The notes under the pieces: model-generated
Database searches by the model: none
What the model was told of the DNA's origin: nothing
What the model saw: only the letters and a program-made list of their open reading frames with translations
Part shown: in pieces, positions 1-64,000 of the stretch
Numbering within the stretch: position 1 is the first letter of the stretch
Layout of the letters: each line of letters starts with the position of its first letter
Made by a program: the position numbers and the translations under genes
Assembly: GCA_947184155.2 (NCBI GenBank)
Contig: CAMXCT020001990.1
Coordinates: 1-64,000, forward strand
Direction: 5' to 3'
Length of the DNA: 64,000 nt
DNA from: Cladocopium goreaui
Lineage: Eukaryota; Sar; Dinophyceae; Suessiales; Symbiodiniaceae

Positions 1-630
1 AACCGCTGGGAAAGACGCGTGACTGCTTCTGATGTTACAGAAGTGCATGATCATGGAGACCGATTCATGCCACTGACGTTGCAACTGGACCCATCACTGC
101 TCAGCGGCAATGAGACCTCCCTCACAGCCCTGCTTAGGCACTGGAGCCAGGAGCTTGGAATGTGTGCGGGCCTCACTGACCCCAGAGAGCTGCTGGTCAT
201 TCATGTGGATCGAATGGTTATGACACCGTCAGGCAGCTTGATCAAGCATGCGGCAGTCATAAATTTTGCATGGGAAGTTCAGGTGCCGGTACTGGCCACG
301 GATACCACACTGACCTCCATGTCATATACGATCGTTGCTGTCTCGGCCCACTTAGGTCACACCAACGGCGGCCATTATCAAACGATGTTGCGCACATATC
401 CAGAGGTGTCTGATTTGGCCGCTCCCAGTATGTGGATGTTTTGTGATGACTGCAGACTTCCTGAGCGCTGCTGGGTCTTTCCTGATAACTTCAGCCAGGG
501 CGTTACTGGATTTTGGCTCTGCCGCGCAGACAGCCTTGAAATGCATCTCATGGCTCAGCCGAGACCTCAACCGGATTCGGATTTGCTCACTGTGCTCTAT
601 GCTCACCCTGGGGTGACTGCCAATACATAG
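1..630 (+). CDS. C-terminal part of LINE polyprotein: USP (C19)-like deubiquitinase domain
   Basis: The frame is open from the first base of the window, so this is the end of a longer protein. It aligns with the C terminus of the large LINE protein of the next copy: WERR near the start, a conserved HVDR/IDRF-like stretch, then AHLG followed by GGHY, then a double Asp. These are the His-box and Asp-box features of ubiquitin-specific proteases. The catalytic His is at 373-375, and here the motif keeps the standard Tyr (GHY), unlike the next copy, which has GHC. The Cys box lies upstream of the window. Sequence divergence from the neighbouring copy is large, so the two copies are not a recent duplication. 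The domain assignment is read from motifs; deubiquitinase activity is inferred. Confidence 0.7.
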   Translation, partial: NRWERRVTASDVTEVHDHGDRFMPLTLQLDPSLLSGNETSLTALLRHWSQELGMCAGLTDPRELLVIHVDRMVMTPSGSLIKHAAVINFAWEVQVPVLATDTTLTSMSYTIVAVSAHLGHTNGGHYQTMLRTYPEVSDLAAPSMWMFCDDCRLPERCWVFPDNFSQGVTGFWLCRADSLEMHLMAQPRPQPDSDLLTVLYAHPGVTANT

Positions 631-689
631 GCTGCCACGTTCAATAGCCTTGACATCCAGCGACTTTGGCAATGGCTATAGTTTTTGCA

Positions 690-1640
690 TGGACAGTTTC
701 TGCAGATTTGACGTGTTGTCAGACCCTCTGCACCCGGCTTCCCTGCCGGCTTGTCCCCTTCCTTTTGCATGCCCCTGAGCATCCCTCAGGTGTACCCCTT
801 GGACCAGGGCCACCAAAAGAAGCCCCCCCCCCCAAAAAAAAGAGAGGGGACCACCAAAAGAAGTCCAAAAAAAAAACAAAACAAAACAATTTCACCACTG
901 TTGCTTCCATAGTCTTGTTTCACATGATTCATTCCGTTTCACCCCATTCTGCACCAGCCTGGCATTTTGCCATGAAGGCTGACAGTTACCGGCATTTTGC
1001 TGCACCTTGTGAGTGATTTTGCACCATTTTGGTCTCTCTTGCCTTTGCGACCAGGATCACCCATTTTCCCCTTGCACCCGGCATCCCAGCCGGCTTATCC
1101 CCCACCTTTTGCAAGCCCCTGAGCATCCCTCAGGTGTACCCCTGGATCAGGGCCACCAAAAGAAGCCAAAAAAAAAAGGGGGACCACCAAAAGAAGTCAA
1201 AAAAAAAAACAATTGCTGTTGCTTCACACTATGTTTCACCAGCCATCTCACGTTTCATCTAGTAAACCCAAAGCCAGACCGGATGCCATGCTGAGGGACA
1301 CCCGCTACCGGCATTTTGCTGCGAGTGACCTCTGAAGAATCTTCTGTTTGGCGTCTTTTGCCGCTGTGCTAGGTTTTTGCAGTTCCCCATTGCACCCGGC
1401 CTCCCGGCCGGCTTATCCCCTACCTATTTGCATGCCCCTGAGCAACCCTCAGGTGTACCGGCCCCTGGCTCTGGGCCACTATATGCAGCCCCCCAAAAAA
1501 AAAGATGACAAGCTGGATGGAGCCCGGCTCAATTTTGGCCTCTTGCAAGCAGTTTTTGCTGTGTGCTATGTTGGCACTGCCATTTACGCATCACCCACTG
1601 GCGTTCAACTGCAGTGACTGGACTTTTCCCACCTGTCCAA
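690..1640 (+). repeat. Three tandem ~0.33-kb repeats in the LINE 3' UTR
   Basis: Three diverged units begin near 729, 1073 and 1389. Each holds a CCCGGC...GCCGG inverted repeat, then a CCTGAG...CTCAGG hairpin, then the phrase GGGCCAC, and a run of C and/or A residues. The first two also carry CCACCAAAAGAAG just before the A-rich run. The repeats follow the stop codon of the ORF and precede the terminal A-run, so they form the 3' UTR. The small ORFs across them are non-coding shadows. Confidence 0.75.
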
Positions 1641-1756
1641 GTCACAAGATCTGGTGATGAGGGACTAGGATTCTCTAAATCATAGAGAACCATCCGTACC
1701 AATCGGATGAAGCGGCGAGCGCGATTTCAACTTTGAAAAGGAGCGTGAAAAAAAAA

Positions 1757-1763
1757 ACACACA

Positions 1764-1799
<36 letters not shown>

Positions 1800-1805
1800 C
1801 ATGCA

Positions 1806-1839
<34 letters not shown>

Positions 1840-1840
1840 A

Positions 1841-1913
<73 letters not shown>

Positions 1914-1930
1914 AACACACACACACACAC
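1757..1930. repeat. (CA)n microsatellite between the two LINE copies
   Basis: About 170 bp of CA repeat with occasional AAAC and CCACC interruptions. It joins the A-run of copy A to the 5' end of copy B. An 11-bp inverted repeat flanks it (AAAGGAGCGTG at 1737-1747 and its complement at 1928-1938). The long Thr/His and Cys/Val ORFs across it are microsatellite artefacts. Confidence 0.95.
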
Positions 1931-2296
1931 GCTCCTTTGCCACCACGAGCGTGGCACCCAAAGCTCCCCACGGAGAAGTAGAGTTCGGATTCGATCAGTG
2001 AGACCGCGCGCTCGTTTGCCATTTGCCGTGCCGCCGCTGCTCAGGGATTTCTTTTGCTTATTTTGATTTGGGGCCTGGTTTCTGAACATTCTCACATTTG
2101 CTGCATCGCTGGCATATCGTGGAGTTCTCCTCACTCCACCACTGGACAATCAACACGGCCCTCTGGTGGAACGCCGTTTGGATCTGGCTTCTGATACTGG
2201 TCAAAGGAGACTTTGACTGCGACATTCTTTTGCAGCTTGGACGGAGGCAGATTGATTTTTCCAGCTTTTTGATTTCTTACCATTGGAACCACCTTT

Positions 2297-3140
2297 ACTG
2301 CGGGGTTGGCTCCCGACAACATCACTCTGGCCTGGTGGGTTCCTGGAGCAATCATAATTTTTGGACAGATTTCAAGTTGCGATTTTCAGATCCTCTTGGG
2401 GTGGGCTCCCAGACACTGACTGGCCCGATTGACATTTTATTGGACGGCGCGACAAACTACATTGACAGAGGCGCTGACACCTCAATTTCAGGCACGGGGA
2501 GCTCCCCACAATTTGAGACCCTGCAGTGGCACAATTTGGATAATTTGGACAATACCAGTTTGGAAGCACCGGACAGCCAACCTCGGATCCTCTCACCACA
2601 CTGCGGAGTAGGCTCCCGGAACTCTAATACTGGCCTGGTGACGATCCCTGGTTGGTTTGGTTGGCAACATTACAACCATCCTGAAGTTTTCTGGCTTGCA
2701 ACAACACCTCTTTTTCTGCGGGGTTGGCTCCCGATAACAACACTGACTGGCCTTGAGGTGTCGCTGTTTTTCCTCGACATTGTATTATACATTTGGCTTG
2801 AATTTTCACTCCATCACTCCATTTTATTTACAGGTGCAAACTTAGCAAACAACTCAGCACGCAGTGGGGTGGGCTCCCAATTATACCATTCTGGCCCAGT
2901 GGAACAGCACAGGCACGGGGTGGGCGCCCTGACTGAACGTCCCAACACAGGTTTTTCTGAGGACCTCACAACCAGGGACATTGACGTTCCTGCTGTTTCT
3001 CCACGGATTGACCATTATAGCACGCGACAGTTTGCACTGCTTTTCCATCCTGCTTTTGTGGAGACGCTCTCCAGCAGCTGCTTTTGGTGGCTGAGCCGAC
3101 GAGAACATTCTCCTTGGCTGAACTGGGGGTGGGCTCCCCA
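2297..3140 (+). repeat. Seven dispersed GGGTGGGCTCCC-like boxes in the LINE leader
   Basis: Near 2300, 2400, 2604, 2719, 2866, 2915 and 3127 the sequence repeats a box close to GGGGTGGGCTCCC. Most copies are followed 15-30 bp later by an ACTGGCC-like box. They precede the first in-frame ATG. The frame stays open through them and would give recurring GVGS motifs, but the lack of any in-frame ATG before 3517 argues that this is an untranslated leader with promoter-like or RNA-structural repeats. Confidence 0.6.
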
Positions 3141-3516
3141 CAATTGGCTGGCCCTGGCTATAATACAATTTCAGAATTTTTCACGGTGGTTTTTCATCTT
3201 TTTGGCTGGTACATTGATTTTTCCTTTTGCACTTCAATCATTTTGGCACAGAGCATTTGGCACCATTCACAACAGTTTTTCCGGGAAGAACCCCTGCTGG
3301 CTTGTGTGGCCCTTGGGTCCCTTCTCTGAACGCTGGATCTCCAAACCAAGTACAAAGCGCGGCCATCAATTTTCAGGCGATCACACTGGCACTGGTTCGA
3401 ACGCTCAAACGACGTGGAGGCCCTCTTTTGGTGGCAGGTCTGGTCCCAAGTCCAGACCCAGTACTGCTTTTGGAAGGAGGACAAGAAGTCTCACACTTCT
3501 GACCTTGACACTCATA

Positions 3517-6500
3517 ATGACCAACATCATGCAGCACTGGAGGAGCGAGGGTTGTGGCTCAGCCATGGGAGCCACTGGAGTTCCAACAGACTCCACATCA
3601 GTTCTCATCAGGGGAACAAAGCAACATGGCAGGCGGCCCACAATGTGCGACAGCACGTCAATGAGGCTTGAAACAGCTACACAGGAGAGATCAAGGGTTG
3701 AAAAACGCAGTTTGAAAAGGGCCTACATGCGCTCACTTCATCAAGGAGTGGCATGGTACAAGGGTAAGCAATATGTTCCAGCAGAGTTTGAGAGGATGGG
3801 ATGCGCTCACACCTCACCTCCTGACCTCACCAAAGCTCTCTCCACCCACTTGCAACGAGACTGGCAACGATGCAACCATCATCATGCTGCCAAACGACGC
3901 TTGACAGTTTGGCAATGGAACTGTGGCGGCATTTCTGCTGCCAGGCTGGACGAAGTGAAGGCCTGGCTTGTTTTGAACCACGTGACCATCGCAGTCTTGG
4001 TGGAGACCAGGTTGACCTACGATGCCTTTTGGACCGATCCACATTGGCACTGCTTGCACACAGGCGAGGGACCACATAGGGGCAAAGGGATCATGATACT
4101 TATTTCTACATCTCTCTGCGCAGCGGCTGACATCAGTTGGCAGTTCCCTGATAGTGGAAGACTTGCACATGTGCGGTTGACTGGCCCAACGAGACCTATT
4201 GATATTGTTGCATGTTACCAACACACCTTTCAGGCCAACACAGCCTGCCACAAGGCTCGCTCACAGTGGTGGACTCAGCTTGAACAAGTATTGACAGGCA
4301 TCCCAAACAGGCACAATCTGATACTTCTTGGGGATTTTAACTGTTCTGTTGATGCCTCCCCCAGCAATACAGGTACCCAGGTGTTTGCATGGCATGGACA
4401 GAACATTACCGGACCTGCTCACCCTGACCAATTTAGATTCCTACAGCTTTTGCGTCAGTTTTCTTTGGTGGTGCTCAATTCTTGGTCGGCCACATTAGGT
4501 CCAACGTATGTGCATGGACAGAAGGCCAGCAGAATTGACCACATTTGCGTGCGCCAAATGTACGCTGATGGGGAGGCCCGCAAAGTCAGCTATTTGTGGC
4601 AATCTCCCTTCCTTGAGCAAACAGATGTGGGACATGTACCGATGATGTGCACAATTGCCAAGTACTGGATTCCTGCCTTTGAACGCCACAAGATTCAGAC
4701 AGTTACCATGCAACAGAGACGCGAGAGTCGACAGGCCTATGTGGATCAAACTCCCACCTGGCAGAGATTCACGCAGCAGACCCAGCATGCTATTACGCAA
4801 CACCTTGCAACTGCCACACATGATGCCGACAGTGTGATGGACCACATGCACCAGACAGTCATGGAGACCTTTTGCACTCATTTTCCCAAAGGACAACAGC
4901 AGCGCTCGACTCCACCTTGGATGACGGCTCTGCCAACAATCCTCAACAAGTGGGAGCATAGGCGACGCATGCAGAGGCCTGGTTTTTCCACCACCAAAAA
5001 TATTTTCAATAGATGGTATCATGCGATACAGTTTGCAAAATTGAAACGTTTTCACAGGAAACTGGCCAAACAGATCAGACAAAACCAGTTTAATGAAATT
5101 GTGCAAGAAGCGGCAACTGCCGCCAATCGACATGACACACACAGACTGTTTTCTCTGATTAACCGTTTTGCCCCCAAACAACCCAGAAAAACAATACAGT
5201 TGCGCAATCATGCAGGGCAACTGGCCAACCCAGTTGAAAGTGCGGCGATTCTGACTCAACATGTCAGAGAAGTTTGGGATGGACCTTCCCACATGGACAT
5301 CAGTTTTTCACATGCTCCAGGTGTGCCTTTTACTGTGAAGCAATTGGAACGCGCCATAGCCATGATTCCGGCCACCAGGGCCACTGCCAGACCATATGCC
5401 CCTGGCATTGTCTGGCGTCAAATTGCACCATTGCTTGCACCATTGCTGTATTCCCAACTTGAGGTTTGGTGGGCTACCACCCCCCCCCAGATACCGTCGT
5501 GTTGGCGTAATGGATGGCTATTTTTCATTCCAAAACCCTCCAAGCCCCCAGTTTCACCGGCCAACTTGCGGCCATTGGCCTTGCAAGAACCGCTCGGTAA
5601 GGCGGTGATAGGGCTTTTGATTCATTTAGCCATGACTGAAGCATATGAGCATATGGTGCAATTTCCTATTTTTGCATATATGACCGGCAGATCCACCATG
5701 GATGCAATTCGAAGGGTATGCATGCACTGTGCTGATGTGAGGAACCTCCTCCTCCTGCAAAGGGCAACGCCACATTCCAGAGCCGCTGGAATTCCTAGGC
5801 ATAAACTGTATGGGGGGTTACAAATCTGTCTAGATCTCAAACGCGCCTTTGATAATGTGAATCGACGTAAATTATTTGCTCGTTTGCACAGCCTTGGCAT
5901 CAGCACAGCACTTGTCCAATTGCTCACAACCTGGCATGAAGCGTCATCATACGTGCTGCAATTAGGGGAAACAGAAATGGCACTCCCGATTGGACGTGGA
6001 GTGAGACAAGGATGTAAGGCCTCTCCTGGCCTCTGGAACTGTTTTCTTGTTCTGTTCATGCATGACTTACTCCAATTTCTTCCCCTTTCCTGGCTGCAGA
6101 CTCACTTGACCATGTATGCAGACGATTGCCATATAGGAGCCACGTTTGTCAGCTTGGCAGAATTCACTGATTTTCACAAGGCTTTGGGAATTCTTTTCTC
6201 CACGTTGCAATCGATGGATATGGACATTAATCCCCAGAAGTCTGTGGCAATTTTGGAAATGAAGGGTTCTGCCAGCCGTGCGACACGTAGACGTTTCATC
6301 AGCAAAGACCGACATGGCGAACACTTGAAAATCATGGTGCCAGGGCGTCCTGCCGTCTGCATCCCAATTCAGAAGAACACCAAATATTTGGGCGTGATCA
6401 TCTCATATCAACAGTTTGAAGATGCCAGCCTCCAACACAGGATGAGTCTTATGCATGTTGGCTTCAGAAGATTGCAGCGGTGGCTCACTGGAAAGCATGG

Positions 6501-9500
6501 TTTGACTACATCACAAAGATTTATGCTTTGGAGAACTTGCATTTATCCAATTTTCAGTTACGGGATCTTTGCAACAGGCTTGACCAAGCAAGGCATCAGC
6601 AAGGCAAACACCCAACTGACCATTATGATGCGCAAGTTGACCCATGACCATTCCTTTTTGACCAGACGCACCAACCATGAAGCTTTATTTTTGCACCAAC
6701 TTCCTACCCCGGCGCAATTGCTTTTTGGCACTGCAGCGGGATTGCTGAGGACGCATCAAGATCAACATGCACAACTTTTGACACATGATTTGGCACGTTC
6801 AATTCATTGGCATCATTTACCTGACCTCATGACCCAACTTCAACATTTGCAGGCCACTGCTACTTTGGAGACATCCTTGCCTCTGGACTTGGAGGCAGGT
6901 ACCTCCTTCTTTCAGTGCGCCAAGTGTGATTTCTGCACCATGGATGTCAGCGCCTTCAGACGCCATTGTACGACTGCCCATGGACATGCCATGTACCGCA
7001 CACACCATGTGGATCCAGCTGCCCATGCTGATAATGGATTGCCCACATGCAAACATTGCTCCAAAGCCTTCACCACATGGCGGGGTTTCAGAACACACAT
7101 AGAACGTGGATGCCAGGCCTTGCTGATTGGACCTGCACCTTACGGAGCTGACACAGATCCACTGAGAGCACATCTAGGCACCTTACGACCAATGAACTCA
7201 CAGGCTGCTGACGCAGCTGCGCGTGGCCTGAGACTGATAACTGCAGATGAATTGCACAATCTCAAGCAGCAGGACTTTGGCCCCAGACTGCTACACCTGA
7301 TTGCGGAAAGGAATTGGGAACAGCTGGCAACTGACCAGGCGGCTTGCCGGTATCTTTCCAGCCGCTGCGTGATCTGCTCATTTCAGTTCTCAAGATGCCA
7401 GGAACTTCATCAACACTTTCGACTGCAGCACCCAGAACTATGGGAGCACGCTCCCCAGAAAGCGATTCAGCTCACGAACATTTACAGTGATGAGCCACCA
7501 TGTGGATGTTGCGGTGCGTTGTTTCGCACACATTCCTGTCCCACCTGGTCACAGATTGCTGTCTTGCTGGTGAATGGAGCGGGACTGGACGCAGTGGACC
7601 CAACACCATTGACTGAGGAACGACACCGTTGTGAACTCTGTCTCATCTGGTTTTGCACTACAGCTGCATTGGTCCAACACCTCCAGGCTTCACATGGATT
7701 GCAGGGGCTGAGTTTTGTTGAAAGTCGTGACGCTCTTGACAACACCACAGCATGCGCACATTGTGGACTTTTGTTTCAGTCGATGTCTGGCTTGAAGTCC
7801 CACATAGTGCAGGGCAGATGTGAGCACTTCAATCCCAACGCTTCAGCAGAGACGATGGAGATCGATGCGCTCTGGCGCCAGGCATGTTTGGAGGGCAAAT
7901 TGATGGAGGTCCTTGCACCACCACACAACAGAATGAGACTGACCATCGTATGCCAGGCTTGTGGCAAGGGTTGCAAGAGGGCAGCAGACCTTTCACTCCA
8001 TCTACAAACCTCACACGCCAGGCTCTGGCGTCAATCAGAAAGACTCACGATGATTTTGGTTGATGCCCTGTATCAGCAACGTTGCTATTGCAACCCACAG
8101 GTTGGCACCAAACGTGGCTCACATGTATGCCTGCCTTTCAGGCAGATTGCCATGAGCTACCACCGCATGGGAACAGAGATCTTTGCGCCTACGGTGATCA
8201 CAGACACCACGCTGAAGGACGTGCTATCTGACAAGCTCCCCAGGGAAATCAAATACAGACTCGAACAGGCGTTGGTGCACAGAAGTTTTGCAAATGTTTG
8301 GCAGGACCCTGCCATCCTACAGATGCTACGAGGTCAATGCATCTTCTGCGGTGACTTCCATGCCACCTCAGATTTGGCGCTCCACCTGCGCGAGGAGCAC
8401 AACTGCAGACATGAGATGTTTTTATTCTACATGGAACAGTTTTTGCCTGTGATGCATGCCATGTCACCTGAGGGATACCAATGCCCGTTGTGCCATTTGA
8501 TTTTCAACTTGCCAGCTGAACTGCGATCAGATGAAACCCTAGCTGACAGAGTGGTTTTGGCTCTTTCCCATCTCAGAGGATCGTGCCCCTGCTTGATCCA
8601 GGTAGCACTTTTGTTTGGATCTTTGCTGAACGGTGGCAGCTTGCACCATGGAACCATCAGAGCTCACAGCCTCAGCACAGATGGTCGAGGCGTTCCAGCA
8701 TCTGGCTCCCCTGTTCCAGGTGAAGGACAAGGACCTGACGCTGCAAGCCAATCCACGGAAGGCCAAGTCCAGACGCAAAGAAGAGCCAAACAGCCAAGAC
8801 TCGAAAGAGGACGTGGACATGCCAAACGTCAGCACAGCTCCGACAATGCAGCTGCTTCGAACGCTGACACAACTGGTGGTGCGTCACGATCAAGAGTTGC
8901 AGGATTTGAGAAAGATGGATCAATTCATTCTTTTTTTGAATCCAGAACCAACAGGAGCGCTTCACATCCTGCTTCAGGAGTCGGCCCAATGGAAGAAATC
9001 CATGGAGGAGGGGTCCACATCATTGAAGATGCCACTCCGGCAACACCTCATGAAGGCGCTGCTGAACGCCATGATGACCCGTGCAGGCCAGATAGTGGAG
9101 AGCAAGGACACGGAGGGCCTCTTCACGACATCACTGCAGAAGGGAGTGATCCTGGCAGATCGCAGCTTCCCTTTTCATCGATGGGACCCAGCCACCAAAC
9201 AGCTGACCATAGACAAGAAGCAGCCAGTCAGTGCAGCCAAGATGAAGCAGCACTTGGAGGAACTACTGGAGATGCTGACCGACCCAGCAATGGTGATCAG
9301 ATTTCATGCATTGAGCCAGAGCAAAGACCAGACCTCAAAGGCGGTGCCCTGGAGACTCCAGATCAACATGAGAACCAACAGGCCTTACGAGCTCCTCCAT
9401 TACCTTACCCACAATGCCATATGGATGACTGTGGGGGCCTCGATGAAACAGCACAATCAGCAGCAGACCCCCCTTGCCACGGCCCTGCAGACCATGATGG

Positions 9501-10578
9501 GCCAACCGAAACCCAAGGGCCGGGGCAAGGGGCTGAAGGGGCTGAAGGGCACACCAGCCAAACAAGAGCGCTGAGTCCTGCGCTCGTGGCAGAGATGACC
9601 AAGAATCTGAGCATCATGTGCATGGCCAATGACAGGAACTGGTGCTACGGCAACAGCACTGCCTACTCATTCCTGTGGACACTCTTGTGCCTCAATTGCC
9701 ATGAGACTTCTCTTTGGGGCTGGCAATCTTCTGCGCTGATTGATTTCATCCAGCATCATTCGACGCCTGTCGTGCTGAAGAATATCGATTGGTTTAAGCA
9801 GATTTTGCTTGATTGGGGCATTTCCCAAACTCAGCAGGACAGTGCAGAATGTGCACAACACCTGCTGAATTGGCTTCAACCGCAAGCTTTCGACATGCGA
9901 TGGGAAAGAAGACTGGACACGGAGCATGGCTTACATGTGTTTGACCATAGCACCTCACATACTCCTATTTTGCTGCCATTTGCACGAGGACATCATGTTT
10001 GTGGCACTTGCAAGTTGACAGATTTGATCGTGACCTGGATGCAGGAGCAATCCATGTGCACAGCGCTCGTGACTGCGCCCCCCTGCATCTGCCTGACCAT
10101 TGATCGATTTCATCAAACAGGCTGTGGCACCATTGAACGCAATGTAAGTGCCATTGATTTGGAGGCAGAGGTTGAGATTCCTGTCTTTACAACTGGATTG
10201 GAATGCGACATGCTAGGATACATTGTGGTAGCTGCCATTGCACATTTAGGCCAAGACAGATCAGGGCACTGCCGAGCTCTGCTGAAGATCCAACCAGGGG
10301 TCACCACTGCAGCTCAGCCGATTGCCTGGCTGTTGACAGACGATGAACAAAAGCCGGCCCCTGTCTGGCAGATTCCAACATGGTTCCAGACACATGCGAC
10401 AGTGGTTTGGGCCGTCAGAACTGACTGCCTTAGGCTGCCCGTGTATCAACCAGAGAGTGGCACTTCCTCTGAGCCCAGCAACACCAAAGATGCATCACAT
10501 GTGGATCCAGTGACGACACCTGAGACAGCCCTGATTCATTTGCTCCAAGCCCAACCGGGAGTTGGCACAGAAGAGTGA
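3517..10578 (+). CDS. LINE polyprotein: AP endonuclease - reverse transcriptase - C2H2 zinc fingers - ubiquitin-specific protease
   Basis: The first in-frame ATG is at 3517 (2,353 residues); the frame itself is open from 2098. Domains in order: an AP-type endonuclease from about residue 130 (NCGGI, ETRL, LLGDFNC, RIDH); a reverse transcriptase at about 650-950 (FIPKPSK, DLKRAFDNVN, GVRQGCKASP, and YADD at 867-870); then about nine C2H2-like fingers from 1131 to about 1660 (CAKC, CKHC, CVIC, CELC, CAHC, CQAC, CIFC, CPLC, each followed by His residues); a disordered linker; and a C19 protease with Cys box NWCYGNS (Cys 2043), QQDSAE box, LTIDRF, His box GHC (His 2251) and an Asp pair. The first two domains are the normal LINE copying machinery, which nicks DNA and primes cDNA synthesis. 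The fingers probably bind nucleic acid. The protease would remove ubiquitin from the element's own or host proteins; this role is inferred. No stop or frameshift was seen. The linker overlaps a second frame. Confidence 0.85.
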   Translation: MTNIMQHWRSEGCGSAMGATGVPTDSTSVLIRGTKQHGRRPTMCDSTSMRLETATQERSRVEKRSLKRAYMRSLHQGVAWYKGKQYVPAEFERMGCAHTSPPDLTKALSTHLQRDWQRCNHHHAAKRRLTVWQWNCGGISAARLDEVKAWLVLNHVTIAVLVETRLTYDAFWTDPHWHCLHTGEGPHRGKGIMILISTSLCAAADISWQFPDSGRLAHVRLTGPTRPIDIVACYQHTFQANTACHKARSQWWTQLEQVLTGIPNRHNLILLGDFNCSVDASPSNTGTQVFAWHGQNITGPAHPDQFRFLQLLRQFSLVVLNSWSATLGPTYVHGQKASRIDHICVRQMYADGEARKVSYLWQSPFLEQTDVGHVPMMCTIAKYWIPAFERHKIQTVTMQQRRESRQAYVDQTPTWQRFTQQTQHAITQHLATATHDADSVMDHMHQTVMETFCTHFPKGQQQRSTPPWMTALPTILNKWEHRRRMQRPGFSTTKNIFNRWYHAIQFAKLKRFHRKLAKQIRQNQFNEIVQEAATAANRHDTHRLFSLINRFAPKQPRKTIQLRNHAGQLANPVESAAILTQHVREVWDGPSHMDISFSHAPGVPFTVKQLERAIAMIPATRATARPYAPGIVWRQIAPLLAPLLYSQLEVWWATTPPQIPSCWRNGWLFFIPKPSKPPVSPANLRPLALQEPLGKAVIGLLIHLAMTEAYEHMVQFPIFAYMTGRSTMDAIRRVCMHCADVRNLLLLQRATPHSRAAGIPRHKLYGGLQICLDLKRAFDNVNRRKLFARLHSLGISTALVQLLTTWHEASSYVLQLGETEMALPIGRGVRQGCKASPGLWNCFLVLFMHDLLQFLPLSWLQTHLTMYADDCHIGATFVSLAEFTDFHKALGILFSTLQSMDMDINPQKSVAILEMKGSASRATRRRFISKDRHGEHLKIMVPGRPAVCIPIQKNTKYLGVIISYQQFEDASLQHRMSLMHVGFRRLQRWLTGKHGLTTSQRFMLWRTCIYPIFSYGIFATGLTKQGISKANTQLTIMMRKLTHDHSFLTRRTNHEALFLHQLPTPAQLLFGTAAGLLRTHQDQHAQLLTHDLARSIHWHHLPDLMTQLQHLQATATLETSLPLDLEAGTSFFQCAKCDFCTMDVSAFRRHCTTAHGHAMYRTHHVDPAAHADNGLPTCKHCSKAFTTWRGFRTHIERGCQALLIGPAPYGADTDPLRAHLGTLRPMNSQAADAAARGLRLITADELHNLKQQDFGPRLLHLIAERNWEQLATDQAACRYLSSRCVICSFQFSRCQELHQHFRLQHPELWEHAPQKAIQLTNIYSDEPPCGCCGALFRTHSCPTWSQIAVLLVNGAGLDAVDPTPLTEERHRCELCLIWFCTTAALVQHLQASHGLQGLSFVESRDALDNTTACAHCGLLFQSMSGLKSHIVQGRCEHFNPNASAETMEIDALWRQACLEGKLMEVLAPPHNRMRLTIVCQACGKGCKRAADLSLHLQTSHARLWRQSERLTMILVDALYQQRCYCNPQVGTKRGSHVCLPFRQIAMSYHRMGTEIFAPTVITDTTLKDVLSDKLPREIKYRLEQALVHRSFANVWQDPAILQMLRGQCIFCGDFHATSDLALHLREEHNCRHEMFLFYMEQFLPVMHAMSPEGYQCPLCHLIFNLPAELRSDETLADRVVLALSHLRGSCPCLIQVALLFGSLLNGGSLHHGTIRAHSLSTDGRGVPASGSPVPGEGQGPDAASQSTEGQVQTQRRAKQPRLERGRGHAKRQHSSDNAAASNADTTGGASRSRVAGFEKDGSIHSFFESRTNRSASHPASGVGPMEEIHGGGVHIIEDATPATPHEGAAERHDDPCRPDSGEQGHGGPLHDITAEGSDPGRSQLPFSSMGPSHQTADHRQEAASQCSQDEAALGGTTGDADRPSNGDQISCIEPEQRPDLKGGALETPDQHENQQALRAPPLPYPQCHMDDCGGLDETAQSAADPPCHGPADHDGPTETQGPGQGAEGAEGHTSQTRALSPALVAEMTKNLSIMCMANDRNWCYGNSTAYSFLWTLLCLNCHETSLWGWQSSALIDFIQHHSTPVVLKNIDWFKQILLDWGISQTQQDSAECAQHLLNWLQPQAFDMRWERRLDTEHGLHVFDHSTSHTPILLPFARGHHVCGTCKLTDLIVTWMQEQSMCTALVTAPPCICLTIDRFHQTGCGTIERNVSAIDLEAEVEIPVFTTGLECDMLGYIVVAAIAHLGQDRSGHCRALLKIQPGVTTAAQPIAWLLTDDEQKPAPVWQIPTWFQTHATVVWAVRTDCLRLPVYQPESGTSSEPSNTKDASHVDPVTTPETALIHLLQAQPGVGTEE
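8648..9574 (+). CDS. Overlapping ORF inside the LINE polyprotein linker, unknown function
   Basis: A 308-residue frame, +1 relative to the polyprotein, starts at an ATG in a strong context (ACCATGG) and ends just before the protease domain. Its translation looks like a folded, largely helical protein with leucine-rich stretches (MQLLRTLTQLV, MKQHLEELLEML) and a basic tail (KGRGKGLKGLKG). The polyprotein frame over the same bases is Gly/Ser/Pro/His-rich and disordered. Either this is a true overprinted gene, or it is the original frame and the polyprotein linker arose around it, with possible frameshifting between the two. No family was recognised. A non-coding explanation is less likely given its length and composition, but it cannot be excluded from one copy. 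Confidence 0.5.
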   Translation: MEPSELTASAQMVEAFQHLAPLFQVKDKDLTLQANPRKAKSRRKEEPNSQDSKEDVDMPNVSTAPTMQLLRTLTQLVVRHDQELQDLRKMDQFILFLNPEPTGALHILLQESAQWKKSMEEGSTSLKMPLRQHLMKALLNAMMTRAGQIVESKDTEGLFTTSLQKGVILADRSFPFHRWDPATKQLTIDKKQPVSAAKMKQHLEELLEMLTDPAMVIRFHALSQSKDQTSKAVPWRLQINMRTNRPYELLHYLTHNAIWMTVGASMKQHNQQQTPLATALQTMMGQPKPKGRGKGLKGLKGTPAKQER

Positions 10579-10767
10579 AGGACTTTGCAAAACCAATCAG
10601 CTCAAGGATGGACCAGAAGTTTTATTTTTCCCATCAATTTGAACTTTTCACCCTTTCTCCAGCGTTTCATGCGGCCTCAAAGCTTCCATTGACGGAACCA
10701 ACGAAACAGTTGAGAGGCTGGCACTAACCTTTAAGGCAGTTGCAAAAAGGTGTGTAGGAAAAAAAAA

Positions 10768-10884
10768 CACACACACACACCCACACCCACACCCACACCC
10801 CCACCCCCCCCCCCCCCCACCACCCCCCACCCCCCCACCCCACCCCCCCCCACCTACCCACCCACCTACCCACCCACACACACA

Positions 10885-10916
<32 letters not shown>

Positions 10917-10918
10917 TA
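10768..10918. repeat. CA/CCCA-rich microsatellite at the LINE 3' end
   Basis: Runs of CA, CCCACA, CCCC and CCTA units, then ACGC and ACAC, directly after the A-run of LINE copy B. Confidence 0.95.
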
Positions 10919-11730
10919 CCTGCAAAGCCGTAGTTACCTATTATTTCAGGCTACTTTGGCCTGGTAGCCCATTTTTGTGTCACTTTACATTTCTTACACA
11001 CACACACACGCACCAAAAAAATACACTTCATCTTTTGATGCATCATGTTCGGAAAAAGTGCCAAAGATAGCCGTACGGTGCCATAAATAACCGTAGAAAT
11101 CCTACTCCTAAAATGGCACACTTTCCAGGCACTTTGGAAAGTGCCCAAAACAATGGGCACCAGGTTTTCCAGGTATAAAGATTTACCCACGATTACATAT
11201 AGATTTATATAGATGTACATAGACACTGTCCAAAAACATCCCGCCGGAAGCGTTACCGGCGTACGAAAATGATCAAAATTACTGCGTCCTCACAGCGAGG
11301 AGCCAGTTTTTGCATTCAAAACTTTCCAAAAAAAAGGTCCATCTACTTTGGGAATGACAACCCTTCCATGACTTCAGCCTCAAAAAGGGCAACCGCAACT
11401 TTTTCTCACATTTTCTTCAACGTGTCAGCGGTGGCTTCCATCAGGTTTTTCCCTGCGCACTCCCACCGCCACTGGAAAGAGCGCATGCATTTCCATATTT
11501 GAGGATTGCAAACATTTCCCAATCCAACACAAGACATCCCGAACCTATCCATCTAACACGACGAGAAGCCCATTCTGAAGGATCCGAAAATATGAAGGAA
11601 AAGAATGTTAACGTGTTCATGTCTGCATGTATATGCCAGCGGGATGTATATGACGTCTAGGTTAGTACATAACACAAAGACCATAGGAACGATAGAACCC
11701 CAGCGTGGCACCGCATCTGTTTAGCACCGC
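10919..11730. other. No gene recognised
   Basis: Unique-looking sequence with a short CA run near 11,000. No convincing coding frame or family motif was seen on either strand. Confidence 0.5.
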
Positions 11731-11734
11731 ATCC

Positions 11735-12176
11735 GTTTAGTGGAATTGTCATTGAAGATCATAGAGCGTAGCATCAAGATCATGTGGAATTGCCAATGAA
11801 GATCAGAGAGCGTAGCATCAGGTTCATGTGGAATTGCAATTGAAGATCATAGAGCGTAGCATCAAGATCATGTGGAAATGCCAATGAAGATCATAGAGCG
11901 TAGCATCAGGTTCATGTGGAATTGCAATTGAAGATCATAGAGCGTAGCATCAAGATCATGTGGAAATGCCAATGACGTTATTATCCCACCCCACCCCACC
12001 CCACCCCACCCCAGACTATCGGATGCGGATGTGTGGAATTGCAATTGAAGATCAGAGAGCGTGGCATCAGGTTCATGTGGAAATGCAAATGAAGATCATA
12101 GAGCGTAGCATCAAGATCATGTGGAAATGCCAATGACGTTATTATCCCACCCCACCCCACCCCACCCCACCCCAGC
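11735..12176. repeat. Tandem ~60-bp repeat with two (CCCAC)n blocks
   Basis: Degenerate units built on GAAGATCATAGAGCGTAGCA and CATGTGGAATTGC repeat about seven times. A larger unit of about 160 bp that ends in CCACC repeats occurs twice (blocks near 11,986-12,014 and 12,147-12,175). Confidence 0.85.
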
Positions 12177-13400
12177 CTACCGGATGTGGATTTGTGCGAC
12201 GGTAACGAGTCCGTTGGCAAAAACATCCTGGACAACTTCCTTGCCTCGTGCATGACCTCCAAAGGTGTGCTCCGTGCAAAGCATCCCATGAGTGCACGCC
12301 TGAATACAAGCTTTCAGCACCATCTGGAGGCGCAACAAAATCACGCACGTGAAGGAATCTGAATTTGGAAAAATGATCATGAAGCTCAGGCTCATGCTCT
12401 AGTAGCGTCACGGAACCCAGCATTTTGTGAAGCCTTGGCTGATCTCCAATGAACAATTTTTGTTTGGAGATTGATGTAATCTGTCTCTTATGGCTTAGTC
12501 CGGTGCGCTGCAGCCGTATGGGCCCCAGGGTGTTCAGCGCTATTTGGCCCGGCCTGGTGGGAAACACGCTCGCCAGCCATGCGCAAGGCTTTGACTTGTC
12601 CGGTTGATACCTGTACTGGCTGAAAGCAGCTCTACCCAAACTACTTTGGTGGACTTTCGGTGGCACAACCATCTCATGGCTGAAAAAAGATGGGGAAGTA
12701 ATTAGATTGAATATGATTGAATTTTCATGCAACCGCTTCCTCCTCGTTCCTGCTTTCTGGCCTGTTCAGTGGAGAGAACTCTGCGAAGCATTCGGTCCTC
12801 ACAAACAACAGGCAGGCACAAGTACTGCAAAATGCTGCAAGTGTCCATCATATTTGCGGTATTTCCCAAGTCTTTTGCTGTCCTTGTGCTCGATCACTTC
12901 ATTCAAACGCCTTCCAATGGATCAATAATGGTAGTAATAATCAAGAAGGCCCGAAGGCCTAGGAAAAGTGACATATTACTATATCACAGCATGTTTAAAA
13001 TTCACCCAAATGGAACAGAATGTCAGAGAACATCACCTATGTGTACTCATTTAGTTTATTTTTAAACTTAGACACCAACCTGGAAGCAGTGAAACCATGC
13101 AGCCAGCGCCTTCGTGCGCGGAAAGAGTTCCTCACAGGCCGCAAACTGCTTCAAGAAGAAAACAGTGTCTCAACTGCTGGCGCTTTCCAAACCGTGATCT
13201 TTGCACTCCATAGCCCAAAGAAAAGAAGCCCTGTCCTCACAAGCTCAGGGGCATGCCTCAAGATCAGGATCAATCAAGTAGGAGATGCTCCACAGCTTGC
13301 CTACCAATGCTATTTCCAGAACTTTCCAGCAAAGTTTTATCGTTTGCTCAAACTTTGGTTAGGCTATGCTGTACATATTAAAATCATTATGTGCACGACC
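12177..13400 (-). other. Unresolved minus-strand open frames, possible exons
   Basis: Minus-strand frames of plausible amino-acid composition occur at about 12,240-12,660 and 13,080-13,150. No family was recognised and no consistent splice structure was found. They may be exons of a gene in the same direction as the other host genes. Confidence 0.25.
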
Positions 13401-13406
13401 GGTGTG

Positions 13407-13468
13407 TGTACACACACACACACACTCTCTCCTTCTCTCTCTCTCTCTGTGATATATATATATACACC
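13407..13468. repeat. CA, CT and TA microsatellite
   Basis: Successive runs of AC, CT and TA dinucleotides. Confidence 0.9.
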
Positions 13469-15360
13469 CACATGATTAATGCATTAGATAATGTAAGTAA
13501 TTGCATATTTGCATATCTTACCCGCTATCCCTCTAAAAAACAAGGCATAGTAACAATGCTAAATCAAATCGTATCCGTTTTGTAAGCTGAAAAAAAGGCT
13601 ACATGGATGGCTGAAGAGCTCAGTGCTGCTGGAGTGCTGGCCACCAGCAGACACAAAGCTTCGTAGTCGGCCCAAGGCTTCCTGCATCGTGGCAAACCGT
13701 GACGACTCCGTGACGATTCCACCTGTCTAACCCACCTGTCAACACACTTTAACATCTTTAATGTGTTAAAAGTTATAACACATTTTAATGTGGCCTGTGG
13801 CTGACTCATGTGGCTCTTACAAGCCTTGCAATGCGCATAGTGCATGAAGAGCGATAGTAGCCACTCTCCTGTAAAGCAGCTTTGGACAACAACGAGGAAT
13901 GCACATCCGAACATCCTGATTCAACTCAGCGGAAGTAGACACAACCCTCTGATCAGACCTTCAGGAATCCAAGTGAATCTAAATTCCAATGCACGTAATA
14001 AGGAACAAAAGGAACAAACAATGCACAAAGTGTGTAGACTCCGTGCAGACTGCCAAAGCTGTGCCCGACCTGTGCTCTCATCATCATCATGGCATATCTG
14101 ACCCTTGGCCTGATCCATGCATGAAACTTGATCGGCACGTGCCACAGTCACAGCATATTCAAGTCCGAAAACAAAGTCTGCCAATGTCTACCACATCTCT
14201 TGGCTGTGACGTAGTCAAGCAGCGAATCCATCGTAGCCGTCGTTTCGGGTCCAAACCTGCCACTTCATCACCAAAGTTTTTTTTTTGGGGGGGGGTCTGA
14301 TCGACATCCTCAAACTAATAAACCTTACAACAATCACCACATGCTTCCACATCTGAGGAAACAAAAACTGTCCCATCTTCGTAGCGTGCTGCCTCTTCCA
14401 GTTATTCTTGAGCCGATCAACCTACCATTTAAAATGTTTAAATATATTCTATACATTGCTATACATTGCTATACTGTGTGAATCTGCGTACTGCTCTCAT
14501 GTTATACTGCCAGGACCTGCCAAGTGCCCTGAGCCAGTCCTGCAGGCATCCATCTGCGGTTCCAGCCGCCAAAAGCTCACTGAGTGCGTTTGTGCATGCC
14601 TGAATAGTGCGCATAGCGCAGCCAAATGCGCATCTCATCGCATCTCTATCCCCTGACCTATCTGACCTATCTGACCTATCTGTGATCTTTAAGGTCATTA
14701 CATCGACTCTGCGGGAATGTTTGGGAAAGTTGCTGAGAATAGCCGCCATACACAGTTTAATTGGTCATACAATTTCAATCAATTTCATACATCATGAAGT
14801 CACGAAGATGTCATGAAGCATGCTTCTGACTGCCTCTCACTGTATGTGTCGATGCTGATAATACCATGCAATACCTCCTCCAAGTTTGGAAAGTCATTGT
14901 TTTCAAAATCCAATTCTGGCAGCTGGGGCACATCAATCAGAACGTCGACTCGGACATTGAATTTGTCCTCAACGCACAGATTTGGGTGAATTCTGGGATC
15001 CTGTGTCCTGACGGTAAAGATCAGAGTAGGCTAAGAATACTAAGAGACAAACCAAAAGAGAACTTCGACGCATCCAGCACTTGGGGTCTTCAGTGCCATC
15101 GCCACTTGCCTGCATTCTTCAAGGGTCGGTTTTCCAGACTTTTCAAGTCTTGTGTCCCTTTGCCAAAAATCCTTGCGTTCTGAAGTCACCAATGGATCAA
15201 CCCTGTGAATCCACATGGCCAAAGAAAATCATTGTCGATCAATGTCGATCATACCAGTGCCATCCAGTGCCACGAAGCCTCTTCTTCAAAATGACGGTCA
15301 AGCCTGGGAAATTCAGCAGCACCCTTTACCATAGGATTTGACAGGACATATTCCGCGTAT
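13469..15360. other. No gene recognised
   Basis: Only short open frames were seen. It contains a short G-run at 14,287-14,296 and three to four tandem TCTGACCTA units near 14,650-14,680. Nothing else could be assigned. Confidence 0.4.
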
Positions 15361-15362
15361 AG

Positions 15363-15470
15363 TATTATTGTATTAATATATATATATATATCATATATAA
15401 AAAATATATAATATAATATATATATATATATTATATATGCTATACTTATAATATTTATATATAGTTATGT
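15363..15470. repeat. TA-rich low-complexity tract
   Basis: Mostly TA and AAT repeats. Confidence 0.9.
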
Positions 15471-15689
15471 CATGTCTGTGATTTGGATCAGACTCAGGTC
15501 AGAGCAAAGCACGATCATAGCCTGACACAACAAGAAAACCATTGGCAAATCAGCACGCGTGGAGGGTGGCAGCTACAGATTCACATCCCACAATCTGCAT
15601 CATTTTTTTTTTACCCTGCATCCAAGAGAGAGGATGTCACATGCTCTACATATCACTACGTTGCAAATGAGAATACCTGAGACATCTCG

Positions 15690-15855
15690 AGACGATTCAC
15701 ACTGCTCCGCGCTTCCAAGATCTTCCAAGGCACTAAGCCACGTGGGAGTGCGTCTGAGCTCCTCTGCAACCGCGCCGCAGGCACCTGCTTCGAGACCCGC
15801 TAGGCGTAATGGCCTCTCAGCTTCTGGGTCGCCTTGGAGCAGGTTGGCGATCAAA
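15690..15855 (-). other. Candidate exon, unknown gene
   Basis: A minus-strand frame rich in Ala, Glu and Leu (GLEAGACGAVAEELRR) has coding-like composition. No family was recognised and the splice limits are not determined. Confidence 0.3.
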
Positions 15856-15881
15856 TTTGAGACTACATGAGACTACAGTCA

Positions 15882-16290
15882 CGCACACAAACACACACAC
15901 ACAGACACACGCATGCATACATACACACACACACATATATATATAAATACATATATACATACATACATACATACATACATACAGACATACAGACATACAG
16001 ACATACAGACATACAGACATACAGACAGACATACATACATACATACATAACATACATAACATACATAACATACATAACATACATAACATACATAACATAC
16101 ATAACATACATAACATACATAACATACATAACATACACAACATGCATAACATGCATAACATGCATTACATGCATTACATGCATTACATGCATTACATGCA
16201 TTACATGCATTACATACATTACATACATTACATTACGTTACGTTACGTTACGTTACATTACATTACATTACATACATACATATCAAAATG
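15882..16290. repeat. Microsatellite block: CA, TACA, CAGA, TAACA, GCATTACAT units
   Basis: A chain of related simple repeats that change unit stepwise. Long Tyr/Met/Val/Cys or Ile/Thr ORFs across it are artefacts. Confidence 0.95.
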
Positions 16291-16306
16291 CAAAAATTAT
16301 ATATCA

Positions 16307-17607
16307 TCGAAGGAAGTTTAGAAGTCAAACTTCCGACAATACGGACAGATGAAAAGCAGAGATGGGAAGAGTCAGAGAAGAGAAGAGAAGAGAAGAAGGA
16401 AGAAGATCACAAAAGAGAAAGTCTAAGAAGAAAGAAGATCCAGGTGCGCGAAAAGGTAAGAAAGTCGCAAAACACGGTTTTTCCAATGATTTGTGGCTCC
16501 GGAGGGTCGAAAAGTAGGCTCGCTAAAGCGGCGGGTGCGGAGCCAGCTGGCCAGATGAGAGATGATAAATTGCACCCGTTGTGGCGCGAAGCACATGTCC
16601 AAGTCAAAAGCAATTCTGCGAGACTTCCTCATTTTTTTAAGTTGACAACATCAAAAACGAAGCAATTCTGCGAGACATCCTTCAAAAGTGCAGAGCTCAC
16701 GGCCTCGTGCCAATGCGTTTTGCAATTTTTCCAGTCCATCTGTCCAAACTACTGCGCCTGCCACGAAAAAGTGATGCCAGGTCATACGAAGTGCTGCACC
16801 TGTCACGCAAAATCATCTCAGCAAACCTGAAGATCTGATGCTCCAAAATGCAACCACTCTCAGGAAATCAGCGCCCGGACCTCCTAACAGCTCTGATGAA
16901 CATGCCTCTTGTACTGCGCCTGCCATCGTTTTTGGAAATGCCACAAAACCCTCACGTTTTGCTCACTTTTGACAAGTCCACAATCCCTTGCGCCTGCCAC
17001 GCGGAACGACATCTGAACGTCCAAAAGTGGCGCGAACATAGCGTGTTTTTAACATTTTGACTTCAAAATGTGCTTCGCGCCACAACGGCGTGCACTTTTT
17101 CGACATCTCAACTTCCAAAAGTGGTCCGAACTTGGTGTGCTTTGTACATTTTGACTTGGAAAAGTGCTTCGCGCCACAGCGGCGTGCACTTTTCCCACAT
17201 CTCAACTTCCAAAAGTGGTCCGAACGTGAGGTTTTTTGTACATTTTGACTTCGAAATGTGTCTCAACTTCCAAAAGTGGTCCGAACCTGGTGTGTTTTGT
17301 ACATTCTTTTGACTTGGAAATGTGCTTCGCGCCACAACGGCGTGCAATTTTTCATCTCTCATCTGGCCAGCTGGCTCCGCACCCGCCGCTTTAGCGAGCC
17401 TACTTTTCGACCCTCCGGAGCCACAAATAATTGGAAAAACACAGTGTTTCGCGACTTTCCTACCTTTTCGCGCACCTGGATCTTTTTTCTTCTGAGACTT
17501 TCTCTATTTTGATTTTCTTTCTTCTTCTCTTCTCTTCTCTGACTCTTCCCATCTCTGCTTTTTATCTGTCCATATTGTCGGAAGTTTGACTTCTAAACTT
17601 CCTTCGA
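16307..17607. mobile_element. Foldback (long inverted repeat) element
   Basis: Arms of about 300 bp (16,307-16,610 and 17,306-17,607) are reverse complements of each other with scattered mismatches. They enclose about 0.7 kb. Each arm begins with a small palindrome, GGAAGTTT...AAACTTCC. The inner part repeats an arm-derived unit several times. No transposase frame is present, so it would be non-autonomous. Both flanks are simple repeats, and no clear target-site duplication was found. It could also be an inverted duplication rather than a transposon. Confidence 0.6.
17040..17345. repeat. ~95-bp tandem units inside the foldback element
   Basis: Three to four copies of a unit that holds TGCTTCGCGCCACA, a GCGTGCACTTTT box and CCAAAAGTGGTCCGAAC. 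The same boxes occur at the inner end of the right arm, so the array probably grew from it. Confidence 0.75.
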
Positions 17608-17614
17608 CAAGTAC

Positions 17615-17893
17615 GAATTTACTACGCTACATTACACAACACTACTTACACTACGCTACGCTAATTACATCTAATTACGCTACACTACACAAATTAAACT
17701 GCACAAATTACACTACACAAATTACACCACACAAATTGCACTACACAAATTACACTACACAAATTACACTACACAAATTACACTACACCAATTACACTAC
17801 ACCAATTACACTACACCAATTACACTACACCAATTACACTACACAATTTACACTACAACTACTACAACAGCAAAAGCAAAAGCAACAGCAACC

Positions 17894-17925
<32 letters not shown>

Positions 17926-18580
17926 CCACAACCACAACAACCACAACAACCACAACAACCACAACAACCACCACAACCACAACCACAACCACAACCACAA
18001 CCACAACCACAACCACAACCACAACCACAACCCCCGCCGCCACCGCCGACGCCGCCACCGCCGCCACCCGCCGCACCACTGCCACCACCACCACCCCACC
18101 GCCGCCACCGCCGCCCCAACGCAACACCACCACCACCAACACCACCACCACCACAGCTACAACTACAATTACAGCTACACTACATTGCACTACAATACAC
18201 TAAACTGCAACACATTACAGCTACAAACGCAACTGCAACTACACTACATTACACAACACTACACTACACTAATTACGTTAAATTACACTACAACTGCAAA
18301 TGCCACTACATTGCACTACGCGACACTTCACTACAACTACAACTCACTACTTTACACTACAGCACGCTAGACTACACTACACTATGCCACGCTACAGTAC
18401 ACAACACTACAGTACACTACAATACACTACACTAATTACACCGCACCACAACTACAACTGCAACTGCAACTGCGCTACACTAATTACACTACTTTACAAC
18501 TACAACTTAAAACTACAACTCCACTACACTACAACTACAACTACACCTACAACTGCACTACACCACACTACATCCAGCAG
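17615..18580. repeat. Microsatellite block: CTACACAAATTA, CAA, CAACCA, CCG, CTACAA units
   Basis: About 1 kb of simple repeats that change unit stepwise. The Thr-rich frame on the plus strand and the Val- or Trp/Leu-rich frames on the minus strand are artefacts of it. Confidence 0.95.
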
Positions 18581-20533
18581 TTGTGGTGAGGTGACCACTG
18601 CAACCATTGCAGCCGCTCCAGAAAACACAACTCCAACCACCTTTCTGTCCATCAGTGGATTCGCTCTGCCATCCCGCAATCACAACAACCAACCTCTCCT
18701 ATAGGTTTACTATTTTTGAAACTTCCGCCACCGCCTTGTGCGGTACTACTGGCATGATATATACACCATATTGTGGAGTCACTCTAGTCACTATGGTCTG
18801 ATATAGTCTGATATACAGTAGTGTAGTCAGTGGCAATCGTTGCATAGAGTCCAAATCTTGCCCCGAGTACTGTATTGACAAATCATCTGATCTTTTGCTT
18901 GATGCAATCGGTGGCATGTCTGCGAGACAGTGAAAAACAGCAGGCATGACGCGTCCTAGCAGAAACAACCGCCTATCGAAACATCCCAGAGCCTTTCAAT
19001 GTGACGTCGGGTTGCCGGTCAGCAACAGATCTACGGCTGCACGAGACTCCCGCATGCATTTGGCAGCAATTTCACCTGGAAAAGCGGCGCAGGGACAAAA
19101 ATCGAATCCGTAACAGCTCAGAAACTGCTGAAGCCCCTTGACCTCCCTGAATTCGGTGCACCATAAACATCATCCACAGTGAATGCACCAGAAAGAACAG
19201 CTCTGGCCTTTGGGCATATCCTTCAACGCAAGGGCTAGGGCTGTGTGTCCCCGCTCCCTTTGCAAGGCATGCACTGTTGCTAAGCAACGCATAACGCAGG
19301 AGGTAGATGCCTTGGACCACTTCCTATCCGATCCATCATGATCGGTGTCATTGGAGTCCATACCATACGGCAGTAATCAGAGTTCACACATGTCCACGTC
19401 TGCTGGTTTCCGCGACAGTGATTGACTTGAAGCAGCCTAGGTGTGCCTATATAGGTCATCCGATACCTTTTCACCTACTGCATGCTCGAGGAGCGAATGA
19501 AATTGCAAGAAAATTTGCGGTAAATCTAGAATCCAAACCATATTCTATGCCACTGATCACCTCTGGAGTTGTTATCATGAGTTATAAATGAAAAATATAC
19601 TGAAACCGAGCCAAGCAAAAGACCTCACGCAGTCGCTGCTTGGAAGGCATGCGCGGTGTCCGAGACTTCTGGCTCCTACTGCGGCGGGAACATGTCTCTG
19701 GCTCCGCCAAGAACTCGTTTGCTTCTTCAGCCAATATCCTCCAAGCAGAGCTTCATTTGAAAGCAAGCACACATTGACTTTCGCAAGTTGCATGGTTTGA
19801 TGATTCAGGATGGTCCAAGCACACCTATCCATATCAGTCGTCGGAGTCCAACGAGTATAGCTACTTCTTGAAAGTGAGCTCGGCCTGTTTTTGAAACTTC
19901 CCTGAAGGTTGTGCTATTAGCAAGCACTTAAAATTAATCAACACTATCTACCCGAGAGAAATTGCTGGTTTAGCCCGGAGAACTTTAAAGAAAACAAGAT
20001 ATGACAAGTCTTGGATTGTGCCGCTCCTAGGTGTCAGGCGCCCAAGGATGCGCGGCATTTCCTCATCAGTCTTCGTGGTCACGGTGGAGGTGCTGGTCTC
20101 CTGGCCAGTCTCTATCAGTAATCATAATCGGATTCGGCAATGGAAAACCACCCATTTTATTTTGATGATCTGATCTTCCAATCTTCCTACCAACAATGGC
20201 ACAGTTCAGACAATTGCCCTTGCCACATCTTTTTGTCATATTTTGATGCACCAGATGGAAAAAAATGCCCGTCTGTCTTCTCAGGTCTTACAGGGTCTAT
20301 CTGAGACGCTCCGACAATTCACACTTAAGCAAGAGAATCTGAAGAGATGCAAAAAGATGCAATCAATAAGCATCAACATGCAGGCCACATGGTTTTCTTT
20401 TGCCGTGTTGCTGAATCGTGCTGAATCCATGGGCACTGTGATCCCGCAGTGATACAATCTGGCCAGTCAGTTATGTCAGTTTGAGCGATCACATATCTTC
20501 TTATCCATAAATCTCTACCAGATCTACCTTCGC
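18581..20533. other. Unresolved; possible minus-strand exons
   Basis: Minus-strand frames near 19,100-19,360 and 19,640-19,750 have coding-like composition (for example LQRERGHTALALALKDMP), but no family or consistent splicing could be assigned. Confidence 0.25.
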
Positions 20534-20731
20534 CTACAGCAATGCGGACCCGCGATATTCTCTGGTGGCGCAGCCGTCCTCCAAGACCTCCAATTCAAGA
20601 GAGCTGGTCTTCAGCACAATGTCTGCTGCCATTTTTTTTCGGCGCTCCATCGCTTCAATTTCATCTTTCTCATCCTCCACGGGCTCCTGATTGTCCAGCT
20701 GATAGTCCAGCAGGTCCAACTTTTTGACATC
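20534..20731 (-). CDS. Terminal exon of an unknown gene (acidic, helical)
   Basis: A 65-codon frame is preceded by an AG acceptor (CTTCAG before GATGTC) and ends at a TAG. The peptide is highly charged and probably helical, with blocks such as EDEKDEIEAMERRKKMAAD. Length and phase fit a last exon starting on a codon boundary. No family was recognised and the upstream exons were not found. Confidence 0.5.
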   Translation of the reverse strand, partial: DVKKLDLLDYQLDNQEPVEDEKDEIEAMERRKKMAADIVLKTSSLELEVLEDGCATREYRGSALL

Positions 20732-22312
20732 CTGAAGCTAATTCCGAGAAACAAGCATCATTGAGTCATTGAGCATGAAGCAGCATCCTGAAGCACCAGT
20801 CACTAAACTCAACAAACCGGGCTGATCACGGGCTGATCATGTGTGGTGCTGGCCACTCAGCTTCAGACCAAAGGCGATGCTGGGGGTGACAAACGAGTAG
20901 CAGGAGCATCGCCAGTGCGCACAAGCTGTGCCAACAGGGCTGGGTGTTCGTCAAGATAGGCCTCAAATCAATTCAAATCACACATCTGTGAAGACGCAGA
21001 ACACTGACTCCAGCCTTCACACCACCGATGCAACCAACGTAGCGAACATGAGCAGCTGTTTTCAAACTTTTTTTCTTGCGAATGGTTTCCCATAGTGAAA
21101 CAGCCAACCAGCTACCATGGTATGTTGGGTCCGTCATGCAAAAGCATAAGAAATCTGTCGGACAAGAACGAATGGGGCTTACCTGTTCCAATGGAACACC
21201 TCATTGTACGATGGCCTTTCGTATCTTTTGCCATCTTTTGTCCGCATGAAGAATGATTCCATCGTGCTTTGGGTCACAAGTCTGCCACAATCAATCACCA
21301 CGAATAGATTGACCATGATTCAACCGAAATTGGTCGTGCATTCACGTGGAACCAGTTGCTTCAGAGGTGCTGCAACCTTCTGAGGTAAAAACGCACGCCA
21401 GCTTGCTGGCGAATTCCGCACCAAAGTGGAAGAGTAGTGCGGCAACTCTCCATAAATAAAATCTACATGCACCCTTGGCTTGGTGGCTTGAATGCACATC
21501 ACCGCCAAATCAAATCTCTACTATATTTGTGTCTGAGAACCCGCAAAAGCATGGTTATCGTCGCAGTAGGGGGGAAGTGCCCGTTAGAACATTTAGAACA
21601 CAATGCAGGGCAAACAAACTGCTGCGGCAAACGATGCAAAATATCCTCTTGACCCGTGTCAATCTGTGAATTTCTAAGGCGGACAGGTTTGACCATTCCA
21701 TTCGTTGCCACCGTGTGTCTTGTACTCTGCCACTAGAGCTGTGACTTTGTCACCTTGGCAAGGACATGCCATGAATTGCCATGACTCCAAAACCTTCTGC
21801 CTTTGAGTCATTTGAGTTGGGCCCATCTCTCATTTTCATGTTCCATATGTTATGTTTGTTCCCCAGAAGCTGAATGAACTCAGCATATCAGCATATCCCA
21901 ACTCTACCCAGCAAAAGCGAGCTTTTGCGGTGCAAGTTGCTGTCCACCGGAGCTTTGTAGAAACGGTCTGTCTGGCTATCCGACGCCTGGCCGAGTCTAT
22001 GAACCTCTGCCCCCCGCAACCCTCGACTGTGTCATAACTCGATGTTTCAGAGCTCATAGAGCAGATGAAAAAGACTCTGCATTCTCATAAATGAGGAAGA
22101 TTTTGGCCCAACCCTGGGAAGTTCTAGATTCTACACCATTCTACACCCGTACTTTATCTTCTTTAGTTCAGGAAGTCATTTCTACACGCCGGTCCATCGG
22201 ATTCCTATATAATTCCTATATATCTGTATTGCGAAATCAATTGCCGGATCACCTCATCCTCTTGACAATATATTCTCTCTGACCCACGCAAGAAGTAACA
22301 AAATATCTCAGT
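20732..22312. other. No gene resolved
   Basis: Between the unknown terminal exon and the nucleotidyltransferase gene. Open frames at 20,980-21,190 and 21,840-22,060 exist on both strands, but the true frame could not be chosen. Part may hold further exons of the nucleotidyltransferase gene, whose assembled C terminus is short. Confidence 0.3.
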
Positions 22313-22435
22313 TCAAAGCTGCGCCTTGTGCAGCCTCCTCTGAACGATGAGGCCGTCTAACTCTGCCAGCATAGCTTGGCCTTTCTCATTGGAGATCCAA
22401 TCAAACCTAAAGGCACCGGATGGCATTTCATTTTC
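22313..22435 (-). CDS. NMNAT-like exon 6 with stop
   Basis: Forty codons and TGA after a CTGCAG acceptor. It has the FDWISNEKG and LDGLIVQRR stretches. Confidence 0.5.
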   Translation of the reverse strand, partial: ENEMPSGAFRFDWISNEKGQAMLAELDGLIVQRRLHKAQL

Positions 22436-23819
22436 CTGCAGAGCTGTATAGAACTGTAGCGGTTTTCATGGTACAAACATTGACGTGAAACACAGGATGT
22501 GACGTGGTACTCAAACAACACAACATCGAATTACTTCGCAAAGCCCAAAGCCGGTCAATATCGTTCAAATATTGAAAATCCTAGGACATATTGAGGCATA
22601 AGTCAACTTTCAGCTCCAATGGTCCAAGGCACTTAATGCATACCCAAAAGATCCCAAACGGGTAGGAGACTCACTGGTACAAGTGAATACAACCTACGAG
22701 TAACTTACGTTACATCTGTGCCTCAGCGCGCCCCTCAAGACTCACAGGCGAGAATGACTTCACTTGTAACATTGTACTTGCGGGATCTGGCGGGGACAAT
22801 ATCATTCATTACCGCGAGTATGCGGTGAAAGTTTGGGGTGAGGAGTGGGATGGAGTGGGATGGAGTCGGGTGGGGTTGAGAGCAAAGCCGGTACAGTTGG
22901 CCATAGTTTGAACTTAATCTCCGTGTCAGTCTGTCGCCGAGAGGCACATCATCTCCGCAAACCCACAGCAAGCGGCTACCTTTTGGATACTTTTTCCGCA
23001 AAGCTCGCAACATGACAGCCTTAGCCCGACGTTGAATTCCATTCGTTACTCATTCTGTCAAGGTCACCTTGTGTGGCAACATGTCTGGCATCTACTTATA
23101 TCTACTAGATATCTACTGTTCAAGCTTCCAGCATTGGATTCACCAGTCTCCTCTTCAACGGAGCTGACACCTAGGTCATCGTCATGAATCAAACGTGAGG
23201 CAGTCAGCACAGGCCAGAGGCAACATGGTAACATTGAAGACAGCCTCTTAAAAATGTCACACAATGTCAATATGTCAACACAGCCACAACCCGCAAGCCA
23301 GCTGCCTTGTGTTGGCAGAACATGTTGCCCAGTGAGCAATGTAACAACCTCTAAATTATCTAAGTTACCTATGTGGCTGGCCGACACCGCGAGCTTGCAC
23401 ATGGCCACACGATCTTCAAAGGGAAGAAGGTCCTTCTTGACCGGGTGCTTGAATACTGGAACCTCAAGTGGCCGTGAATGGAAGTGACGGCGCCATGGCA
23501 CGCCATGGCAGCTTCTGCATGCAAATGCCACGAAGCAGCTCTTCCATGATCTACTTCCATGTTACAGGCAAAACATGGCAAGACAGAAAAAAATGACGCA
23601 AACCAATGCTACGAGAGGACTAATAGCACTTCATCCACAGGCTTTGTCTCACGGACCGTGATGGCCTCAGTCACTGGTGGCATATCGCGCCGCTCATGGA
23701 GGTAAAAATCATCTCCGTTTGTGCAAAGTCATGACAGCAGCAAAGAGTTTCGCTGTTTCTAAGCTAGGGTCGAGCAAAGCGTGCCCCAGGTGGATTGGAT
23801 TGAATGAGCCGCCCATTAC
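22313..23819 (-). CDS. NMNAT/NadD-like nicotinate/nicotinamide mononucleotide adenylyltransferase, six exons
   Basis: Enzymes of this family join NMN or NaMN to AMP in NAD synthesis. The assembled exons read GGSFNPIHLGH (nucleotide-binding signature), then VPVFKHPVKKDLLPFE and RVAMCKLAV (matching the P-x-H-x-x-K and RxxM motifs of the family), then KGSRLLWVCGDD (the G-x-D box). Exons: 23,819-23,772; 23,692-23,630; 23,462-23,369; 23,170-23,133; 23,019-22,948; 22,435-22,313. Phases agree at all five joins, giving 145 codons before a stop. Donors by my reading are GA, GT, GT, GC and GT, all with AG acceptors. The N terminus before V-M-G-G was not found. The usual ISSTxIR C terminus is missing, so either the protein is reduced or the last exon has an alternative donor leading to exons further left. 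NMNAT versus bacterial-type NadD was not decided. Confidence 0.65.
22948..23019 (-). CDS. NMNAT-like exon 5
   Basis: Twenty-four codons, LRALRKKYPKGSRLLWVCGDD, ending at a GT donor. Confidence 0.65.
23133..23170 (-). CDS. NMNAT-like exon 4 (tentative end)
   Basis: It begins two bases into a codon, which completes the phase of the previous exon, and holds VSSVEEE. A GC donor is inferred from phase. Confidence 0.5.
23369..23462 (-). CDS. NMNAT-like exon 3
   Basis: Thirty-one codons plus one base. It holds VFKHPVKKDLLPFEDRVAM, the substrate-binding H-x-x-K and RxxM region. Confidence 0.7.
23630..23692 (-). CDS. NMNAT-like exon 2
   Basis: Twenty-one codons, phase 0 at both ends. It ends in PVDE before a GT donor, matching the usual DEV position. 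Confidence 0.55.
23772..23819 (-). CDS. NMNAT-like exon with GGSFNPIHLGH signature
   Basis: Sixteen codons between an AG acceptor and a GA donor. It carries the nucleotidyltransferase signature with both conserved His residues. Confidence 0.65.
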
Positions 23820-24493
23820 CTCACATCTTGGTGACTCTGAAAAATGTTACATTCGGTACCACACATCTGAAGGATCCACAGCAATTACGAGACATTGATT
23901 TAAGCGTGGCGACAGCTCTCAGAGACACAAAATGCGGACACACATCATAAACATGAAGTCATCCAAATGCAGTTTGAACATGATTGAAATCATTTGAAAT
24001 CGGCAACGCAGGCTGGCAAGGCACGCCAATGATCTTGCTTTCTGCAGGTGCCATGGTGGAGCTCTTCGACTCTACACAGCCCAGAATGCCAGTATGTCCC
24101 ATGTCCTGGACCTGTGGACCTGTGCTGCGGACCAGCGGAGCTGCTAACCGGTTTCTAGAAATGCGAGAAGTTGTGTCACAGAAACAGGTGCTTTTATCAT
24201 CTTTTCTCCACCTGACCGGCAGGGCTTCAGTGCTAAGTTCTCTTGCGTTTCAGGTCTGAGCAGCATCAGCGGCATCATTTTCTCCAGGGTGTCTGCCGCA
24301 GTCTGCCAAAAGTTGGGTCGGTGTCTTACCGTCTCCATGGAAGCTACGAAATTAAAATTTGAAAATCACTGCGGCCAAGATATTGCCAGGACATGCCAAG
24401 ACGATATCACCCACGAGTCTAGTACAATCAGTCAAAGCACTTGCAGCTCAGTTGCACAAAAATCACAACATCTGTTGCTGCATTGCAGTCATT
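23820..24493 (-). other. Possible upstream exons, unresolved
   Basis: Minus-strand frames near 24,150-24,330 and 24,000-24,120 have coding-like composition and could be 5' exons of the nucleotidyltransferase gene. The splice sites were not settled. Confidence 0.3.
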
Positions 24494-26233
24494 TCAATGA
24501 ACATGGAATGAATCCTGCTTTTCTGCAACCTTCTGGTCCCTGTTTTTTTTTAGTCCTGCACAGACCCCGGCATTGCTGTCAAAGCAGGGTGTGTTGTTAG
24601 GGTTGTAGCAATTTTCACATTTGGACAATGTTTTGGGGCACAGTGCTTCGCACTTCTCCAGTGGGGATGGCGGTCTAACTTCACACCATGCCTTTCCAGG
24701 CGCCTGCTCACACTCGAAGCGAGTCCAATGTAAGTCGGGATCATTCTGCACTTTCCCAGGAGCGGTGCAGCTTACGGTTTCATCAGCTGTGAAATTTGTT
24801 GGCTCACATTGCAATTTTTGGGTGCTCAATAGCATGCAGGCATATCTTTTGTTGCCGAGTGGGAGAGAATATCCTTGGCATTGCCTGAGAGTACTATTGA
24901 CTTTGGCTTCGTCCTTCACATGGTCAAGCAATTCCTCGCACTTCTTGATGTTTGTGAGATCCTGCGGGTCATAGTCCGGACAATCTTCTGGGCAACATTT
25001 GCCATTGGTGTTGCAAATTTCAGTGCCCTTTGTTGGACACTTGCCTTTCACTTTGCCTTCGCACTTGGCAGTGAAAGTAGTGCTTTTCAAGGTGCCATCA
25101 CAGTCCTTGTCCCCCCAGAGACAAATGTCCACACTGAGGACTTGTTCTCCTGGGCTGGCGTTGTCGCACGAAATGTCTTTTCGGTCATCGTGCGGGGCCG
25201 TGAAGCAGTCTTGGTCAGGTCCCCCGATGTCCTTCTCATCTTCTCCGAAGGAGCACTGGAAAATGTTTTTTGGCAAAGACCTGGCGCTGTCCCAAGGGCA
25301 TTCGCAATTGCCGCCCTTGTTGAAGTGGCAATCGAGGTCTTTGGCCGCCTTGACCTTGTACCCCCGTTGGTTGAAGTATGAGCACCAGCCACCATTGCGC
25401 TCCTTACACTCGTCGTAGTTGTAGCATGCCCCCATGCCCCACCAACCTTCACGATATGGGTGTTTCACACTGTCCGTGGGGCATCCGCCATGACACCCGG
25501 CATCATGAGGATCGGGGCACGACCAATTAGACGGGTTTGAGGGACCACCAACCGATTTGCAATTGTCATCAGTTGCCGACTTGTTGAAAGTAATGTTGCA
25601 GTAGCTCTTGCCAACCCAAGACTTATCCAGGCACTCGCCGGGAGCACCATTGGGAATCGCAGACAAGTCCCAATTGAAAGATTTTGCCGACTCCTCGATG
25701 GTGAATTCCATCTTCACTGTTTGCTGGATGGCATTACCTCTCTGACCGTATATTTGTGTGAAGTTTGGCACAGCGGCGTAGAAAACACCGGACCAATCTT
25801 CTGGCACGGGAAAATTGTAAGACTTGTTGCCACCTTTGTGACTAAACAGTTTGCAGGTGCCTAAGTCCGTGGAGTTGAACTTCCAGCGAGTGCCGGCCAG
25901 TCTGCCTTGGCCCAAGATCCACCAGCCATCTGTGGCCTGGTCGGTTTTGGTATTGAAAGTAACCTGGGTGAAGTCGAAAGGAGCATAATGGGAGCAATTG
26001 GAAGTCAAACACTTCCTGAATGTCTCGAGCAAACAACACCGGGCATCACCAGCCAGTGGCGATGTCGACATGCTGCAGCCGCAAACTTTTCTATCGTCAT
26101 AGTGTAAACACTCGGAGGCATGGGTGAAAAAGTTCTGGCATTCTTGGCTACATGTTTGCCGCAACCCCTCTGTCTCTTGCCAGGCGGCAAGTATCAAAAG
26201 CAGTACTCTCGGGAGGAAGCCCACCTGTGCCAT
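24494..26233 (-). CDS. Secreted cysteine-rich protein, possibly thaumatin-like, single exon
   Basis: The chosen start (26,233) is the second in-frame ATG, because it places a classic signal peptide at the N terminus (MAQVGFLPRVLLLILAAW); an ATG at 26,344 would add 37 residues in front. The mature part of about 560 residues has dozens of Cys residues and many NxS/T sites, so it is probably an extracellular, disulfide-rich, glycosylated protein. VPEDWSGVF followed later by MEFTIEES and DLSAIPNGAP recalls the order of motifs in thaumatin-like proteins (W-S-G-R, then EFT, then YDVS), but the characteristic thaumatin Cys pattern was not verified. The rest (WWGMGACYNYDECKERNGG) was not recognised. 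It lies about 300 bp downstream of the calpain gene on the same strand and, unlike its neighbours, shows no intron. Confidence 0.75.
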   Translation of the reverse strand: MAQVGFLPRVLLLILAAWQETEGLRQTCSQECQNFFTHASECLHYDDRKVCGCSMSTSPLAGDARCCLLETFRKCLTSNCSHYAPFDFTQVTFNTKTDQATDGWWILGQGRLAGTRWKFNSTDLGTCKLFSHKGGNKSYNFPVPEDWSGVFYAAVPNFTQIYGQRGNAIQQTVKMEFTIEESAKSFNWDLSAIPNGAPGECLDKSWVGKSYCNITFNKSATDDNCKSVGGPSNPSNWSCPDPHDAGCHGGCPTDSVKHPYREGWWGMGACYNYDECKERNGGWCSYFNQRGYKVKAAKDLDCHFNKGGNCECPWDSARSLPKNIFQCSFGEDEKDIGGPDQDCFTAPHDDRKDISCDNASPGEQVLSVDICLWGDKDCDGTLKSTTFTAKCEGKVKGKCPTKGTEICNTNGKCCPEDCPDYDPQDLTNIKKCEELLDHVKDEAKVNSTLRQCQGYSLPLGNKRYACMLLSTQKLQCEPTNFTADETVSCTAPGKVQNDPDLHWTRFECEQAPGKAWCEVRPPSPLEKCEALCPKTLSKCENCYNPNNTPCFDSNAGVCAGLKKNRDQKVAEKQDSFHVH

Positions 26234-26530
26234 GCTGCCGTCCCGTCCAATCTCAGCAACAAAAATTGGAGCCAAATGTGACGGCGCGCCATTGACTAAA
26301 ATACGAATCAATCTCGAATGACGGCATGCCACGGTACTGACCATCTTTTAAGGGCCCTACTTTTTTTTGGCAGCTGCTTCCATTTCCCTAAATGCATTGC
26401 TGAACATCGAGCTTGCTTTGCAAGCCCAAACAATGCCCAGCTGCCACCATGGGCAGTCACAACTGGCAAAACCGACTCTAAGAATCTCTGGCCATCTTCT
26501 TTAAGGGTGGCCTCAAGGCAAAGGTACCAT

Positions 26531-26665
26531 CTACCACCCAAACAAACTGGAGAAGAAACCGGTTGGTTCCCCTGAGTCAACATGCTCATCACTTGCCTCT
26601 CCCGGAGGAACAGGCTTGCCTCCCACTGGGCACAGCGTCACTTTCGTGAAATTCGCCTCCCAGTC
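26531..26665 (-). CDS. Calpain exon 8 (last)
   Basis: Forty-four codons and TAG. It starts DWEANFTKVTLCP, which continues FWMSYE exactly as expected in calpains, and lies on the far side of the retroelement. Confidence 0.75.
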   Translation of the reverse strand, partial: DWEANFTKVTLCPVGGKPVPPGEASDEHVDSGEPTGFFSSLFGW

Positions 26666-29600
26666 CTTTCATGGAATTCTTATACCGGTTTTTGAAGTCA
26701 AAGCACAAATAAAGGACCGGACCCAAAGCGAGGAAATAACATAACACACACACACACGCACACACACACACTGGACTGGTTTTAAGAATTGGAGCTGGTT
26801 CCAAATTGGTCGCGTCGAATCGTGCGGATAGTTCGTTCTGCAGGGTTTTAACTTAAAAGATTTGGCAATTCCTACCTGGTAGACCTTGTCAAGGCTGTAT
26901 CCAAGAACGCAAGGTTGAAGAGGTCGAAAAGGTCGAAGCGGTCGTGAAACCAGATTTCAAATTGCAGTGCAACAGCAAAAAATCGCTTGCTGAAAATGGA
27001 TAACGGAATAGAAAACAAACAGCGCATGAACAGAACCGAAGTCAACAGTTTTAACCAGTTTTAACCAAGCAGGTACACAACTGAGCGTCCTCAGTTGCTT
27101 CCCCTTCAGTGACACAGCTTCGTTGGGCAAGGTAGTCACTGAAGGCCTTGCCCCCCTGCATGTGTAGTTAACCATTCCCTGTGCTAGAAGGGTTTACACA
27201 CACACGCCCCACGACGGGGCAAAACTTGCTATGACAAGTGTGAGCGCATGTAATTTGTAGAATGGCGCTAGCTACAATCGAACGAAAACTGCTCCAAAAC
27301 TGCTCTATACCATGATTGGGTGTGGTAGGCGCCAGAATTGGCTGCTGCAGTAACAGAAACCTTGTTGGATGAACCTGCCAACCCTTATACCTGGGTAACG
27401 CCATGACTCCTAAGGACGCGCGTAATGTCCGGCGAGAAGGGGCAACAAAGTTTCGTGCGTTTATTTCGACCTATATCCTAGCGCACTCAGTGTCAAGCAC
27501 GCTTGTGACGCCACATGTCGCACGAAAGCATCTATTTATTAAATTGTTCGTCTATTTAAACGTGAAATCCTGGGTTTTTCGGCTTTGCCCAGTCGCCATC
27601 ACCTGTAGATGATTTAACGGATCAAAAGAAATGTGACCGTCATATCCGGTTGTGGTATCACATGTATGGTCAGCGCAGCGTTCTGCATTTTTTACTGCGC
27701 ACATTCATCAAGAACGGTTGGAATCAGAATCTGTTCAATAATCCAGGAACGCGTCCTATCGGCGTGGTCAGTGTTGTTTCGAATCTTGGCCGCCCAGTTC
27801 CAAAGTTGTTGCTTCACTGCGCGCATTGTCAATCCGGAGCGCAACGCAATAACACAAAGATCTTGAATTTGAGGAATGACCAGCGATTTTGGGTGTGTGT
27901 ATCTGAGGACCATCAGTAAGCGCGCTGCAAATGCTGAAGACAAGGCAAGATCGGATCCTTGACTAATGCTGGAGCGATAGTGACTCATATCATGATGGAA
28001 ACGAACTGTAGTGGTTCTTTGATCTGTGTCGACGTGTACCCCCAATAATATTGGGTCAGACACTTCTTCAAGCAAAATAGGCGCTCCATAGAATTCTGCA
28101 TGTGTGAAGACGGACCAAATAGGAGAACAACGCCATGATCCAAAGCCCATCATAGCCCGGTTATCCACATATCGGGTATTGCACAACAGTCGATTTGCCG
28201 CGATCATATCCTCGAATGTTTTGGAAAAAATGTGTTCTTGACATGCTGCTACGAGTCCGCATAACGCCGGGGCAAAGTGTGAACCCATACTAGCACCTTG
28301 AACTTGCTTAAACAGATGCCGACCAACCATGAAATATGAATTACGTAGAAGAAAGGAAACCATTGCAGGTAGATGAATCAAACTGACTTGCGTCGTACGA
28401 TTGCCAGCTCGTCGATACCGACCACGAAAAATTCGTTGGGCAGATTCACGATCTTGAAGTTGGAAAGTAATAGTGCTGTCCAGAGACACATTGTACTTGT
28501 GACAATACACATGCAACGCATACCATACACTGTCGACCATTCGAGAATGTGGTACCGAATTGAAAAAACCTGATAAGTCTTGTTGGTCCATGTTTATAGG
28601 CAGATGGCTCGGTAAATCATCAAACACATAATGAATTGCCCGCATGATTTGAACAACGTCTTTGTCCAGCGATGTCTCACGAAATAATGACCGAATCAGC
28701 TGTAATACTACCCCTCCAATGACTTCGCCTAATCGGTTGTTCCAACTGTTTGTATATGCAATGATCGGACGCGCCGCTTCAAAATGTTTGCTAGGTTTGG
28801 GAAGAATATACGCACATGGGCACTTTCCACCAGGTGAGGCCAATTTTCGCAAGTGAGGTGGAAGGCTATCTCCCAAATCGACCATAACTCGTGGGAAAAC
28901 TGTGTTCCAACCGACAGAACATCTGACAAACACGTCAGGTGTCATGAACGTTTTCATGAGGAGGTGGTGATAATGATGTGGGCAACACAAATGAGCTCGA
29001 TGAGGATGGTGATCAGCTGGGCAAATGACGAACCTTCTTATACTACGCAATTCACGAAACAGGGCTTGGAATGTACAAACACCGTCACGGGAAACTGCTT
29101 GGACATGTTGTTGCCAAATATAGTGACACATGTAGTTCCATATGGTTGTGAACCGTCTTCCTAGCCGCCATCTTTCGCACCATTTAGCAAATTGTTGTTG
29201 TGCATCTGTGATCCAGCGTCTTTGTGATGGAAACACGGTGTCAGCTAAGTTCAGATGTCCAACCAGTAACGTTGGAAACAACCCACTTGCTGTGCTGAAC
29301 ACATGTCCAGTTGAACGTACATGATCTCCATAATCAAATGTACCGCAAGCCATACATTCAAACACGCATTCGTCTGGGGACCAGCTCTGCAAGAAAGAAT
29401 GGAAATTGAAAACGAAATCTGAAAAAGGCCTGTTTCGTCGCAGAACAACATGTGTGGTTGGTACATGAAACCAGGGAAACAAACAGGAATGATGTTGCAG
29501 CAGCTCTCGAAGCCACGTTCGAACTAGGTCTTTCACATCGCACTGCAGGGGCAACAGCAACATTGGCACATTCGCGGGGGGGGCATGCCCACCTTTGAAC

Positions 29601-32600
29601 TCAAGGCAGTTTTTTAGCGATCGTTGCGCACGCGTGCGCCAGGGTTCATCTATCTGGTGTACAAGTTTGTAAAGCATGTACAGAAACTCAAGGTTTACCT
29701 GCGAACTCCGTAGAACTTGTGCTGCATGGAACTTTCGTCGAGTTGTGCATCCTAGCCAGTACAACAGCTCGAACAAGTGTGTAGGCTGCTTCCACATGCG
29801 ACTCATGGCAGATTCGTCCAGGGCACAGTTAGCAAGGAAGGAGAAACGATCGTGTACACGCTTGCCGGCTGCTTCACAAGGCATAGAAAAATTCAAAGGG
29901 GCAGCAACGCCGTGTTTCTTCAATAATGGATTGACAAATGGGTGGTTCAACATAGGCCTGAGCTGACCGATTAATGTCGTTTCTGCTGCTCGCAATGCAA
30001 TTTCATCGTCAATTTGCTGCAATGGAATTATGATGAAATGAAAAAATGTTTGGGTGCTCTGCCAAATCTTCAGTGCTGGTTCAAAGAAGGCGTCAACTCC
30101 TTTACGCAGTTGCTCATACTTTCGATAGCGACTATATTCCCTATCCATAGGTGTATTTGTTGTACTGCCCACGTACCACCAGGTAGCGTGCTCTTGGACG
30201 CAAGAAGTTTTTAAATACACCCATCCTGGCGAGTGGAATTGCTCAAACGTAGAATTTCCTGTGATCTCTTGTGATTTGAGAAACCGTGCTAATTTGATCC
30301 ATGTTTTCGTCGTGGTGCTGCACATGTTCTTCAACAGAACGAACCTGGTGAAAAGCATCGTTTCCAACCAGAGGTATCTCCGCATGGAGAAATAGTTGAA
30401 TTGTTCAAAAAAGGTCTTCCGGACTGGTTGTATCCACCGGAAAAACTTGTGAATTATTGCATCTAGGACAAACTTCGTTGATCCCATGAATTGTAAGTCA
30501 AAACTGGTCATGCATGCATCCGCAAAATGCGGACAAAGTCAGCGGTGCAAATGGTTCAAAATCGTGAGGAGCTTGAGAGCCTCCCCTGGCTTGAATTTGG
30601 TTGCATCACTGGGCTCCATGCCCCAACTCACCAACATCCGCTGTAGAGACGGTGCTTGGCCAGCATCGAGTTTCTCGTACATTTCCTTAAACTCCCTGGC
30701 ACGTCGATCAATCTCAGCATGCTGCTTCGTATCTGGAACCTGCGACTTCATCCAAGAATTGATACACTGCACAGTATGGTTTTTGGGACCTGTGGATTCT
30801 AAATGGTTTGGGCGGTCTCGTACTGCCAGTTCTGTCAGCTTGCTCAGTGCCTGAGTTGTTGCGTTTCCTTGTCCGCTGAATGGCAATGTCTGTTGCCCTG
30901 GTTGTCGTGTGCTGTCTGCAGTACCTGGGGGTGAGGTGCTGGGGCCAGCAGGCGTGGGAAGAGCCTGGAGGGTGTGGGGAGGTGAATGGGATGGCATGTT
31001 CCTGCTTGGTGCTATCCCTGGTACTGCGGGCTCTGCTTGGGATTGATGCGAATTGTCAGCAGCACCTTGACCTACTTGCATACGAAGTCTGGCATTCTCC
31101 TCTTCCATTCTACGTAATCGTTCCATCAACTGATTGGAAGGGTCCTGTGGGAGAATGGTGCGGAACTGTTCCATGGTGAAATCGGCCAATGCTTCTAGGG
31201 CTGCTTTTCTGGCACTCCACTGTGTTAAATCTGTGGACAAACCCTGTTTGGCCGCAGCACCTGACAGTAGTTGATTGAAATCAACTTGCTGCTCACGAAG
31301 AATTTTCATAAGGGCTGATGTAAAGTAGCATTCTTGACGGGAACGAAACAACTCAAGGAATGTGGCTTTGCCATTTGCCAACAGACGTAGGCACCAATTC
31401 TGAGACATGTTGTGGATGATAGGGATAAGCTTCACCTCATGAATAGGTACATTGTCGATGCCAAGGTTTCTACTGACAGACGTTGAGATGACCTGACGAG
31501 GGAGTGCTAGGCCATAGACTAAGTTGGTGTCCAAAAAGTCCTGGTTGGGTTTCCATGTGTCAGGAATCTCGTAATGGTTTTCCCATCGGTCTTCCGAAGC
31601 CTGTGGGAGGTGTATTTGATGTCTCGCAGGTACTGGGGAACTACCTGACCTTCTTGGAGCCTTTCTGTGATGCGAATTGGACGTCTCATGTTGCCTCACA
31701 TATCCTCGGGACGGTCGCAGTCGCAAATCATCTTCATGCCTTCGACGATCACGGGCAGGGGACCGCGAACGGCGTCGGGAATCACCGCGTCCCATTGTGC
31801 GCACGCTGGATAAGCAAATTGAAAACTTGCTACAACTGTCCAATGCAGCAGTATGATGTTTGAAAGGATACTTGGAGAATGTGCCTATCTGGATAACGAG
31901 CATATTACTTTGTGTTCATGTCTGTATGTCTGTTATATATGCGCGCGCTGGACCAAGTGGCGAGATGTATCAGATTCGACTTCATGAAGCATGAAGCAAA
32001 AATACGTGTCAAGGTTGTCAATATGGTTCTAAAATCTGTGTTATCGCAACATGTACACTAGATTGACATCCTGGGTTTCTGGCTTTGCCCAGTAGCCATC
32101 AAACGACACGTGCGTATCAAAACATACATGGTGAAACTGACATCCTGGGTTTTTCCGGCTTTGCCCAGTGGCCATCAGACGAAGTTTCCCTGTAATACAT
32201 GTTTTGTCTTAGAACTCAACGTCAGGTGTTATCTGAAACTCTCAAAGTCTCATTTACTTAACAAAACAATCAAATAACCACATCATAGCAACAAAGAGGC
32301 ATTTGAGGTCTTTTTCAGCTCCGTTTCTTGTCACGAAAAGGGAAATTACATTGTGCAAACCCTGTTGGTTTTAAGCACCTCGATGTGTACCGAACTCATT
32401 TAAATCCAGCTTTTTCTTTGTCAATGTAGGAAATTCCTAAGACTTTGGACAGATGTGTGCGAGCAAGCCATCGTTTTTCGCGGGTTTGGTGAACTGTATC
32501 AAACCAGTGCGCACATGCTGTCTCAGCGAGGACTCCACCTCCATGTAGTGTGTAGTGACAATTTTGTCTCAATCCAGCAATCCCAATCACCTGAACTTCT

Positions 32601-35600
32601 TTGTTATTCGATTGTCGTGCAGTTTTTAACAGGACTTGGCGACGAAGGTTTTTCCAATTTTGTTCTGTTACCTTGGTGTCAATAATCCGACAGAAAAACC
32701 CTGGACTTGGGTACCATTGTTCGTTTTGTTCATCAATATTGCATGATGGTAAGATCACCTGGTTCTGGATGATGGGAATCGCTGCTTCCATACTGGTACC
32801 ATGTCCAAAAGGATAAAAGCATCGAAATGGAATGGGTTGGCATGAGTGTCCATCAATCATTGGTGATGGAAAGCCAAAAGGAAAGAAAAAGGCCAGCCCA
32901 ATGTTGCCACACTGTGTGTCATGAATCAGCTCGCATTCCGTGAGCATTGTAGTCCAGTTGGGGATGTACTTCAAAATGTCCATGAAAACCTGCGCAGTCG
33001 CCCTGTGAACCAATGTAGATTCAATGTGATGTAAACGAAGGAACTCATCAAACATGGCCCATTCCCATCTAGGTTGTGGCAGACTCGGCCGGGGAAACTC
33101 ATGAAATGCTTTGATTCGGATTTCCTGAAGCATCAGACCTTTCAGTTCCTGCAATATTTCAGATACGTCAAGCCACTTGGCGTGATTGACCAGTGCCGCG
33201 TCAATCGCCGGGGAATCTATACAATATGTAACCGCTGTAGACCAAAGTTCCAAGTGTTTGCGCGTCTTGAGCTCAATCATGTCCAACTGTAATGGGTACA
33301 CCCGTATGAAGCAGTAAGAGAGTTTGGCAAGATTTACTTGGTTGAGCATAGTTTCAAACTTCCATGGAACCTGTCCTGTTGTAAACTTCCAATGTACAGG
33401 GATCGCAACATCATACTTAGTGTCTTCGCGATCACTCAGAGTGGGGGTTGAATCATTCAATGCCGGGCATGACGCTGCCTGTTGTTGTAAAAACTGAATG
33501 GCTGGTCGTGGTGGTGGAGGAGGAGGCACATATTGTCGAAATAAATTGACTACATTTGGGTCCGTCAGGATGGACGTGTCATGAATTTCAACTCGACAAC
33601 CATGTGCAGACATGTCCAATACCAATTTAGGTCGCGATGGGGCAGATTTGGCACCTAGTCCTCTTGCATTGGGTGATCGGGATCTATGACGCCGACGATC
33701 TCGAGAAGGGGAAAGTGCATGGTGCGGCATATGGAGAGCGCGTGTATTCAAAGTGGTTCAATATTTGGGGCACTGGACACCTTCAGAGTGATTAAACCAA
33801 TTCTTAACAAGAAAAACCTTTCTAGTCAACAACCATTGGTAAAAACAAATCAACACCTGAAGCCAACCTTTTAGAGCCAAATTTTCATCGTGAGTTAACA
33901 TCCTGGGTTTTTTCGGCTTTGCCCAGTCGCCATCATACGAAAATGACATGTCAAAACATGTCAAAACATCAGATTGACATCCTGGGTTTTCGGCTTTGCC
34001 CAGTCGCCATCAGATGAGGTTTACGCATTAAACCATTTAAAGTAGACTGACATCCTGGGTTTTTTCGGCTTTGCCCAGTAGCCATCGGACGAAGTTTACG
34101 CGTCAAACGTGTAAAAGTTATAGATTGACATCCTGGGTTTTTTCGGCTTTGCCCAGTCGCCATTATACGAAGTTTTCGTTTCAAAACGTGTATATACAAA
34201 TTAGTCTGACATCCTGGGTTTTCGGCTTTGCCCAGTTGCCATCACAGGAGATATATGCACTAAACGATGTAAACCTAGACATCCTGGGTTTTTTCGGCTT
34301 TGCCCAGTAGCCATCAGACGAAATTTACGCGTCAAACGTGTAAAAGTTATAAATTGACATCCTGGGTTTTTCGGCTTTGCCCAGTCGCCATTATACGAAG
34401 TTTTTCGTTTCAAAACGTGTACAAATAGTCTGACATCCTGGGTTTTCGGCTTTGCCCAGTTGCCATCAGAGGTGATTTACGCACAAAAAAAAAAACCTGC
34501 ACCTATAAACTGACATCCTGGGTTTTTCGGCTTTGCCCAGTGGCCATCAGATCAAAATTACGCGTCAAACATGTAAAAGTGGTAGACTGACATCCTGGGT
34601 TTATCGGCTTTGCCCAGTCGCCATTATACGAAGTGTGCGTTTCAAAACATGTAAAACTAGACAGACATCCTGGGTTTTCGGCTTTGCCCAGTCGCCATTT
34701 TACGAGGTTTTCGTTTCAAAACGTGTACAAACTAGTCTGACATCCTGGGTTTTCGGCTTTGCCCAGTCGCCATCACAGGAGATATACGCACTAAACGATG
34801 TAAACCTAGACTGACATCCTGGGTTTTTTCGGCTTTGCCCAGTAGCCATCAGACGAAATTTACGCGTCAAACGTGTAAAAGTTATAGATTGACATCCTGG
34901 GTTTTTCGGCTTTGCCCAGTCGCCATTATACGAAGTTTTTCGTTTCAAAACGTGTACAAATAGTCTGATATCCTGGGTTTTCGGCTTTGCCCAGTTGCCA
35001 TCAGAGGTGATTTACGCACTAAATCATGTACCTATAAACTGACATCCTGGGTTTTTCGGCTTTGCCCAGTGGCCATCAGATGAAAAATACGCGTCAAACA
35101 TGTAAAAGTGATAGACTGACATCCTGGGTTTATCGGCTTAGCCCAGTCGCCATTATACGAAGTGTTCGTTTCAAAACATGTAAAACTAGACTGACATCTT
35201 GGGTTTTCGGCTGTGCCCAGTCGCCATTATACGAAGTTTTCGTTTCAAAACGTGTACAAATTAGTCTGACATCCTGGGTTGTCGGCTTTGCCCAGTCGCC
35301 ATCACAGGAGATTTGCGCACTAAACCATGCACGTATAAACTGACATCCTGGGTTTTTCGGCTTTGCCCAGTGGCCATTAGATGACAATTACGCGTCAAAC
35401 ATGTAAAAGTGATAGACTGACATCCTGGGTTTATCGGCTTTGCCCAGTCGCCATTATACGAAGTGTTCGTTTCAAAACATGTATAAACCTAAGCTGACAT
35501 CCTGGGTTTTCGGCTTTGCCCAGTCGCCATCAAAGGAGATTTGCGCATTAAACCATTTAAAGTAGACTGACATCCTGGGTTTTTTCGGCTTTGCCCAGTG

Positions 35601-38600
35601 GCCATCAGACGAAATTTACGCTTCAAACGTGTAAAGTTATAGATTGACATCCTGGGTTTATTGGCTTTGCCCAGTCGCCATTATACGAAGTTTTCGTTTC
35701 AAAACGTGTACAAAAAGTCTGATATCCTGGGTTTTCGGTTTTGCCCAGTCGCCACCAGATGAGATTTACGCGTTTAAACACCCCACAAAAGGACAACACC
35801 TAAAACTTTCAAATTATGGGGAAAAACAAAACTTGGCATAAAGCAAACATAGTCACGATCTTGGTTTTGATGCATTTTAGCTGCATGTGTTCTCTGAACT
35901 ATTCTCCTTGTCTCTGACTGCTTGTGGCTTTGCCTGAAGTTGGACGTCCCTTCTAGGGTGCTTATGGTCTAAGCCTGCACGAGCTCTTGTTTGCATGCCT
36001 CTCAGCTGCCTTGGCATTTCGAGCCTGAACTGGGTCTCTGACCTGTCTTGTTTGCACACTACCCCTGCAACACAGAGGTATGGAGCCCCCCCGGACTATA
36101 TAAGCCGGGGCGACATTAACACACTGGACTGGTTTTAAGAATTGGAGCTGGTTCCAAATTGGTCGCGTCGAATCGTGCGGATAGTTCGTTCTGCAGGGTT
36201 TTAACTTAAAAGATTTGGCAATTCCTACCTGGTAGACCTTGTCAAGGCTGTATCCAAGAACGCAAGGTTGAAGAGGTCGAAAAGGTCGAAGCGGTCGTGA
36301 AACCAGATTTCAAATTGCAGTGCAACAGCAAAAAATCGCTTGCTGAAAATGGATAACGGAATAGAAAACAAACAGCGCATGAACAGAACCGAAGTCAACA
36401 GTTTTAACCAGTTTTAACCAAGCAGGTACACAACTGAGCGTCCTCAGTTGCTTCCCCTTCAGTGACACAGCTTCGTTGGGCAAGGTAGTCACTGAAGGCC
36501 TTGCCCCCCTGCATGTGTAGTTAACCATTCCCTGTGCTAGAAGGGTTTACACACACACACACATATATATATATACACATAATAACATGAAATAACTAGT
36601 AAACCATCACTGTCCATTTGCTAGCCATCCTAGCTCTTCAACTTCCATAAACGTCTCTAATCAGTGAACCACGTCCAATTCAGAAGAATAAACAGTGTCA
36701 AAGACAGGCACGGGCTGCTTCCTATAAGGCAGTCAACAATGGGAAAAAAAACAACAGACAAGTACCAGCAAAAAAATGTCTCCTCATATGACATCCAGAA
36801 TGAACCTTCATCACGTCGAACAACTCCAATGCGCTTGGAGAGCTCTGGGTTCTCTGCCCACTTGCCCGAAGCAAGGCCTTTGTTGAAGATGTTGTAGTCT
36901 GCCCAGTCACCTTTCCATTCTCCGCTTCCCCAAGGATTGGCCAACTGGACCAATCTCAATGGCTGTCCGTTGTCCATCTTCTCCGAAGTCACCTACGCTG
37001 TGGAATATGGCAGTGGTGCCAGCATCATCCAAAGCTCCAAACATGTCAAAATCGGTGAAAATAAGTTTGAATCCGCCGGGTTTGCTCGGGCATTTGATGG
37101 AAAGTTGTGTCATGTTATGTCTAGGTTCAGCTCAACTTGTAGATTTTCCATTTCTGAAGCCCCTTCCCCATCCCCAACCAGGAGAACAGCGTAGCAAATC
37201 TAGCAAGACGACAGAATACAAGCCAACACAAGCAAACGTCATCAGTTCAAAAGGATGATGTGACATTCTGAAAACATACATGATACGCAGTAGATACAGA
37301 TATGTTGAGCGCCTTACTGGTTTACATGCAAGCTTCCTAGAAACTGACTGTAGCACATCAATGCGACACATCTCTCCCTCTAGATCGAGGAACTACAAAC
37401 ATGATAATGCGTCAATATATCCATGCTAATGCAGTTTTAAGCAATTTTGCAGTTTCATCCACAGAGAGGAAATGCTGTTGCCAAGAACCAAGAGTCTATA
37501 ATAAAGTAGTTGAGTAGTTGAGACACATCTTTCCATATTTCCCCCGTACAATTGCCACAGTGAGCTGCAAAAAAGGTACACACGCAAGTCATGTTTGCTT
37601 CACAAGTTCCGCATCGAACTGCAATAGATGTGCACGCGCAAGTCATGTCACTTCCACCCAGGGACAACCTTGGACAAAACATCGTGTATGGCAAGAGAAG
37701 TTTACGCCCATTCTCTTGCCCTACTCCTCTCTTCCATCTTCCCAGCCGACATATTCCCACTATTTGCAATCACCCCCTCGGAACCTCCCAACAATCCTCT
37801 TTCCCAATGATTGACTTATTGACTCTTCGTAACTCTCTTGGTGAATGTTGGTTGAAAAACTTAACAACAGTGAACACTCTCCATTCAGCACGGAACCCGA
37901 CAGACATGATGATGCCATTTTGAGGTTTCATCCGCAGAGTTTTTACTAGTTTAACATCTTTCCATATTTCTCCCATACAAGTGCCGCAGTATGCCGCAGT
38001 AAACTGCAAAAGGCTCTGCACGAACACACTTCCCAGGGACAACCCTGGGCAAAGCACCTTCTGTCTGCCCCCTACAAATCATCTGCCTATTCTTTTCCCT
38101 TCTCCCACCTTCCCAATCGACATACGATCTCCCCAATCGACATATTGCCCACCACCTTTTAATCCAAACCCCCGAATCATTCCCCTGAAACCCTCCCATC
38201 AAACTGAAACCAAATTTCGGCAGTTCCCAAAGAGGATTCCCCGGGTATATATATGATTATATATGTGCATGTATAAACGCAGCATGCACATGTAGAAATC
38301 CATAGAAATCCCATATTCAATGGCATGTTCCCCGGCTCCCCAGATGCCCATGCGAACTGCAAAGTGCTAGCGGGGCCTGGAGCAAGGCGTAGGCGTGGTG
38401 TACCACGAGCCCATTCTTCAACCGCGCCTCCACCCCCAAGTCTTTGCGATCAATGGAACAAGCCAAAACCTGGCGCTTCAGAAGTGACTCAGACAAGCAT
38501 TTCGCTGGGCCAGGGTGGCCAGGTAGATATTCATGGGGGTATCGAGCTAACAGGCAGGTGGCCCTTGTCTGCAGTCAAAGGCACAAGTTACATCCGGAAA

Positions 38601-41190
38601 GTCAGATGTAGCACTCTACCGCCAATAAATGAGAAAGAAGGTATGCTTCAGCGAGGAAGCCCCGGAAACAAACAAAAGGAGAGAAACTCAAACGAGAAGC
38701 ATGTTTGTCTTCGATGTGAGTCTTGAGAAACTTGAACAAGTCTTCCGTATTATATCTGCTTCCCCAGCCACAATACACCATTCGCATGCTTCGAGGGTTC
38801 CTTGCATCTTCTTTGCTGTCAGGTTTTTTGACTGCGCATTTGCGCCAGTGCTTGCCCTCGTTCAAGAAAAAGATGAGATCGGACTTTCCTGTGAGGACCT
38901 GGAATGCCCAGCCAGGGTAGCCAGAATTTAGAGCCCCATAGCTACCGCAGAACTTGGCCAAGGCCTTTTCCAGCAGCATGACCCAGAGTTCGTTGCCCAA
39001 GGGCCGTGCAAAGGTGGGACAAGGTCTTCCATCTGTCACGGTGCAGGGCAAGAACTCATCCACTTCAACCTGGCACCACTTTTTTTCAAAGAGGTCGTAC
39101 AGCCATACCTTGTACCTTGGAATCTATTGGCATCCATTGGCATCCGTCATTTCCAAGTCTTTAAAGGTATATATATATATATGTGTGTGTCACACACACA
39201 TGATATATATATATTTATATATATATATATATCATAAAACATGCCTCATGCAGAGCTCTGACAAGAAAAAGAACCCGATGTCCGACACCTCTGTACCTGA
39301 TCAGTTTCGAACCACTCACTTGATAAACTCTTCTTGCGCTAGAGTTGGTCAAGTATCTGATATCTATCGTCACTATCGTCCATAGGTTCGTTGATATCCC
39401 AAGATATCTAGAGATTCGAGAGATCTCTAGACATGAACGGCCGTGAAGTATGAGGTCATTGAGAGGTCAAGGTACTTGCCATCATGCGACAGGTGCCTGC
39501 CATCAAAGAGGCTCTTCAACTTGTTTGGATGTGCAGCCAATGAGCCCAAGGCACACATCAGCCAGCAATCTCCAACCTCAAACAGCCCACGACTCATGAA
39601 AGTGTTCAGCATCTTTCATGGAACACTTTGCTAACACCAATTTGCAAGAATCATCAATCCATAAACTATCAGCCTTTGGCAAGGATGACCTTGAACAAGT
39701 GGCATATAGCAGCTATTGCCAACCATCAGTAATTCCTAGAATGGCCATCAATAATCATCAAGACAGCTATTTGATGACAATTCATCTTCCTAGCGATAGT
39801 GGAATCAGTAGAAACATCATTGAATCATAGCACCCACACTCTGCTTCTTACCAAGTGGCACTTCCTTGCTGCACTTCATACGGTCGCACGCGGTCAAACA
39901 GCACAGCTGAGCCCGGATCACCCAGCATCCTGGCGCGCATCCAAAACTCCGTGTTGCCCAGGTTCAGGGTGCGGTTGGGATCAACGATGCTGGAGTTGTC
40001 ATGCAGGAAGCTTGCATCTTTGAAAGCCTCGAGTGCCATGTGCTGAGTTTTCTATCGTCTTCTTACAAGCCGAAACTCGGCGAATGCAAACGATTTGCAA
40101 AAATCTCTGGGACTAGTCTCACTGGCCTGACTACTGTGTTCTGACTATAGATATTATAATCCGACCAATGACTCTGGAGCAATGATACCTGCTTCAGCAA
40201 CTCCTGGGCAATCGACGGCTGAACTGCAGCACAAAAAGGAATTATCTAAAAGTCCAGGAAGAAATGTACGGTCGAAAGTTGCACAGGGTGCCAAAACGTT
40301 GAAAGGGGTGCAAAACGATGCGTTGAGTGATGCACATTGACTCAGAAACGTTGGGATCATCTTCAATGCCACTTGCATCGCTGCGATAGGACACTTGCAA
40401 ACGATACTTGTAGGGCTCAGTGAGGTGCAAAAGTGTCATGCTCTTTGTCTCGCCTGGTTGCACCACCACTTCAGCAGGATTTCCCTTCGGGAAGCTCACA
40501 TTTTCGCAGTTTACAAACTGTAGGGTGAATACCTGGCCGACTGCCCCAGATGTGTTCACGAAATTCACCTCTACAGTCTTCTTTCCATCTGCCACGGCTA
40601 CATGTTCCTTCCACATGGGCGGATTTGTAGTGAGCCATTGAATGAACTCATGGGTATGGACCACGCCATCTCGATTCCCATCAGCCTGCTGAAACCAATC
40701 TTGAGCACGCCCCTCCGGAATACCAAGCACTCGAGACAAAAGAATCGTCATTTCATCTTCTGACATGACACCATCTCCTGGCGAGGCCTGTTGGCCATGG
40801 ACCCATCGGACCTATCCATCCCACCACAGTGTGCAAAAAACACAAAAAAATGCCGCACACGTCACAAGTCGGCAACCATCCCTGCTATCGTACTGCCTTG
40901 AACTCCACCAGAATGCATCAATTATAAGTCAATGGCTGCGTCAATGAGTCATGTCATGTTTCAGAGGCTGTGTGATCAGAATCCCCAACCCTGCAAAATG
41001 AATTTATATGAATCTTATCGTGGGGCCGGAGCAATCCATAGGAACTAGTTGGATCTAGTTGGATCTAGTTGGATACACCCAGTCGCGTACCACCAGCTTT
41101 GAACATGGTCCACTTCCGTCTGCATCAACGGTCTCCTGAAGTGTCGTATTTTTCGAAGAGTTCTTGCAAGCGCTTCCGTGCCGCAGCCAT
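26531..41190 (-). CDS. Calpain-like cysteine protease with EF-hands, eight exons; last intron holds a retroelement
   Basis: The assembled protein is about 542 residues. Start ATG at 41,190 (GCCATGG context, in-frame stops just upstream). Order: two EF-hands (YDTSGDG and ADGNRDG loops), a beta-rich stretch, then the calpain catalytic core with Cys (QQGSVGDCW), His (GLVVHHAYA) and Asn (NPWGSGEW), plus LLEKALAKFCGSYGAL and GSFWMSYE, and a short tail ending SSLFGW. Calpains cut proteins in the cytosol in a Ca-dependent way; the EF-hands fit that. Exons: 41,190-41,136; 40,777-40,350; 40,042-39,860; 39,576-39,476; 39,115-38,710; 38,487-38,377; 36,992-36,783; 26,665-26,531. Phases agree at every join. 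Donors as read: GA, GT, GC, GT, GA, GC, GA, all with AG acceptors; the ends of exons 2 and 5 are tentative. The last intron is 10,117 bp because a Penelope-like element sits in it; without the element it would be about 0.3 kb. Confidence 0.8.
26744..26771. repeat. (CA)n microsatellite at the element's 3' junction
   Basis: CA repeat that runs into the terminal repeat. It is probably the target sequence of the insertion. Confidence 0.85.
26766..27205 (-). repeat. 3' terminal direct repeat (440 bp)
   Basis: Matches 36,119-36,558 at a constant offset of 9,353 bp, with no difference seen by eye. It begins and ends in ACAC. It holds an 8-bp hairpin and a pseudoknot-like motif. The 72-codon frame on its minus strand looks accidental. 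Confidence 0.95.
27078..27153. other. Hairpin plus interlocked inverted repeats in the 3' terminal repeat
   Basis: 27,078-27,097 is a perfect 8-bp hairpin (CAACTGAG, CGTC, CTCAGTTG). Next come four interleaved arms: CCTTCAGTGAC, GGGCAAGG, GTCACTGAAGG, CCTTGCCC. These could form an H-type pseudoknot or two competing hairpins. The connecting segment between the last two arms is zero, so both stems at full length are sterically doubtful. Confidence 0.6.
27206..27565 (-). other. 3' untranslated part of the retroelement
   Basis: No coding frame recognised between the terminal repeat and the last hairpin core. It includes a GCCCCACGACGGGGC palindrome near 27,206-27,220. Confidence 0.5.
27566..27600 (-). 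repeat. Single hairpin core downstream of the RT ORF
   Basis: One copy of the array core (CCTGGG, TTTTTCGGCTTTG, CCCAG, then TCGCCATC), about 90 bp beyond the RT stop codon. Confidence 0.85.
27692..30511 (-). CDS. GIY-YIG endonuclease - reverse transcriptase of a Penelope-like element
   Basis: 939 residues from ATG to stop, intact. N-terminal GIY-YIG nuclease at about residues 95-195: WVYLKT, YVGSTTN, then the conserved Arg (REYSRYR), Glu (AAETTL) and Asn (MLN). A Cys/His-rich middle part includes CMACG at 386-390. The RT follows at about 560-830: YILPKPSK, ARPII, motif A DQQDLSGFFNSVP (642-654), motif B QGASMGSHFAP (738-748), motif C YVDN (781-784). Penelope RTs normally have YxDD; the second Asp is Asn here. 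The protein would nick the target and prime cDNA synthesis in the nucleus. The ORF starts 27 bp after the stop of the upstream ORF, so termination-reinitiation or a shared transcript is likely. The N-terminal position of the nuclease separates it from canonical Penelope, where it is C-terminal. Confidence 0.9.
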   Translation of the reverse strand: MTSFDLQFMGSTKFVLDAIIHKFFRWIQPVRKTFFEQFNYFSMRRYLWLETMLFTRFVLLKNMCSTTTKTWIKLARFLKSQEITGNSTFEQFHSPGWVYLKTSCVQEHATWWYVGSTTNTPMDREYSRYRKYEQLRKGVDAFFEPALKIWQSTQTFFHFIIIPLQQIDDEIALRAAETTLIGQLRPMLNHPFVNPLLKKHGVAAPLNFSMPCEAAGKRVHDRFSFLANCALDESAMSRMWKQPTHLFELLYWLGCTTRRKFHAAQVLRSSQVNLEFLYMLYKLVHQIDEPWRTRAQRSLKNCLEFKGGHAPPANVPMLLLPLQCDVKDLVRTWLRELLQHHSCLFPWFHVPTTHVVLRRNRPFSDFVFNFHSFLQSWSPDECVFECMACGTFDYGDHVRSTGHVFSTASGLFPTLLVGHLNLADTVFPSQRRWITDAQQQFAKWCERWRLGRRFTTIWNYMCHYIWQQHVQAVSRDGVCTFQALFRELRSIRRFVICPADHHPHRAHLCCPHHYHHLLMKTFMTPDVFVRCSVGWNTVFPRVMVDLGDSLPPHLRKLASPGGKCPCAYILPKPSKHFEAARPIIAYTNSWNNRLGEVIGGVVLQLIRSLFRETSLDKDVVQIMRAIHYVFDDLPSHLPINMDQQDLSGFFNSVPHSRMVDSVWYALHVYCHKYNVSLDSTITFQLQDRESAQRIFRGRYRRAGNRTTQVSLIHLPAMVSFLLRNSYFMVGRHLFKQVQGASMGSHFAPALCGLVAACQEHIFSKTFEDMIAANRLLCNTRYVDNRAMMGFGSWRCSPIWSVFTHAEFYGAPILLEEVSDPILLGVHVDTDQRTTTVRFHHDMSHYRSSISQGSDLALSSAFAARLLMVLRYTHPKSLVIPQIQDLCVIALRSGLTMRAVKQQLWNWAAKIRNNTDHADRTRSWIIEQILIPTVLDECAQ
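30539..31795 (-). CDS. Retroelement ORF 2: RS-rich, coiled-coil protein, unknown
   Basis: A protein of 418 residues if the ATG at 31,795 is used (an ATG at 31,903 would add 36). The N terminus is an RS/RD tract (GDSRRRSRSPARDRRR), then a middle region, a heptad-like segment (LMERLRRMEEENARLRMQV), a Pro/Ser-rich stretch and a conserved-looking C terminus. By position and composition it resembles nucleic-acid-binding, self-associating ORF1 or Gag-like proteins of other retroelements; no homologous family was recognised. The start at 31,795 is preferred because the sister ORF also starts with an RS tract. Confidence 0.7.
   Translation of the reverse strand: MGRGDSRRRSRSPARDRRRHEDDLRLRPSRGYVRQHETSNSHHRKAPRRSGSSPVPARHQIHLPQASEDRWENHYEIPDTWKPNQDFLDTNLVYGLALPRQVISTSVSRNLGIDNVPIHEVKLIPIIHNMSQNWCLRLLANGKATFLELFRSRQECYFTSALMKILREQQVDFNQLLSGAAAKQGLSTDLTQWSARKAALEALADFTMEQFRTILPQDPSNQLMERLRRMEEENARLRMQVGQGAADNSHQSQAEPAVPGIAPSRNMPSHSPPHTLQALPTPAGPSTSPPGTADSTRQPGQQTLPFSGQGNATTQALSKLTELAVRDRPNHLESTGPKNHTVQCINSWMKSQVPDTKQHAEIDRRAREFKEMYEKLDAGQAPSLQRMLVSWGMEPSDATKFKPGEALKLLTILNHLHR
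32065..32100 (-). repeat. Single hairpin core between ORFs
   Basis: A variant core with GGGTTTCTGGC in place of the usual T-run. It lies upstream of ORF 2 in the sense direction. Confidence 0.85.
32139..32176 (-). repeat. Single hairpin core between ORFs, second copy
   Basis: Same core, 74 bp from the previous one, the spacing seen in the array. It lies between the stop of ORF 3 and the start of ORF 2. Confidence 0.85.
32396..33730 (-). CDS. Retroelement ORF 3 (first in sense order): RS-rich protein, unknown
   Basis: 444 residues from the first in-frame ATG. The N terminus is MPHHALSPSRDRRRHRSRSP, then a PPPPPPRP tract, then a globular-looking region with many aromatic residues (FFFPFGFPSPMIDGH and CFYPFGHGTSM). 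It is the first ORF after the hairpin array. No family was recognised. The shared RS-type N terminus with ORF 2 suggests both act on RNA or use host splicing-factor-like nuclear targeting; that is inference. No stop or frameshift was seen. Confidence 0.7.
   Translation of the reverse strand: MPHHALSPSRDRRRHRSRSPNARGLGAKSAPSRPKLVLDMSAHGCRVEIHDTSILTDPNVVNLFRQYVPPPPPPRPAIQFLQQQAASCPALNDSTPTLSDREDTKYDVAIPVHWKFTTGQVPWKFETMLNQVNLAKLSYCFIRVYPLQLDMIELKTRKHLELWSTAVTYCIDSPAIDAALVNHAKWLDVSEILQELKGLMLQEIRIKAFHEFPRPSLPQPRWEWAMFDEFLRLHHIESTLVHRATAQVFMDILKYIPNWTTMLTECELIHDTQCGNIGLAFFFPFGFPSPMIDGHSCQPIPFRCFYPFGHGTSMEAAIPIIQNQVILPSCNIDEQNEQWYPSPGFFCRIIDTKVTEQNWKNLRRQVLLKTARQSNNKEVQVIGIAGLRQNCHYTLHGGGVLAETACAHWFDTVHQTREKRWLARTHLSKVLGISYIDKEKAGFK
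33898..35756 (-). repeat. 25-unit hairpin repeat array with cycling spacers
   Basis: Twenty-five units spaced 69-80 bp apart. The core, nearly constant, reads (plus strand) GACATCCTGGG, a T-run, CGGCTTTGCCCAG, then TCGCCAT or a close variant, and folds through CTGGG/CCCAG. The spacers between cores are of three types: A (GAGATTTACGCACTAAAC-like), B (ACGAAATTTACGCGTCAAAC) and C (TTATACGAAGTTTTCGTTTC), which recur mostly as A-B-C or A-B-C-C, a higher-order repeat. Short reading frames across it are artefacts. It lies in the 5' region of the element, just upstream of the first ORF. Confidence 0.95.
35757..36118 (-). other. Unique 5' leader of the retroelement
   Basis: No coding frame recognised between the terminal repeat and the hairpin array. 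Confidence 0.5.
36089..36110. promoter_or_regulatory. GC-rich palindrome with TATA-like loop next to the 5' terminal repeat
   Basis: CCCCGG and CCGGGG flank the loop ACTATATAAG, 9 bp inside the inner edge of the 5' terminal repeat. It could be a promoter element or an RNA hairpin; function is inferred only from its place and shape. Confidence 0.35.
36119..36558 (-). repeat. 5' terminal direct repeat (440 bp)
   Basis: Second copy of the terminal repeat; at the 5' end in the sense direction. In Penelope-like elements such repeats (pLTRs) arise from tandem or partial copies and usually hold the promoter; that role is inferred here. Confidence 0.95.
36431..36506. other. Same hairpin and interlocked repeats in the 5' terminal repeat
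   Basis: Identical to the structure in the other terminal repeat, so it is present at both ends of the element's RNA. Confidence 0.6.
36550..36581. repeat. (CA)n(TA)n microsatellite at the element's 5' junction
   Basis: CA then TA repeats that overlap the outer end of the 5' terminal repeat, inside the calpain intron. Confidence 0.85.
36783..36992 (-). CDS. Calpain exon 7 (catalytic Asn)
   Basis: Seventy codons with LVQLANPWGSGEWKGDW and GSFWMSYE, ending at a GA donor. Confidence 0.85.
37437..38215. repeat. Two diverged copies of a ~0.35-kb sequence in calpain intron 6
   Basis: Copies at about 37,437-37,810 and 37,900-38,215 share ACATCTTTCCATATTTC, CCAGGGACAACC and similar boxes in the same order. 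They are non-coding; the Cys-rich frames on the minus strand arise from them. Confidence 0.6.
38377..38487 (-). CDS. Calpain exon 6 (catalytic His)
   Basis: Thirty-seven codons, including VLACSIDRKDLG and NGLVVHHAYALLQ, ending at a GC donor. Confidence 0.8.
38710..39115 (-). CDS. Calpain exon 5
   Basis: Holds YKVWLYDLFEKKW, VDEFLPC, LLEKALAKFCGSYGAL and the RYNTEDLFKFLK stretch. The 3' limit (GA donor) is tentative but fits phase. Confidence 0.8.
39170..39233. repeat. TA/CA microsatellite in calpain intron 4
   Basis: Runs of TA and TG/CA within the intron between exons 4 and 5. Confidence 0.9.
39476..39576 (-). CDS. Calpain exon 4 (catalytic Cys)
   Basis: Starts VGDCWLMCALGSLAAHP. It ends two bases into a Lys codon at a GT donor. 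Confidence 0.85.
39860..40042 (-). CDS. Calpain exon 3 (N-terminal part of catalytic core)
   Basis: Sixty-one codons ending EVQQGS before a GC donor. The join restores QQGSVGDCW. Confidence 0.75.
40350..40777 (-). CDS. Calpain exon 2 (EF-hands and beta-rich domain)
   Basis: Completes EF-hand 1 (GVMSEDEM), contains EF-hand 2 (ADGNRDGVVHTHEF), then a beta-rich stretch. The 3' limit at a GT donor is chosen by phase. Confidence 0.7.
41136..41190 (-). CDS. Calpain exon 1 (start, first half of EF-hand 1)
   Basis: Begins MAAARKRLQELFEKYDTSG. The EF loop is split by a GA-AG intron; both sides give a perfect loop when joined. Confidence 0.75.
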
Positions 41191-44100
41191 GGCTCATCAG
41201 CCAGCTTTCCGCAAGTGCCTATTATTTCACTTGGTTCCACAGAGATGTTGCAAGTTTCAAGTGAAATGCCTTCACCACATTTCCAATTGAATTCCACGCC
41301 GCCTCTTTTAACGCTAGCAAGCACGCTTTCACATCCAAGAATGCCTTGATGCATCTTGCAGCACGTGAAAGGATGCAGAAAAAGTTCTTTGCCTGCAGGG
41401 TACTATCAGTCACCCTGCAAGCTGCTACTGAACATCATCACGCCAACCAAATACAATCTAAAATTTCAATCTAGAATCTAGAAATGTCTAGAATCCAGAA
41501 ATTACATGAAATTACCAAGAATTCCAATAATTTTTTGTTTGATCTGTCTGTGACCTTCCCGAGGCGGCTCGGTGATTTTGTGACCTGGCCTTGGGCTAAT
41601 CACGAGTCATCACGAGTCAAACAGCTTCGCCAGCATCGACAGATTTGAGTCTGGCGGTAATCGTTCGCGCCAAGCCTCGCAAAACACATGCGAAAACTAT
41701 CCTGCTACTGCAATGTCATATCAGAAGGGTTCGAAGGAACACAACTTCCAGGCAACAAGGAAACAACGCAAACAAAACAGCAAGACACATGCTTCCAAAG
41801 AATCATTGAGCAAAGTCCTTGCATGTCTGCCTCAACAATGTTATCCAAGCTTTTGCAAAACTACTGGTATGCTGGCCAGCACCGGCCTTTGGACAGTACT
41901 CCATAGCAAACTGCTCGCAAGAAGTTGATACACCATCTGAGCCAGGACCTCCGCTCCTGAGTCATGCTCGAGCCACGGTCAAATGTCGTCAGTATGTCAC
42001 TTATAATCCCACACACACACAGATATATATATATATTATATTACACGTTCGGAAACATGCTGTCCAGAACCTGTCCAGCACTTTGATAATAAACATGATA
42101 ATCATGATCATCATCATTGAACTAACACAACACCAATCAATCATATGAATCATATATAATCATATGATATCATATGTATGTTACTTCTTGTTCCGTTTCC
42201 ATTAACTAGTGTTGTTGCGACGAGTTGGGAAGGTCTGTTTGTGAGCGGTGTTTGTGCCAACATGTGGATTGATGTGGCATGTATGTGGCGTCTTGGCTGC
42301 ATCCTTCGATGCAAGTCGTGGAGGTGTTGTCTGCTTTTCGTAATGTTGCCACCGGTGTAAGAGAAAATAACTGCAGCTCAGGAGCTCTCTAAAACCCAAG
42401 CTCAACCTAAAGGCTGTAAGCTGGGGCTGCGCAAGGCGAATAACTTTGTGATGCGGTGATGCGTGTTTCTGCTGATGTTCGAACCCACAATACGTTTCAG
42501 CTTTCAACACTGGAGCATGCTGGAATCCTCTTCGCATGTAAGGTCGGATTGCAGTTAGAGAAAGGCTGCTACACAGCCTCTTCACATCTCTTTGAGGTGC
42601 CCTTACAATACAAAGTTTGAATTTGAGATTCGGCACAAATAGTTCAAGAGCTTTCCAGAGCCTCAGGGATCATTTTCTGAGGGCAAAAGGACGTCAATTC
42701 TTGGGATTCTAATACTTGCAGTTAGAAAAGCTGCCATCTCAATGGGTCTTTGTTGAACAGCATTCCTGGGGCAAAAGCCATTGTCCATGACTGTGAGCTC
42801 CAGGATTTCTGTACCAAACCATCGTGCCATAGCCGCAGTGGAACCAAGCAAAGCAGCCTGCACGATTCTGCATTACATGTCAAGCTATGCAAAGAAGCGA
42901 CGCATGATAATTCCAGCTGGCTTTGGTATTACTAAGTGGCGGACAAAATTACTTACTAGCCGCAATGGGCATGGCCAAAGTGGGTGGCCCCCTATCGGTT
43001 GTGAAGGTTTGTACTTCCATGCTATGTGTAAAAATATGTGAAAATAGGGTATCGGTAAGTGGGTGGCCCCCTATCGGTTGTGAATGTTTTCGCACAAGTT
43101 TGAACATCCCATGTCCACTCCCCACTACTTTAGTCTTCCGCTAATTTTGTCGGTTACTCGTATGGGCTTCGACAGGTTATAGCTTCTACTCGGTACTGAC
43201 CCCATCCGTTTAGACGAAAACTCACCGAACCAAGCAGCTGCAATGGTGACCTTTCCTTAGACAAGTTGACAATGCACATTGATCTCTCAGAGCAAGCGCT
43301 GCAGCAATGGTAAACAGCTGGGTTGTGGAGGAAATCTGAATCGTCCGGCAATTGCCACTCTATGTATCTCTATGTGGCAAGAGTCTGTCACTGTCACTGC
43401 CAACGCTGCCATCCAGCAATCGGCCCCGAACAGAAGCATGTGCTGGCTTAGAGCCGCTGCTGCCAATCCAAATCCTTTGCGGGTTTGCAACAACATGCAA
43501 CAACAATGATGTGCAAAGCAGCCAGTCATGGAAACCTTGTGCTCCTCTGCTCCTCTGCTCCCCCTCCTCATCCTCATCCCCATCCCCATCATCATCTGTC
43601 TCAATCTTTGACACCAAGCTGCACTCGGACACTTCGCTGCTTCAATCGACACACCGCCCGGCAATATGCTAATTCACCTTGTGGCCGTCGAAGATGTGCA
43701 GAAATTGTCACCTGCGCACATTGCAGTGAAAAAACTCAGCAAATTGCGCAACCAACCCCAAAAAGTTGCTGAACATTTTTTGTTCAAGTCAAAGAGTTTC
43801 GAACGGCTTACTAAATGCAAACAGATTATGTAAATTCTTCTCGCGCTACTGTCTTCCACCTTCGGGTTGGCGTCATCAGAAAGCCAAGAAGTCCGGATTT
43901 GCAGCTCGGCACACGGAGGCCAGTCTACTCTCCATTGCCACCTAAGACAGCACGCGCACAAATCCCAAATCATCTGAAAGCCTCCATGGATTATTGATTT
44001 ATATATATATATATTTATTTATATTGATTTTCTAAATATTCTCGAATATTCTTGATGCATCCCATTGCATCCCTGATCATCCATGTCTGAATTGTTGAAA

Positions 44101-44640
44101 GTTCAGACCACACAGATCAGGTATTGTATTGGTCACGCATTGATTGCTCCTTTGCCCCTGAGCAAGCGTTCAACGTCCACTAGCAAAGCGTAGCACCAAA
44201 CAGCAGCATCGGCACATGTCTGGCGCTCCCATGAGGTTGACAATGGAGCTCAAGCTTGGTCTCTGCATGGAGCCTTGGGCGAGTCGCGTCGCCGCAGCGC
44301 AACTTTGGGATCATCACAACCAAATCCAACCAAATCCAACGAAATTCATCCAAATCCTACATCACCAATAGATCTGTGCAATGAAGAAGAAAAGTCAGAG
44401 ACGGCGTTGCTACCCAACTTGTCAAGTATACTTGTGCTTCGAGCCTTCCATGATTGTATCTGTGCTTCTCAGTCTCCAGCTCACAAAGGATCCAACGGCA
44501 TGCAGAGTCATTGTTAGTGAAGTATAGTGAAGTGATGTGAGGTGATATATACCAATTATATCCAATTATTACCTCTCCATGCGAATTACTTCACATCTCC
44601 GGCCGCATGATATGCTAATGTGAGCGTGTGCTAAGATGTT
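41191..44640. other. Intergenic or unresolved; possible minus-strand exons
   Basis: Minus-strand frames near 43,550-43,630 (acidic, SKIETDDDGDGDEDEEGE) and 43,830-43,940 look coding. A GTGGGTGGCCCCCTATCGGT segment is present twice (near 42,980 and 43,058). TA tracts lie near 42,020 and 44,000. Nothing further was identified. Confidence 0.3.
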
Positions 44641-47600
44641 GGGATCTGCTGAAACACACGCACACACACACACACACATTTCAACTCGGTTGGCTCAATC
44701 TGCGGCTGTGTTGCCCCACAACCACGACCAAGCGTTGAAGTCCGCCAAGGGTAGCTTTGCGATCCAGCTCTGAGGGGCGAAGGCTGAAATGTGAGCAACC
44801 GGGGCTTCCATACCTCAAGCACGACAAATATCGACAAATGCATAACAAATGGACAGCCACATTGAACATTCGCATGCACCCTTGAAGTGCGGTAATTGGA
44901 AGACCCACTCAAGCCAACTGAAACAATCTGAAACAAATAGATTTCAGTATGGGGGTCCCGTTGCTCGTGATCCCGCGATGGCGACCTTCCCATCTCTCCC
45001 TGCAAGTGAAAGTTGCTGAGCTCGCCCAAAACTGGGCGATCAGTGGTGCCCCTGAAGCCCAAGTCCAGGTAGTACCTTGACGGGTCTACCAGCTCTCCGC
45101 GTGGTATAGGAAAGGAACCACAAATTAGACTAAGCCTTGGTCCGTGAATATGTTTGCCTACTTGCAGGCGCTTGCACCTGCTTCTGCAATTCTATGCAAT
45201 ACTAGAAGTAAGAATGCACACAAATGACGCGACCAAAAGAAAAAACTCTCGAACTGATCCCAAAAAAGGGCTTCAAATGGCTTCAGCAGATTGTGGCTCT
45301 CCACGGATGGACAAGCTACTGGATTAGTTTTTGTGAACCTTGATCTTCTGCACCAAGTTCCACTCTGGCCATACCAAAAGACTCCTGGCTGGATGGCTCA
45401 CGTTTCAAAAATGCATTGGATGTGGGCTCCTGAAACAACATGTCAAAAATATTTAGACATACTAAGACCACGTCCACACCAGCATCATCAAAACAACAAA
45501 ACACGACTGTCTGAAAATCCGAGTTCATGCAGCACCTTTGAACACTGAATGCGAGCCAAGCAGCTCCAATCGTTGCCAAAATACTAAGGAGGGCCTGTAA
45601 GCAGCTTTGTTTGACTCACTGGAACGAGCTACGGCGACGGCTTGTATCATCTTGTATCCCGCTATATCCATCTATATCCCGCTTAAAGATTTCCAAGCAG
45701 CCAACCAGGCTGCAACGCTCCAGGTCCGACCACGCCCTTTGTCCAACCCTTCTGCAGCTGTTCTCAAAGTATCTCAAAGTTGTTTTTTCAATCTGCCTGT
45801 GGAATCGTCCATGGCCGTTTGGCTCTTGAAGGCCGCGGGTGCTCCTCGTCCACAAGACGAACACTGGGGCATCAGTCCAGCATCAGTCTTGAGAATGTCG
45901 TGAGTCGTGAATACCGAATCTGAGTCACTGAGCAGTGAAGATCCACTCCATATCATGCCACAAACCACTATAGATCCCCAAAGGGCCAAAAAGAACCTCT
46001 TCGTGCAGAATGTGGATGTGTATGTATGTGTAATGGTTACATGTTTGCACACATGTTACAGCCTCTATCAAACGCCACTTGTCTTCAGGACACTCGCGAC
46101 AGGACTTCGCCCGACAAATCCTCAGCTGACCAAGGGGTCAGCTTCACATGCCTTACATATGATTTTTTGAAAAAATTAGATATAACTGTGGCATACCGTG
46201 GATGACATTAAGCGATGCTGCTAGCGAATAGCTTAAAACAATTTAAAACGCGTTTGATGCAAGCGAGATGCCAGTGGACGTGGATGGCACTGCGAGTGTT
46301 CTTGGGACATACCTGCGATTCATCGTACGAACCCACGCTCCAGTGGTGTCCAGCTGGGCTCTGCTCAGGTTGAGACGCTTCCACGAGCTTCTGCCAGCTG
46401 AGTACCATCCGGTCCTTCTACCCACACCTGAGATGTCTCGTTGGCCGAATGAAAACACCTGAACAGTGCCTGCTTGCAACACAATCAAACACACTAAACG
46501 CAAATAAATGCAAATTGCGGGTGCACAAATGGTTCCCCAATGTTTCCCATGTCCTGTTCCATCCTCTTCCACAGTATCACTTCAGAAATGAACTTGTTCC
46601 AAGGCGCATGAATCGCACATCGCGGGATAGCATTGTGTCCAAAGGATTCTGCGACCCTGCGCTTCGAGAGTGGTACTAGTGACAACCCCAATGGTGCCCA
46701 TTCCTGGGCGGCCCATGCTTCTGTGCAGTGGCGAGGCACTCAGCCTTTCCATGACAAGTTATGCCAACTTATGGGTTCCAGCTCGCAAAAACGCGCCTGA
46801 TCTTCCCCCTTTTATATCCTTTTATCATCTTGCCATATCTTGCCTATTTCCTGTTTTCTCGGATATTTTTCTTGATGGTCCTCTTGGATCATTTGCTGCC
46901 TGATGGTATTCCATGGTATTCCTATACTCTCACCTTTCGGCTGTTCATACCACGGTCTTTGGCCGGCAGGTTGCAGTCTCACAAATACAAATTCTAGTGA
47001 CAACCCCATGGCCATGGTGCGCGTCTGGATTTCGATATGGATATGCCAAAACGTTTCCCTGACCTGCCAACTAATTGCTCCACAAATAGTCACAAATCAG
47101 GTACCTGAAGGTCATTGGTAAATCATGGTAAATCTACATATTTACATCCGGCTCAAAGCCGAAAGGGCCTTGACTTTTGGGACCCAGCGGAGAGCTTCAC
47201 ATGCAACTTCAACTCCAGCACTGCGCCTCAGCAACAAGATCAACAAGGTCCACCAAATATGAAATTGACACACTGGCATCACTGGCACTCCTTCTAAAAC
47301 TTGAAGGTGCTGGCAGGTTCCAACTGATACTTTCCAGGATGCGTCGCCATGATTTGTGATGTTGGAATGCGTGTGTTCGAAAGACTTGAGACTTCGTGTG
47401 CCAGTGCTCAATGGCTCTTCTGAAGCCAAACAATCTGCCCGGATCTGTCAAGCTGCTTCGCACGGAAACTTCCCATTTGAGAAGAGAATTGAAAGCCTGG
47501 GACAGGACAGGCCGTCAAGGCTTGCCAGAGGATCCTCATAGATTCTCAGAACATTGGCGGAATGAAATCACTCCTTGCCTCAGCTGGCTTAGTTGACTTC

Positions 47601-49970
47601 ACAGGCTCACTGGCCACGGGCGCCACAGGTGCCACGGGCGCTACCTTCAGGCGGCTCCACAGCTTGGACGGCCTCACTCCATCTCAGTTCTCACATGTTC
47701 TCACAAATCACATTCACCTTGGCAAATGCATTTAGGCCTCGCTGAGTATGCTGAGTATCCCACCGTTCCTGGGCAACACAAGAAGCCCACGTTGCTTCGT
47801 CATTCCTGGCTGGCACATGGTGGCACGAGGGATGTCAATGACGGAGCAATTTCAGCATATATGTATATATATATAATTATATATAATATATCTCAAAACC
47901 CCAATTTCGAGTGTCCATTTAGATCCATTTAGTAACTTCTTTTCTGGGAAACAGTGCTTTGACAGAGCTTTGGCAGACATTCAAAAGCTGCCTCTGGGGC
48001 TGAGCATGTGACTCCCAAGCCCAGGCTTGCCGCGAGGGAAATTTCGCAGAGACTGCTGTGCTGTAGAGCTTTAAGGGCCTGAGGCAGTGGTCCGAAACTG
48101 GTTCACTCTGCGATGCAATCTTGACATTTGTTTTCCGGCTCCACAATTGGTGTTCCAATCAATGTGCAGGGTTTGACTGAACGGGAAGGCAAGTGAAATC
48201 ATTGCTGCCTTATGTTGATCATGGCAGGCCGATGCTCCAACCAAGCACCAGCATGAGAGACTGAGAGTTATTAGTTTGCAGAGTCTTCACAAGTTAACTT
48301 TTCCTATTTCAGAACAGACGTGTTCAAATAGTTCATGCAATCACGTGTGAAGCGCACACACACATGTATATATATATATATAATTATAATATATATATAT
48401 ATATCTGATTATATATGCAGATCAGATTATCGAACATGATATGATATGACATCAACGTACAATCTAGCATCATGGGAAGCTGGATGCTCAATTTGGCCTG
48501 TGTCTGGCACTGTGTCTGGTGCAGTTATGTCAGCTTCTTATTCAGATTCAGAAATTGGCCCGTATCATGGGTGAATAAATGACTGGGACGTGTAATCGTG
48601 ATCTTTGAGCATGAGAATGGCATACAAGATTAAATTAAGAGCAACTTTGAGCTCCGATTCTTGTGGCCTTGAAAGACATCACAGCTGCAATCCGCTGCAT
48701 ATGATACTGTGGTGGCCTCATCATGTTGCATCGTCCATGCCCAAACGCCAAAACAACGCTAGATTCGACCGCGGTCTGGCGGATAAGGGGGATGTTCTAC
48801 CCGTGGTTGAATATTGAAAGATCACTTAAGATTGTGAAAGACCATGCAAGGATACCTATTTTTTAAAAACAACTTGGCAATGATATGCAAAGATACTGTA
48901 AATGTACGAAAAGAGCAAGTCACATCTGACAGCCTGCCCAATCTTTTTCATGTCAACAATGCCACCAGTTTCTGTACAGCGGAATGAGCCTACCACCATA
49001 GATACACACCGAAATCCAACATGAACAAATCTCGTCTTCCTTCTTGTTGCTGTCATGCTGTTTCTATGGAGGCTGGCGAGGCAGTTGCACATGGCTGTGC
49101 ACACGCACGAAGTTCAGCTTCGCACGTCAGAGGCTCAACAGGTTTCACCCAGAAGATTTCGCATCACGCTGAAACCATGCAACCCGATCACCAACACATG
49201 AAAAATAGCGAGTTCACCTTTTCAGTTCAATGTTTTTTTTTCCAGAGATGGTTTTCAGAGTGACCTGTGGAAAGAAACCTACTGAATCCAGCACTGTTCA
49301 GGCAGAGCTTGTGTGTTTTTCAAGTCTCATCATGTCTATTCAGATTCATGTCTCATTTAAAGTTAAAAACACATCCAAGCAACACAAGCAAAAGTTGTGA
49401 CTTGGAGGGCATCTTCTAAATCTTCTAACAAATTCTAACCATTTCATTACCATTTCTATATAACTCCTCGAACATCGAGACAGCGGATCCATGCGCCGCC
49501 TGTCACAGCTCAGCGATGGTCACCCCATTTTGTCTGAGCTCCTGCCGATTGCGATGAAACTGAAGAGATCCAAAGACGGTCCGTGTACACCAGAAATGTG
49601 CGACAGCACATAGTAGATGAAGAAACACATGTGTGTGGAAATAGTAGTAAGGAAAATTAATGTAATAATACAAAACGACACAATATGATAACACATCATT
49701 AGACTTCGGCTCTTCAGTACTTCCCGTTCGTCCATCAACTTCATACTGTTGGGCATTAGGCACAACATGGCGCAACACAACAGATGCGAGGGATCATGAG
49801 TCATGAGTCTTCACTGTTGCATCCTTCTCTAGCTGTAATCGTGCAAGGCCTTGCATGCCCGATATCCTCAATGACACGCTGGCAGTAGCCGTCATCTGGA
49901 AATCCAAATCGCTCTGGACCTCCCGAGATTGCCTGAAGGCAATGTGTTGGAGAAAGACGGTCAGTTTTGG
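44641..49970. other. Unresolved region with candidate minus-strand exons
   Basis: Coding-like minus-strand stretches occur near 44,960-45,080, 45,320-45,420, 45,775-45,960, 46,250-46,400 and 46,520-46,660 (for example SRYYLDLGFRGTTDRPVLGE). No family or consistent splice path was found. TA tracts lie near 47,860-47,890 and 48,365-48,416. Confidence 0.3.
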
Positions 49971-49976
49971 GGAGAT

Positions 49977-50425
49977 TCTTAGAATCTCTCAGAATCTCTC
50001 AGAATCTCTCAGAATCTCTCAGAATCCCTTAGAATCTCTCAGAATCTCTCAGAATCTCTCAGAATCTCTCAGAATCTCTCAGAATCTCTTAGAATCTCTT
50101 AGAATCTCTCAGAATCTCTTAGAATCTCTGAGAATCTCTCAGAATCTCTCAGAATCTCTCAGAATCTCTTAAAATCTCTCAGATTCTCTTAGAATCTCTC
50201 AGAATCTCTCAGAATCTCTTAGAATCTCTCAGAATCTCTCAGAATCTCTCAGAATCTCTTAGAATCTCTCAGAATCTCTTAGAATCTCTCAGAATCTCTC
50301 AGAATCTCTCAGAATCTCTCAGAATCTCTCAGAATCTCTTAGAATCTCTCAGAATCTCTCAGAATCTCTTAGAATCTCTTAGAATCTCTCAGAATCTCTC
50401 AGAATCTCTTAGAATCTCTTAGACT
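49977..50425. repeat. 10-bp tandem repeat AGAATCTCTC/T, about 45 units
   Basis: A nearly perfect decamer array in which the last base alternates irregularly between C and T. The 105-residue frame across it (ESLRISQNLS repeats) is an artefact. Confidence 0.95.
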
Positions 50426-50429
50426 CTTA

Positions 50430-53400
50430 GACTTCAAGCGCAATCAAGGCGCTGTCTTGAGGTGAATGTTGAAAGCGGGCCAATACTTCTGGTCCGTCGC
50501 TGAGACACGAAGGTCGAAAAGCACACGCCGCCTGGAAACAAGTTGCGCTTGCACTGGCATGGCATTGGTTTGACTTAAATAAGTGTTTTAATTTGTCGTT
50601 GGTTGATTTAAGGCCGATTGGTCACATCATCAAATCTAAGTGATTCTGTGGAAGGCCTGAAAGCAAGCTGAAACAAGGCCAACAGCAGCCTCAGTGGGAA
50701 AACCTAATGGGAAGCCTTCAGAGACCTGGCCAACATATAGTGAAAACACAGGTGAGTGCGAGCAGCCCTGTACGGTGTGACTCCCTTCGACTCACTTGTT
50801 GCCCAAGCAGCTTTCCACTCTCATTGTGGGGCAAATAGGCTTGCCTAAAAAATTGCACGGCCCTTTTTCATTGTGATGTGCAGAACAGATGCACGCACCT
50901 TTCAGATTTTTTGAGAATCTGCAAATATCTGCGATGTGACTGCGGTGCAGAATGTGCAGCTTGGTCACTGCGATCGTCCCCTGTAAGACCTCAGCTCTGT
51001 TGCATGCAAAACCAACTTGGGATCTCATTGCTTCCTGTCCTCTCTTTTTGCTGCGAGCATGACTTGCTGAACCGTGAGCACTCACGAGCTGTATGCGCTC
51101 GCAAAGTACTTGCCATTCACAATTTGCTCCTTATTTGCACCTGGACAAGTGCGTCATTTCAGAATTTCTGCCAAAGGCTCTCTCCATTTGAATCTCTCCC
51201 TCCCGGAAAGCGGAAGGTCAGCACAATGGTGAAGCTGTCCTTAGTTGCATTCTCCATCACAATCGCCTCTCGAAACAGCAGCAATTCGGACCTTCACGAA
51301 TGTCTCTTCAGATCTCCCAAGGTGCTTCTCTGAACTGAAGAAATATGAAGACATTAAAAATTGGTTTTGCGACAAAGAGGCTGGATGTCCAGCAAGCCGC
51401 ACACGGCTGTCAAGTCGCCAGCTCATGGTGCCCACGCTGGGCCTCAGAGACTGCCGGAGGCTTGGAAACAGTTCCGAAGTTTCAAAGAACTGATCTGCTG
51501 CCCCAAGATTTGCAAAGTAGATCCGAGAAGCTGGTTGCCAACCAAATGGCCAAAGCGTCGTTTGCAGGTCGGACATCGCCTGCGAAGAATGATCTGTCAT
51601 ATCTTGTCCAAAGCTCTCCGGAGATTTCCAAGAGCAAAGATTCGGTGAAGCACTGGAACTATACAGCGCTCACTTTCTTTGTCATGCCCCATGTTCGAAT
51701 GATTTGTCCGCTCCACATTGTTCTGTAAAAAAAAAATCCACCTGATTCTTCAAACCACGGCCTTCTCTCTTCGAACCAGCGCTCCAAGCAGCTCTCATGA
51801 AAGCAATGGCCACAGTCAAGCCTCATTTTCGTTTGAAAAGTGTGGGGGAAAACTCAGCAAAGCAATTTGACAAACTAGTCTGCCCTGGGACAAGGACTCC
51901 AGTACTGAGGGGCACCGCCTTCTGCTGACAAGCTCGCCTGAGTCCAAGCACCATCTGATTCACCCAAGCCATCATGGGCAACTCACGACCAATTTTGTTT
52001 ATCAATTTTCATCAATTTTGTATCATCATGCTTTAGCCAAGGGTCCAAGGCAAATGCCACAGGTACAATCTGGTTGCCTTAGCTGAGATGAATATTGAGT
52101 TAAATTATGGGTCTCGTGGTGTTTTGACAATTGTAATCAATCTACTGAATGTGAAACCATTGGAACATGTCCAGCCATGTTGCAGCTGCTCTGCATCTAC
52201 ACTGCGGCCACAGTCCTTCACGGTTGGGCAGGAGCCAAGGTCCAGGTCTGCAGGAAGGCGAAGCTCACCTATGGCTGCATCCTCTAAGTAGCTGCAGAAC
52301 ATTGCAGAACTATGTGCTGCATACCACGGGCAACAAAAAAAATCAAGCGATGTGCAACTTCCCGACTCACTTCATGTCACTTCTGGCCTTCCCTGACTGC
52401 AGGGAGTCTCAAGCGAACCTTGGTCTTGCCATCGGCAGTCCTCTCCTCACCTTATGCATGGCATGCACTGGGAGGAGTTTCTGAAAGATATGGAAGGGCA
52501 TAACTTCTAGTGCACGTTGCTCAAGTCAGAGAGCAACTTCCAATGGGCATGTTGGATTTTTCGACCCATGAAGTGGCAATCATGCGGGCACGTCACCGCA
52601 ATCGGCTGCAGATACAAGTGCCGCGAGATTCACTTGAATGTTGCCACTGCCTCAGCCACAGCCACCCCTGGTCGGGAAGCAAGACTGCAGTGACAACTGG
52701 CGTGACAACTTGTGGGGTGGGCGCTCAGCCAAGCAATTGGTAGCCCTACGGTTCTACAGTCTCGTACTCTAAAATCTACGCAAAATTCTGCATTCTCTCC
52801 AAGTGGCCGTCCAAACGAGCAACAAGGCTAGCAGCTTCGCCGTCCACATTCCCAAGGGATCTGCAAGGGGCAATGAAGCATGGACGCTGCCAGATTTCGG
52901 ATGCAGCTGATCAACCATCACCCGAGCCTGGGGCAAACGCCCATTTCTGCTAGAGTTGCCAGAGCCTGGCGCCTTTCACTATCAACCATGACTTCAGTGC
53001 CTGAGTCTGCCCGCTGCAGGTAATAGAAAGAACAGTCCCCTCGGTTCCTCAACACATTCTACAAAATCTACAAATGACTCAGGCTCAAGGATCACCAAGG
53101 GCCCTGCATGGAAGATCCGAAACGTGTGGGTTTCACAAAGGTACATAGGACGGGGAAGGGGGGGTAGGATTTCTTTAGTTGTCCCAGCCATGCATTTCGG
53201 CCACCGCTTTTCATCTGAAACCTTCCTTAATCCGAAGCCACGCCAAACCTGTGCCTGCAGAAACCTATCACTGCTAGAGTGTGGTGAGCCCCGGCTACTT
53301 TTCAATAATTTCCTCTCTTCTCCCCTCCAAACCTTCCCAAACAGCACCAACACAACTGTCACAACTGACTGCCTTGCTTAAAGCCAATGGTTTTCAGCGA

Positions 53401-53900
53401 GGCACTGCCCGTCCATTTTTCTTGATTTTTGGAGGTTTGGGGAGGAGAGGCTCCGAGGAGTGGAAGGAGAGGAGACGAGAGGAAAAGGAGAGGTAGATGA
53501 AAATCAGTGAAAATCAACAGCTTGGACCAACCTACTGTACCCCCCCCCCAAAAAAAAAATCCAAAAAGCAATTGAATTGCAAAATGAGTCCCGCCCCCCC
53601 TCTGATTTCGAAATCGGGGCTAGGGGATATAAAAATACAACCCTGTACTGTACGAAGCTGACTCGCACACACCCACAGTTGCATAATTAGTGAGGAGAGT
53701 AGTTGATCATGGTTGATATCAATGTCTATGTCTTTCCTGGGTCCCTGGCAGTCATCTTCTCGTTGAAGCGCGCCTCGCAACTCCGCCTGGTGTGCCTTGC
53801 AGCCATGCATCATTCCTTTCACATCAGTCAGAATCTTGGTATTATATGTATATATAATTATATGTATATATGATCCCATCTTCTGACCGCGAGGCCGCCC
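50430..53900. other. Unresolved; possible minus-strand exons
   Basis: Minus-strand frames near 52,150-52,300 (LRLPADLDLGSCPTVKD) and 53,060-53,200 look coding, without a recognised family. Confidence 0.3.
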
Positions 53901-53925
53901 CCCGCAATGGTATGGGTCCCCAGGT

Positions 53926-54048
53926 AGCACTACTCCTACTCCTACTGCCACTCCTACTCCTACTCCTACTCCTACGCCTACTCCTACTCCTACTCCTACT
54001 ACTACTACTACTACTACCACTACCACTACCACTACCACTACCCCCCCC
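53926..54048. repeat. CTCCTA / CTA / CCACTA minisatellite
   Basis: Triplet- and hexamer-based repeats. The poly-Leu and Gly/Val frames across it are artefacts. Confidence 0.9.
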
Positions 54049-54758
54049 ACCCACCCACAGGGGGGGGCGGGGAACATAGCTCCTGTATACCCATACCCAT
54101 TGGGGTGGGAGGGGGGGGACCAGGGAGGGCTGGTCATATACGGTATTTGCCCGTTGAAAAAACCAACAGTCATCAAATCCCCCCTTTCTCTCTCATTACC
54201 AACTATGGAAAATGCAATGGACGCAGACTTTAAATGGACACGATACATTACCAACCAGCCCGAACAGTTCTGATACAAGTAAGTGTTGTGCAAACGAAAA
54301 TGACAAAGCTTTGGCTGGGGCACCGAGGAAAATCCCAAAGACACGGCACGGCCATAAGTTTGAAGTGAGCAAACTCGAGGCAAAAAGCAATGTGCAAAAG
54401 TGCAACACACACACAAAAGCGCTAAGTTTGTTCAGTTGACCCTGGATGCTGCGTTTGCACCTCCGCATAGGCTATCCACTGTCCGTTTCGCAAGGCTTCA
54501 AACGTTGCACCACTGCTCCAGAATCCAGAACCTTGGTGGCAAGAGGGCTGCGTTTGACGTTGAAGTTGATCATCAGTCTGATATTTCTATCTCAACTCTC
54601 AACCATAAAGCAAGGGTGATGCTGATCATTTGCTACAGGCAGCTAAGATTGGACCATGTCACATCACACGTCATCACAAGTCATCACAGTCTAAGCAAAG
54701 CCGTGGAGCTACTGGAATACTGACCATTGCTCCGTCCCTGGATAATATCACCATCTGC

Positions 54759-54863
54759 CTTCAGCATAGGATCCGGTACCTGTACCTGGAGGTTGGCACC
54801 GGCAGCAACTGCCTGAGGAATATCTTCGATGTCATAGATAGCAATCCTCCAGTCTGGGTGCTC
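54759..54863 (-). CDS. Internal exon of an unknown gene
   Basis: Thirty-five codons bounded by an AG acceptor (GACAG before GAG) and a GC donor (CTGAAG before GC). The peptide is clearly coding-like (HPDWRIAIYDIEDIPQAVAA). No family was recognised; neighbouring exons were not found. Confidence 0.5.
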
Positions 54864-57766
54864 CTGTCAGACGGAACCGGCACAAGTCGCATTTTGCACC
54901 CAAGAGCTCAGCACACCTTTCCGATCTCAGTCAATTCAGTCAGGACATATCATGACCCAAGATGACCCAAGTTTGTACAAACCAATGCGCTGGTGACTTG
55001 GCAGTCTGCCTGGCTGAATTGCGTCAATGCAGCGAGATACCTCAGAACAAGCACTCACACTGTGCCCCAGACTTGACTATAGCCAGCAATTATAGGCTGA
55101 AAATAACCAATATTGTATATAGATGTATGTATATAGTATAATAATCGACTGCGGAGAATGCAAATGAACATGTCTTCTGAAGCACCTGCTTCGCCGGCTT
55201 TCTGCTCTAAGCTGCTCTGGCCATCTCCCACCTGCGAGGCCACAGCCAATGCGAGCTGGAAACGCCACGCTTGCACTCTGGAGGCTGCGAAAGAGAGCCT
55301 TGAGACCTGAAAGGACGATGCAAAGCGAATCAGCTAGTGCAACCTAATACCAGTATATTACTCAGATTTACTCAGTATATCGGAATATCACTTTGAAGTG
55401 CGTCAAGTCGTGCTGCTTTGGATAGGCAGTGGATGCAAGGCACAATCTTTAAACCAACGAAGGCGGTTGGAACGGGTGTCCTGGCCGTGGCTACAAAAGT
55501 CACTCAGCAAGTGTGACACACATATACACACATCATAAACACCCGGCATTCTTGTCCCATTGTCCCATAATCATACGCCAGAAATGGTCAAAGATGGTCA
55601 AAGCGAAAATGCAATCAAGTGCCATGCTGGGGAGCATGGTGCATCATAAATTTGGAATAAGACATCCCAGCAGAATTAAGATCACCGTGAATCTTCTGAA
55701 TCTTCAATTAGTAACAAAAGATATCAAAAGTAAAAACAAACACTGGCATCGCTGGCATCTTACGCAAGAATAGCCGTTTAGCCTGCATATACCTGCATAG
55801 ATTCGCATAGATTGTGGAGTCCTGAGCTGCCTGCGGTCCACCAACAAAGCGTGCAGTTGACCAACCACCGGGGGGTGCGTCATCTGCTGGCCGCCCTGGA
55901 AGCCTCAAAGTGCTCTGCAAATCTTGCAGGCTAAAGGCTAAACTATGACAGAACGCGTTGCTTCCTATCTCTGATCCGTCTGATCACCTCTCAATGCTGA
56001 GCGAGTGGCAGCTGAGAGTAGAAATTCACAATCCGGCCATGAATGCTCAGTGTGCCCGGTGGGTCATGTGGACGTCCTCGCTCCACACGTTGTCCTTTGC
56101 TGGTGCAGTGGCTACGCCTACATGGAAAGCATCCTCGGTCCTGCAGTCTCATCCGACTTTTGCTGGGTGCGCACTGGGCTTCCCCGTGTTGCTCCCAGGG
56201 GAATTTGCCGCATGTTTCTCCGTGTTTGTTCTGCGCACTTCGCAGTATCTCCAGAGGCTCACTTCACCCTTGGCGCAGTGTCAACCTGTGAAGATAAACA
56301 AAACAAAAAAAATCCAGAAGTGCCCTGTTCGACCTTTACTCCTACGAAGCATTGTCCAACATCACCAAACTATTTCCCTCGCTGTATTCACATTCCGAGG
56401 TCCAACTGGCACTGTGAAACTGGATCATCTGACATGTTCATTTGAATGAGCAAATATCTTTCGAAGCCACGCCATGTTGGCATGTCAGGACGGCACTACC
56501 GTCTTCACAGGAACCGAGCTAACGCGGAACATCTCTGTTTGCAGCATCTTGCTGCGGAAATACGGAGTCTGTGACATGGCAAACAGCCGGACACAGCCAT
56601 TGACTTCAAAATGCAACGATTGTCAGCTCAAAGGCTCGTGAAAACCATGAGCAGTTCCATCTGCATCTAGAATCTAGAATCTAAATCATTCTGCACTCTG
56701 CAAACGATACCGATGTGTTTCGACGAGGTAGCTCTGTAGGAGCAACCGAATGGCAATCTTGCAAGTCCCTTTGCTTTTATTGTTTCAAGGTGATTCAAGA
56801 CATCTCAAAAATATCCAAAGCCCCAACGTATCCAACGTCCAAACTCAAGGAAAGAAGCGGGAGATTGCAAGATGCTTGATCAGGACACTACTCAGGGTGG
56901 TCCTCCACAATGGAGATGGGTCGGATTTTCCGATAGAAGTTGACCTTGGATAGAGCAACATGCATCAATTTTTACTTTCGTGAACAGAAGTGTGAGAGTC
57001 CGAGTGTAGAAAAAACAAAGTAGGTCAATCTGAAATTAAACATATTAAACTCTCTTTAGGCTCCCTGTAGCCCGGTCAATCTGGTCACACGACCTATTGT
57101 TACCACAATTTTCGGTTTTTCCCGTATGATGAGCGACTGAAGACTTCTCTTTGGAGCGATCTGCTGACCTTCAGTTCTCCTGTCTCTTGAATTCAACGTC
57201 CAAGAGGCCAAAGGCGAGCCATCTCCTCCTGCAAAGCACGCCAAATACCACGGAATGAAGTCGGTGAACTCAACAATTCCTGAGGCCAAGAAAGAAATGC
57301 CGTTGTAAATCGTTGTAATATGTTGTAATGCTGTTGTACGTTTTTGTGCTGATTTCATGTGACTCGTACTTTTGGGAGCGATTTGAACATCTGCAACAAG
57401 CAGAACTTGATAGAAGACTCTTCAGACTCTTCAGCATGTTCGAAGATGCTGTGGTTGGATGTGGTTGGGCTAGTGTGAAACCTTGTGAATTTTTGTGAAC
57501 CATGGCTGAATGAGGAAAACATAGGAAAGCCATGGAACACCTATCGACTTCAAACTTGTTGGGCAAAAATCACCAGTATGAATTGGAAACGGGATCGTCA
57601 AATGCCCAACTTTTACCACGGCAGCGCGGTATGACTCAAGGGCCCTAAAGCCAAATGTCAACGGGGCATGTGATCACTTGGCTATACAAAATATACATTA
57701 GACAGGTCAAACTCACACTCAACCTGTTCTTCAAGGATCACATGATGCTAGTGAAAAAAGTTGGCT
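54864..57766. other. Unresolved; possible minus-strand exons
   Basis: Minus-strand frames near 55,180-55,275 and 57,060-57,300 (LASGIVEFTDFIPWYLACF) have coding-like composition. The copia element's 3' flank, including any LTR, should lie near the right end of this stretch, but no terminal repeat can be verified because the partner would be outside the window. Confidence 0.3.
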
Positions 57767-58719
57767 CTAAGGCTTCTTCTGTACACGATAAATGCACTCC
57801 TTCAAAACGCGGATGATGAGGTCCGGGCGCATGCTCTTGGTCAGAGCATCCGAGACCATAGTTCCTGTAGCAATCCAGGTAACAATGTCTCCTCCGCCAT
57901 GATGCATATCCCAGGTCCTCCGGCCGTCTTGCCAAAGTGACTCATGAATCGACTGCAACTCAATGCCGAGTCGTTTGTCTGCGACCCTGCCGAGTACCTC
58001 ATTCGCAAGATGGTCTGTTAGAGACCTGCAGTCTGAAAGCATCAGTTGTGGAATACAGCTGCGGCTGTCATCCAACCATGTTTTCATCGAGTCAAGTTGG
58101 CCCATCAGTTCGGCCAATGCTCCACGTAGCTTGTCACCGCTCTCTTGTCCAGCCTGCAGTGAATAAGCTTCGCATTGAAGAGTGCTGCGGCATACTCGCC
58201 GAATTGTATTTGATGCAAATCCCAATGGCATCACCCTGTAGGATGTAGTCTTGGGGTCTTTGATCTCATTGATGTCTCCAAGAAAATGGAAACGTCCTTG
58301 TTGTGATTTGTAGTTCTTCTCGTTTGAAAATGAAGCATCTGTTACTGTAATGATACCAACCTCTCCCCAGGTTAGATGTCCACCTGGAAAAATGAGCTTG
58401 TTCTCAATGCCTTGTTGTGCCAGCTGTACTACGGCATTTGCGTCGTGCAAAATAGCAACTGTCGCTCCAGAAATACTGGACTGTAGGCGGCTCACACGAT
58501 AACCCAAATCGGGTCTAGTCTGCCTTGCCACCCATGCCAATGATCCCGTTACAGATCGTAATCGGGTCACATCATCCTTACCCAACGGCTCGGACGCTGA
58601 TCTTCCTGGCGCGATCTTGATCGGCTTGATGCGACGGGTGTTGTCACAAGTGTCTTGTGTGATTGTTCCATCTGCAGTACGCTCAAATTGCTTGCCACAA
58701 TAGCGAACGAATTTGATTC
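57767..58719 (-). pseudogene. Copia polyprotein, segment 3: RT end and RNase H
   Basis: Read in the third segment's frame, the sequence resumes with RYCGKQFERTADGTITQ, the usual stretch after the copia RT, then GSLAWVARQTRPDLGYRVS, then RNase H with its acidic residues (TVTDASFSN, CEAYSLQAG, LMLSDCRSL) and ends DALTKSMRPDL...RVQKKP before a stop. It removes the RNA strand during reverse transcription. The segment begins well before the first listed start codon because it continues a shifted frame. Confidence 0.8.
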
Positions 58720-60558
58720 ACTTGATCCCAAGTTGAACTTCTCCAAGAAGCTGTCGATCACTGACTTTCCCTCAGGAATGTATGCGTACAAGATGTCATC
58801 CACATGTGTCGCCATAAGTGCAACGCAATCTTTGTCGGTTCCTGGAAGGAAATACAATCCTGGGTAAAACTTGGATTGTTTCAAGCCACTGGATCGGGCA
58901 TCTCCGTCCAACCTCAACCAAAAACCTCGACCGCTGTCAGTCAATCCATATATAGGCACCCGCACAAGGAAAAACACCTCTGGATCAACTCCCGGGAGAC
59001 CTCCTCGGGGTTGTCTCATAATGAGAACTCTATCAAGAGGACGACCTTGGAAATATGCGGATGCGACGTCCGCACTGTGCAATTGTGCGCCCTGGATCGC
59101 CGCCCAACAGCAAAGAATGTTGTGAGCTTCCGTATCTGCTGTAGGACTGTCTGATCTCAAACCTTCACTGACTTCGAAATTGCCGCATGATACCAACCGG
59201 CTCTTGAACTTTGGCACATATTCTTGATCTGATCTTCCTTTCATGAACTGATTCTTGTCGACATCAACCCACTTGCTAGGAATACATTGATGTCCTTCAG
59301 CAATCAACCTCTCAGCATCTTCTTTTGAGATCTCAACAACAGCAGCGAACTCAAGGAACTTGCTCCACTCCTTGGTTCTGGCATCCATGATGTTCTTCTG
59401 TACATCAGGTGACGCTGATTCATAGTGGATTGATTTCAACACTTTCTTACCTTGCTCTTCGTCCTCAGGGACTTCAACTTCCTGGGACAAAAATGATGCA
59501 AACAATGCTCGTGCTTCTTGTTGTTCTTCAGGACTTCGTTCTGAGTCTCTCTCACGAGCTCTTTCAAGATGTGTTCGCAATTGATGTGGCAAGTCATTCA
59601 AAAGTTCTCTTCGTAATGGCCAAGATGATGCTGACGGCGAGGATAGTGGTGCTCCCAAAACGGAGCCACTTGGAGTAAGATCAGGCACAAAGGAGTCTCT
59701 TCGAGATGGCACAAGTGATGAGCCTCTCTCCGACTCAGGTTGTAACTGAGACTCTACTCGAGGTCTCACGTTGCGTTCATGACCTCCATCTCCTGGACGT
59801 GGTCTTTCAACTCTTCTCTCTGGGGTTCTACTCTGTGAGAAGATGTCTTCTTCCATTGGACCTGTATCTTCCTCCTCCTCATTTTCTTCAAAGAAACCGG
59901 GCCGTATATCCCATTCATCTTCAGATACTTCTGGTATAGGAGGAAGTGCTGAATCCACATTGCCTTCATGGACAACCTCAACATCATCTGCTTGTCCTGG
60001 ACCATCACGAACAACTTCAACCTCACCTGATTGTCTTGCATCAAGAAACGCTTGTTGACCTGTATCATTGATGATCTTGTATGGAATCACAGGTTCACCA
60101 TTCAACACTGATTGAGCAAGAGCCTCAGAAGGAGAAGCAATGCGTATATTGTGAGAAGCTACAAGTACTGGAACGTTACCACATAATAACCATATGTTCT
60201 TCTGGTTCTCGTGTCCGATCACACGACATGTTGGTGACCAGGACGTTCCTCCTCGCTGATTGTCTCGTCTGAAAGTGACGAGGTCACCAATGTTGAATTC
60301 ACGATCAAACACACTGGCATTGCGTGTCAACGCTCGTTGAACTCTTCTTGAACAATCAAGATGAACAAAAGCCTTCTGTGCCTCAATCCTGGCCAAATGT
60401 TGTAATGCAAAAATTGATGAAGGGTCATGTCGGGCCTGAATGGCTCCGAGCTGTGCGTGATCTTCCCCTGACATGAGTGAAGCTACACCACGGGGAGCTC
60501 GACCGAGCACCCACTGAGATGGAGAAAAACCTCCAACACGTGCAGAGTCGTTCTTCAC
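58720..60558 (-). pseudogene. Copia polyprotein, segment 2: integrase C terminus and reverse transcriptase
   Basis: Continues the integrase (GFSPSQWVLGRAPRG) in the next frame, then an acidic, low-complexity linker, then the copia RT with FKSRLVSCGNFE, DVASAYFQGRPLDR, YGLTDSGRGFW and the catalytic THVDDILYAY. There is no ATG at its start; it is the same protein after the first frameshift. Good sense is lost near the second frame change at about 58,700-58,735, although the frame stays open to 58,567. Confidence 0.8.
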
Positions 60559-63500
60559 ACTTCTTCACCTGTGTGATGCACGACTCAACCTGTTCTTTGG
60601 TACAAGCCCCAACTTCTGTACACACTCGCCTGAAAAGAGCTTTCAACAAACCACCATGCCTCTCTACTCGGCCCAATGATTCCGGGCTCTCAAGGGGCAC
60701 ATGGTGCACTTGAATGTTGTGTTCATCCATGTACTGTTGTAAGACACCACGATTGTGCAAACCACGGTCACACATGATAGCAACAGGATGTCCTGCCCAA
60801 CTGAACCAACGTTTGATAAGCGCGTCCAAACAGGATCGCGAAGAAGCTTGGCCTGCTCCAACCTTCACGACTTCAGCCTGTTGAAAACAAGTACCAATGC
60901 AAACCATGTTGAGAACTTGATACTTCTGCCCAGTTATATCTGTCAACTCCAGAACATCAATCCCCAAAGTATGGTTGAATGTATAATCACTTGGAAGCGT
61001 AACTTTGTGAGTAGGTTTCTTTGCTGATGTTTTCTCACATGTTTCACATCTATGCAACTTCACTGCATCAACAAACTCCTTACTCACCTTTGCAGCACGC
61101 ACCAAATTGACCATCACCGTCTTGGGGGCATGTCCAAAAGCCCTGTGCAACCTACGCACAGCAATCCTGACACGCTGGGGAAGTTTGCGCCAAGACCTAC
61201 GCCTTTCTGTTTCATCCTCTGGCAATCCAGGGATATCAACATCATCCAAAAGGGTCTCTTCATGTGTCAGGTCCTCAACTGGATCCTGCAATGCAACATC
61301 TTCTGGGCCATCGACTGCATCCCAGTTCCCACCATGTTCCTGAGCCTCTTCGATGATCTCTGCTGGAAAGGCAACGCTCATCTGCTCCTCCAATTCACGT
61401 TCAAGTGACCAATCACGAATCCATTGACAAAACTCCCAATTCAAAACGTCATCCAATTGTCGATACATAGACCAGTCTTGAAAACCTTGAATGAGTTCAT
61501 CATCATTTGACACAAAAGCAAGACCAACTTCATTGATGTATGGTATCTGTGGTGTTTTGAATGACTCCCATCGTTCAGTGTGTGCGACATCAACAATGAG
61601 AAACCAACCTTCGAACATGTCTTTCCAACCGTGTTGCTCAGCATCACCGTCCAAGTACGCAGCATTCATGCCAACGTCATAGGTGTGCTCGAAAAAATCC
61701 TGGAAAAGAGTCGGATGCGACGTGATGACTGCAACCCCTGAAGTACCATTGGAAACTTGAGGCTGCATCCCAAGACTGGACTGCATTACCCGGTCATGGT
61801 TGTTGAGATTGTTGATACCTTCCAACACCATCTTCCTGTGTTTCTTGCTCATGGTCCTCCTCTCATCAGGATGGACTGTCAAATCAACGTTGGAATCAAA
61901 ACGTACAGCCATGAAACCAGTGGGAGAATACTCATAGTCATATTCATATGAATCGGAATCATCTTGTTCCAACTTGGGCGTCAAGACCTTTGGCTGGGGC
62001 TTCGACTTCACTGCATACATTCTTTTGGGTTCTGAGGATTTCATCTCAACTTTTGGATTCAAAGACTTCTCAAAATCATCCCTTATATCCCGTATTTTCT
62101 TGTTGGGGGTCAACCTGACACGAACGCTCATGTATGCTCCCCTCCCGGAGTCATCGAACACCCCAGGTGGGTGGTGAAACACAATCACATCGATCCACGA
62201 ATTGCTCAAACGCACTGTTGCCCTGCTATCAACGTTGTCTTCAATGAGTTCCCAGTCGCCTCCATTGCGAGGTCGACACCATGTAGATCGCTTCCAGTGC
62301 TTGATGCCATTCGAGACCTTGACAATCCGATTTGGCCGGATATGATCTCGAATCAGGACGTTCATGCGAACTCCGTCCACCAGTGGGTCTTCTCCATCTT
62401 TGCAAATCCAAAAGAGCCGATCCCTGTTACCCTCACGGATGCAAAAAGACACAACTTCGCTAAGGAGCTCGCCGTCCAATGTCTTCACTGACACGTTCTT
62501 GTTGTCAAACGGTCCATCTGATGCCAAATTGTTTCGGATCAGTCGCTCAAGCTCATCGCGATCATTGGGAGGCTCTCGAGATCGTTGTGGCAACGTTGAA
62601 GTTCGAGGTCCATCCATGGCCCCTGAAGATCGGGATCCGTCATCGGTCCCTGGCACGTCCGAAATGTGCGGTGGAGGATGATCTGGGCTCCTGGGAGCTG
62701 GCCTCGCAGATAGTGGCCTCGGCGATGGACTTCTTCCCCTGGATGCTTGTGCATGTCTCCAAGGAGGTAACTTGCGACGAAAACTTGGTGATCTTCTGCG
62801 CCTTGCTGGCGGCGACGGTGGCGTCGGCAATCTCCGTCGACGCAATGGACTCCTTGATCTCCTTCCGGTCTCGGCCATCCTTTTGATCTCAACCTGTTCT
62901 GTCCTAAGATGTCCAACATCTGTTGCAAGCCCTTGTACCAAACGTCGAATCTCATCAAGTTGATCTGATGTAGGATGTCCTGCAGTGGGGTGATCTGATG
63001 TAGGATGAGATGAATGTCCACCTGAAACATCATCGGCTGGAGCATCGCGCACGTCACGGCTTGAAGCCACATTGCCTCGTGATCGTGCCAACCTTGACAT
63101 GTTCGGGATCAAATGTCGAATTTGTCCCAAGCTCGCAGCCATGTCCTTACATCCATGACAAACTCCACCACAACGCATCTCTCCCCACATCCAAGATGAT
63201 GCATGAATGAGAACAACGTCATAACCAAGGACCTTGAGACACCTGTAGGCAGCAAATCCTTGTCCCACTGACCTGTGGCGACCTGACTTGCACTCCAAGT
63301 CCACCAGCACCTTACTGTCGGCTTCCTGTTGTGTGACGAACTGGAGGATGTTGTTGAGATGTTGGATGAACCTGTCTACTTTGCTCATAGTCTCAAGGAT
63401 TCCATGATGCCAACCCACATGCGACCTGAGGTTAACGTCCTGATCAGGATCGTTAATGTCCTCACAGTTGATGCTCAAAGTGCTCCTGCTGGTTCTGCAC

Positions 63501-64000
63501 GCATGTTGTTGAAATCTACGTCCACGAGTCATGATGATCACCTTCCTGTCACTGCGCAGCTCTTCGTTCAACTTCGTCTGCAAGATGTCATAGTCCCTCG
63601 AATGAAAACCACACATGTCATGGTCAGCCATGGCAACTTCCGATGTGGATGCTGTGTATGCGATATTGTACTTTCTGTGACACTTCGGGATTTGGGGAAG
63701 TTCATCCGACGGTGTGTTGTTGATGTTGGTCAATCCTTCAGTCAAGTTGATCACAAGTAAACCTGATTTGGAACATCTCTTGATATTCAATGGTTGATCT
63801 TTGATGGAAATCACCCCTTTTGCTAGGTCCTTCACTAGGCCTAACTTGGTTTGCGCATGCAATGAAAGAAGCAATGGGCTGTTGCCTGTTGACAATTGAT
63901 AGGAACCCAATTCCCCATGCATGTTCCCGTCTGGAAGCAGCAGCGAAAAAGGAATAGATCTCACACCTTCGGTCTTGGTACTACCACTTCCCAGGCCAGC
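60551..64000 (-). pseudogene. Copia polyprotein, segment 1: protease end, RapZ-C-like domain, RS tract, integrase
   Basis: The frame is open from the window edge; residues here are counted from the GTG at 63,964. It begins with the stretch typical of dinoflagellate copia just after the protease (PLLLSLHAQTKLGLVKD, about residues 30-46). At about 160-260 comes a domain with LVDLECKSGRHRSVG and later VVLIHASSW, like the C-terminal P-loop domain of RapZ (CTGGxHRSV). An RS/RP-rich tract follows (366-430), then a conserved segment (480-620), then the integrase with HHCC zinc motif (His 940, His 945, Cys 973, Cys 976) and DDE residues Asp 1003, Asp 1066, Glu 1101. A 10-bp tandem duplication (TTCTTCACAC on the plus strand, 60,551-60,570) then throws the frame off. 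The frame runs on out of phase to 60,425. Confidence 0.8.

Follow-up and report, generated by a model that had tools for sequence, protein, structure and literature searches.

A probable permuted Penelope-like retrotransposon lineage with accessory reading frames in the dinoflagellate Cladocopium goreaui

Extent, terminal repeats and genome copies

The window (the whole 64,000-nt stretch of DNA that was analysed) contains at positions 26766-36558 a 9.8-kb element on the minus strand, with three intact ORFs and an array of 25 repeated units. The copy is located on a contig of 667 kb, at a distance of 27 kb from the contig end, and the outer flanks of the copy consist of AC/GT microsatellite on both sides. 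The features that define its ends are as follows.

26766..36558, minus strand: whole element, read right to left (identical terminal repeats; ends common to other copies)
36119..36558, minus strand: 5' terminal repeat, pseudo-LTR (repeat comparison and genome copies)
36086..36113, minus strand: GC-rich hairpin with TATATA in the loop region, putative promoter (adjoins the 5' repeat; fold statistics; kept in short copy L069)
27206..27220, minus strand: palindrome GCCCCGTCGTGGGGC immediately before the 3' repeat (sequence and fold)
26766..27205, minus strand: 3' terminal repeat, pseudo-LTR (repeat comparison and genome copies)

A sequence-only reading of the window had given the same coordinates and had described 440-bp direct terminal repeats without a visible difference. 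Both statements were correct, the two repeats being identical at 440 of 440 bases; because of this identity the copy is regarded as young, as had been proposed. The TATATA hairpin folds better than expected (z -3.08; 0 of 200 shuffles as good), is present also in L069 and may serve as a promoter. The palindrome GCCCCGTCGTGGGGC yielded a z of -2.59 (3 of 200 shuffles as good).

Near-full matches to the terminal repeat numbered 31 in the genome, on 17 contigs. Pairs 9.4-10.6 kb apart were found on seven contigs, and two or three repeats spaced 1.95-2.17 kb on five; C3246 and C163 have three repeats in a row, judged by their spacing to be tandem copies. A count of copies in the genome, which had been named as a check, gave ten large ones that are closely similar, some of them damaged, in addition to short ones. 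L069, the only short copy whose body was read, has lost all ORFs; its 5' and 3' regions remain, as does some of the array. Within the 50 nt past the 3' repeat of eight family-A copies, G+T amounted to 82-88% in five and 56-62% in three; the repeat itself ends in GT.

Repeated-unit array and accessory ORFs

33895..35771, minus strand: array, 25 units of about 75 bp, invariant core TGGCnACTGGGC..A.CC...AACCCA.GAT (unit listing)
32061..32183, minus strand: two additional units of the array, lying between ORF3 and ORF2 (unit listing)
27561..27607, minus strand: lone array unit downstream of the RT (unit listing)
32396..33730, minus strand: ORF3 of 444 aa; N-terminus RS-rich by eye; residues 296-437 form a conserved domain
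32420..32845, minus strand: C-terminal part of ORF3, a conserved domain containing H-[GN]-T
30539..31903, minus strand: ORF2 of 454 aa; by eye, an RS-rich N-terminus and a likely coiled coil; C-terminal domain conserved

The array comprises exactly 25 units, as had been counted before, at a spacing of 72-81 bp; with the three units outside it the total is 28. The unit pattern, at up to 3 mismatches, matched the window 10 times and none of 100 shuffles. All 28 units carry the 5' arm CTGGG unchanged, and 27 of them have a perfect 3' arm CCCAG. Across all loci the CCCAG arm is perfect in 77 of 81 distinct units, which were chosen by a pattern requiring TGGGC and a near-CCCAG. Because the stem barely varies, covariation cannot test it. 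Folding was no better than that of shuffles for single units (z -1.71, -0.48 and -0.59) or for a 301-nt stretch of the array (z -0.69). Thus, of the built-in hairpin array that had been described, the 25 repeated units with near-constant CTGGG/CCCAG arms stand, and the hairpin itself is weaker than stated.

The array had also been taken as a feature of the lineage, which was not supported: it is absent from C5878, the one related-family 5' region read, and of the 65 sites in the genome with an exact unit, 63 are no more than 11 kb away from a family-A terminal repeat. An array common to the whole lineage was rejected on these two observations, and the array appears to be confined to family A, where it would act as a cis signal and might be bound by a protein of the element. 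Rfam searches of the element (E up to 10) and of four other loci (E up to 5) gave no array match reaching a family cut-off; identity with a known RNA was rejected, the best match being mir-297 in L037 (47.3 of 90 bits).

The terms RS-rich, coiled coil and gag-like, like the RT motif names below, were assigned by eye. ORF2 is accordingly only a putative gag-like protein. For the ORF3 C-terminus an ADP-ribosyltransferase-like fold is suspected; in a weak test, comparison with a Tpt1/KptA profile gave a probability of 1.6%, with 5 of 200 shuffles as good. The only Pfam match of ORF3 was a weak one to MoeA_C in 5 of 10 members (best E 0.0078), with none in the window protein.

Both ORFs had been claimed as part of the element, and a genome search with them had been named as a check; in this genome it bore the claim out. 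At the 45 RT loci entered, a match to ORF2 was found upstream in 40, to ORF3 in 40 and to both in 37, in order and all on one strand. Divergent families, whose RTs are 31-48% identical to that of the window, preserve ORF3-ORF2-RT as their order, and the two extra ORFs therefore belong to the lineage. Host or captured sequence as their origin was rejected, since both accompany the RT in these families.

UGA junction, endonuclease and reverse transcriptase

30539..30541, minus strand: stop codon UGA (UGA C) that separates ORF2 from the EN-RT in the same frame (base-by-base reading and junction scans)
30519..30533, minus strand: small stem-loop soon after the UGA (fold prediction; none predicted in family B)
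27692..30511, minus strand: EN-RT ORF, 939 aa from the first ATG; frame open from 30538
29942..30223, minus strand: N-terminal GIY-YIG endonuclease domain, residues 97-190 (profile comparison and residues)
28160..28774, minus strand: RT motif series (RPI; D..GFFNS; QGASMGS..AP; YVDN), residues 580-784 (motifs)
28160..28171, minus strand: RT motif C, YVDN in place of YxDD (alignment and genome scan)

The three ORFs (444 aa for ORF3, 454 aa for ORF2 and 939 aa for the EN-RT) are intact, as the sequence-only reading had it, though that reading understated the design: ORF2 and the EN-RT form one frame cut by a single UGA. Base-by-base reading showed this in three families (A, B and C), and a scan of a fourth family agrees. 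TGA was present in 28 of 28 junction-spanning rows with the A-family query and in 33 of 34 with the C-family query, the remaining row (C1593) being a natural stop-free ORF2-RT fusion. ORF2 and RT matches were out of frame in 11 of 58 pairs; in the C2050 family TGA likewise terminates ORF2, and the RT match follows further on in another phase. A single stop followed by a second ORF in the same frame, the trait of a gag-stop-pol arrangement, is present, and the single in-frame UGA points to a gag-pol-like readthrough, as far as sequence can indicate.

If the UGA were instead an ordinary stop, ORF2 and the EN-RT would be made separately, the latter by re-initiation or from a spliced-leader trans-spliced mRNA. 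Family A has an ATG 27 nt past the UGA, so re-initiation is possible there; the genome contains many copies of the dinoflagellate spliced leader; and the sequence around the gag UGA of Tca2 alone directed no readthrough in a yeast reporter (PMC2194720, in part). Separate products are nevertheless considered unlikely, given the single in-frame stop, UGA in every family read, the stop-free C1593, and the likeness of the RT frame upstream of its first ATG in B and C, with E-family matches extending to residue 2. The fold after the UGA is stable in family C (z -2.49) and not special in A (z -0.39 for all 76 nt folded) or B.

In Naiad elements of spiders and clams, UGA codons are read as selenocysteine. 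The constancy of UGA in all families read would suit such decoding here; against it, there is just one UGA, placed at a domain junction and without a stop counterpart in C1593, and Rfam scans gave no SECIS match, either in the element at E up to 10 or at E up to 5 in four other loci. Of all alternatives this one is given the least credence.

The endonuclease (residues 97-190) precedes the RT motifs (residues 580-784) in one ORF. The GIY-YIG assignment is based on an hhalign probability of 79% with the catalytic residues in register, a value reached by 0 of 200 column shuffles; of the 62 GIY-YIG Pfam matches elsewhere in the genome, eight loci were fetched, in which no RT ORF was seen by eye, and four of these eight served as the endonuclease reference. 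The RT motifs occurred in order in 0 of 20000 shuffles, the pattern being drawn from the window RT itself. The GIY-YIG residues and QGASMGS were at the places previously given for them, and a Penelope-like element with an N-terminal GIY-YIG was upheld, by profile comparison for the endonuclease and by motifs only for the RT. An aligned cysteine pair lies between the two domains (CMAC in A, CPGC in B, CAC in C), and the RT ORF ends in TAA in A and in TAG in B and C.

Profile searches with the EN-RT returned no RT or GIY-YIG family or structure, only unrelated weak matches, so the RT class rests on motifs and on the fusion to GIY-YIG. A two-sequence retron profile gave the RT a probability of 0.5% (shuffles up to 1.1%). 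An LTR retrotransposon was rejected, the RT ORF being without any Pfam match, and no hammerhead was found with Rfam in the element (E up to 10) or four other loci (E up to 5). The lack of a profile match to known RTs, and a translated plasmid search with the RT that gave one meaningless match, would also fit a separate class of retroelements that acquired a GIY-YIG domain. The permuted clade's microsatellite preference speaks against this. So do the Penelope features of endonuclease and RT in one ORF, tandem pseudo-LTRs, and a palindrome and TATA box near the repeats (PMC3846280 and PMC11167929, in part); a separate class is judged distinctly improbable.

Motif C is YVDN, not YVDD, in all families examined. 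A genome scan yielded 891 RYVDNR sites versus 61 for the control, with RYVDDR at background. The enzyme might be dead and the copies spread in trans by another RT: the D211N change in the second D of YXDD abolished Ty1 transposition and lowered kpol 223-fold (PMC2148107, in part), and one pair (L018/L019; 1 synonymous versus 5 non-synonymous changes) shows no sign of constraint. Set against this are the genomic excess of YVDN, a pN/pS of 0.24 in family C, and the retention of an RT frame of 923-931 aa by 20 of the 22 loci of family C, all matched at 97-100% identity (one of the 20 has an internal TAG); these render a dead RT highly improbable. The B pair L018/L020 gave a pN/pS of 0.40.

Proposed mechanism and comparison with known systems

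The element is very probably a young copy that belongs to a large and old lineage of permuted (N-terminal EN) Penelope-like retrotransposons in a dinoflagellate. Full-length RNA would start at the TATA hairpin past the 5' repeat; ORF2, as a gag-like RNA-binding protein, would be produced in excess, and occasional UGA readthrough would give an ORF2-EN-RT fusion and so bring the enzyme into the ORF2-RNA particle. The GIY-YIG domain may nick GT repeats, the nicked strand priming reverse transcription at a GU run of the RNA 3' end, and partial-tandem insertion would leave the pseudo-LTRs. The fuller reading, in which this old dinoflagellate lineage combines an independent retrovirus-like gag-(UGA)-pol with a natural two-aspartate (D, YVDN) RT and a third conserved ORF of possible ADP-ribosyltransferase-like fold, is held with evenly divided confidence. 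If the gag-like module is indeed joined via UGA, stop-codon bypass as a means of recruiting the polymerase would have arisen in elements other than LTR elements and retroviruses; if YVDN is a working natural enzyme, the number of active-site carboxylates needed by an RT becomes directly testable.

Naiad and Chlamys Penelope-like elements were reportedly described by Craig et al. in 2021. Their clade has an N-terminal GIY-YIG before the RT, a CxC motif between EN and RT, an insertion-in-fingers domain in the RT, a single ORF, pseudo-LTRs, tandem copies and microsatellite targets, and is not known to have a canonical hammerhead. The present element resembles this clade in its endonuclease position, pseudo-LTRs, tandem copies, the setting of the window copy in a GT microsatellite and the absence of a detected hammerhead; it differs in the two extra conserved ORFs, the UGA-joined ORF2-EN-RT, YVDN, a size of 8-10 kb and the dinoflagellate host, none of which the clade is known to have. 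Tca2 of Candida albicans, unlike the dinoflagellate element, is an LTR retrotransposon with a different RT and no known GIY-YIG. Its likeness lies in gag and pol on one RNA with a single UGA between them that needs bypass (PMC2194720, in part).

Among eukaryotic retroelements, those of the Penelope-like kind form a third class, whose RT is telomerase-like (PMC11167929, in part). A 2025 paper describes Chlamys elements in Ectocarpus and states that, before this brown-alga case, none had been reported from the supergroup that includes alveolates (PMC12477816, in part). Canonical Penelope/Poseidon elements share GIY-YIG and RT in one ORF and pseudo-LTRs with a palindrome and TATA box, and differ in their C-terminal endonuclease, single ORF and hammerhead ribozyme (PMC11167929 and PMC3846280, in part). 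The Ty1 D211N enzyme likewise has N for the second D of YXDD and retains polymerase activity in vitro; it is a laboratory mutant, 223-fold slower and without transposition, whereas the dinoflagellate lineage carries N naturally (PMC2148107, in part). Terminons of bdelloid rotifers likewise have a Penelope-like RT accompanied by accessory ORFs, coiled-coil proteins among them, and form head-to-tail arrays; they are telomere-bound, reach 40 kb, have a 3'-end hammerhead and carry no endonuclease fused to the RT (PMC6431247, in part), whereas GIY-YIG is present in the dinoflagellate element.

Layout and copies of the element

The element is 9,793 bp long (window 26766-36558, minus strand), is bordered on both outer sides by an AC/GT microsatellite and comprises, in reading direction:

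440-bp terminal repeat, then a GC-rich hairpin containing TATATA
5' region carrying the array (25 units, each of about 75 bp), then ORF3 (444 aa)
two more units, then ORF2 (454 aa, putatively gag-like) and one UGA
EN-RT (GIY-YIG endonuclease, then reverse transcriptase; 939 aa counted from the first ATG), then one more unit
palindrome, then the second 440-bp repeat

The sequence-only reading had described terminal repeats without a visible difference and an array of 25 units. Both descriptions were confirmed, the repeats being identical over 440 bases and three further units lying outside the array (two between ORF3 and ORF2, one after the RT). The terminal repeat yielded 45 matches in the genome, 31 of which, spread over 17 contigs, span at least 434 of the 440 bases with 98-100% identity. 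Repeat pairs 9,353-10,631 bp apart were found on seven contigs, two or three repeats 1,945-2,173 bp apart on five (C3246, C163, C3005, C324 and C2316), and a single repeat on five; the 1,945-2,173-bp distances are judged by spacing to reflect a repeat-body-repeat(-body-repeat) arrangement. Family A (the window element and its close copies) has ten large copies, several of them broken, which are 98-100% alike across the stretches compared; the eight readable 3' flanks are all different. The short copy on C3005 (L069, the sole short body read) has lost all three ORFs and keeps both end regions (5' and 3'), nine array units and the post-RT unit, and the remaining short copies, known by exact unit sites, likewise hold such units; the repeats and the non-coding ends, including part of the array, therefore seem sufficient in cis.

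A diverged relative on C3270 (L023, RT 79%) is flanked on either side by repeat ends, retains a single array unit and looks deleted inside. Terminal repeats at C1584:105551-120650 and C4889:1189681-1192566 match family A at both ends only and are perhaps those of a sister family. The genome is that of a dinoflagellate, the spliced-leader 21-mer having 172 sites in it versus 0 for the reversed control. Just past the 3' end of the element, on the same strand, lies an uninterrupted ORF of 616 aa (window 24494-26344), cysteine-rich by eye and without a Pfam match, and window 49977-50427 holds 45 copies, 93% alike, of the 10-bp repeat TCTCAGAATC.

The array as a probable family-A signal

The exact unit pattern occurs at 65 sites in the 1.17 Gb genome (0 for the control), 63 of them less than 11 kb from a family-A repeat. 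The other two lie at C3224:469899-470082, with no listed family-A terminal repeat nearby. The element on C5878, from the divergent family B, is 8,077 bp long, with repeats of 653-655 bp (GT run excluded) that show a single base difference and two gap columns between them; A and B repeats share the start (GT)nTAAACCCTT and the end CAGTGTGT. No family-A-type array was found in the 3.2 kb of C5878 upstream of and into ORF3, and the unit motif was absent from each of five family-B loci, so that the array, proposed as a feature of the lineage, could not be upheld as such. Of its description as a hairpin array, the repeated units hold up, with a nearly invariant core, and the hairpin is weaker than described, folding energies not exceeding those of shuffles. 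We take the array for a conserved sequence signal of family A, with a possible small hairpin.

The EN-RT protein and the UGA junction

Pfam gave no match for the window EN-RT protein. In seven aligned proteins (one from family A, two from B and four from C) V98, Y99, Y113, G115, R124, R128, E177 and N189 are invariant, and the endonuclease profile matched that of four Pfam-found GIY-YIG domains of the same genome with 79% probability, the tyrosines, glutamate and asparagine being in register. The best of 200 column-shuffled controls reached 2.7%, and profiles that were unrelated or reversed scored 0-0.1%. The N-terminal GIY-YIG domain read earlier from motifs is thereby borne out. Elsewhere in the genome, which has 62 Pfam GIY-YIG matches, the GIY-YIG genes in L002, L003 and L005-L007 (C258, C4323, C211 and C957) adjoin a common ORF, roughly 470 aa long and disrupted in L003 and L006, that by eye resembles a Polinton-like virus capsid gene; Pfam lent no support to this identity. 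At L001 1456-2649 a GIY-YIG gene precedes one for a C5 cytosine methylase (Pfam E 2.4e-6).

RPI, D..GFFNS, QGASMGS..AP and YVDN are present in that order in EN-RT, a series matched by 0 of 20,000 shuffles and fitting EN-RT alone among the 34 frames of 300 aa or longer in the window and two stretches of E. coli, a weak test because the pattern was drawn from the same RT. Profile searches of Pfam and PDB returned no RT, only two unrelated weak families, and comparison with a retron profile was negative; the putative RT is for this reason assigned by its motifs and its fusion to GIY-YIG. The earlier claim of an RT with QGASMGS is thus retained on the motif series and finds no counterpart in the profile searches.

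Motif C is YVDN in all seven aligned RTs. RYVDNR has 891 genome sites versus 61 for the reversed control, and RYVDDR 24 versus 49; some of the 891 may come from other RTs. Among the first 100 places of the 891 (up to contig C360), a site falls within 9/9 RT matches of families C, D and E, at residue 763-787 in full-length matches and at 610 in a 5'-truncated one, and a further ORF2 family has RYVDNR about 2.4 kb past ORF2 on 4/4 contigs; on C189, unlike this distance, the site lies 722 bp past the ORF2 match. In Ty1, the same D-to-N change left polymerase activity in vitro, with kpol 223-fold lower, and stopped transposition (PMC2148107). RT pN/pS was 0.24 across all pairs of eight family-C copies and 0.40 for the family-B pair L018/L020; the pair L018/L019, with one synonymous and five non-synonymous changes, has too few to tell. 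The RT genes look to be under constraint.

The UGA position was read base by base in families A, B and C: TGA closes ORF2, and the RT frame follows in the same phase without a second stop. The end of ORF2 in the C2050 family, read in the same way, is again TGA; there the phase is open for 140 codons and the RT match is found in a different one, perhaps from decay. Elsewhere, TGA was scored as present or absent within each match. ORF2 and RT matches share one frame in 47 of 58 pairs (a few loci counted twice), and four of the 11 out-of-frame pairs belong to family-A copies that join in frame at the junction and have a break later in the RT. With a C-family ORF2-EN-RT protein read through UGA as query, 34 of 36 matches span the junction and 33 of these have at least one TGA, including 11/11 of family E (48-49% identity; nine without other stop); one of the 34, C1593:34879-38730 (43% identity), has ORF2 and EN-RT in a stop-free frame of 1,321 residues. 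The A-family query gave 28 junction-spanning matches of 35, all with TGA (10 A, 3 B, 15 C) and some with further stops. The RT frame is closed by TAA in A and by TAG in B and C, and ORF3 by TGA in A and C and by TAG in B and C2050. The frame from UGA to the first ATG is alike in B and C, and E-family matches reach back as far as residue 2 of the frame in C. UGA is followed by C in families A, B and C, and by A in C2050; PMC9841425 describes UGA C as a weaker terminator. The fold after UGA is stable in C (z -2.49) and not in A or B, and Rfam found no SECIS in the element or four other loci. Most likely, ORF2-EN-RT would be made by reading through UGA.

ORF2, ORF3 and comparison with known elements

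Searches of the genome, as the sequence-only reading had advised for ORF2 and ORF3, gave at least 51 RT, 96 ORF2 and 95 ORF3 matches (lower bounds, only the best candidates being scored). Co-linearity was counted over 45 of the 51, 95 of the 96 and 89 of the 95, respectively, those omitted being further fragments of copies already included. Upstream of the RT, on the same strand and in the same order, ORF2 was found in 40 of 45 loci, ORF3 in 40 and both in 37, which supports the earlier view of the extra ORFs as parts of the element, not host sequence. As RT identity to the window falls from 46-48% (B) through 34-35% (C) to 31-33% (D, E) with the ORFs still co-linear, the three-ORF plan is judged to be old. 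No ORF2 was detected for 31 of 89 ORF3 matches and no ORF3 for 35 of 95 ORF2 matches; some missing partners reflect limited sensitivity, because ORF3 of distant families was matched in its last third only.

That last third holds H-[GN]-T, common to the aligned families (one of ten aligned ORF3 copies has N in place of H), and in two of four families its spacing to G is, by eye, as in Tpt1/KptA. The domain profile matched Tpt1/KptA with 1.6% probability, 5 of 200 shuffles being equally good (a weak test), and had no match in PDB; whole ORF3 had weak unrelated PDB matches only, and five of ten members had a weak Pfam match to MoeA_C. An ADP-ribosyltransferase-like, Tpt1/KptA-like C-terminus of ORF3 is a possible lead.

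Judging from its sequence, the element is a permuted Penelope-like element with a putatively gag-like ORF in front. The features of Naiad and Chlamys appear to fit the window element except for their single ORF. No dinoflagellate Penelope-like element was found described in the open-licence literature (titles and abstract starts), a scope outside which Craig et al. 2021 falls, and PMC12477816 gives Penelope-like elements of any kind as unreported, before Ectocarpus, in the supergroup including alveolates. PMC6431247 describes known Penelope-like elements as having either a single ORF for RT and endonuclease or two ORFs and no endonuclease; the Terminons of the same source are large Penelope-like elements without a fused endonuclease, whereas the window element has one.
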